Of a stretch of 35,128 nucleotides of DNA, positions 1 to 35,128 are shown in pieces. The DNA is from an uncultured Candidatus Nitrosopumilus sp. (lineage in GTDB: Archaea > Thermoproteota > Nitrososphaeria > Nitrososphaerales > Nitrosopumilaceae): assembly GCA_905479565.1 (NCBI GenBank), contig CAJQMY010000040.1, forward strand, positions 1 through 35,128, read 5' to 3'. Within the stretch, counting starts at the first letter, position 1; each line of letters begins with the position of its first letter. The notes beneath the pieces were generated by a model, which was given only the letters and a program-made list of their open reading frames with translations, was not told where the DNA came from and did not search any database. The position numbers and the translations under genes were made by a program.

Positions 1-392
1 CAATCCAGGCTGATTTGGATTTAGTTATGATTAACTTGCCTGAGACGATTGATGAAAGTGGCAATGTAGTTGCTAAAAATCCTGTTTGGCTGTTTGGTAC
101 AGAGTCTACTAATTTTCTTAGAATTCAAAATAATATAGATACGATGTTTACAGGCTTGGATCAAATATCCTCACTATCAAAGGATAATTCTGCATATCAT
201 ACAGGTATGTTGGATATCAATGACAGAGCATTATTGTTAAAAACCAACGTTATGGATGCAACTCCGTACATGTATGTCAGTCCTGTAAATATGATGTTTA
301 GTGTTATTTGGATTGCCGCAATTATTGGGATCTTTAATGTATTGAAAAGAAAGAAAGAGCAATTCCAAAAAGAAGATGAAATAGGAATCTAA
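1..392 (+). CDS. Membrane-anchored protein, C-terminal part (5' end outside window)
   Basis: The reading frame is open through the left edge, so the gene starts before base 1 and the first in-frame TTG at 15 is probably not a start. About 130 residues are visible: a polar region, then one hydrophobic helix (MMFSVIWIAAIIGIFNVL) about 30 residues before the end, followed by a short basic and acidic tail (LKRKKEQ). This is the layout of a protein with a large outside domain held by one C-terminal membrane helix and a small cytoplasmic tail. The family is not recognisable from this piece. Its stop codon overlaps the stop of the convergent coiled-coil gene by 4 bases. Confidence 0.6.
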   Translation, partial: IQADLDLVMINLPETIDESGNVVAKNPVWLFGTESTNFLRIQNNIDTMFTGLDQISSLSKDNSAYHTGMLDINDRALLLKTNVMDATPYMYVSPVNMMFSVIWIAAIIGIFNVLKRKKEQFQKEDEIGI

Positions 393-1894
393 GAAATATT
401 TAGATCTTTTCTGATTTCATCAACTGCCCTGATTCCATAAATATCTCGCACTTGTTGAATTCTGATTGCTTCTTTTAACATGTCTCTGCCCATTGCATTT
501 GTTAAAATTGAATAAACATCACTAAATCTTACTTCCCACTTGTCTGCACAATCTAATATCTTACTAACCGCCCATTGTCTAACTTCATGAGGTAATGGAA
601 TTTTCTCCCCAGCTTCAATTGAAATTCTATCAAACAAATTTATCATATCTGCTGTTTGAGTTGCCATTTTTTCTATATCTTTTGCCACTCCGTATTTTGA
701 CTCAGTATTCATTCTGATGTTTGACTGGTATTCAGAAAGCTTTAACAACGCCATCATCTCTTTAGATGAATTACTGGATGTTTTGTTTGTAACTTCTTTG
801 ATTGACTGTACTTCTTGAAATAATTTTTCAGATTTTTTATGAAATTGCATCGTAGTTTCATCCTGTCTTTTTAGGGTATCTGATACTGATGATATTTTTT
901 GTTCGATACTGTTTGTTTTATCAAACACGTTTTGTTTGAAGTTTGAAACTTCTTCCTGAACTGATTTTAATCCTTTGCCGACAAATGTGGTAGAATCTGC
1001 TCTTTGTGTCAGCGTTCCGATTTCAGTCTCAATTTTGTCAATTTTACCTCCTAATTCTTTGATTGATTCTAGGCTCAAATTATCTACAGATCTTGCTTTT
1101 GATTCTATGGAGTCAAATTGCTGTTTTAGTCCATCAATTACTCCGCCCAATGAATCAATTTTTGATGCTTTAGATGATATTGCATCAATTGTAATTTTGA
1201 TGGCATCTAGTTCTGCATTTAGATTTGAACTGGATAATGCCCCTTCTGAAATTCTTCCTAGTTCTTGCTTGAGGCTTTCGATAATTTGTGAACCAGTATC
1301 TAATTTTGCTGTTTTTCCAGAAATTTCATTAATTGTATTTTTTAGATTGTCCATCTCAGAACCGATTTCTAAGAATGAGTCTGTCTTTCCAGAAACTTTT
1401 CGTAAATCATCTTTAACTTCATCAATTCTTTGTGCAATTTTAATGATCATTTGAGAATTATTTTTAATTGAATTCATACTCTCTTCAACTTGTTGTGATA
1501 TGTTTTGAGATTTTGATGATTTCTGTAATTCTGAAATTCTGCTAACTTCTTTTTCTAATTTAGAAGTCTGATCATTAATTTTATTAACTAAATTTGATTG
1601 TGATCTAACTTGATTTAATCCTGCGTATAATTTTTGAGTATCGTCCTCAATTATGTTAATTTGTTTTGATTGTTTTTGAATGTGTTCTAGCGTGGATGTC
1701 AACATGTCAATCATTCCTTTCATGGATATGAGCACTTTTTGATTTTCACCGAATATTTTTGACATTGCTTTAATCTCTTTTTGTAATGTTTTGTTTGAAT
1801 CTGAAATTGATGCCACTTTTTTTAATAACACTGATGGATTAGGTTCTTTCTTTGTCTTAGCAATGGTTTTTTTCTTTGTAATTTTGGCAACCAT
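389..1894 (-). CDS. Long coiled-coil protein, basic N-terminus
   Basis: The 501-residue product begins with a Lys-rich segment (about residues 1-20, KITKKKTIAKTKKEP). Residues about 30-390 are long, low-complexity helix rich in Ser, Lys, Glu, Ile and Leu with heptad-like spacing and almost no Pro or aromatic residues, typical of extended coiled coil. The last 80 residues differ: they contain Trp, Pro and Tyr (PHEVRQWAVSKILDCADKW) and probably form a small folded domain. There is no signal peptide or membrane helix. I chose the ATG at 1894 over the upstream in-frame TTG at 1900; an A/T-rich TATA-like stretch lies upstream. Function is unknown; a structural, chemotaxis-adaptor-like or nucleoid-associated role would be guesswork. 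Confidence 0.8.
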   Translation of the reverse strand: MVAKITKKKTIAKTKKEPNPSVLLKKVASISDSNKTLQKEIKAMSKIFGENQKVLISMKGMIDMLTSTLEHIQKQSKQINIIEDDTQKLYAGLNQVRSQSNLVNKINDQTSKLEKEVSRISELQKSSKSQNISQQVEESMNSIKNNSQMIIKIAQRIDEVKDDLRKVSGKTDSFLEIGSEMDNLKNTINEISGKTAKLDTGSQIIESLKQELGRISEGALSSSNLNAELDAIKITIDAISSKASKIDSLGGVIDGLKQQFDSIESKARSVDNLSLESIKELGGKIDKIETEIGTLTQRADSTTFVGKGLKSVQEEVSNFKQNVFDKTNSIEQKISSVSDTLKRQDETTMQFHKKSEKLFQEVQSIKEVTNKTSSNSSKEMMALLKLSEYQSNIRMNTESKYGVAKDIEKMATQTADMINLFDRISIEAGEKIPLPHEVRQWAVSKILDCADKWEVRFSDVYSILTNAMGRDMLKEAIRIQQVRDIYGIRAVDEIRKDLNIS

Positions 1895-1954
1895 GTACAA
1901 TTATTTAAAATATAAAGATAAAAAAGTTGGGTATACAATAAAAAGTGTAAAGAG

Positions 1955-2062
1955 TTATTTGTTTACAACTTCTGGTTCATGAAGCAATTCATGAAATGTC
2001 TTTTCAGCTAGTCCGTTCGCTGTTTCAATAAATCCTCTTGGACAATATTCGCATTCAATCAT
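1955..2062 (-). CDS. 35-residue C2H2-type mini zinc-finger protein
   Basis: This short ORF starts with ATG at 2062 and ends with TAA at 1955-1957. It has Cys4 and Cys7 (CEYC) and His24 and His28 (HELLH), giving C-X2-C-X16-H-X3-H, a C2H2 zinc-finger arrangement with a slightly long linker. The segment between is compatible with a strand followed by the helix carrying both His. It would act as a small DNA-, RNA- or protein-binding zinc module. It lies on the same strand as the coiled-coil gene, 60 bases upstream of it. The start codon is one base from a perfect palindrome, and an A/T-rich TATA-like stretch (about 2083-2095) fits a leaderless transcript. Confidence 0.6.
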   Translation of the reverse strand: MIECEYCPRGFIETANGLAEKTFHELLHEPEVVNK

Positions 2063-2063
2063 A

Positions 2064-2086
2064 TAGTACGGTACTATACCGTACTA
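2064..2086. promoter_or_regulatory. Perfect 10-bp-arm palindrome, likely operator
   Basis: The arms TAGTACGGTA (2064-2073) and TACCGTACTA (2077-2086) are exact reverse complements separated by CTA. The site lies between the putative TATA element (about 2083-2095, minus strand) and the start codon at 2062 of the mini zinc-finger gene. A bound dimeric factor there would block transcription initiation. I see no second copy in the window. The operator role is inferred from symmetry and position. Confidence 0.55.
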
Positions 2087-2118
2087 TTAATATTAAGGTG
2101 ATTATGAAGTAACCGATT

Positions 2119-2183
2119 GTGCAGTCAGATACCCCAGGTCATTTCTCTTCACTAAATCAGATGACCTAATCATCACCCTGCGT
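2119..2183 (-). ncRNA. Candidate box C/D guide sRNA
   Basis: Read on the minus strand, the segment gives in order: a short stem arm GCAG (2181-2178), box C GTGATGA (2176-2170), a 9-nt spacer, D' box CTGA (2160-2157), a 4-nt gap, C'-like GTGAAGA (2152-2146), a 17-nt spacer, D box CTGA (2128-2125), and the closing arm CTGC (2124-2121). That is the full C/D'/C'/D order of archaeal 2'-O-methylation guides. The spacers (9 and 17) depart from the usual 12 or so. Their cores AGGTCAT and ATGACCT are mutually complementary, so a plain hairpin is the alternative. No target was identified. Confidence 0.4.
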
Positions 2184-2280
2184 ATGGATTATGTTCTTTG
2201 GGCATAAAGAGGTTAAAGATTTCTAAAATCAACGGGCCTGAAAATGTGTGCTAAAAATTTGAAATTTATAATCCACAATC

Positions 2281-2289
2281 GTTTTTAAA
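2281..2289 (+). promoter_or_regulatory. TATA element for the CPA2 antiporter gene
   Basis: GTTTTTAAA ends about 21 bases, and is centred about 25 bases, before the ATG at 2310, the spacing seen repeatedly here for leaderless genes. This favours ATG 2310 over the TTG at 2295. Confidence 0.5.
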
Positions 2290-2309
2290 CAAATTTGTTA
2301 ACTGATAAC

Positions 2310-3638
2310 ATGCAAGACATTTCACTTCAGCTAGATTCTAGTGGAATTCAAAATTCCCTTAACAGTACTGTAACTAGTCTTATTGAACAAATAACTCCTG
2401 AACTGCCTCATACTAGTTTTGTAACTGATTTGGCATTCATTATGATTATTGGTGCTGTTGTGACTCTGGCTTTTTTTAAAATTAAACAACCATTGATCAT
2501 TGGTTATCTTTTTGCAGGAATGTTGATTGGGCCTTTTTCTAGTATTTGGACTTGGATTTTGCCTAAAGGCGGCCTTCCTATCGATGCTATAGGCGGGGTT
2601 GGAATTTTGTCTGATATTTCTGCATTGAATCTTTTTGCTGAAATTGGAGTTATCTTACTTCTTTTTGTAATTGGTATAGAATTTCCATATGCAAAAATAA
2701 AAAGTATAGGACGCGTTGCTGTTGGTGTTGGAACTATAGGATTGTTTTCTACCTTAGGCGTATTGTTCTATACTGCTACTGCGTTTGGATTAGAATTCAT
2801 GGACGCCCTGTTTATTTCTGCAGCCTTGTCTGTGTCTAGTACTGCAATTATTGTAAAATTGTTGGAAGATATGGGAAAAATCAAAAAAGAATCGTCTATC
2901 ATGGTTCTTGGTATTTTGATTGTCGAGGACGTAATAGCTGTCATTTTGATTTCTTCATTACAATCAATTGCGTTGGTTGGAACTATATCGATAGAATCCA
3001 TCATTGTAGTCGTGTTAGTTGCCACTGGATTAATTGTAGGTACATTTACCATTGGAACTCGCGTAATTCCGCCTCTAATCGATAGGGTTGCAGCAGCAGA
3101 ACATCGAGAAATCCTACTGCTTAGTGTTCTAGGTCTTTGCTTTGGTTATGCATTATTTGCAAATATTGTCGGACTATCTGTAGCAATTGGAGCATTTTTG
3201 GCAGGAGTTTTAGTTGCCGAATCCAAATCTGCTGAGGTGGCAAAACTGCTCTCTAGTCCAATCAAAGACATGTTTGTTGCCATATTCTTTATTTCAGTTG
3301 GTGCCTTGATGGATGTCTCACAACTTGAAAATTATATTTTCGTAGCGATTGCTTTGATTGCTGTTGCAACTGGAATGAAATTTGGAGGCAATATGGTTGG
3401 AAACTTTATATTCAGACAGAAACGCGGCAAAGCACTTCGTTATGCATTTACTTTGGCAGCTCCTAGAGGAGAATTCTCTATTGTCATTGTAAAAGTTGGA
3501 GTAGATATAGGCGCAGTTAGTGCTTTCTTATTCCCCTTAGTTGGTATAATTTCCATTGTTACTGCTTTTATTTCTCCTTTTCTGATGAAGGCTGGCGATA
3601 AAGTAATTCCAGTGTTGGAAGATAAAGAAAATGTCTGA
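2310..3638 (+). CDS. Cation/proton antiporter, CPA2 (KefB/NapA-like) family
   Basis: The 442-residue membrane protein exchanges monovalent cations (Na+ or K+) for protons across the cytoplasmic membrane. It has about 12-13 hydrophobic helices. The family signatures are visible: an LLFVIGIEF-type segment near residue 115, SSTAIIVKLLEDMGK around 180, GAFLAGVLVAES near 295, and an ISVGALMD helix after it. The length suits a transport core without the RCK/TrkA-N domains of full KefB. The start is the ATG preceded by a TATA element at the leaderless distance; the TTG 15 bases upstream is rejected. The next gene overlaps it by 8 bases, so the two are probably co-transcribed. The substrate ion cannot be told from sequence. 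Confidence 0.85.
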   Translation: MQDISLQLDSSGIQNSLNSTVTSLIEQITPELPHTSFVTDLAFIMIIGAVVTLAFFKIKQPLIIGYLFAGMLIGPFSSIWTWILPKGGLPIDAIGGVGILSDISALNLFAEIGVILLLFVIGIEFPYAKIKSIGRVAVGVGTIGLFSTLGVLFYTATAFGLEFMDALFISAALSVSSTAIIVKLLEDMGKIKKESSIMVLGILIVEDVIAVILISSLQSIALVGTISIESIIVVVLVATGLIVGTFTIGTRVIPPLIDRVAAAEHREILLLSVLGLCFGYALFANIVGLSVAIGAFLAGVLVAESKSAEVAKLLSSPIKDMFVAIFFISVGALMDVSQLENYIFVAIALIAVATGMKFGGNMVGNFIFRQKRGKALRYAFTLAAPRGEFSIVIVKVGVDIGAVSAFLFPLVGIISIVTAFISPFLMKAGDKVIPVLEDKENV

Positions 3639-4059
3639 TGAACTCAAACAATTCTTAGATCGGGTACATGCTGGAATCACTACTTTTGATTTTGAAGGAA
3701 ACGAGACTCCTTGTATTGAGTTGGATGAGAAAAAATATGATGAGATGTTGTCAAAAGTCGCAGGACAATCTTTTTCCATTAACACTGATTTGAATATTTT
3801 ACAAGATGGGTTGGGTAATGTATTTGTCGAAGTCACATTAACCTTTTCAAAAGGCAATATCACTGAAATGTTTCTTGTAAATGCAAAAACACATCTTGCT
3901 TTTTTTCAATCTCTTGCAAGAACATCAATGCTTGTACTTACTTCACCAAAATCTAATTATGGAAAAGATAATGTGTTTATGATTCAATTACCACGACCAG
4001 AAAAAGCTCAAGATGCACTTGAGATAATTAAAAATGCATTGATTCCAAAGAATACCTAA
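3631..4059 (+). CDS. Conserved hypothetical protein coupled to the antiporter
   Basis: The 142-residue soluble protein begins inside the last codons of the antiporter gene, which suggests translational coupling and a possible regulatory or accessory role. It mixes helices and strands, has a single Cys, and shows no signal peptide, membrane helix or catalytic motif I recognise. The central part (LGNVFVEVTLTFSKGNITEMFLV) looks like a beta hairpin, and the end (KAQDALEIIKNAL) like an amphipathic helix. It lacks the Gly-rich Rossmann motif of a TrkA-N regulator. A link to ion transport is inferred only from the overlap. Confidence 0.75.
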   Translation: MSDELKQFLDRVHAGITTFDFEGNETPCIELDEKKYDEMLSKVAGQSFSINTDLNILQDGLGNVFVEVTLTFSKGNITEMFLVNAKTHLAFFQSLARTSMLVLTSPKSNYGKDNVFMIQLPRPEKAQDALEIIKNALIPKNT

Positions 4060-4063
4060 AAAG

Positions 4064-4140
4064 TGGTGCAGTTACCGGGATTTGAACCCGGGTCACGTAC
4101 TTGGCAAGCACGAGTACTAACCAGACTGTACTATAACTGC
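4064..4140 (-). tRNA. tRNA-Gly (GCC)
   Basis: A full cloverleaf can be drawn on the minus strand: acceptor arms GCAGTTA and TAACTGC, a D arm with GTAC pairs, an anticodon stem CGTGC/GTACG with loop TTGCCAA (anticodon GCC), and a T arm with TTCAAAT between CGGG and CCCG. Base 4067 is the discriminator A and CCA is encoded directly (4066-4064). There is no intron. Confidence 0.95.
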
Positions 4141-4203
4141 AACAACTCTAAAGATTGAATTTGAATATTAAACTGTTTTTAACTATTTCAGTTAAGATGA
4201 TTT

Positions 4204-4467
4204 ATGGATGAAACTCTTCTCAAGAAAATTGAACAAAAAATACAAGATTCTATATCAAATAAAGATGAAATTAAACAATTAATCCAATTGCTTTCTTCAA
4301 TTGATGATTCAAAATCTTTCGCCTTGGGTATAATTGTTGGAAGAATCTATAATACGTTTTACTATCAATCAAAAAGAATTCTAAATCGAGAACCAACAAA
4401 ACACGAGTTTCAAGAATTTCTAGAATTTGTTAAAAATAAAAAATCTTATTTAGATAATTTATGGTGA
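4204..4467 (+). CDS. Small helical hypothetical protein
   Basis: The 87-residue product is almost entirely predicted helix, with charged N- and C-terminal parts and one moderately hydrophobic central helix (SFALGIIVGRIYNTFYY, residues about 39-55). It has no Cys and no signal peptide. ATG 4204 is preceded by a TTTTTAAC TATA-like element at 4176-4183. Its 3' end overlaps the end of the convergent L10e gene by 9 bases. The family is not recognised. A small helical nucleic-acid-binding or adaptor protein is conceivable but unsupported. Confidence 0.7.
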   Translation: MDETLLKKIEQKIQDSISNKDEIKQLIQLLSSIDDSKSFALGIIVGRIYNTFYYQSKRILNREPTKHEFQEFLEFVKNKKSYLDNLW

Positions 4468-4968
4468 TGATTTATTCCAATCGACTACTCTGATGAGTGG
4501 GGTTCCTGGTAGTTTTACACATGAACCATGCAGTGCCTTTTTTGCAGCTGTTAAATGAGCATCGCCATTGACATATAGTTCCATAATGCATTGCCCTTGT
4601 TTTACTCTGGCACCTAGACTCACTGCTTTCCCCCATGATCTTCTCATTCCTTCTGAAACTCTATCTGCACCAGCAGTTGCAATCTGCTTGTTTTCTCTAA
4701 GAAGATTATGTGGGTAAATTCTTAATCTTGAATAATACCCTGTTTCGCCAGTTGTTTTTTCTAGCGTTTTGTTTGCAGCTAATCTTGTAGATTCAATAGC
4801 CATGTGTCTAATCTGAATTTTTTCATTTAACAGTAATTGGACACAATACTGATATGTCCCTCTTTTACCCCCTTGAAATTTTGCAATCTTTATTTGCGGC
4901 TTACCTTTGATGTACTCTTTTCTTGTAAAGACTTGACCTTTTCCATCTCGATAGTTAGCGCCATGCAT
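4459..4968 (-). CDS. rpl10e: 50S ribosomal protein L10e (uL16 family)
   Basis: The 169-residue protein belongs to the archaeal/eukaryotic L10e branch of uL16, which sits near the A site and 5S rRNA on the large subunit. Recognisable parts include the N-terminal FTRKEYIKGKPQIKIAKF, HMAIESTRLAANKTLEK, YYSRLRIYPHNLLRENK, TAGADRVSEGMRRSWGKAV and the C-terminal HGSCVKLPGTPLIRV. The open frame extends 21 codons further upstream, but ATG 4968 (MHGANYRDG) gives the usual family length and has a TATA element at 4991-5000 at the leaderless distance. The gene diverges from the endonuclease-like gene, and the two promoters lie within about 100 bases. Confidence 0.93.
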   Translation of the reverse strand: MHGANYRDGKGQVFTRKEYIKGKPQIKIAKFQGGKRGTYQYCVQLLLNEKIQIRHMAIESTRLAANKTLEKTTGETGYYSRLRIYPHNLLRENKQIATAGADRVSEGMRRSWGKAVSLGARVKQGQCIMELYVNGDAHLTAAKKALHGSCVKLPGTPLIRVVDWNKSSP

Positions 4969-4990
4969 GATATTCTCAAGCCAAAATGCC

Positions 4991-5000
4991 CATATTTTAA
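4991..5000 (-). promoter_or_regulatory. TATA element for L10e
   Basis: The minus strand reads TTAAAATATG, centred about 27 bases before ATG 4968. It lies within the open frame upstream of that ATG, which argues that translation begins at 4968 and not at 5031. Confidence 0.6.
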
Positions 5001-5033
5001 CGGTTAGCCGGATATCTCTCGTGTTCTCCAATG

Positions 5034-5041
5034 CTTATATG
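5034..5041 (+). promoter_or_regulatory. TATA element for the EndA-like gene
   Basis: CTTATATG lies about 26-33 bases before ATG 5067, supporting that start over the ATG at 5031, which sits upstream of the element. Confidence 0.55.
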
Positions 5042-5066
5042 GAAATCCCTTGATTTTCATTCTATT

Positions 5067-5630
5067 ATGGATGAGACCCCATTAGTTCATGGAGAATTAA
5101 TTTTAGATCAAACATGTATTTCAGAAAAGGATATGATTCACGAATTACAATTAAAAGGATTTGGTGAAATTGAAAAAAAAAATTTATTTTTAAAATCCTT
5201 TGAAACCCTTTACTTACTGTATTCAAAAAGATTGATTTTAAAAAAGAACAAAAAACAAATTGATTTTGATATTTTTATGAGTGTTTGTCAAAAAACTGAT
5301 TCTGAAATTCTTACAAAATTTTTGGTTTATCGTGATCTTCGGAATAGAGGGTATGTTGTCAAAGATGGATTTGGATTTGGTTCTGATTTTAGAGTATATG
5401 AGAGAGGTCATTATGGTGAAAAGGGAGCAAAATTCCTAATCTTTGGATTCAATGAAGGCCAGCAAGAAAAAATGGGTAACCTGCAAAAAAAGATTGAAGA
5501 AATTACTCAAATGGGAAAGGAGCCTATTATTGCAGTAATTGAACGTCGTGGTGAAATAATTTACTACAAAATCAATAAAATGGATTTTTATAAAAACAAA
5601 TCAAGATTTGAAGAACCATTTGATCCCTAG
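5067..5630 (+). CDS. endA: tRNA-intron endonuclease family protein
   Basis: The 187-residue protein resembles archaeal tRNA-splicing endonucleases, which cut the bulge-helix-bulge at intron borders in pre-tRNA. The N-terminal domain (1-80) is followed by the catalytic fold: FLVYRDLRNRGYVVKDGFGFG, then SDFRVYERG with the expected catalytic Tyr at 111, and a closing EPIIAVIERRGEIIYYKI strand pair with Lys151 as the likely catalytic Lys. The expected His of the H-x-K-Y-L-V motif is Gly120 here (GAKFLIF); the nearest His is His115. It could be a catalytic subunit using a shifted His or the structural subunit of a heterotetramer. It overlaps the convergent PLD-like gene by 4 bases. Confidence 0.8.
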   Translation: MDETPLVHGELILDQTCISEKDMIHELQLKGFGEIEKKNLFLKSFETLYLLYSKRLILKKNKKQIDFDIFMSVCQKTDSEILTKFLVYRDLRNRGYVVKDGFGFGSDFRVYERGHYGEKGAKFLIFGFNEGQQEKMGNLQKKIEEITQMGKEPIIAVIERRGEIIYYKINKMDFYKNKSRFEEPFDP

Positions 5631-6283
5631 TCTTTCATAATCCATTCTGAGGAATATTTTAAAAAATTATTTTCTTCAGCATACATAAAATCATAAACCT
5701 CAACATGCTTTGTTTTATTTTGCCACAAATCCTCAAAATCTTTTACTTTTCTTTCAACTCTGGATTTGTCGTTCCATGATGTAAACACATCCACTGATTC
5801 AAAATCCCTGGTTTGAGCAGAGAATGATTCTTTAGACGTTCCTGTAAAAGCAACTGTTTGATCATTTTCATCCCTGAAAATTCCAATTCTCTCTGAAAAT
5901 GTATCTGTTATTCCTTCTGAATTTGGAATCGCAATTTTTAATTCAACTTGTCCGTTATTTACAATGTCTTGAATTTTTTGCATTTTGGCGTCTTTGATTA
6001 ATTTTCCTTCAAATGATTTTGTATATTTTTCAGAAAACAGTTTTGTAAACAAATTAAGATCAGCCGTTCTAAATCTATGCCCTGTGATAATTCTTAATTT
6101 TGCTTTTCCTTCTGCAAATCTCTCAAACGCTATTGAAAATGTTGATAGCGTCTGAATTGATAAAAAATCCACACATCTATTATATTCGATACAATTACTT
6201 AGACAGGGAAGAAAAAACTCGGAAACAATATCATCTTTGTCTGAACGATATTCTTCTTTTAATTTAATTTTTCTTAAACTCAA
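5627..6283 (-). CDS. Orphan PLD-like domain protein with degenerate HKD motif
   Basis: The 218-residue product resembles the phospholipase-D-like domain found at the N-terminus of SNF2/DEAD helicases in restriction and phage-defence loci. Typical stretches are LRIITGHRFRTADL (63-76), VELKIAIPNSEGI, IGIFRDENDQTVAFTGTSKESFSA (133-156) and FESVDVFTSW (161-170) followed by a charged helix ending in LW. The catalytic H-x-K is replaced by Ser130-Glu-Arg132, so nuclease activity is doubtful. No helicase follows: the gene stops at 5627 against endA. The start is TTG 6283, because no ATG exists before residue 101 and a stop lies just upstream. It may be a solo binding domain or a remnant of a defence helicase. 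Confidence 0.75.
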   Translation of the reverse strand: MSLRKIKLKEEYRSDKDDIVSEFFLPCLSNCIEYNRCVDFLSIQTLSTFSIAFERFAEGKAKLRIITGHRFRTADLNLFTKLFSEKYTKSFEGKLIKDAKMQKIQDIVNNGQVELKIAIPNSEGITDTFSERIGIFRDENDQTVAFTGTSKESFSAQTRDFESVDVFTSWNDKSRVERKVKDFEDLWQNKTKHVEVYDFMYAEENNFLKYSSEWIMKD

Positions 6284-6719
6284 TAAATTTCAGTGGGGAT
6301 TTTATTATTTAAAGAAACAATTTTAAAATTAAAATGTCCTCATCTGGATTAGAACATTTTTAGTGACTACTTTGGATGCAGTATGTACAGATGAGGATTA
6401 TCTTTGAATCTATGTTTTAGAGTTTGATATGTCTTTTTTTATAACATTTCTAAGAATTTAGAACTCAAGAAATAGTTTAATCCAGAGAATGGTCCTATAC
6501 AATAGTTCAAAGTATTTTTTATTTTCTGGAGAGGTGCAATTGAATGGCCTCTTCAAATTATCTCGTTGTTGTCATTGGGAATCTGCAAACGAATCATCCA
6601 AAACTAACTTGCGTGATAATCTGGCCGTGTCCTCCCTGTGGACTAGTCTGAATACGGCAAGATCATCTTTTAGAATTTGAATATATGTTACGATTGTTTT
6701 GTTATCTGTATCATCATTT
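6284..6719. other. Gap without a convincing gene
   Basis: The stretch holds the promoter of the PLD-like gene, the hairpin at 6337-6397 and an open but start-less minus-strand frame (6572-6712, about 47 codons). Open frames on the plus strand here have atypical composition (Cys- and Ser-rich) and look accidental. Confidence 0.5.
6337..6397. repeat. 10-bp inverted repeat with 41-base loop
   Basis: TCCTCATCTG (6337-6346) and CAGATGAGGA (6388-6397) are perfect reverse complements. They could be the closing stem of a small RNA or a DNA site. No C/D or H/ACA box set fits inside, and there is no T-run after it to suggest a terminator. Confidence 0.4.
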
Positions 6720-7319
6720 CTAAAACAGACTTTGAATTATATGTTGATTCATGTTATACTGCATCGGATCCTTTTTCATCGGGTTTCTTGCTGTGTCTAT
6801 TATCCATGCCAATTTATTTTCTTCACTTTGAATTTCATTACGTAACACTTCTTGTCTCCATTCTTTTTCTTTGATATCCAGATCAAAAGTAGAATTAAAA
6901 TTTAAGACTGATTTTTTAACTTGACCTAAAATATGTAACATATGTGTGAACAATTTTTTTAGATTAAAAACTGAATAATCTTTCCGGCGATTTCTTTGCT
7001 CTTCTTGTATTTCGATAATTTTTTGAATAATCCTTGCATTGTTTTCAAATTTTATGTTGTTACGATGCGCTAAAAGATGTAAAAAAATTGCAAGCAGTGC
7101 CCCAATTACCACGTCTCCAAGAATAAGATGCATCCGTCCTCCCAATTCACAACCCTCTCTAATCTCAAACATACCGCATCCGGGAGTTTCGCCTACAGCA
7201 TATGCAATACTGATAAGACCAGTTTTAAGTAAAAACCCTGAAATTAATAAATACGCTATTGTTTTCGTTTTTAACTTTGATATTTTATCTAAAAAAGATT
7301 CCAAAGATAAGAATTTCAT
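6720..7319 (-). CDS. Two-helix membrane protein with cytoplasmic helical tail
   Basis: The 199-residue product has two hydrophobic helices at about residues 20-42 and 63-84, joined by a short loop with two Cys (Cys48 and Cys57, in CGMFEIREGCELG) that could form a disulfide outside the cell. The remaining 115 residues are charged and helical (IIEIQEEQRNRRKD; EKEWRQEVLRNEIQSEENK), consistent with cytoplasmic coiled coil. No known domain is evident. ATG 7319 has an A/T-rich TATA-like run about 25 bases upstream. It stands alone between two gene-poor stretches. Confidence 0.7.
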   Translation of the reverse strand: MKFLSLESFLDKISKLKTKTIAYLLISGFLLKTGLISIAYAVGETPGCGMFEIREGCELGGRMHLILGDVVIGALLAIFLHLLAHRNNIKFENNARIIQKIIEIQEEQRNRRKDYSVFNLKKLFTHMLHILGQVKKSVLNFNSTFDLDIKEKEWRQEVLRNEIQSEENKLAWIIDTARNPMKKDPMQYNMNQHIIQSLF

Positions 7320-7647
7320 AAAGTTATGATATTGTTATGAAATAAAAATTTGTAATTTCTTTTATTATCTACGATATAATAATTCGGTAGATTCTAAACT
7401 AGGTTTTGGTCTTAAATATTTGATGTATGTTTGTGTGTTTCATCTAATACATAACTACAATTCTGATTAATTAATCTCAATGATGCAAACTGTATTGACC
7501 TTGATCAAATCAAAAATAAATTTTATAGTTCTAATCATGTATCTTTGAACTAACATTACACGATGAAACGTAAGCGTAATGAAAGTCTTTTATCTTAATA
7601 TGATATTGTAATGTGATGTTTCAAAATATGATAGAGGGGTCACACAC
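7320..7647. other. Intergenic region with two divergent promoters
   Basis: No protein or RNA gene is visible. It contains AT-rich promoter sequence for the genes on both sides and a loose inverted motif near 7556-7583 (CATTAC ... GTAATG). A TATA-like CTTTTATCTTA near 7588-7598 would give a short 5' leader for the gene at 7648. Confidence 0.4.
7634..7640 (+). promoter_or_regulatory. Shine-Dalgarno-like site
   Basis: GAGGGGT lies 7 bases before ATG 7648. Together with a TATA-like element about 55 bases upstream, this suggests a leadered, SD-initiated mRNA, in contrast to the many leaderless genes around it. Confidence 0.45.
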
Positions 7648-8154
7648 ATGGCAAAAGCATATGTGATGATGAATTGTGATCTTGGTTCTGAGATAGAGAT
7701 CATAAAATCTTTGGAAAAAATAGAGGGAGTAAAGGAGGCACATGGGATTTTTGGACTATATGACCTAATCATACAAGTAGAATTAGATTCAGAGAACGCA
7801 ATTCAAGATACTGTCACAAAAACAATTCGAAAGATGTCAAAGATTCATTCTACTATGACCCTTATACAATCTGAATCTGAAGAATTATTCCAAAAATCAG
7901 AAATATCAAAAGAAGATGTAAAATCATCTCAGGCATATGTTGTCATCCATTGTGACAAAGGAAATGAATTTTCCATATTAAAAGATCTTTGTCATATCCC
8001 AGAGATCAGAAATGCAGATGTGGTGTTTGGTTTGTATGATGTAATTTGTAAAATAGAGTCGCCAGATGAGGGATCTCTACAAAACATTATTCTCAAAAAA
8101 GTTAGAAGACTACCTAAAATTAAGTCGTGTATGACCCTCAATATATTAAACTAA
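7648..8154 (+). CDS. Tandem Lrp/AsnC ligand-binding domain protein without HTH
   Basis: The 168-residue protein consists of two copies of the RAM (Lrp/AsnC effector-binding) domain, at residues about 3-74 and 95-166. The repeats align clearly: KAYVMMNCDLGSE with QAYVVIHCDKGNE, FGLYDLI with FGLYDVI, and STMTLI with SCMTLN. There is no DNA-binding helix-turn-helix. Single-domain RAM proteins bind amino acids or similar effectors as oligomers and may modulate full-length Lrp regulators; here the pair is fused, so one chain makes a pseudo-dimer. The ligand is unknown. The gene is isolated and preceded by an SD-like site. Confidence 0.85.
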   Translation: MAKAYVMMNCDLGSEIEIIKSLEKIEGVKEAHGIFGLYDLIIQVELDSENAIQDTVTKTIRKMSKIHSTMTLIQSESEELFQKSEISKEDVKSSQAYVVIHCDKGNEFSILKDLCHIPEIRNADVVFGLYDVICKIESPDEGSLQNIILKKVRRLPKIKSCMTLNILN

Positions 8155-8626
8155 CATACAGATCTTATTTTTAAATAACAAAATATTAGTTTCATCAAGA
8201 AAGATAAAAAACTTGACAAATTCACCAAGGTGTTATTGGCGTCATACACAAAAAACGTAGTTATAATCCTCGTGATAACAACAATAATGGAAAAGAAACT
8301 TCATCTATAATATTGCAATGTGATTTTCAAAACTTAGAAGAAAAGTATATCCATTGCCAAATAAGCGTGCACTTTCTTGACAGATCTACAAATGACTCAC
8401 ACCTGTCTTTCAACCGGAAAGTTTCTTCATGTTTGATTTTATTTTCTTCAAACGTGCTGTTTGGAATTAATTTCAAAAATCCCTGAATGTCCCTGATGTA
8501 ATTGTGCTTTGTCTGTGTGCTTCTTATTATTTCTATGAAATTCTCGAAGAGTTATCCTGCATTTTGACTAGGTTTAGATTCACATTTGTTATATTATCTG
8601 CATATGCGATAGTCACTAAAGTGGGA
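8155..8626. other. Gene-poor stretch beside tRNA-Glu
   Basis: No intact gene is visible. It contains the integrase-like remnant (8327-8562) and, on the plus strand, an open frame without a start (about 8219-8488) that overlaps the remnant and resembles nothing I know. Confidence 0.5.
8327..8562 (-). pseudogene. Remnant of a tyrosine-recombinase N-terminal domain
   Basis: A minus-strand frame of 74 codons (8551-8327) reads like the SAM-like, core-binding domain of archaeal integrases: NFIEIIRSTQTKHNYIRDI, then GFLKLIP and a helical charged segment to VDLSRKC. It has no ATG. An ATG at 8562 opens in another frame (MQDNSS) and would join it after a single shift near 8550. The catalytic domain (R...HxxR...Y) is absent; a stop comes at 8327. 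The remnant lies 65 bases beyond the 3' end of tRNA-Glu on the same strand, where integrase genes of tRNA-targeting elements often sit. The family call rests on pattern resemblance only. Confidence 0.4.
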
Positions 8627-8701
8627 TGCTCCCATCGGGATTTGAACCCGAGTCTTTGGCTTGAGAAGCCAAAATGCTTAACCGGACTACACTATAGGAG
8701 C
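8627..8701 (-). tRNA. tRNA-Glu (CTC)
   Basis: The minus strand folds as a tRNA: acceptor arms GCTCCTA and TGGGAGC, a D arm, anticodon stem TTGGC/GCCAA with loop TTCTCAA (anticodon CTC), and a T arm CGGG-TTCAAAT-CCCG. Discriminator A is 8627. CCA is not encoded directly after it (TCCCA follows), unlike the tRNA-Gly in this window. Confidence 0.95.
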
Positions 8702-8813
8702 TTGATAAAAAATCAATTAAATCTTAATTTAAAGGAAATGTTTTGACTTTGAATGCATTTGTAAAACTTTGTGAGTTGATTCCTTTATAGAAAAATTAAA
8801 GTTAGGAAACTAT

Positions 8814-9698
8814 ATGGAAATCAAAAAATTCATTGAAGAGAATAAATTATCTGAGTTTCCAATTGGCCTGGGCGGATGTAGAACTTCTGATTCATCTTTT
8901 GATTCATGTGATTATGATCTTTTTATTTTTGATGGACAACCAGACCCTGCAAAAATAATCCAATGTGGATGCGAATTTGTAACTATTCATCACGCGTCTT
9001 TGTCTGAAACAAATTCTGAAAAACTACTCCAGTATAATCAAATGGAAATTCTTCAAGACGAATCTTGGGATCTTAGAATGATGCTTTCTAAGATTGAAGA
9101 AAAACAGACATCATTATTTTTTAATTTTACAAAAAATTGTCTAATTGAGTCCAAATTTTGTTGTCAAAAAACAAGGGAATCTATAGAATCTTCTGATGTG
9201 TTTGCATCTTGTTGGCAAAAATGTGCAAGTTATTACCTGGCAAATGCTATTTTTTCAATTAATCATCAACGTTTGAGTTCTTCGCATATGCTTGATCAAC
9301 TTCGAAAATTAAAGAAAAGCTCAATTAATGAGTATATCTCTGTTGTAACTCAAACAGTTGGGATTGAACGAGCAACTCCAACATTACTTGAGAGAACGTT
9401 GAAATCAACAATAGGTTTTTCTGATTTAGTAGAAAAAAATAATCATTCTCAAATTATTCAAGCAAAATATGATTTTTTTGTAAAAAATTCAATGCTTTCT
9501 GATTGCTATTTTTATTTAGGATACATAAACAAAGAAAATTTTATAAAAATTAAAGATACCTTAAATCAAGAACAAGATTTGATACATATTCTAAAAGTTG
9601 CGTTTGATATCGAGGCTGATTCTAATATCCTTGAACAGCAATCAGTTCTTGTGCAAAAATCTTGTAATGAGATACTTGGAATTATTTTAAGTGCGTAG
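8814..9698 (+). CDS. Nucleotidyltransferase-like hypothetical protein
   Basis: The 294-residue protein carries near its start a pattern like the Pol-beta nucleotidyltransferase fold: Gly20-Gly21, then Asp33-x-Asp35 on a hydrophobic strand (CDYDLFIFD). The third acidic residue was not located, so activity is uncertain. The rest is helical, with a segment SDVFASCWQKCASYYLANAIF near residue 125-145 typical of helical regions following NTase domains. Eleven or so Cys are spread along the chain. ATG 8814 has CTTTATAG about 24-31 bases upstream. It could be a kanamycin-NTase-like or regulatory NTase relative; substrate unknown. Confidence 0.7.
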   Translation: MEIKKFIEENKLSEFPIGLGGCRTSDSSFDSCDYDLFIFDGQPDPAKIIQCGCEFVTIHHASLSETNSEKLLQYNQMEILQDESWDLRMMLSKIEEKQTSLFFNFTKNCLIESKFCCQKTRESIESSDVFASCWQKCASYYLANAIFSINHQRLSSSHMLDQLRKLKKSSINEYISVVTQTVGIERATPTLLERTLKSTIGFSDLVEKNNHSQIIQAKYDFFVKNSMLSDCYFYLGYINKENFIKIKDTLNQEQDLIHILKVAFDIEADSNILEQQSVLVQKSCNEILGIILSA

Positions 9699-9720
9699 TA
9701 TTCTGTTTGTATGTACTAAC

Positions 9721-9729
9721 CTTTTAAAA
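9721..9729 (+). promoter_or_regulatory. TATA element for the Cys-rich protein gene
   Basis: CTTTTAAAA lies 22-30 bases before ATG 9751, the local leaderless spacing, supporting expression of the short Cys-rich ORF. Confidence 0.55.
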
Positions 9730-9750
9730 TAAGTAAATTATTGAATTACC

Positions 9751-9894
9751 ATGGTAGATCAAGCATGTGGATGCGAAGCTGATAGCGGCGATCCAGATTA
9801 CTCCTGCGATTGTGCAATGCAAGGTCATTGTATATGCAGTGCTGATTGCAAATGTGGTACAGACGTTTGTAAAGAAGCAGTTAACCAAATGTAA
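9751..9894 (+). CDS. Metallothionein-like Cys-rich protein, 47 residues
   Basis: The product has nine Cys in 47 residues, arranged as C-x-C pairs at 6/8, 19/21, 27/29 and 33/35, plus Cys40 and one His (His26). It has no aromatic core beyond one Tyr. Spaced C-x-C pairs with Lys and Asp between them are the hallmark of metallothioneins, which bind clusters of Zn, Cu or Cd with thiolates in the cytoplasm. It has its own promoter and a T-rich terminator downstream, so it looks like a real single-gene unit. Members of known metallothionein families were not compared. A small Fe-S or copper-handling protein is the alternative. Confidence 0.75.
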   Translation: MVDQACGCEADSGDPDYSCDCAMQGHCICSADCKCGTDVCKEAVNQM

Positions 9895-9915
9895 TTGGAT
9901 AAGTTCCAATACTAA

Positions 9916-9928
9916 TTTTTTATTTTTT
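9916..9928 (+). terminator. T-rich terminator after the Cys-rich gene
   Basis: TTTTTATTTTTT follows the stop codon by about 20 bases, in the gap before the convergent small gene. Archaeal termination commonly uses such T-runs. Confidence 0.45.
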
Positions 9929-9930
9929 AA

Positions 9931-10098
9931 TTAATCGTCTTCATCCTCGTAGCCCCATGATTTTACTAATTCTTTTTGGAACTTGTCAGATTGTTTTTCA
10001 TCTAGTGCAAATCCACAGTTCTTATGAGTAGGTACTACGGTCATACCATCTAGTTTGAATTCGACCTCAAACAAGTGAACTTTAGAACATTCGCACAT
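9931..10098 (-). CDS. Small Cys/His protein, 55 residues
   Basis: The ORF starts at ATG 10098 (MCECSKVHLF) and ends with an acidic tail (GYEDEDD). Cys2, Cys4 and His8 near the start and His25 and Cys28 in THKNC give a plausible metal site, C-x-C-x3-H...H-x2-C. The middle reads as a beta hairpin (LFEVEFKLDGMTVVPT), followed by a helix (DKFQKELVKSW). A TATA-like AAATATA ends 27 bases upstream of ATG. The frame is open about 23 codons further upstream but without an ATG. Function unknown. Confidence 0.6.
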   Translation of the reverse strand: MCECSKVHLFEVEFKLDGMTVVPTHKNCGFALDEKQSDKFQKELVKSWGYEDEDD

Positions 10099-10222
10099 TT
10101 CTGGAATTTCTGTACTTATTCCTCTATATTTGCTTATTTGAACAGGATTTTGCTGCCTATTTTTTCATTTTTTGGATAATTGAAAAACGTTTAACTATCC
10201 GATTTACTAATTTTTTTTAGAT

Positions 10223-11584
10223 TTGAAAGGATCATTATTACTAACTATTACTATTACTGCACTATTGTTTGGTTCATTGATGTCTTCATCTGCTTTTGCT
10301 CAATTTCAAGCAGGCGGTGTTGATCATCCTGGTAAATGGCATGCTGGTGAAGGTCTCAAACAAGGTGATTTCTTTTCTTATTCAATGTGTCATGTGGATT
10401 ACAAAGAATGTGCTCCATTTGAAATGGATATGTGGATTAAAGGTGACAAACAAGTTGGAAGTGAATCTAAATGGTTAGCTGAAGTTGCAGTATTTGATGG
10501 AAATAAAATAATTGTTGGTGAAATGGAACTTGGAAAAATTGCACCAGAGCCAACAGGTGGTAGTGAAGAATTAGGACTCTATCGTGGAGCATTCAAATCT
10601 TCCGTAGTATGGTTATCTGCATTTGCAACATCTGATGACAGTTCTGGTGGAAAAGGACCAAAAAAATTCAGTGATGCATCTTGGGGAAAGATTGGTAACA
10701 TTGGCGGCGAACAAGTACTTCCACTGGTTCTTGAAAAAATAGTTATTACATCTGGTACTTGGGATACTGTTCAAGTAGGATGGAAAACTGGCGGTGTTAC
10801 AAGTAGTGTTTGGATTGTAGATGATTTTCCATTTCCTGTAAAGGCTAAGACATATACTCATGTTTCAGAAGGAATCCCTCCAACAGAATATGAATTTGTT
10901 TTATTGGATTATAAAGAAAATGTTCAAGAATCTCCTATTGCTCAATATCACTCAACTGCAGTTGATTACGCTGCTGCTGGATGTGAGACTAACTTTGAAA
11001 AATCAACAAGTGTAAAAAAGCCTACAAAAAACTTTGATTATCAAATTCATATTTTCTATGGTCCTGAAGATTTAGTTCAAGGATGTGAGTCTCAATGGCT
11101 CATTAAATTTATCAGTAAATATGATGACACTGAATTTTTAAATCAAGTTCAATATGATTTTCTTGTCGTAGATGATAATTTATCTCCACTAAGATCTATT
11201 GCTCAGGAAGAAGGTGTGGATTTTCTCTATTCTCCATCAGGACAAGCAATACTTGATTTTATTATTAAAGAAGAACCTGGTATCGCAAAATATGTGATTT
11301 GGGTATATGGCTTAGCACCTCAAGGTATTGTACCTAGTGTCACATCAGATTATTTAGAAATATCTATTCCTATTTTTACTAGTGATGGTTCAATGCCTTC
11401 TGTAGCTCAAGAAATCCCTTCCTGGATTAAGAACAATGCTGGATGGTGGGCAGATGGACAAATAGATGATGATTCATTTGTTCAAGGAATACAATTTTTA
11501 ATTAAAGAAGGAATTCTAAAGGTTACAACCACAAGTTCGTCTCAAACCTCTAGTGGTTCTGAACCTGAAGCCTGGTATGAGTGA
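10223..11584 (+). CDS. Secreted surface protein with C-terminal WIKNNAGWW motif
   Basis: The 453-residue protein starts with TTG and has a signal peptide (residues 1-26, hydrophobic TITITALLFGSLM, ending SSAFA before QFQ). The mature part is mostly beta-strand. It contains few Cys (CHVDYKEC near residue 57, C at 254, C at 289), perhaps disulfide-bonded. Residues about 398-434 form the pattern P-S-W-I-K-N-N-A-G-W-W followed by an F-x-x-G-I-x-x-L-I helix. I recognise this as a recurring module in secreted proteins of ammonia-oxidising archaea, with no established function. A Ser/Thr-rich tail follows. A TATA-like CGTTTAACTA lies 25-34 bases upstream. Confidence 0.8.
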   Translation: MKGSLLLTITITALLFGSLMSSSAFAQFQAGGVDHPGKWHAGEGLKQGDFFSYSMCHVDYKECAPFEMDMWIKGDKQVGSESKWLAEVAVFDGNKIIVGEMELGKIAPEPTGGSEELGLYRGAFKSSVVWLSAFATSDDSSGGKGPKKFSDASWGKIGNIGGEQVLPLVLEKIVITSGTWDTVQVGWKTGGVTSSVWIVDDFPFPVKAKTYTHVSEGIPPTEYEFVLLDYKENVQESPIAQYHSTAVDYAAAGCETNFEKSTSVKKPTKNFDYQIHIFYGPEDLVQGCESQWLIKFISKYDDTEFLNQVQYDFLVVDDNLSPLRSIAQEEGVDFLYSPSGQAILDFIIKEEPGIAKYVIWVYGLAPQGIVPSVTSDYLEISIPIFTSDGSMPSVAQEIPSWIKNNAGWWADGQIDDDSFVQGIQFLIKEGILKVTTTSSSQTSSGSEPEAWYE

Positions 11585-11637
11585 TATCTTTAGTTTTACA
11601 TTCAAATTATTGTAAATTGGTAAAAATTTGATTAGAT

Positions 11638-11997
11638 ATGGTGGGCCTTTTCAAACATCCCAAACGTCGTATTCAAAAATTACTTCGAGATGGTGAATAT
11701 GATGAGGCTATAGCATTTGGAACAAGTTTAGAATCCCAGTATTCTGATGATCACGATTTCATGTTTATCTTGGGAAGTGCTTTCTTTATTGTAGATGATG
11801 CAAAAAAGGCATTGCCATATTTCGAAAAAGCATTTCAGTTAGATAATGAAGATGTAGAGACTTTGTCTCTTAAAACTAATGTACATTTGGCATTGGAACA
11901 AAAAGATGAAGCTATTGCTTGTTGTAAATATATAATAAAACTTCAACCAAAAAACACAGAAGCTCGGGAATTGTTAGAAACGCTTGAGAGCGTTTGA
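11638..11997 (+). CDS. TPR-repeat protein
   Basis: The 119-residue protein is built of about three tetratricopeptide repeats: GEYDEAIAFGTSLESQYSDD (about 19-38), FMFILGSAFFIVDDAKKAL with PYFEKAFQLDNED (about 42-73), and LKTNVHLALEQKDEAI with CCKYIIKLQPKN (about 79-111). TPRs mediate protein-protein contacts. The N-terminus (GLFKHPKRRIQKLLRDG) is basic, and there is no signal peptide. It stands as its own unit after the secreted-protein gene. Partner unknown. Confidence 0.85.
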   Translation: MVGLFKHPKRRIQKLLRDGEYDEAIAFGTSLESQYSDDHDFMFILGSAFFIVDDAKKALPYFEKAFQLDNEDVETLSLKTNVHLALEQKDEAIACCKYIIKLQPKNTEARELLETLESV

Positions 11998-12006
11998 TTT
12001 AGAAAA

Positions 12007-12486
12007 CTAATCTCTTTTTTTAATCTCATAAGCATTTTCCGTTAGCCAATTACAAAATGCTGTAACTTTATCATCAAAGTCAGTCCAAACATGAATTGAA
12101 TGAGGTAAGATGTCTATTTTCCAATTATCTGTGAACACTCTTACTCCTTCTTTATTTTCATACATGTATGCATCTTCGGTTTTAACGTCTCCTAGTATTT
12201 CAGTTGCTTTTTGTTTGATAATTTCTCTATCTATTGGAAATCTTTTTTTGTCATAATCTATGATTAAACTCAGATCTCTTTTACCATACTTTTCAAATTC
12301 GTTAATTCTACCTTGCTTTGGAAAATTTACAATTAGTTTTATGTTGTATTTCCTGCCAACTTCTTTTCCTATTTCTACAATTCGTGTATATGCCATTGCC
12401 GGATTTTTTTTTAGTAGAAATCTAATTTGTGCCAAGTTTTTTTTCAGTTCAGATTGCAAGTCTGTGACTATTTCTGAAAATATCAT
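12007..12486 (-). CDS. Hypothetical soluble protein
   Basis: The 159-residue product is predicted as N-terminal helices (SEIVTDLQSELKKNLAQIRFLL) followed by an alpha/beta region with strands such as IKLIVNF, LSLIIDY and KIDILPHSIHVW. No motif I recognise is present. The open frame begins at 12519, but ATG 12486 is preceded by a TATA element at 12509-12515 lying 23-29 bases upstream, so I use that start. It is convergent with the TPR gene, with 9 bases between the two ends. Confidence 0.7.
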   Translation of the reverse strand: MIFSEIVTDLQSELKKNLAQIRFLLKKNPAMAYTRIVEIGKEVGRKYNIKLIVNFPKQGRINEFEKYGKRDLSLIIDYDKKRFPIDREIIKQKATEILGDVKTEDAYMYENKEGVRVFTDNWKIDILPHSIHVWTDFDDKVTAFCNWLTENAYEIKKRD

Positions 12487-12508
12487 ACCTGTTATCTGAA
12501 AAATTCCT

Positions 12509-12515
12509 ATTATAA
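12509..12515 (-). promoter_or_regulatory. TATA element deciding the start at 12486
   Basis: The minus strand reads TTATAAT at -29 to -23 relative to ATG 12486. It lies inside the longer open frame, so the longer N-terminus is unlikely. Confidence 0.55.
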
Positions 12516-12567
12516 CCATTAATTTCTCTCAGGATCAGTTTTTTTAGAACTTCGATCAGTTCAGAAT

Positions 12568-13212
12568 ATGGCAATGCCTATGGATTTTGATGGGATGAGA
12601 ACAGATGATGCTTCATTGAGAACAGATAATGTTGATGACTACAAAAGAACCTGTATCGATTTTATCGAGGATATTTCGCATGATTATGAGGCATGGGTTG
12701 ACTATTACAAATTGCCTGACGATGAAGACAAGCGAAGACGTGTAGGAATTTGTGCCACGATCGTGCGAACCAATGACTGGATAGCAAAAGTAGCACAGTC
12801 TATCAAGGCAGTTGATGTTGTGATGAATGATGGAATTCAAAAAATGGCAGAAGCTACTGCGGGAAAACCTCTTGAAATAGGCGTCTTTGTAAATCATAAA
12901 TCTGGCTATGCTGAAACAAGTCCTGGAATAATCGATGTTAATGTAAAGGGTGTCGGAAGAGAAGGAAGAAAGATGAAACTTGGATTTCATTTCAAAGATG
13001 ATAGGTTTAGAATTGAATCAACATGTAATGCATATTTGGATGATGCAAATTTACCTGATCAAGAATTTGATAATTTAGATATTAATCTTAAACTTCATGC
13101 AGAAAATGCAAAATCTCGTGATGTTATTTCGTTTACTGTTACTTTGAGTGAAATTCAAAATGGCGTTGAATTTGATAGACGCGGAGTTTCAACCATTATT
13201 CATTTGGTATGA
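12568..13212 (+). CDS. Conserved hypothetical acidic protein
   Basis: The 214-residue protein has an acidic N-terminal half with helices (DDYKRTCIDFIEDISHDYEAWVDYY) and a beta-rich C-terminal half (KPLEIGVFVNHKSGYAE; KMKLGFHFKDDRFRIEST; DVISFTVTLSEIQNGVEF). It shows no signal peptide or membrane helix. ATG 12568 has a T-rich TATA-like TTTTTTTAGA about 27 bases upstream; an ATG two codons later is the alternative. The last 17 bases overlap the end of the convergent beta-propeller gene. The family is not recognised. Confidence 0.75.
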   Translation: MAMPMDFDGMRTDDASLRTDNVDDYKRTCIDFIEDISHDYEAWVDYYKLPDDEDKRRRVGICATIVRTNDWIAKVAQSIKAVDVVMNDGIQKMAEATAGKPLEIGVFVNHKSGYAETSPGIIDVNVKGVGREGRKMKLGFHFKDDRFRIESTCNAYLDDANLPDQEFDNLDINLKLHAENAKSRDVISFTVTLSEIQNGVEFDRRGVSTIIHLV

Positions 13213-15055
13213 CTTCATGAATAACTTCATCGTCAATATAATCAATAAATTTTCCAGTATTTTCAAGTTTTATTGAATTTATTTCTTCTAAATTGTTCAA
13301 GAAATTCATCTTCAAATACCCTTCAGAAGCTGTATACAAGACTTGGTCAATATAAAAACTCCTTGCATTACTCATTCCATAATATCTCGAATCTTCTGCA
13401 GAATGTGTTACTGTTCCTTTAAGATCGAATCCATCTGAACTAGTCAAATCAAATACGTAGAATCCACTCCAACGATTGTAATCTGGCGCAAACATTTTGG
13501 AGCTTGAAATTCCACTGAGACTTTCAGCATTTGCACTAATTGGTATTGATAGTACTCCGTTTTTTTTATCAAAGAAGAATGATTTGTGCTCGTACAGTGC
13601 CTCTGAATGAGTTGAACTATCCCCAACTATGATGTCATCTACAACTCTGGGATTTTCAACATCTGTCACATTAAACAATGCAATTTTAATGCCTAATTGC
13701 TGAACTCTGCCATTGTCTACTTCCTTTGTATCTCGTCCAATGCCAATAATGTGTTCTTCGTCGTACGGATGTAGATAGTTTGAAAATCCTGGAATTTTCA
13801 GCTCTCCAAGAATTTTAGGTGTGTCTGTTGATAAATCAATTACAAAGAAAGGGTCAATTTGTTCAAATGTTACCAGGTATAGTCTATCATCCATGAATCT
13901 TGCTGAGAAAATACTTTCATCTGGAGCAATCTCATCTAATCCGCCTACGATGTTTAGCTGTTCATCTAAAACATAGACTGCATTTACACGAACTGTTCCT
14001 TGATGTTGAATGTAATACTCTGTAGTTGTGGCTACTCTGAATCTATCCCCATTTTCATCCATGGAGAATTGATTCAGTAATCTACCTGGAACTGATCCTT
14101 TGGCAACATATTCGATTTTATCCTCATCAATTGAAATTTTATGAATTATTGTTTTTCTAGTGTCTTCTTGGATTTTAGCATCGTATTCATTAAGCGTCTC
14201 TCTGATTTTCTCAAATAATTCTTCTTTGTCATTTTTATCCATCTGGTTGTAAGAGTTTTGCATTAGTTCTGAAATTTTTATCCACTGTGCTGATGAATTG
14301 ATTGAAGAATCGTTTTGTATTGCCTTGATTTGCTCTTGAATGTCACTTGACAATAATGGTGCAACAACATCGAAGAATCTATCACGTGATGAATTCTCAT
14401 AAAATCCAAATGGCATATTTTGCTGATATGTCAAGTAGAAATTATCTTCAGAAACGTAGAATGCTCCAGTATGTCCCATGAGAAATGATTCCGAATTTAT
14501 TTTGTCACCAAAAATATCTATTGCTGTTAATGTGTTGAAGTTTGAAAACTGCTCTACATTGTCAAAGTAATACGCGTCTGGTGTCATTATTTTAGTTGAA
14601 TCCTCCATTATTACTGGGAGTTTTGGATATTGATAATCCACGTCGCTGTTTGTAACAAAGTAAGCATAATTCCCAATCATTCTTGCATCCATAAAATATC
14701 CGTCGATGGAATAATCTTTTAGGATTGTTGGGTGCTCTTTGTTTGACACGTCTACAATTAATGCATGCGTAACCGAACTGTATGAACGTCTTGGAACAAA
14801 GTCATACAGTGGAATAACCTCATCATCACTTTGGCCATTGTAGAAAATTACAAGCCTATCGTCATTTAGGAACATGTTCTGAATGTATTGTGATTCTATG
14901 TCTAATGCAATTTTTAAAACCAATTTTGCAGACTCTGGTGGGTATGCATCAATGATTGAAAGTGTATTGTGTGATACGATGTATACATACTTTGAATCAT
15001 TTTTGAGATAGTCTGGCTCATCCACATTTTGTACTTGAACATTGGTTGTTGAATA
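13196..15055 (-). pseudogene. Beta-propeller protein, C-terminal part, cut off by in-frame TAG
   Basis: This 619-codon stretch continues, in the same frame, the N-terminal part at 15056-15430; only TAG (15058-15056) separates them. The joint reads SKLESGGS-stop-YSTTNVQVQNVDEPDYL, and YSTTNVQV followed by NVDEPDYLKND is the conserved entry of archaeal secreted beta-propeller proteins (Beta_propel family). Repeated strands with D-rich turns follow (VYIVSHNTLSIIDAYPP; YLVTFEQIDPFFVIDLSTDTP; HIIGIGRD; FYVFDLTSS). A GTG at 15025 could restart translation but would drop the signal anchor, leaving the product in the cytoplasm. The gene is disabled unless the TAG is read through. Confidence 0.75.
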
Positions 15056-15430
15056 CTATGATCCTCCTGATTCTAATTTGGATGGTTCTACTGTTGAAAC
15101 CGCCATCATTACGTCTGAATCCATTCCACTAAATCCTTCCATGCTTTCTGCTACTGCCATGCTTGTTCGGAACATTCTGTTGTCATAGAAATTGCTTCCG
15201 AGTAATGATGATGTTTCAAGAATCTCTTTTAGATCTTCCTGAGATGATATTTTTTTAGCATTGTTTGTTCCATCAAAAAATCCTGAAACTGTTTTTTCAA
15301 CATAGATTATTTCAGTTTGAGGTGTTTGTGCAATTTGTGTTTGATTATCAATTCCCAATGAAAACATTATTCCTGCTGTGACTATTGCCGAAATGGCGAT
15401 TACGATTGGTATTATTATTTTTGAATTCAT
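15056..15430 (-). pseudogene. Beta-propeller protein, N-terminal part with signal anchor
   Basis: Starting at ATG 15430 (MNSKIIIPIV), it has a hydrophobic helix (IIIPIVIAISAIVTAGIMFSLGI) serving as signal peptide or N-terminal anchor. Then come about 100 residues with the pattern typical before the propeller (FFDGTNNAKKISSQEDLKEI). It ends at the TAG at 15056. The frame is open 33 codons further upstream, but that part is basic and unlike a signal. A TATA-like CTTTTTATC near 15500 suggests a leadered transcript starting between 15470 and 15485. It diverges from the HTH regulator gene at 15577, with about 150 bases between the starts. Confidence 0.65.
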
Positions 15431-15576
15431 TTTTCTTCCCACTTTGACCTTTGTTCGTTTTTTTGAAAACTGGCATTTAGTGATTACTATCATTTCGTAG
15501 TTTGGGATAAAAAGTTTAGTGAAATTCAAATTTCACCAAACAATTTACATATGTTGGAATTGGATGATCAGCTCTA

Positions 15577-15837
15577 ATGTCAACTGATGAATTATCTGAA
15601 AATATCAAAATTCTTACTACTGACGATAAAAAAATAAAATCATTTGGTGAGATACTTTCTAATGATTCTAGTCGTAAAATCCTCCAATTATTGTTTAATG
15701 ATGAATTAACTGCATCTCAGATTGCACAAAAAAGCGCTATCTCTCTCCAACTTGTAAAGTACCATCTCAATAAGCTACAAGATCTTGGAGTAGTAACAGT
15801 CTCTAAGATTAAAAAAATTCAAAGTCACAAGACATGA
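15577..15837 (+). CDS. HTH (ArsR-like winged helix) part of a membrane-tethered regulator
   Basis: The 86-residue ORF contains a winged helix-turn-helix of ArsR type: FGEILSNDSSRKILQLLF (about 22-39), ELTASQIAQKSAISLQLVKYHLNKLQDLG (recognition helix SLQLVKYHLNKL) and the wing start VVTVSKI. It ends abruptly as IKKIQSHKT. An A7 run at 15811-15817 precedes this tail; with one more A the frame would read KNSKSQDM and run straight into the next ORF. The next ORF overlaps by 4 bases (ATGA), so translational coupling of two separate chains is the alternative. It likely regulates itself and the divergent propeller gene. Confidence 0.75.
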   Translation: MSTDELSENIKILTTDDKKIKSFGEILSNDSSRKILQLLFNDELTASQIAQKSAISLQLVKYHLNKLQDLGVVTVSKIKKIQSHKT

Positions 15838-16313
15838 AAATTTATTCCGCGTCAAAATTTAGTATTGTAATTGTTCCACCTGAGATGTCTAAAAAAACAA
15901 AAGAAGGTAAATTACTAGTTCGCTCGTTTAGACATATCTACAAAGTAGCAGGACTTGGAATTGCAACTGGTCTTTCTGGATTACTTTCATTATCTCAATT
16001 TCAAAATAAAACTATTCGCGTAGATGATTTTACAACGGATGATGGAATTTCTTCTATTGAAGAATCTGCTAAAAATATGCAATCTATGCAAAGTGATGAG
16101 TCTATGGAGTCCATTTCTGTACCTTCCAAAATGATTGCAGAATCTGAATCCAAAGATATTGCAGAACGTGGCATGGATGTTGTAAACACTGCAATAAATT
16201 CTGAGTTGAATGTTGCCTCTGATTTCTTTTTATTATTTACTGTGATTACAATTATTCTGGGTGGATTAACGGCATATTATTTGTGGAAATTTAGAAAATC
16301 TAATTCAACGTAA
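15834..16313 (+). CDS. Membrane-anchor part of the split regulator
   Basis: The 159-residue ORF begins MKIYSASKFSIVIVPPEMS, a segment normally internal, directly after the winged helix, in membrane-tethered ArsR-like regulators of this group. It has a first hydrophobic stretch (IYKVAGLGIATGLSGLLSLS, about 44-63), a Ser/Met/Asp-rich outer region (65-125) and a C-terminal membrane helix (DFFLLFTVITIILGGLTAYYLW, about 130-151) with a basic end. With the preceding HTH it would form one sensor-regulator of about 245 residues that reads the cell envelope. Its end overlaps the convergent deazaflavin-reductase-like gene by 14 bases. Confidence 0.7.
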   Translation: MKIYSASKFSIVIVPPEMSKKTKEGKLLVRSFRHIYKVAGLGIATGLSGLLSLSQFQNKTIRVDDFTTDDGISSIEESAKNMQSMQSDESMESISVPSKMIAESESKDIAERGMDVVNTAINSELNVASDFFLLFTVITIILGGLTAYYLWKFRKSNST

Positions 16314-16617
16314 CTTCGATTGTGACTCTTTTTTCTTTAGCTCTTTCTTCTCCGGGGTATTTTAAAAATGAAATTTTTTCATTTAGCGTTTTATCTGTAA
16401 CTAACTTTGCATTTCCAATTAATACATTATCGTTATATTGTATTTTGACAAGTGGATTTACCAATGTATTTTGAAACCAATCTCCATCTGGCTTGTGCCT
16501 TGAAAAATAAATTTTTCCATTGTGATTAACCGCACGAAGCATGACTCTATGCTCTCTGCCTGTTTTCCTTCCCTTTGTGATTAGGATTGGGCGAAATAAT
16601 TCTTCTTTTATTTCCAT
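16300..16617 (-). CDS. Deazaflavin/F420-dependent reductase-like split-barrel protein
   Basis: The 105-residue protein matches the short Ddn-like, PNPOx-type split beta-barrel family: LITKGRKTGREHRVMLRAV (residues 12-30), GKIYFSRHKPDGDWFQNTLVNPLVKIQY (34-61) and a closing strand before a Lys-rich helix. Relatives bind F420 or flavins and reduce quinones, nitro compounds or similar substrates, and ammonia-oxidising archaea make F420. It is shorter than typical members (about 130 or more) at the N-terminus. ATG 16617 is the only nearby start. The true cofactor is not determinable here. Confidence 0.7.
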   Translation of the reverse strand: MEIKEELFRPILITKGRKTGREHRVMLRAVNHNGKIYFSRHKPDGDWFQNTLVNPLVKIQYNDNVLIGNAKLVTDKTLNEKISFLKYPGEERAKEKRVTIEVTLN

Positions 16618-16705
16618 GCGTGATTCCCTTCTGTCAAGTAATTTAACCCCATTGATAGAAATTTCTGATATTCGGTGTGATAAGTAAATCTGTCAATTTG
16701 CTGGT

Positions 16706-17158
16706 ATGTCCGTAAAACTTGAAGGAATGCCTACTAATTTGGCAACAGCCGATACATTTACTGGAAAAAAAGTCATTGATCGAGAAGGAATCGAATATGG
16801 AAAAGTCAAACATATTCACATCAACCAAGATACACTGGTTGTAAACGGTGTGACCATACATCAAGGATTTAGAAAGGATTATTTTTTATCTGAGGATTAT
16901 ATTGACAAGTTTTCTGAGGAAACATTGCTTCTTAGCAGACCTCCTGTGAGAACTGGAATTCCTGTAACTGATATTGATAGACACAAAATTGGTAAAGTAA
17001 AGAGATTGCATAAAAATTCAGAAACAAATGAATTGGAAACAATTGAAGTTACTGATGGTTTCATGCATTCTAAAGTTCTATCCAAATCTGAAATTTGGGG
17101 TGTAGGTGAAAAAGTCATTTTAGGAATGACTAAAGAAGAATTCAAAAAACTTGAGTAA
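16706..17158 (+). CDS. Double PRC-barrel domain protein
   Basis: The 150-residue protein contains two PRC-barrel-like units. The first is about 20-78 (FTGKKVIDREGIEYGKVKHI, with VVNGVTIHQGFRKDYF) and the second about 83-148 (GIPVTDIDRHKIGKVKRL, with IEVTDGFMHSKVLSKSEI). PRC barrels are small beta-barrels seen in RNA-processing and photosynthetic-reaction-centre proteins and are common as free-standing proteins in archaea. It has no Cys and no signal peptide. The role is unknown; an RNA- or protein-binding scaffold is the usual suggestion. T-rich sequence follows the stop. Confidence 0.75.
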   Translation: MSVKLEGMPTNLATADTFTGKKVIDREGIEYGKVKHIHINQDTLVVNGVTIHQGFRKDYFLSEDYIDKFSEETLLLSRPPVRTGIPVTDIDRHKIGKVKRLHKNSETNELETIEVTDGFMHSKVLSKSEIWGVGEKVILGMTKEEFKKLE

Positions 17159-17159
17159 T

Positions 17160-17181
17160 TTCTTTTAATTTTCTTTTTTTA
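17160..17181 (+). terminator. T-rich terminator after the PRC-barrel gene
   Basis: Successive T-runs (TTTCTTTTAATTTTC, then TTTTTTT) begin directly after the TAA at 17158. This is typical of archaeal termination. Confidence 0.4.
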
Positions 17182-17197
17182 AACTAATCTTTTTTAT

Positions 17198-17296
17198 TTA
17201 ATCTGATTTTTTGGTACAGACATCACAAATAGCAATTCCTTCTTGAACTGTAACTTCGACGTTTGATGAGTGGCATTTTTGACACAATCCTTTCAT
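17198..17296 (-). CDS. 32-residue zinc-ribbon protein
   Basis: The ORF runs from ATG 17296 to TAA 17198. It encodes two CxxC knuckles, Cys5-x2-Cys8 (CQKC) and Cys24-x2-Cys27 (CDVC), separated by a short beta stretch (NVEVTVQEGIAI). This is a minimal zinc ribbon. A TATA-like AATTTAAAG is centred about 27 bases upstream of the ATG on the minus strand. It is divergent from the ABC exporter operon, with about 90 bases between starts. The role is unknown; such micro-ribbons may bind nucleic acid or a larger protein. Confidence 0.6.
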   Translation of the reverse strand: MKGLCQKCHSSNVEVTVQEGIAICDVCTKKSD

Positions 17297-17360
17297 GCTC
17301 TGAGTTCATTATTCGGTCTTTAAATTTTTTATGAGGATCGGCCAAACTAATACTTAGCAA

Positions 17361-17368
17361 TTTATAAT
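17361..17368 (+). promoter_or_regulatory. TATA element for the ABC exporter operon
   Basis: TTTATAAT lies 21-28 bases before ATG 17389. Frame positions upstream of 17389 overlap this element, so the start is placed at 17389. Confidence 0.6.
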
Positions 17369-17388
17369 TGATAACTCCGATCAATGTG

Positions 17389-18387
17389 ATGTATTCCATA
17401 GAGACAAAATCTCTTACTAAATCATTTGGCGACACCGTTGCGATAAATGACGTTTCCTTTTCAGTTAAAAAAGGAGAAATCTTTGGATTCCTTGGACCAA
17501 ATGGTGCTGGTAAAAGTACCACCATGATGATTTTGACCACTTTACTAAAACCGACATCTGGAGAAGCATTAATTTCAGGATTTGATGTAACTACAAATCC
17601 AAAAAAAGTTAGAGAAAATATTGGCTATGTTCAACAAGAATCAACAGTAGATGAATATCTCACAGGACGAGAAAATCTTTTGTTACAAGCAAAATTAAAT
17701 CATATCCCAAGAAATGAAATCAGTAAACGAATTGATGATGTTTTAGAATTAATTGATCTTGTTGACAAACAAGATCAGGCTGTTGTAGCCTATTCTGGTG
17801 GGATGAGAAAAAGATTAGACATTGCAGGTGGATTACTACATAGACCAAAAGTATTGTTTCTAGATGAGCCTACGGTAGGATTGGATATTCAAACTCGTAG
17901 AAAAATTTGGGAATATATCAAGAAAATTCACATTGAATTTGATATGACTATTTTTGTTTCTACTCACTACATGGAGGAGGCTGATCAATTGTGTGATAGA
18001 GTAGGAATCATTGATGGTGGTCAAATCCAGGTAATAGATTCACCGGAAAATATGAAAAATGCAATGGGCAATGAAGTGATTTCTATCGTAATTGACGAAG
18101 GAGAAAATCATGAAATTTTCTTATCTGAAATTCGAAAAATTGAATTTGTAAAAAAAATCAATGAGGATGGTTCTAAACTTACTCTTTTTGCATCAAATGG
18201 TACCGAAGTAATTCCTAAAATTTTCCAAATTTCTTCAAAGCTTGAAATTAAAATAAAAACAATATCTTTAACACAACCAACACTGGATGATGTTTTCATT
18301 TCGTATACTGGACATGAAATCAAAGGTGATGATTCTGGATTTAATAGAAAACGTGAACATGCAAAAATGAAGAGGTTACGTGCATGA
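17389..18387 (+). CDS. ABC-2 type exporter, ATP-binding subunit (DrrA-like)
   Basis: The 332-residue ATPase powers an ABC-2 export system at the inner face of the membrane. It shows Walker A GPNGAGKST (about 37-45), Q-loop region VQQESTV, signature YSGGMRKRLDIAGG, Walker B VLFLDEPTVGLD and the H-loop STHYMEEADQLCDRVGII. The C-terminal 100 residues match the DrrA-type extension (TQPTLDDVFISYTG). The permease gene overlaps it by 4 bases (ATGA), so the two form an operon. The substrate could be a drug, lipid or polysaccharide. Confidence 0.9.
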   Translation: MYSIETKSLTKSFGDTVAINDVSFSVKKGEIFGFLGPNGAGKSTTMMILTTLLKPTSGEALISGFDVTTNPKKVRENIGYVQQESTVDEYLTGRENLLLQAKLNHIPRNEISKRIDDVLELIDLVDKQDQAVVAYSGGMRKRLDIAGGLLHRPKVLFLDEPTVGLDIQTRRKIWEYIKKIHIEFDMTIFVSTHYMEEADQLCDRVGIIDGGQIQVIDSPENMKNAMGNEVISIVIDEGENHEIFLSEIRKIEFVKKINEDGSKLTLFASNGTEVIPKIFQISSKLEIKIKTISLTQPTLDDVFISYTGHEIKGDDSGFNRKREHAKMKRLRA

Positions 18388-19169
18388 ATAATTTACTTTA
18401 TGATACATATACGATTTTTTGGAGAGAGTTAAAAAGATACAAAAAATCTCGCAGCGGTGTTTTAATTCGTTTAATCCAACCTGCAATCTGGATTATAGTA
18501 ATTGGAAATACATTTTCTGGAACACAACCATTAATTCAATCAGTTGGATTTGAAGGTGAATATATTGAATTTATGGCACCTGGTGTAATAATCCTCACTG
18601 CAATTTTTACAAGTATTTTTGGCGGTGTCAATACTTTATGGGATAGACGATACGGTTTTATGAATAAGGCTTTGTCTTCTCCAATTTCTCGTTCTGCAAT
18701 CGCATTGGGAAAAATGTCTGCCATTTCTTTGATTGCTGCATTGCAAGCTAGTTTGATTTTAGGAATTGCTTTAGCTATCGGTGTTAATTTTCCTAATCCA
18801 ATCATGATTGTGCCCATAATGGCAATAGTTATTCTGTTTTCTTTAGGATTTTCAGGAATATCTGTAATGATTGCAGCTACTGCAAAGTCACAAGAAACTT
18901 TTTGGGGCATGATTAATTTTCTCGGAATGCCATTATTCATGCTCAGTCCTGCATTGTTCCCATTAGAGCTACTTCCTGATTGGCTTGCAGTAATTGCCAA
19001 ACTAAATCCTGTAACATACACTGTCTTGCTTGTAAGGGAGTTGATGACCGGAGTTTCTGAGGGTGGAATTCCAATAATTTTGAGCCTGGGAATTTTAATA
19101 GCGTTTGTTCTTGCAATGGTGGCACTTGCAAGCTATGTGTTTACGCGTGAAGTAAACAAACCATTTTGA
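18384..19169 (+). CDS. ABC-2 type exporter, permease subunit
   Basis: The 261-residue membrane protein has six predicted helices, consistent with an ABC-2 permease (DrrB-like). Features are an N-terminal amphipathic stretch (IFWRELKRYKKSRSGVLIRLIQPAIW), FMAPGVIILTAIFTSIFGG, MNKALSSPISRSAIALGK in the coupling region, and LLPDWLAVIAKLNPVTY near residue 195-215, typical of this family. It forms the transport path together with the ATPase encoded just upstream. No further gene follows in the operon; an intergenic inverted repeat comes next. Confidence 0.88.
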   Translation: MNNLLYDTYTIFWRELKRYKKSRSGVLIRLIQPAIWIIVIGNTFSGTQPLIQSVGFEGEYIEFMAPGVIILTAIFTSIFGGVNTLWDRRYGFMNKALSSPISRSAIALGKMSAISLIAALQASLILGIALAIGVNFPNPIMIVPIMAIVILFSLGFSGISVMIAATAKSQETFWGMINFLGMPLFMLSPALFPLELLPDWLAVIAKLNPVTYTVLLVRELMTGVSEGGIPIILSLGILIAFVLAMVALASYVFTREVNKPF

Positions 19170-19190
19170 CAAAAAATTGACAATAATTGT

Positions 19191-19215
19191 AACATAAGCT
19201 AACCCTGGTTATGTT
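19191..19215. repeat. Inverted repeat upstream of the NHL protein gene
   Basis: AACATAA (19191-19197) and TTATGTT (19209-19215) are perfect complements with an 11-base gap. They lie 26-50 bases before the TTG at 19241, close to where the core promoter is expected. A wider pair TGACAAAA (19167-19174) and TTTTGTCA (19223-19230) surrounds it. Possible operator or end-of-transcript hairpin for the permease gene. Confidence 0.35.
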
Positions 19216-19240
19216 TCTCATATTTTGTCATGATTGACTG

Positions 19241-20233
19241 TTGAAACTATTTTTTGTCTTGATGATTCTTTTTACAGTGCTACTAACTAGCTCGTTTGTA
19301 CAAACATCCTTCGCATCTGGAGACTCTGACTTATTATACAAATGGGGAAAATATGGCCCTACAGAACCTAGTCATTTTATTTTCCCTCAATTCATTGCTG
19401 TAGGCGAAGATGGCAGTATCTACGTTAATGACTTTGGTAACAAACGCATTCAAAAATTCTCTAGTACTGGAGAATACGTGACTCATTGGGGTAACAGCGG
19501 AAACCAATTGGGGGATTTTTACTACCCTGCTGGAATTGCCGTAAGTGATGATTCGGTCTTTGTTGTAGATCGTGATCTAAATAGAATTCAAAAATTTTCT
19601 ACAGACGGTGAATTTGTTACAACATGGGGTAAAAAAGGGATTTCTGAAGGACAATTCTTCTATCCTAACGGAATAACTCTAAGCAATGGGCTTTTGTACG
19701 TAGTTGACACAGGAAATCAGAGAATTCAAGTATTTTCTACTGACGGTGAATTTATTTCATCATTTGGTTCTAGTGGTTTAGGTCCTGGACAATTCCTTAA
19801 TGTTTTCGGAATTGATGCTGATGAACATGGAAATATTTTTGTCACTGACAAAGGAAATGGAAAAATTGAGAAGTTTTCTGCAGATGGTGAATTACTGCAA
19901 TCATTTAAATTTCACTTTCCAAGTTATGTTTTCTCACCTGAAGCAATAGCAATTGATCCTAATGGAAACATGTTTGTTGTAAATTCTTACACTGGAAAAA
20001 TTTTACATTTATCTCAAAATTCTGAGTTACGACTCAGCGCATCTGATCAAAAAGGCCCCTATCTTGTTTCTTTTAAACAAGTCACTGACATGGCAATTGG
20101 AATTAATGGCGAATTACTAGTTGTAGATTCTCCTACACATTCAATAAAATCACTTGAAACAACCTTTTTTGAAAGTACTGCTGAATCTTATTTTGTTGTA
20201 CCTGCTGAAGTGAGACCTCCATCTGAAGATTAA
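19241..20233 (+). CDS. Secreted NHL-repeat protein, N-terminal part of a broken gene
   Basis: The 330-residue ORF starts with TTG and a signal peptide (KLFFVLMILFTVLLTSSFVQTSFA). Five or six NHL repeats follow (residues about 35-270), each like GSIYVNDFGNKRIQKFS, then G-E-F/Y and W-G: a beta-propeller that binds proteins or sugars outside the cell. It ends at TAA 20231-20233 after PPSED. Downstream, the same frame continues for about 100 codons with an HYR-like domain, so the TAA looks like a nonsense mutation and this ORF is the surviving N-terminal portion. Without the RTX end it could still be secreted as a free propeller. Confidence 0.8.
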   Translation: MKLFFVLMILFTVLLTSSFVQTSFASGDSDLLYKWGKYGPTEPSHFIFPQFIAVGEDGSIYVNDFGNKRIQKFSSTGEYVTHWGNSGNQLGDFYYPAGIAVSDDSVFVVDRDLNRIQKFSTDGEFVTTWGKKGISEGQFFYPNGITLSNGLLYVVDTGNQRIQVFSTDGEFISSFGSSGLGPGQFLNVFGIDADEHGNIFVTDKGNGKIEKFSADGELLQSFKFHFPSYVFSPEAIAIDPNGNMFVVNSYTGKILHLSQNSELRLSASDQKGPYLVSFKQVTDMAIGINGELLVVDSPTHSIKSLETTFFESTAESYFVVPAEVRPPSED

Positions 20234-20807
20234 ATAAAACCTGTAATTATTGTACCTGATTCAATTATCGTAGAGGCTGAAGACCTGTTCACTGATGTAT
20301 TTGTTGGAAATGCGAATGCCACTGATGCAAACGGAATTAAAATTATTATAAACAATGCTCCTGATCTATTCAAACCAGGCATCACAAATCTAATCTGGAT
20401 TGCTTTTGATAACGTTGGACATAGTTCAACTGACACCCAAAGAATTACTGTCAATGTATGTGGGAACAATTATTCTGATTATAATCTGATAGAAGGAACT
20501 GCTGCTGATGATGTTATTTCTGGAACTGATGGGGGATGATCTCATCTTTGGATTGGCAGGCAATGATCTAATCTCTGGAGGGCTAGGAAATGATTGTATT
20601 TTTGGTGGTCTTGGCAATGATATCATTTCTGGCGATGATGGTAATGATACAATCAAAGGAAATTCTGGAAATGATATCTTAAAGGGTCAATCTGGCAGTG
20701 ATTTAATTTATGCCAATTCTGGTTCAGATGTAATTGATGGAGGTTCTTATACTGATAGATGCTATGTTGATTCAAGCAAAGATCTATTGATCAATTGTGA
20801 AGAATAA
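20234..20807 (+). pseudogene. HYR-like and RTX calcium-binding repeat end of the NHL protein
   Basis: Directly after the TAA the frame reads IKPVIIVPDSIIVEAED and continues to TQRITVNVCGNN, an HYR (Ig-like) domain. Then comes EGTAADDVISGTDGG and a stop. From the G5 run at 20531-20535 the reading continues in another frame (dropping one G gives GTDGDDLIFG), with about seven RTX nonapeptides of the GGxGNDxI type and a final CYVDSSKDLLINCEE. RTX repeats bind Ca2+ and fold after export. Starting at ATG 20508 this frame is open to 20807, but that piece lacks a signal peptide. Two lesions, a nonsense and a one-base shift, separate it from its N-terminus. Confidence 0.7.
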
Positions 20808-20876
20808 AAATTCTCTATATAGTGATATCCTCTCTATCTAGAAGTATGTTCTACAAATAGAAAACATCTGTATGTC

Positions 20877-20901
20877 TTATAATGTAAATTTTGATTTTAC
20901 A
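20877..20901 (+). promoter_or_regulatory. TATA element and adjoining inverted repeat before the three-repeat protein gene
   Basis: TTATAAT (20877-20883) sits 24-30 bases before ATG 20907. TGTAAA (20883-20888) and TTTACA (20896-20901) form an inverted repeat between it and the start, a position suited to a repressor. Confidence 0.4.
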
Positions 20902-20906
20902 ATTTA

Positions 20907-22541
20907 ATGACTTGTAAAAATACAAAAAACATTGCAATCTTTGGTCTTGCTGCGTTGTTCACATTTGCTATATTTGGAATTTCAAATGTTTATGCTGAAG
21001 AAAATGAAGGATACAAAATGATTGGAGACGTAACTCCAGTTCTAACATTTACGTTCAGAGACGGAATTGAAACATATACATTTCCTGTCTTTAAGATGGG
21101 TGAAAACTTTGCAGCCAATTCTGGTGTTTCATTTTTAGTGGAAGGAACTGTAACAGATTCCCCATTGCTGCATGAATCTATGGATGAGGCATACAAGTAT
21201 AGATTTTCTAATGCTGCATTTGATTATCAAATGAAATACTTTGATGTTGATGCTGCCTTTGTAAAAGGGGGTGAATCAATTGTTACTCTTGATTACGATG
21301 ATTGTAGAATTAACAATTACAAAGTAGAAACGCTTGATTCAAATGATTATGAAAGTTATTTCAAAGAAGTTGGATTTGCTGTTGTAGATAAGATTGAGTT
21401 TGTATGTGGTGGACTAGATTTAGGTAATGATTTTAAAATCCCTAAAAATAATTCCCTTACGGACTATGGTGATTCCGGATTTACATTTGCCAATGATATG
21501 AGCACTTCAGTTACTTTTAGTTTTGAAAATGGGAAAGAACAAATTCATTTTCCTGTATTTAATTTGATTTCAGGTTATGAAGAATCTTCTGAAAATGTTG
21601 TCACAGAATTTGAAGTAGAAGGCGTTTTAGATTATTATCCGTTATTATTTGACGTAATTGATAAATCAAGACAAGTATCTGTACTAACTATAGGTTCTAA
21701 CGTTGATTTTGATGTATTGGCAGAATTTTCTAATGCTGAATCAACTCTGAGAGGATTTGAATTCACATCTTGTCGTATATCTGATGCTAGAATAACAACT
21801 CAGACAGACAAAGAAGAAGGATTTACTGGAAAAAGCGGATTTGTTTTAGTACTACGATCTACTTTCACATGTTCCGGACTTGATGGTGTTAACATGTATT
21901 ATGATGATTTGAGAGGAGATTCCCCTGTTTGGAAAACAATGCATGTTACAAATGATTATCTGGAATCAATTCAGAATACTGATGGCGGTCTAGATGCAAT
22001 TTCTACTTTCACTTTTGCTGATGGAACAGAAACGATAGAATTCTCCATGTTTAAACAAAGTGAAGTGTTGACTGCAACGGAAAATGTTGATAATGAAAAT
22101 GGTAATAAATCTGTCGCTGCAGAAAAGTTTACTAGAAAAACTACCTCTCCTACTATAGAATTAAGAGGAATTGTCGGTGACTATCCGATGCTGTATGGCC
22201 ATGTTGATAATCAGATCAAAATTCAAGGAATTGCAGGTACAACTAACGCAGACCTTGTTGACATTGACATTGATTTAGTATCAAACGGAGAAGTACTTCG
22301 TAGTTTTAACTATGTAAATTGCAGAGCAGTTGATTATAAGATTGAAACCAACACTAATTCTGAAGAGAGTTACGTCAAAAATAAATTTTCGCTAGAAAAT
22401 GTTTTTGACTTTGAATGTCAAGGATATCATCCAAACAATCCCGCATATGATACAATGTTTACAGTGGAACCAGTAGATACTCCAAGTTCAAAAGATCTCA
22501 GAAACACCCAAGATTGGAATTCTGACTTTACTGCAGAATAG
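20907..22541 (+). CDS. Secreted protein with three copies of a Cys-pair domain
   Basis: The 544-residue protein has a signal peptide (about 1-30, IFGLAALFTFAIFGISNVYA). It is built of three similar domains of about 150 residues, beginning near 45, 200 and 362. Each starts with FTFRDGIETYTFPVF-like sequence (FSFENGKEQIHFPVF; FTFADGTETIEFSMF). Each has an EG-V...PLL segment, then a Cys in a YDDCRINNYKVET-type strand, and a second Cys at its end (EFVCGGLD; TFTCSGLD; DFECQG). The paired Cys probably form one disulfide per domain. The family is not recognised. It is an extracellular or surface protein, followed by phosphate-uptake genes that have their own start region. Confidence 0.8.
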   Translation: MTCKNTKNIAIFGLAALFTFAIFGISNVYAEENEGYKMIGDVTPVLTFTFRDGIETYTFPVFKMGENFAANSGVSFLVEGTVTDSPLLHESMDEAYKYRFSNAAFDYQMKYFDVDAAFVKGGESIVTLDYDDCRINNYKVETLDSNDYESYFKEVGFAVVDKIEFVCGGLDLGNDFKIPKNNSLTDYGDSGFTFANDMSTSVTFSFENGKEQIHFPVFNLISGYEESSENVVTEFEVEGVLDYYPLLFDVIDKSRQVSVLTIGSNVDFDVLAEFSNAESTLRGFEFTSCRISDARITTQTDKEEGFTGKSGFVLVLRSTFTCSGLDGVNMYYDDLRGDSPVWKTMHVTNDYLESIQNTDGGLDAISTFTFADGTETIEFSMFKQSEVLTATENVDNENGNKSVAAEKFTRKTTSPTIELRGIVGDYPMLYGHVDNQIKIQGIAGTTNADLVDIDIDLVSNGEVLRSFNYVNCRAVDYKIETNTNSEESYVKNKFSLENVFDFECQGYHPNNPAYDTMFTVEPVDTPSSKDLRNTQDWNSDFTAE

Positions 22542-22543
22542 AC

Positions 22544-22560
22544 TTTTTTCTATTTTTTTA
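22544..22560 (+). terminator. T-rich terminator
   Basis: TTTTTTCTATTTTTTTA begins just after the stop codon of the three-repeat protein gene, separating it from the phosphate operon. Confidence 0.5.
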
Positions 22561-22676
22561 TTGAAAATTATTTTTATGCTCGATTAGAATGAAATACGTA
22601 AATTGATCATGTCACTATATAGAACAATAGATACTATGTTCACTAGCCTTATGTCTAAATTTGCATTCAATGAGTC

Positions 22677-23306
22677 ATGGGACAATGGCTATCTTGGATA
22701 AAATCCAATGAAAAAGAACTCTTAAAGATTTTAAATGATTTAGCAAAAAAAGCAGTTGAAACCTCTGAGGCCGTAGTGATTTTGTTTGATGATCTTACTA
22801 ATGCTGAACAAGTAAAGAAGATTCATGATCTTGAAACCGAAGCAGATGTTTTAACACGTGATATATTTTCTGAATTAAACAAGACCTTCATAACTCCTCT
22901 AGATCGTGAGGATATGCAGAGAATTGCATCAAAAATTGATGACGTGATTGATTTCATGGACGGAATTGCAGCAAGGGTTTATAGCTACAAAATTGTAACT
23001 CCACCACCATACACTGTTGAGATTGCCAATAGGCTAGTTGAGGCTACAAAAGAAGTAGAGTATATGACTTCAAAGTTACAACGTATTAAAAATCCAAAAG
23101 ATATGATACAACATTGCAGAAATACAAGTGATATTGAACATGTCGTTGATGACTTGTATAGAGAGGCTATCAAAGATCTCTTTGAGAGTGACGATGCAAT
23201 CAAAATCATCAAGCTAAAAGATATCTATGAAACAATGGAAACCGCATCTGACAGGTGTGTTGATGTTGCAGATGTCATTGAAGACATCGTTCTAAAATAT
23301 ACCTGA
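22677..23306 (+). CDS. PhoU-like (DUF47) accessory protein of PiT transporter
   Basis: The 209-residue all-helical protein belongs to the DUF47/PhoU-like group that accompanies PiT phosphate transporters. Signatures are the acidic helix pairs IHDLETEADVLTRDIFSEL (about 48-66), TPLDREDMQRIASKIDDVIDFMDGIAAR (74-101) and the C-terminal ETMETASDRCVDVADVIEDIVLKY. These helices carry the E-x-x-x-D metal-binding pattern. It probably binds to and regulates the transporter encoded 9 bases downstream. It acts in the cytoplasm at the membrane. Confidence 0.9.
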   Translation: MGQWLSWIKSNEKELLKILNDLAKKAVETSEAVVILFDDLTNAEQVKKIHDLETEADVLTRDIFSELNKTFITPLDREDMQRIASKIDDVIDFMDGIAARVYSYKIVTPPPYTVEIANRLVEATKEVEYMTSKLQRIKNPKDMIQHCRNTSDIEHVVDDLYREAIKDLFESDDAIKIIKLKDIYETMETASDRCVDVADVIEDIVLKYT

Positions 23307-23315
23307 GATGATTAA

Positions 23316-24302
23316 ATGTTAGAGATAGCAATAGGCGCAATCATTGTAGCATTAATCTTTGATTTTGTAAATGGATTTAATGATTCTGCAAATTCTGTTG
23401 CTACTGTAATTGGAACTCGTGTTCTAAAACCAATTCATGCTGTGGGTTTGTCTGCAGCAATGAATTTCATTGGTCCCTTTGTTTTTGGCGTTGCAGTAGC
23501 AACTACAATCGCAAAAGGAATTGTAAGTCCTGATGACATTACAGTATACATGATTGTTGGTGGATTGGCAGGAGCAATTGGTTGGAGTACTCTTTGTACT
23601 TATTTTGGATTACCAATTTCAAACAGTCATTCTTTAGTTGGAGGAATAATGGGTGCAGGCATTGCAGGATTAGGATTTGAAAAATTAGTTTATGGTGGAT
23701 TGACTAAAGTCTTTGCAGGAATTGTTATTGCTCCAGTTGGGGGAATAATATTTGGTCTTTTGCTAACTACTTTGATCATTACGATATTTGCAAGTCGTAG
23801 ACCTGGATCTGTCAACAAAACATTTGGTAAATTACAAATAATTTCTTCAGCATGGTTTGCCTTAACTCACGGAGCAAATGATGGACAAAAAACAATGGGC
23901 ATTATAGTTCTAATTTTATTCTCGGCAGGAATGATTCCTGACCTTGAGATGCCATTATGGGTAATTTTTGCTGCAGCAACTGCTATGGGCTTGGGTACTT
24001 TCTTTGGAGGATACAAAGTTATCAAAACTCTGGGTGTAAAAATCACTAAACTCAAACCATATCAAGGATTTGCAGCAGAAACTGGAGGTGGCTTGATGCT
24101 TGCAGTATTTGCAATATTTGGTATTCCTGCCAGTACTACCCACGCAATTACTGGAACTATCATGGGTTCAGGTGCTGCTCGAAGAAAACGTGCAGTGAGA
24201 TGGAAAGTTAGTAGACAAATTGTTTTTTCTTGGATTATAACTATTCCAGGTGCAGCAGTAATGGGAATTGGATTTACATATATGATTAACCTGTTTGTTT
24301 GA
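23316..24302 (+). CDS. pit: Inorganic phosphate transporter, PiT family
   Basis: The 328-residue membrane protein carries the two PiT signature repeats: FVNGFNDSANSVATVIGTRVL near the N-terminus (residues about 18-38) and LTHGANDGQKTMGII (about 183-197). Further family features are PISNSHSLVGGIMGAG and the mirrored PASTTHAITGTIMGSGAA. It imports phosphate (as metal-phosphate or with H+/Na+) through about 9-10 helices. The length suits a single-unit archaeal PiT. It is co-transcribed with the PhoU-like gene just upstream. Confidence 0.93.
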   Translation: MLEIAIGAIIVALIFDFVNGFNDSANSVATVIGTRVLKPIHAVGLSAAMNFIGPFVFGVAVATTIAKGIVSPDDITVYMIVGGLAGAIGWSTLCTYFGLPISNSHSLVGGIMGAGIAGLGFEKLVYGGLTKVFAGIVIAPVGGIIFGLLLTTLIITIFASRRPGSVNKTFGKLQIISSAWFALTHGANDGQKTMGIIVLILFSAGMIPDLEMPLWVIFAAATAMGLGTFFGGYKVIKTLGVKITKLKPYQGFAAETGGGLMLAVFAIFGIPASTTHAITGTIMGSGAARRKRAVRWKVSRQIVFSWIITIPGAAVMGIGFTYMINLFV

Positions 24303-24355
24303 TTTTTAGTAATACCTTGGTTTTTATTTCAGCAATTTTTTTTTGAAACATTCAA

Positions 24356-25435
24356 ATGGAAATATTAGAACTAATTCAATCTAATTTACTTACTCCAATA
24401 ATTCTGTTCTTTTTGTTTGGAATTATTGCCGCTAGAATAAAATCTGATTTGAAAATTCCGGAAGCAATCTCTGAATTTTTACCAATCTATCTTCTTGCAG
24501 CAATTGGTCTTCATGGTGGAATAGAAATGAGAAACACTGGATTTGAAAACATGTTGATTCCAATGTTGGTTGCAATTGGGTTGTCTTTGCTGTTCACGTT
24601 AAATCACTATCAAATTTTGCGAAGATTGGGAAAGTTCAATATTTTTGATTCGTATGCGTTAGCATCTACATATGGTGCAGTAGGTGCAGTTCATTTCTCT
24701 GTAGGTTTATCTTTTTTGAAAAATCAAGGAGTTACTTCAGAAGGATATATTGCAGCAATTCTTGCAGTGCTGGAGCCCCTTGCCTTCATTATGGCAATAT
24801 TTATGACAAATATGGCCGTATCGAAGCAGATCAAAGCAAAGAAACAATCTTTCACAGATGATCTCTCTGTTGATGTTGGATTGGCTTCGACTAAAACAAA
24901 CTTATCAAAAGTATTGCAAGAATCAATCACTGGAAAAGCCATTGTAATTCTTCTTGGCAGTATTGTAATTGGCTACATTATTGGTAAGGATGGTTTTGAA
25001 CCTATCAAGATCGTATTTGATGATATGTTTACTGGTGCAATAGTAATTTTTATGATTGAGATGGGAATAATTGCTGGTCAAAGACTTGATGATATCAAAA
25101 AGGTAGGAATTTTTCTCATGTCATTTGCCATACTCATACCTGTATTCAATGGAATAATTGGTGTTCTAGTTGCAACTGTACTTGGATTGAGTATCGGGGG
25201 TGCGGTAATGTTTGGATTATTGATGGCTAGTGCTTCGTTTATTGCTGCCCCTGCAATTTTACGTTACGCAATTCCTCAAGCAAAACCAAGTCTATACATA
25301 ACATCTGCCTTGGGAATAACATTTCCGTTCAACATCATTATCACACTGCCAATTCTCTTTACAATATCCACACTTGTTCATACTGGAGAAGGGACGATAG
25401 ACTTATTCGATTACATTGTAAAGGAGTTCATATGA
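24356..25435 (+). CDS. sbtA: SbtA-like sodium-dependent bicarbonate transporter
   Basis: The 359-residue membrane protein resembles the SbtA (DUF897) family of Na+-dependent bicarbonate permeases. It has about ten helices in two inverted halves. Matching segments are LTPIILFFLFGIIAARIKSDLKIPE (N-terminus), LPIYLLAAIGLHGGIEM, ASTYGAVGAVHFSVG (near residue 101-115), a hydrophilic central loop (KQIKAKKQSFTDDLS) and FGLLMASASFIAAPAILRYAIP. It would supply HCO3- for autotrophic carbon fixation, which in this group runs on bicarbonate via acetyl-CoA carboxylase. The next gene overlaps by 4 bases and encodes a PII-like partner, as in cyanobacterial sbtAB. Confidence 0.85.
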   Translation: MEILELIQSNLLTPIILFFLFGIIAARIKSDLKIPEAISEFLPIYLLAAIGLHGGIEMRNTGFENMLIPMLVAIGLSLLFTLNHYQILRRLGKFNIFDSYALASTYGAVGAVHFSVGLSFLKNQGVTSEGYIAAILAVLEPLAFIMAIFMTNMAVSKQIKAKKQSFTDDLSVDVGLASTKTNLSKVLQESITGKAIVILLGSIVIGYIIGKDGFEPIKIVFDDMFTGAIVIFMIEMGIIAGQRLDDIKKVGIFLMSFAILIPVFNGIIGVLVATVLGLSIGGAVMFGLLMASASFIAAPAILRYAIPQAKPSLYITSALGITFPFNIIITLPILFTISTLVHTGEGTIDLFDYIVKEFI

Positions 25436-25734
25436 AACTATATGATGTAAAATTACTTACGATTACTTGTGAGATTCTTGCACAAAAAAATATTATTGAA
25501 ATATTGAACAAACATGAAATAACTGGCTATACAACTTATGAAGTTGATGGCAATGGTGCCCGTGGTATTCGTGGACAAGGGTTGAAAAATGAAAAAAATG
25601 TTAAAGTTGAGGTAATTATGCGTGAAGAAAAATTACAGGGTGTGGTAGAGGAAATTTCAAGAACCTTGTTTGCAAACTTTGCAATTGTTCTCTATGTCAG
25701 TGACGTTGGTGTAGTACGAACTGAAAAATTTTAG
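25432..25734 (+). CDS. sbtB: SbtB-like PII-family regulator
   Basis: The 100-residue protein has the ferredoxin-like fold pattern of PII/SbtB: strand KLLTITCEIL, helix NIIEILNKHEITGYTTYEV, a loop GNGARGIRGQ in T-loop position (residues about 42-52), strand VKVEVIMREE and helix QGVVEEISRTLF. SbtB in cyanobacteria binds adenine nucleotides and gates SbtA. It overlaps the transporter gene by 4 bases, supporting the same role. The C-x-x-x-x-C redox tail of some SbtB is absent. Its end overlaps the convergent arsR by 4 bases. Confidence 0.82.
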   Translation: MKLYDVKLLTITCEILAQKNIIEILNKHEITGYTTYEVDGNGARGIRGQGLKNEKNVKVEVIMREEKLQGVVEEISRTLFANFAIVLYVSDVGVVRTEKF

Positions 25735-26030
25735 CAGCACTTATCATCTGAACACAAAACTGGAATTCTTTTGCTTGTTTTGGTGACAATTGAAATTAAT
25801 TCAGATAGTTGATTATTTGAAATTGTGTATATTGCTTTTTTACCTTCGTCTCTTGACTTGACTATTCCACATTTTCTTAATGTCTTTAGATGATGTGATA
25901 CTAGTGGTTGATCTTTTTCCAATTTTTCTACAAAATCATTTACACATAGTTCTTTATTTTTTTGTAATAATTCTAAAATTTCAAAACGTGTTTTATCACA
26001 AATACATTTTAAGAGGCTGACGCCATTCAT
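25731..26030 (-). CDS. arsR: ArsR-family arsenic/metal-responsive repressor
   Basis: The 99-residue winged-helix repressor shows the ArsR pattern: LKCICDKTRFEILELLQK (8-25), ELCVNDFVEKLEKDQPLVSHHLKTLRKCGIV (27-57, recognition helix LVSHHLKTL) and wing KKAIYTIS. Possible metal sites are Cys9/Cys11 at the N-terminus and the C-terminal CSDDKCC (Cys93, 98, 99), a thiol cluster suited to As(III). It diverges from arsC across a 46-base shared promoter and so likely represses both itself and the arsC-aquaporin pair. Confidence 0.9.
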   Translation of the reverse strand: MNGVSLLKCICDKTRFEILELLQKNKELCVNDFVEKLEKDQPLVSHHLKTLRKCGIVKSRDEGKKAIYTISNNQLSELISIVTKTSKRIPVLCSDDKCC

Positions 26031-26076
26031 ATCAACTTAAATTTATATAAACTTATATTTATGTGGTGATGTAGTT
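26031..26076. promoter_or_regulatory. Divergent arsR/arsC promoter with TTTATATAAA palindrome
   Basis: The 46-base gap holds TTTATATAAA (26042-26051), a perfect palindrome and TATA-like, 26-35 bases before arsC. A second A/T-rich TATA-like run lies at about 26053-26061 for arsR on the minus strand. The two core promoters interleave, so a single ArsR dimer could silence both. Confidence 0.55.
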
Positions 26077-26484
26077 ATGCCTGAAAACATACTCTTTGTG
26101 TGCGTAGAAAATGCTGGTAGGAGCCAAATGGCTGAGGCATTTTTTAGAAAATTTGCTCCAAATCAATTTAACGTTTCATCTGCTGGGACCATTCCTTCGT
26201 CACAACTAAATCCAATTGTAATTCAGGTCATGAAAGAAATTGGCATTGACATGACAAATCAACAACCAAAACTACTGTCTGATGCAATGGTTGATGATTC
26301 TTTTAAAATTATAAACATGAGGTGTATGGATAAAGAATTATGTCCTTCTTTGTTTGTTAAGGATGTTATAGATTGGAGTATTTCTGATCCTAAAGAAGAA
26401 TCACTTGATAATGTACGAGAAATTCGTGATAAAATAAGACTTGAAGTGATGAATCTTATCCAATCCCTTGATGGAAATAGCTAA
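26077..26484 (+). CDS. arsC: Arsenate reductase, LMW-phosphatase type
   Basis: The 135-residue enzyme reduces arsenate to arsenite. It has the phosphatase loop C9-V-E-N-A-G-R15-S and the redox pair Cys83 and Cys89 (MRCMDKELCP). These match the triple-Cys mechanism (Cys10, 82, 89) of thioredoxin-coupled ArsC from Gram-positive bacteria. The general acid is Asp104 in the DP motif (ISDPKEES). It therefore should use thioredoxin, not glutaredoxin. The aquaporin gene starts on the last base of its stop codon (TAATG), so the two are translated together. Confidence 0.9.
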   Translation: MPENILFVCVENAGRSQMAEAFFRKFAPNQFNVSSAGTIPSSQLNPIVIQVMKEIGIDMTNQQPKLLSDAMVDDSFKIINMRCMDKELCPSLFVKDVIDWSISDPKEESLDNVREIRDKIRLEVMNLIQSLDGNS

Positions 26485-27167
26485 TGACATATTCAAATTT
26501 ACAGATTTTTACAGTTGAACTAGTTGGAACATTCATTCTTGTAGTATTCGCAACTGGTTCAATAGTCTATGATGCTGAAATTTTTGATGGTCAATTGGGA
26601 ATTCCGTTTGCGGCTGTAGCTCCGTTTATTGCACTACTAATTGGTGTTTACTCTTTTGGAAAAATATCGCTTGCACATTTTAATCCTGCAGTGACTATTG
26701 GCTATTACATCACAGGACATATATCAAAAATTCAAGTTGTATATTATTTTGCAGCAGAAATAATTGGTGCAATATTAGGTTCCTTTTTTGTTTTGTCTTT
26801 CATTGGAGAAAAAGCGAATCTTGGAGTAAATGCCCCAAATCTTGATTTTTCAATATTTGTAATTTTCCCAGTCGAAGTCTTGGCTTCTGCAATGCTTATG
26901 GGCGTCATTTTCTATGTCGTGTATACAAAAGGTCTTAGAGGATTTAGTGGAGTTGCAATTGGGGGAATTGTTGGATTGGATATTTTGTTTTTGGCTTTTA
27001 TTTCTGGCGCATCGATGAATCCTGCTAGAGCATTGGCACCTGCATTGCTGTCCGGAACTTTTGAGAACCTGTGGATATATTGGACTGCCCCCTATGTTGG
27101 GACTATGATTGTAGCTTTTCTATTCCGAAAGAAATTTCAGGCACAAAGAGCGACAAATTACGAATAA
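26484..27167 (+). CDS. MIP-family channel, likely AqpS-like arsenite channel
   Basis: The 227-residue channel has six helices and the two NPA half-helices: HFNPAVTIG (NPA at 67-69) and SMNPARALAP (NPA at 179-181, with the selectivity-filter Arg182). It resembles the aquaglyceroporins paired with arsC (aqpS) that let neutral As(OH)3 leave the cell down its gradient. It overlaps arsC by one base, and no ArsB or Acr3 pump is seen nearby. Water or ammonia transport is a possible alternative, and the filter residues other than Arg were not assigned. Confidence 0.85.
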   Translation: MTYSNLQIFTVELVGTFILVVFATGSIVYDAEIFDGQLGIPFAAVAPFIALLIGVYSFGKISLAHFNPAVTIGYYITGHISKIQVVYYFAAEIIGAILGSFFVLSFIGEKANLGVNAPNLDFSIFVIFPVEVLASAMLMGVIFYVVYTKGLRGFSGVAIGGIVGLDILFLAFISGASMNPARALAPALLSGTFENLWIYWTAPYVGTMIVAFLFRKKFQAQRATNYE

Positions 27168-27193
27168 TAATGACCTAAAACATCATTTCAATA

Positions 27194-28471
27194 GTGTCTG
27201 AATCCAGGAAATTATTCAATACTGCAAAAAAGGTAATCCCATCAGGCGTTAATAGTCCTGTTAGATATTTTGAGCCATATCCATTCTTCACAAAAAAAGC
27301 GAATGGAGCATACATTTGGGATGCTGATAATAATCGATATATTGATTTTTGCAATGGATATGGAGCTCTACTTTTAGGACATAGACGCAAAGAAATTCTC
27401 AAATCTGTTTCTAATCAATTAACAAGGGGTACTCTTTACTGTACTCCTACTGAATCTGAAACGGAACTCTCAAAATTAATCATTGGTAATTTTCTATCTG
27501 TTGAGAAAGTAAGACTGATGAATACTGGTGGTGAGGCTACAATGACTGCAATTAGATTGGCACGTGGATTTACAAAAAAGAAAAAAATAATAAAATTTGA
27601 AGGGTGTTATCATGGTGCGCATGATTCTGTTTTAGTTAAAGCTGGTTCTGGTTCTGCACATAATGGAATTTCTGTATCTGATGGTGGGTTGGACGAAGTT
27701 TCTAAAAATACATTGGTTGCAGAATATAACAATGTGGAAGATTTACAAAAAATAATTAGAAAAAATAAAGATATTGCAGGAGTTATTGTAGAGCCGATTT
27801 TAGCTAACATGGGATTAATCTTACCTGAAAAGAATTTCCTTTCTGACTTACGAAAAATTACTAAAGAAAACAACATTCCGTTAATTTTTGATGAGGTGGT
27901 TACTGGTTTTAGAGTTGCACCTGGTGGAGCACAAGAGTATTTTGAAATCAAACCCGATATCACTACAATTGCTAAAGCACTAAGTAATGGATTCACAATT
28001 TCAGCTGTAGGCGGCAAAAAAGAAATTATGGATTTACTTTCTCCTGATGGCAAAGTTTACCAAGCAAGTACATTTGCTGGTAATCCTGTTTCTGTTAGTG
28101 CTGCTATTAGTTCAATTAAAACAATTAATAAAATCAAAAACAAGCTCTATTCAAAACTTGAAAGATTCAATCTATTATTTTGTACGGCATTGGATGACAT
28201 GGCTACAGACATGAAAATCCCTCACCGAATCAATTTTACAGCCTCAATGTTTCAGATTTTCTTTACAAACAAACCTGTTGTGAATTATCAAACCTCAAAG
28301 AATGCAAATCTCAAGAAATTCCAAAAAATGTTCCAAATTTTATTAAAAAAGGGAATTTTCATTGCACCATCCCAGTTTGAAGTAGTTTTTCTCTCTGATG
28401 CACACACTCAAACTGATCTAAACAAAACACTTGATGCATATGATTTGGCACTAAAATCGGTGAAAAATTGA
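27194..28471 (+). CDS. hemL: Glutamate-1-semialdehyde 2,1-aminomutase
   Basis: The 425-residue PLP enzyme makes 5-aminolevulinate from glutamate-1-semialdehyde in the C5 pathway. It shows SGVNSPVRYFEPYPFF at the substrate entrance, NTGGEATMTAIRLARG (110-124), YHGAHDS, FDEVVTGFR (232-240) and the Schiff-base Lys261 in TTIAKALSNGF. The last region differs from the usual KIIGGGLPVG in the residues after the Lys. The start is GTG 27194. hemC overlaps it by 4 bases, so it leads the tetrapyrrole operon. Confidence 0.92.
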   Translation: MSESRKLFNTAKKVIPSGVNSPVRYFEPYPFFTKKANGAYIWDADNNRYIDFCNGYGALLLGHRRKEILKSVSNQLTRGTLYCTPTESETELSKLIIGNFLSVEKVRLMNTGGEATMTAIRLARGFTKKKKIIKFEGCYHGAHDSVLVKAGSGSAHNGISVSDGGLDEVSKNTLVAEYNNVEDLQKIIRKNKDIAGVIVEPILANMGLILPEKNFLSDLRKITKENNIPLIFDEVVTGFRVAPGGAQEYFEIKPDITTIAKALSNGFTISAVGGKKEIMDLLSPDGKVYQASTFAGNPVSVSAAISSIKTINKIKNKLYSKLERFNLLFCTALDDMATDMKIPHRINFTASMFQIFFTNKPVVNYQTSKNANLKKFQKMFQILLKKGIFIAPSQFEVVFLSDAHTQTDLNKTLDAYDLALKSVKN

Positions 28472-29403
28472 AGTATGTAGTAGGAGCTAGGGGAAGTCAA
28501 CTATCTGTTGCACAGACAAATTGGGTAATTTCTGAATTGAAAAAAGTAAATCCTGACTGTGAATATGAAATCAAACCAATCACAACAAAGGGTGATACCG
28601 ATACTCGACCATTATTTACAATAGATCAAAAAGGAATTTTTGAAAAAGAGATTGATAGGGCCGTTGTTCAAAAAGAAGTAGATTTTGCAGTACACAGTTT
28701 GAAAGATGTTCCATCTGAATTAGATGATAATCTGATACTTGCATCTATTCCAAAACGTGAGACAGTTAATGATGTATTCATATCTTCAGACGATTCAACA
28801 TTAGATGGTATCAAAGAAGGATCTGTCATTGGAACCAGTTCATTAAGAAGGGCAGTTCAAGTGTCTAGAAAAAGACCTGATGTGATTGTAAAACCAATAC
28901 GTGGAAATATTGAAACTAGAATTAAAAAAGTATCTGGTGAAAACTATGACGCAATAGTTCTAGCACAAGCTGGAATCTCGAGACTGGGGATGGATGTAAA
29001 ATACACTGCATTATCAATTGAAGACTTTTCCCCTTCTCCAGGACAAGGTGCCATTGCAATTGTTGCAAGAGCAGATGACACTAAAACGATTTCAATGTTA
29101 AAAAAAATTGAAGATGCTGATTCTCGTTCAGAGATTGAGGCTGAGCGCTCCCTTTCTGATTACGTTGATTCTGGATGCAGATTCCCATTGGGAGCATATG
29201 CAAAATCAAATGGCTCTGATATGACTTTGACTGTATCTGCATTTTCAGTAGACGGAAAACAATCTCTTCTGGTAAATAAAATCGGAAAGAAGAACGATCC
29301 TGCATCTCTGGGAAAAAGTGCTGGAGAAGAACTGCATGTGAAAGGAGTAAATGATCTTGCATTAAATTGGAGAGAAAAAGTGGAGGAATGGAATAAGTCA
29401 TGA
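28468..29403 (+). CDS. hemC: Porphobilinogen deaminase (hydroxymethylbilane synthase)
   Basis: The 311-residue enzyme polymerises four porphobilinogens into hydroxymethylbilane. Visible are the N-terminal VGARGSQLSVAQTNWV, VHSLKD with catalytic Asp80, IGTSSLRRAVQ, PIRGNIETRI and the dipyrromethane-cofactor Cys237 in DSGCRFPLGAYA. The start is TTG 28468, overlapping the hemL stop codon (TTGA); no ATG gives the conserved VVGARGS start. The SUMT gene overlaps its end by 4 bases. Confidence 0.93.
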   Translation: MKYVVGARGSQLSVAQTNWVISELKKVNPDCEYEIKPITTKGDTDTRPLFTIDQKGIFEKEIDRAVVQKEVDFAVHSLKDVPSELDDNLILASIPKRETVNDVFISSDDSTLDGIKEGSVIGTSSLRRAVQVSRKRPDVIVKPIRGNIETRIKKVSGENYDAIVLAQAGISRLGMDVKYTALSIEDFSPSPGQGAIAIVARADDTKTISMLKKIEDADSRSEIEAERSLSDYVDSGCRFPLGAYAKSNGSDMTLTVSAFSVDGKQSLLVNKIGKKNDPASLGKSAGEELHVKGVNDLALNWREKVEEWNKS

Positions 29404-30140
29404 CTGGAAAAGTGTATCTTGTTGGTGCGGGCCCTGGAGATAGCAAATTAATCACATTACGTGCAGTTGAATTACTTGAAAAAGCAGATGTTGTTTTGTA
29501 TGATAGATTAGTTAGCAAAAAAATAATTTCTATGATTCCAAAAAAAGCTGAAAAAATCTATGTTGGTCGTGCAGTAGGGGATGACACAACACATCAAAAT
29601 ACAACTAATGATTTAATGGTACAATATGCAAAATCTAAAAAAAATATAGTTAGACTAAAGGGCGGTGACCCAATTATTTTTGGACGTGGTGGTGAAGAGG
29701 CAGAATTTCTTAAAGAAAACAAAGTGAAATACGAAATTGTTCCAGGAATTACTTCGGGAATTGGCTCTGCAACATATGCCGGAATCCCGCTAACTCATAG
29801 AAAACATGCATCATCAGTAGTTTTTGTTACCGGACATGAAGATCCAGAAAAGAAAAAAGAAATTGTCAAATGGAAGAATCTTGCAAAGTCAGTTGATACA
29901 ATTGTAATTATGATGGGTTTGTCTAGGATTAATATTATTTGCAAGCAACTTGTTGCTGGAGGAATGGATAAAAACACTCCTGTGGCCGTAATTCAAAATG
30001 GAACTACTTCCAAACAAAAAATGATCAAAGGAACAGTCACAAACATTGCAAAAAAAGTTAAAGAAAATAAAATTACTCCTCCTACAAATATAATAATTGG
30101 AAAAGTAGTTGACTTGTCAGATATTATAGGTTGGAAATAA
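29400..30140 (+). CDS. cobA: Uroporphyrinogen-III C-methyltransferase (SUMT)
   Basis: The 246-residue SAM-dependent enzyme methylates uroporphyrinogen III to precorrin-2. The family motifs are VYLVGAGPGDSKLITLRAVELLEKADVVLYDRLV (N-terminus), RLKGGDPIIFGRGGEEAEFL (about 86-105), VVPGITSG-type VPGITSGIGSATYAGIPLTHR and a later TIVIMMGL. Precorrin-2 leads to cobalamin and sirohaem or archaeal haem. The hemD start codon shares its last base (TAATG). Confidence 0.93.
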   Translation: MTGKVYLVGAGPGDSKLITLRAVELLEKADVVLYDRLVSKKIISMIPKKAEKIYVGRAVGDDTTHQNTTNDLMVQYAKSKKNIVRLKGGDPIIFGRGGEEAEFLKENKVKYEIVPGITSGIGSATYAGIPLTHRKHASSVVFVTGHEDPEKKKEIVKWKNLAKSVDTIVIMMGLSRINIICKQLVAGGMDKNTPVAVIQNGTTSKQKMIKGTVTNIAKKVKENKITPPTNIIIGKVVDLSDIIGWK

Positions 30141-30934
30141 TGCTTGATGGAAAAACAATTGCTATAACTCGTTCAAAAGACGATGCATCAGAGTTTATCT
30201 CTCTTGCTGCGCAAAACAAAGCAATACCGTTACCATTACCTACGATAGAGCTTGTCAGCAAGGGTGAAAAAATTGTTGATGAGTTTTTAAATCTAGTAGA
30301 AACTGAACATCCTGACTATTCTGTATTTCTTAGCTCAAAGGCTGTAAAGATTCTCTTTGATACTGCTAAAAATGTTGGAAACTTTGAGAAATTGCAATTA
30401 GCAGTCGCAAATAGTGTAGTAATGTCAGTTGGCCCTAAAACCACTACAACTTTAAACGCATATGGAATTAAAGTGAATCATGAACCAAAAAATAATTCGT
30501 CCATTGGTATTGGCGAAGAGTTTTCACAAATCCATGCAGTTGGTAAAAAAGTAATTATTCCTCGCAGCGGTGCATCAAATCCTTTTCTCAAAGAACTATT
30601 AAACAAGATTGGAATCAATGTTGTAGAGATTCATTTGTATGATGTATGTGCATTTCGAGACACAACCCAATGGAATGGATTTCGAGAATTATTTTCTCAA
30701 AACAAAGTTGACGGCATTATCTTTACTAGTGCATCATCTGTTCGTGGATTTCTTGAGATTATGCTCAAGGATTATGAAAAATCTGATTTGACAAACCATC
30801 TCTCAAAATTATCCCTTGTGTGCATTGGTCCTTTTACCTCCGAAGAACTAAAGAAATTTGATGTTTCTCATGTCGTATCTAAAGTACATACTGTTGTAGG
30901 TGCATTTGACACAATGAAGACTAGTCTTAGTTAA
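30140..30934 (+). CDS. hemD: Uroporphyrinogen-III synthase
   Basis: The 264-residue enzyme closes hydroxymethylbilane into uroporphyrinogen III with inversion of ring D. It has the loosely conserved HemD pattern: GKTIAITRSKDDASEFI at the start, YSVFLSSKAVKILFD (about 55-69), VIIPRSGASNPFLKELL (about 137-153), VVEIHLYDVCAF and VDGIIFTSASSVRGFLE (about 191-207). I use ATG 30140, on the stop codon of the SUMT gene, over the TTG at 30131. Last gene of the four-gene operon, followed by T-rich sequence near 30980. Confidence 0.9.
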   Translation: MLDGKTIAITRSKDDASEFISLAAQNKAIPLPLPTIELVSKGEKIVDEFLNLVETEHPDYSVFLSSKAVKILFDTAKNVGNFEKLQLAVANSVVMSVGPKTTTTLNAYGIKVNHEPKNNSSIGIGEEFSQIHAVGKKVIIPRSGASNPFLKELLNKIGINVVEIHLYDVCAFRDTTQWNGFRELFSQNKVDGIIFTSASSVRGFLEIMLKDYEKSDLTNHLSKLSLVCIGPFTSEELKKFDVSHVVSKVHTVVGAFDTMKTSLS

Positions 30935-30992
30935 ACTGGATAAATTTGAAATTTTAGCTTGTCCTAACTAGCTCCGCCTATTTTTCCTCATG

Positions 30993-31002
30993 TATTTATA
31001 AT
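30993..31002 (+). promoter_or_regulatory. TATA element for the suf operon
   Basis: TATTTATAAT is centred about 25 bases before ATG 31023 and about 16 bases before ATG 31014. The spacing favours 31023 as the leaderless start of sufB. Confidence 0.5.
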
Positions 31003-31022
31003 ATAACGGGGTTATGACGAAT

Positions 31023-32423
31023 ATGACTGCTGAAAATCTAGATATGGATTATTCAAAATATGACTTTAAGGATTCTACAGAATTGTATGTCCACCTTAGC
31101 AAGAAAGGCCTGTCTAAGGAAACTGTAATTGAAATAAGTAAAATGAAAAAAGAGCCACAATGGATGCTTGATTTCAGATTGCGATCTTATGAAATTTTTA
31201 TGCAAAAACCAATGCCCATTTGGGGCGGAGATCTTAGTGTAATTGATTTCCAAAATATTTACTATTATGCAAAAGCATCTGACAAAGTAGAAAAGAACTG
31301 GGATGATGTTCCAGACAATGTTAAGCAAACATTTGACAAACTGGGAATTCCAGAAGCTGAAAAAAAGTTTTTAGCAGGTGTTGGTGCACAATACGAATCT
31401 GAAGTTGTGTACCACAGCTTAAGAGAAGATTTAGCAAAACAGGGCGTTCTCTTCTTAGATACTGATGCAGCTCTTATTGAACATCCAGAGATATTCAAAA
31501 AATACTTTGGTAAAATTATTCCTCCAGAGGATAACAAATTTGCAGCACTTAACAGTGCAGTGTGGAGTGGTGGTTCTTTCATCTATGTTCCACCTGGTGT
31601 CCATATTGACATGCCTCTACAAGCATACTTTAGAATTAATGCAGAAAACATTGGTCAATTTGAAAGAACATTGATTATTGTTGATGAAGGTGCAGAAGTA
31701 CATTACATTGAAGGTTGTACTGCCCCTGTCTATTCTTCAGAATCATTGCACTCTGCAGTTGTAGAATTAGTTGCACTCAAAGATGCAAAACTAAGATACA
31801 CTACAATTCAAAATTGGAGTGCAGATGTCTATAATCTTGTAACAAAACGTGCTTATGCACATGAAGGTGCAACCGTTGAATGGATTGATGGAAATATTGG
31901 TAGTAAGCTAACTATGAAATATCCTGGAGTTTATCTTATGGGCGAAAGATCATACGGTGAAACATTGTCCATTGCTTTTGCTGGTAAAGGACAGCATCAA
32001 GATACAGGCGCTAAAATGGTCCATCTTGCACCAAATACCACTTCTAAAGTCACATCAAAGTCAGTAAGTAGACTTGATGGACGTTCCACTTACAGAGGAA
32101 TGTTACATGTAGCAAAAGGTGCTACTGGTGTAAAATCAACTGTAAGATGTGATGCATTGCTCTTAGATGATACATCTAAAACTGATACCTATCCATATAT
32201 GGAAATTAATCAAGAAGATGCAACAATTACTCACGAAGCAACTGTTGGAAAAATTGGCGATGACCAAATCTTCTATCTTATGAGTAGAGGATTTAATGAG
32301 GAAGAAGCACTATCTCTAATTGTAAATGGTTTCATGGAACCATTTACAAAAGAATTACCGATGGAATACGCTGTTGAATTAAACAGACTCATCAAACTAG
32401 AGATGGATGACTCAGTGGGATAA
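31023..32423 (+). CDS. sufB: Fe-S cluster assembly protein SufB
   Basis: The 466-residue scaffold subunit builds Fe-S clusters with SufC and SufD. It has the N-terminal region [30 protein letters not shown] and the long right-handed beta-helix (SufBD domain, about 130-440) with [37 protein letters not shown] and [25 protein letters not shown]. It ends in the [20 protein letters not shown] segment. The start is ATG 31023 by TATA spacing; ATG 31014 adds three residues. It heads a cluster with sufD, a Rieske protein gene and sufS. sufC is not in this window on the upstream side. Confidence 0.95.
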
Positions 32424-32450
32424 TCTCCGAAAATATAATTTTAATGAATC

Positions 32451-33851
32451 ATGTCCCAAGCCCTTCTTTCAAAACTTAACACGACTCACATAGATGAGAT
32501 TTCTTCATCAAGGAATGAGCCTGATTGGCTAAAGGACTATAGAAAAAGTTCCTTGTCTATCTATGATAGTCTAGCAATCGAGCTGTCTCCACTTTACAAC
32601 AAATACACTGATGCAAAAAAAATGGATCCAGAAAAAGTATCTCTTTCAACATCTACAACTGCAACTGTTCCTGATTTTCTTAAAAAAAGATTAAGTGAAT
32701 TAGAAAAAGAAATTTGTATTATTCAAGTTGGAACCAATATTCATAAAATAAATATCTCTGATGATTTAAAATCTAAAGGATTAGTAATTTCTTCAATATC
32801 AGATGCAATTAAAAACAATCCTGAATTAGTTAAAAAAGCATTAGAGGCCTCTAAATCTCAAGAAGACAAATTTACGGCACTAAATAATGCTGCATTTAAT
32901 TCTGGAATATTTATTCACATTCCACGTAACTTAGTATTGGACAAACCTGTTTACTTTTTGACATGTTTGTCTGATGATGATCATTCTGTAATTTCTAGAA
33001 ATATAATATTTGCAGGTGAGAGTAGTAAGGCTGCAATTGTTCAAGAACTATATTCGCCAAAAACTGAGGCACAGCAAGCATATCTTGAATTACTGAACAC
33101 CAATCTTGCAGCGAATGCACAACTGGACATTACCACTCTGCAAATGATGGATCAACATGCTGTAACCTTCACAACAAGACGAACTGACTTGGCACAAGAT
33201 TCCAAAGTAAATTGGTATTCTGGATTGTTTGGATCAATGCTGTCTAGATACAAGATTGAATATTTCCTTAATGGTAATGGTGCATCTTCAAATGATTCTG
33301 AAGTAATTTTTGGAAATAATGAACAATCATTCGATATTCAAACCAACGTAAATCATGAAAGCCCATCTACTGAAGCAAGAGTAGTTGAAAAATCAATTCT
33401 GAGAAATAAATCAAAATCCCTTTTCAAAGGAATGATTAGAATTAAAGAAAATGCCGCAAAATCAAATTCATTTTTGTCTGGCCGTTCTATTCTTTTAGAT
33501 AAAGACGCAAAGTCTGATGCAATTCCTAGCTTGGAGATTTTTACTAATGATGTAAAGGCTACTCACTCTGCGTCAGTTGCACAAATTGACGAAGAACAAA
33601 TATTCTATTTGAAAACTAGATGTCTTACTCACGCAGAATCTGAAAGAATAATTATTGAGGGATTTTTAGAACCTCTTTCACGAAAAATGTCAATTCAAGT
33701 CAGGGCATGGATTGCTTATCTTATTGAATCAAAATGGGAAAATAGAGAACTTACAATTAACACCGATGAAGAATTAACAAAATTTGTTGAAATTGAAGAG
33801 ACCCGCTATAACGAAGACTCTGAAATAGAACAGCATTACAAGTATCGGTGA
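32451..33851 (+). CDS. sufD: Fe-S cluster assembly protein SufD
   Basis: The 466-residue paralogue of SufB pairs with it in the SufBC2D scaffold. It shares the N-terminal RNEPDWLKDYRKSSLSIYDSL, the middle FTALNNAAFNSGIFIHIPRNLVLDKPVYF and the C-terminal THSASVAQIDEEQIFYLKTRCLTHAESERIIIEGFLEPL. The beta-helix core between is more divergent than in SufB, as is usual. It starts 27 bases after sufB. Its stop codon lies within the likely ribosome binding site of the Rieske gene. Confidence 0.93.
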   Translation: MSQALLSKLNTTHIDEISSSRNEPDWLKDYRKSSLSIYDSLAIELSPLYNKYTDAKKMDPEKVSLSTSTTATVPDFLKKRLSELEKEICIIQVGTNIHKINISDDLKSKGLVISSISDAIKNNPELVKKALEASKSQEDKFTALNNAAFNSGIFIHIPRNLVLDKPVYFLTCLSDDDHSVISRNIIFAGESSKAAIVQELYSPKTEAQQAYLELLNTNLAANAQLDITTLQMMDQHAVTFTTRRTDLAQDSKVNWYSGLFGSMLSRYKIEYFLNGNGASSNDSEVIFGNNEQSFDIQTNVNHESPSTEARVVEKSILRNKSKSLFKGMIRIKENAAKSNSFLSGRSILLDKDAKSDAIPSLEIFTNDVKATHSASVAQIDEEQIFYLKTRCLTHAESERIIIEGFLEPLSRKMSIQVRAWIAYLIESKWENRELTINTDEELTKFVEIEETRYNEDSEIEQHYKYR

Positions 33852-33852
33852 T
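33847..33852 (+). promoter_or_regulatory. Shine-Dalgarno site inside the sufD stop region
   Basis: GGTGAT, complementary to the archaeal 16S tail (ATCACC), overlaps the sufD TGA and lies 3 bases before TTG 33856. It supports TTG as the start and coupling of the two genes. Confidence 0.5.
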
Positions 33853-33855
33853 ATT

Positions 33856-34164
33856 TTGTCTGAATGGATTAAAGCTTGTACTTTGGAGCAGGTAAAAGAG
33901 GGGCAACTTTTCGGATTTGTTCACGAAGATAAGAAACTCCTCATAGCTAACCTGAAGGGAGAAATTCACGCAACTGATTTAATCTGCACCCATGCAGATG
34001 CTGACCTTTCTACTGGATTTCTAAGTGATGAGGGTGTTAGATGTCCTTTGCATCTCTCAGTCTTTAATCTGGTAAATGGGGAACCTCAAAACCTTCCCGC
34101 TGAAACTGCTCTAAAAATATACGCTGTTAAAATAGATGCCAATGAAATTTACGTGGAGATTTAA
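33856..34164 (+). CDS. Rieske-type [2Fe-2S] protein of the suf operon
   Basis: The 102-residue protein has the Rieske ligand boxes Cys44-x-His46 (CTHADAD) and Cys63-x2-His66 (CPLH), 16 residues apart. The fold is that of a small soluble Rieske ferredoxin, like the electron-transfer partners of dioxygenases. There is no signal peptide, so it is cytoplasmic. It starts with TTG. Its place between sufD and sufS suggests an electron donor for cluster assembly. Confidence 0.88.
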   Translation: MSEWIKACTLEQVKEGQLFGFVHEDKKLLIANLKGEIHATDLICTHADADLSTGFLSDEGVRCPLHLSVFNLVNGEPQNLPAETALKIYAVKIDANEIYVEI

Positions 34165-34167
34165 GAT

Positions 34168-35128
34168 ATGCAAAGTACAGAATCATTATTTGAAAATTTA
34201 AGAAGTGATTTTCCAATTCTAAAAAGGACTGTTAGGGACAACAAGCAACTTGTTTATTTAGATAATGCATCCACTACACAAAAACCAAATCAAGTGATAG
34301 ATGCCATTACAGACTATTATCAAAATCACAATGCAAATATTCATAGAGCAGTTTATGAGCTTGCTGAAGAAGCAACTGAATCTTATGAATCTTCACGAGA
34401 TAAAGTTGCAAATTTTGTAAATATAAAAAACCGTCAGGAAATTATTTTTGTTCGTGGTACCACTGAAGCAATTAATTTAGTTGCGTATGCATGGGGAAGG
34501 CCTCACATCGATGAAGGCAATATCATTGTCACAACTGAGTATGAACATCACAGTAACATTGTTCCATGGCAACTTTTAACACAAGAAAAACATGCAAAAT
34601 TAGAATACATTGGAATGGATGATAATGGGGAGCTGATTTTAGATGATCTTGACAAATATCTTGCAACAGGTAAAGTTAAACTTGTAACGTTTAGTTTGAT
34701 GTCTAATGTTCTTGGAACAATTACTAATGCTGAAAAAATTATTGAAAAATGTAAAGCAGCTGGAGTTCTTACCTTGATTGATGGCGCTCAAGCAGTTCCT
34801 CACATGAAAGTTGACATTGAAAAATTGGGATGTGATTTTTTTGCATTTTCTGGACATAAAATGCTAGGACCTACAGGAATTGGAGTTTTATGGGTTAGAA
34901 AATCTGTACTTCAAACTATGAGTCCTTTCCATGGAGGTGGCGACATGATTAGAGAAGTTCACAAATATGAAACAACGTGGAATGACCTACCTTACAAGTT
35001 TGAAGCGGGTACGCCTAATATTGCTGATGTTATTGGCTTGGGATCTGCAATTGACTATCTTACCAAAATTGGGATGGATAATATACGAAAACATGAAATT
35101 GAATTAACTCAATATGCTATTGATAAAC
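34168..35128 (+). CDS. sufS: Cysteine desulfurase SufS (3' end outside window)
   Basis: The first 320 residues are visible, and the gene runs past the right edge. It is a PLP enzyme of the SufS (group II) type that removes sulfur from cysteine for the SufBCD scaffold. Motifs: YLDNASTTQKP (30-40), NANIHRAVYELAEEAT (55-70), FVRGTTEAINLVAY, TEYEHHSNIVPW (with the PLP-stacking His), DGAQAVPHM and the Schiff-base Lys231 in FSGHKMLGPTG. FHGGGDMI and FEAGTPNI follow. The catalytic Cys loop lies outside the window. ATG 34168 is 3 bases after the Rieske gene stop. Confidence 0.95.
   Translation, partial: MQSTESLFENLRSDFPILKRTVRDNKQLVYLDNASTTQKPNQVIDAITDYYQNHNANIHRAVYELAEEATESYESSRDKVANFVNIKNRQEIIFVRGTTEAINLVAYAWGRPHIDEGNIIVTTEYEHHSNIVPWQLLTQEKHAKLEYIGMDDNGELILDDLDKYLATGKVKLVTFSLMSNVLGTITNAEKIIEKCKAAGVLTLIDGAQAVPHMKVDIEKLGCDFFAFSGHKMLGPTGIGVLWVRKSVLQTMSPFHGGGDMIREVHKYETTWNDLPYKFEAGTPNIADVIGLGSAIDYLTKIGMDNIRKHEIELTQYAIDK

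Follow-up and report, generated by a model that had tools for sequence, protein, structure and literature searches.

The fungal Cu-thioneins (MT family 8; e.g., the Neurospora crassa MT, PDB 1T2Y) carry their Cys residues in a box, [CXC]-X5-[CXC]-X3-[CXC]-X2-C, with Cu5 bound per 7-Cys box (PMC4755600), and the nine-Cys beta domain of human MT1A holds either Zn3 or Cu6 (PMC9846682). Among the bacterial proteins, SmtA is generally known for its zinc-finger fold with His ligands, and the mycobacterial MymT is a Cu(I)-binding protein encoded by a short ORF that annotation had missed (PMC7558416). Nine Cys residues with C-x-C pairs are likewise found in the Tesmin/TSO1 CXC and pre-SET Zn3Cys9 modules, where a three-metal cluster is possible. 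Ammonia oxidizers of the Nitrosopumilaceae type are abundant in marine and freshwater environments and rely on copper enzymes. Ammonia-oxidizing archaea are copper-dependent and sensitive to copper availability (PMC6976641); in the open-access literature that we searched, no metallothionein has been described for them.

The window analyzed here is a stretch of 35,128 nucleotides from an uncultured Candidatus Nitrosopumilus sp. On its forward strand, positions 9751–9894, stop codon included, encode a metallothionein-like protein of 47 aa and 4.9 kDa, MVDQACGCEADSGDPDYSCDCAMQGHCICSADCKCGTDVCKEAVNQM. The nine Cys residues (19%) at positions 6, 8, 19, 21, 27, 29, 33, 35 and 40 are separated by gaps of 1, 10, 1, 5, 1, 3, 1 and 4 residues, giving CxC-x10-CxC-x5-CxC-x3-CxC-x4-C, i.e., four C-x-C pairs and a lone Cys. 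An earlier note on this DNA had the ORF, its coordinates, its length and this arrangement of Cys residues right. The protein is strongly acidic (pI ~4) and contains one Tyr and one His, both of which vary among homologues. The metal-free AlphaFold model was poorly ordered (mean pLDDT 64.7); low order would be expected for a fold organized by metal, but it is not diagnostic.

The reading frame at 9751–9894 is a genuine gene, because its conservation, as seen in distribution, codon-position bias and dN/dS, settles the matter. In pairwise comparisons of 89 distinct free genes, 15562, 14189 and 54213 mismatches fell on codon positions 1, 2 and 3, and the median dN/dS was 0.077, indicating purifying selection. 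The possibility of a chance ORF was ruled out by this conservation and selection; an overlapping or antisense gene was set aside because substitutions cluster at the third positions of the 9751–9894 frame. No frame with nine Cys in 35 residues was obtained in 40 first-order shuffles of the window; the real window contains two, the gene itself and a frame at 23384–23530 (+). The latter is probably an overlapping-frame artefact.

When 300 genomes of the order were searched, the Cys module, counted in its free and fused forms together, was found in 128 of the 132 sampled genomes of the window's family. The matching genomes numbered 135, seven of them with weak hits in other families (E 0.0125–0.097) that were gone in a profile search; four genomes of the family gave no match. 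The profile search (E ≤ 0.01, free and fused forms again pooled) covered 398 genomes of the phylum: all 63 matching genomes belonged to the same family, no listed genome of that family lacked the module, and it was absent from the 335 others. A match on contig C27 of genome G241 (E = 0.0027) overlapped a stomatin-like gene but in a different reading frame, and was taken as chance. In a third collection the relatives bearing names were Nitrosopumilus, Nitrosopelagicus, Nitrosarchaeum, Nitrosotenuis, Cenarchaeum and Nitrosomarinus, and going by these names we take the family to be Nitrosopumilaceae. The module is thus a near-universal core gene of Nitrosopumilaceae, a point that the earlier note had missed.

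The nine Cys residues and their spacing were essentially invariant in 100 distinct modules, the sole variation being a first long gap of 9 or 10 residues and an extra Cys in one copy; a 25-row alignment likewise showed invariant Cys positions apart from the 9/10 difference in the first gap. Homologues lacking the Cys pairs had been named in advance as evidence against a metallothionein-like protein, and every pair is kept in the ~100 distinct modules. Outside the Cys residues, A5, G7 and D20 are invariant and D3, A10, M23 and Q24 are conserved in at least 90%, which is more than a simple metal sponge would need and suggests that the module presents a defined surface.

The gene order around the module is also conserved. 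A 294-aa protein of unknown function encoded upstream (8814–9698, +) is syntenic in 140 of 142 testable loci, a convergent gene for an acidic small protein of 55 aa (9931–10098, −) in 141 of 148 loci, and a 453-aa gene keeps its place near the module in 75 of 76 loci, all of these loci being drawn from overlapping fetches in which some genomes were counted more than once. The convergent 55-aa protein itself contains three Cys residues and has no family match. No metal genes adjoin the window gene.

Both the TATA and the terminator signals described in the earlier note were recovered, and with support from relatives. A BRE/TATA block, TGTACTAACCTTTTAAAA, spans 9712–9729 and, with an AAGTAA-like flank, forms a promoter element at 9712–9736 (+) that is conserved upstream of relatives. 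The TTTTAAA core begins 28–30 nt 5' of the ATG in 87 of the 87 type-A relatives having such a core, a distance that suggests leaderless transcription. Across 80 anchored upstream regions, almost all positions from TGTACTAACC through TTTTAAAA and AAGTA carried 1–2 bits of information. The full block, TRYACTAACCTTTTAAAA, has a single exact match in the window's genome. Being genome-unique and longer than a BRE/TATA element requires, the block at 9712–9736 may include a regulator site. Downstream, the stretch at 9895–9929 (+) is a likely terminator, in which a short inverted repeat, TTGGA...TCCAA (9895–9909), is followed by a T-rich tract (9916–9928); the T-rich tract was found in the downstream sequences of most relatives.

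The window protein is small (<10 kDa), Cys-rich and built on C-x-C motifs, and the Cys positions of its module are conserved, as in metallothioneins taken as a general, polyphyletic class. Membership in a known family was rejected: the window protein had no match up to E = 1 in Pfam or NCBIfam, and the module family had no significant match in Pfam, NCBIfam or, by sequence, the PDB. In Cys spacing the closest likeness is to the fungal Cu-thioneins, with which the module shares CxC-x5-CxC-x3-CxC, shortness and the dominance of C-x-C. However, its last seven Cys residues (CxC-x5-CxC-x3-CxC-x4-C) end in X4 where the fungal box ends in X2, so that six Cys fit the box and the last gap does not, and the module adds a CxC ten residues upstream and has acidic as well as Met/Gln residues that are conserved. 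The archaeal module and the fungal Cu-thioneins showed no homology at the sequence level. A simple random-gap model yields the 5,3 gap pair in ~2% of arrangements, and on this ground the match is treated as a resemblance, not as membership. Animal metallothioneins (PF00131, Metallothio) were weakly matched by 4 of 23 members (best E = 0.015, in one), under the Pfam cut-off. The mammalian beta domain in that family is likewise rich in C-x-C with nine Cys residues, whereas the module is single-domain, differs in the gaps outside the core and belongs to another lineage. The bacterial SmtA/BmtA and the mycobacterial MymT are small, cytosolic, Cys-rich, metal-binding proteins, as the window protein would also be; the prokaryotic metallothionein family of Pfam (SmtA type) matched neither the window protein nor the other members searched.

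The same Cys module recurs in the window's genome at the C-terminal end of a ~460-aa protein, where it forms a tail (G000:C13; L031:3238–4611); the earlier note had not noticed this copy. This protein has a signal-peptide-like start and one transmembrane helix, with flanking charges of +1 after and −3 before it, and its only Cys residues are the nine in the tail; taken together, these features indicate that the tail is probably cytoplasmic. The ectodomain was confidently predicted (pLDDT >90 over most of the first 180 residues), and a fold search of the PDB gave no match for it at E ≤ 0.001. Tail-less homologues occur in other genera (g22, g25, g26, g28 and g29) and often end in RGSMPKGWKPE or similar.

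Two types of the module were distinguished, A (DQACGCEADSGDPDY) and B (DAACGCAAS). The free gene is of type A, as in the window, or of type B at one syntenic site, depending on the genome, and the tail is mostly of type B; in nine records the tail is of type A, with the ATG of the free gene kept in frame, and L061–L068 are loci from several genomes with such tails. In two genomes the tail DNA was nearest to the free gene of the same genome (G316, 98.3%, next 90.6%; G234, 95.7%, next 91.5%), which looks like gene conversion between the tail and the free gene.

A second nine-Cys family, A2, is distributed patchily in the same archaeal family. Its proteins are 35–38 aa long with the spacing CxC-x5/6-C-x4-CxC-x5-CxC-x3-CxC, and they are encoded at L226:6122–6238, at L219:1632–1748 and 5193–5366, and at L217, L218 and L220–L225. 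In G034 and G112, which represent two species, A2 lies between a DsbD-like membrane protein and a P-type ATPase with two HMA domains, which is of the copper type; in G268 it adjoins a NicO-type nickel transporter. The hhalign probability between A2 and the window family was 94%, although a high Cys content can by itself inflate a value of this kind. A2 had no significant match in the libraries searched; its comparison with mouse MT-1 (1dft) gave E = 7.6. The tail copy with its apparent gene conversion, the A2 family and the near-fungal spacing of seven Cys residues are new here.

A search for the P-type ATPase domain (PF00122) found none in the window's genome. Of the 23 genomes sampled from its genus, 19 likewise gave no P-type ATPase, and at least 13 of 14 control genomes from other families have one. 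When more genomes were included, two genera of the window's family, g22 and g28, proved to carry both the module and P-type ATPases; a strict anticorrelation is unsupported across the family, and the module is therefore not simply a replacement for the P-type ATPase. A copper role of the module draws indirect support from the near-fungal spacing, the position of A2 beside a copper-type P-type ATPase and a host in which no P-type ATPase was found.

The best explanation, to which we assign a probability of about 0.62, is a metallothionein-like metal-thiolate protein confined to a single family of ammonia-oxidizing archaea. The nine thiolates would wrap a single metal-thiolate cluster, which, by analogy with other nine-Cys domains, would hold ~6 ions if the metal is Cu(I) and three if it is divalent. 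The free 47-aa protein would act as a cytosolic metal buffer or carrier, and the tail copy would hold such a site against the membrane on its inner side. Cu(I) is probably the metal, because the cells depend on copper enzymes and the genome shows no P-type (copper-exporting) ATPase; zinc is possible. The acidity of the window protein, unlike a DNA-binding CXC domain, favors this reading. Against it stand the lack of a significant match to a metallothionein family, the conserved non-Cys residues, the lack of adjoining metal genes, the inconsistent absence of P-type ATPases across the family and the ~2% chance frequency of the 5,3 gap pair. Mature eukaryotic-style metallothioneins usually lack aromatic residues, and the Tyr and the His of the window protein may also count against it. 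The earlier note's proposal of a metallothionein-like copper buffer is partly upheld: metallothionein-like is the best reading and the Cys pairs are kept, and its copper and its buffering, like metal binding and the topology of the tail, are predictions from sequence.

The main rival, which we regard as rather unlikely, is that the module is a structural Zn3Cys9 unit of the kind seen in Tesmin/TSO1 CXC or pre-SET domains. It would then act as an adaptor for protein interactions, and the free protein would compete with or regulate the tail of the membrane protein. Nine Cys residues suit three divalent ions, the module contains invariant non-Cys residues, and a shared partner would suit both its presence in two proteins, one free and one in the membrane, and the gene conversion between them. 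The A2 spacing CxC-x5-C-x4-CxC, which we take to resemble the pre-SET pattern, would count in the same direction. One A2 member matches PF03638 (Tesmin/TSO1 CXC) at E = 0.02; however, this is below the Pfam cut-off, far from significant and outside the window family, in which PF03638 found no match. In addition, the window family is acidic and not found in a chromatin protein. The window protein is strongly acidic and has none of the fold surroundings in which a CXC domain sits, and AlphaFold gave no confident fold, though for a metal-free model.

If the protein is metallothionein-like, the metal might instead be zinc, with the protein a store of Zn or Cd, which we consider quite unlikely. A nine-Cys beta domain takes Zn3 as well as Cu6 (PMC9846682), and the A2 relative adjoining a nickel-type transporter indicates that the metal context is not copper alone. 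Still, the spacing is nearest to that of the fungal Cu-thioneins (PMC4755600), the hosts are copper-dependent (PMC6976641) and A2 stands beside a copper-type P-type ATPase in two species. A thiol redox or persulfide/ROS buffer, whose C-x-C pairs would cycle between thiol and disulfide instead of holding metal, is very improbable. C-x-C pairs can form disulfides and metallothioneins are also credited with oxidative-stress defence (PMC7558416), but such a buffer needs neither an odd ninth Cys nor a fixed spacing, and no gene for a thioredoxin-like partner is syntenic with the window locus.

For the metallothionein-like protein, a further and doubtful step is to suppose that the module passes back and forth between the free protein in the cytosol and the exported single-pass membrane protein, whose cytoplasmic tail it forms. 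One metal-thiolate site would then have two uses, as a buffer in solution and, anchored in the membrane, as a metal relay or sensor for the supply of copper to copper enzymes that face the outside. A membrane-anchored metallothionein module that exchanges with a free copy would, if true, be an unusual architecture. In the Nitrosopumilaceae, a near-universal Cys-rich gene with a family-wide promoter is a concrete and easily tested candidate for intracellular copper handling.
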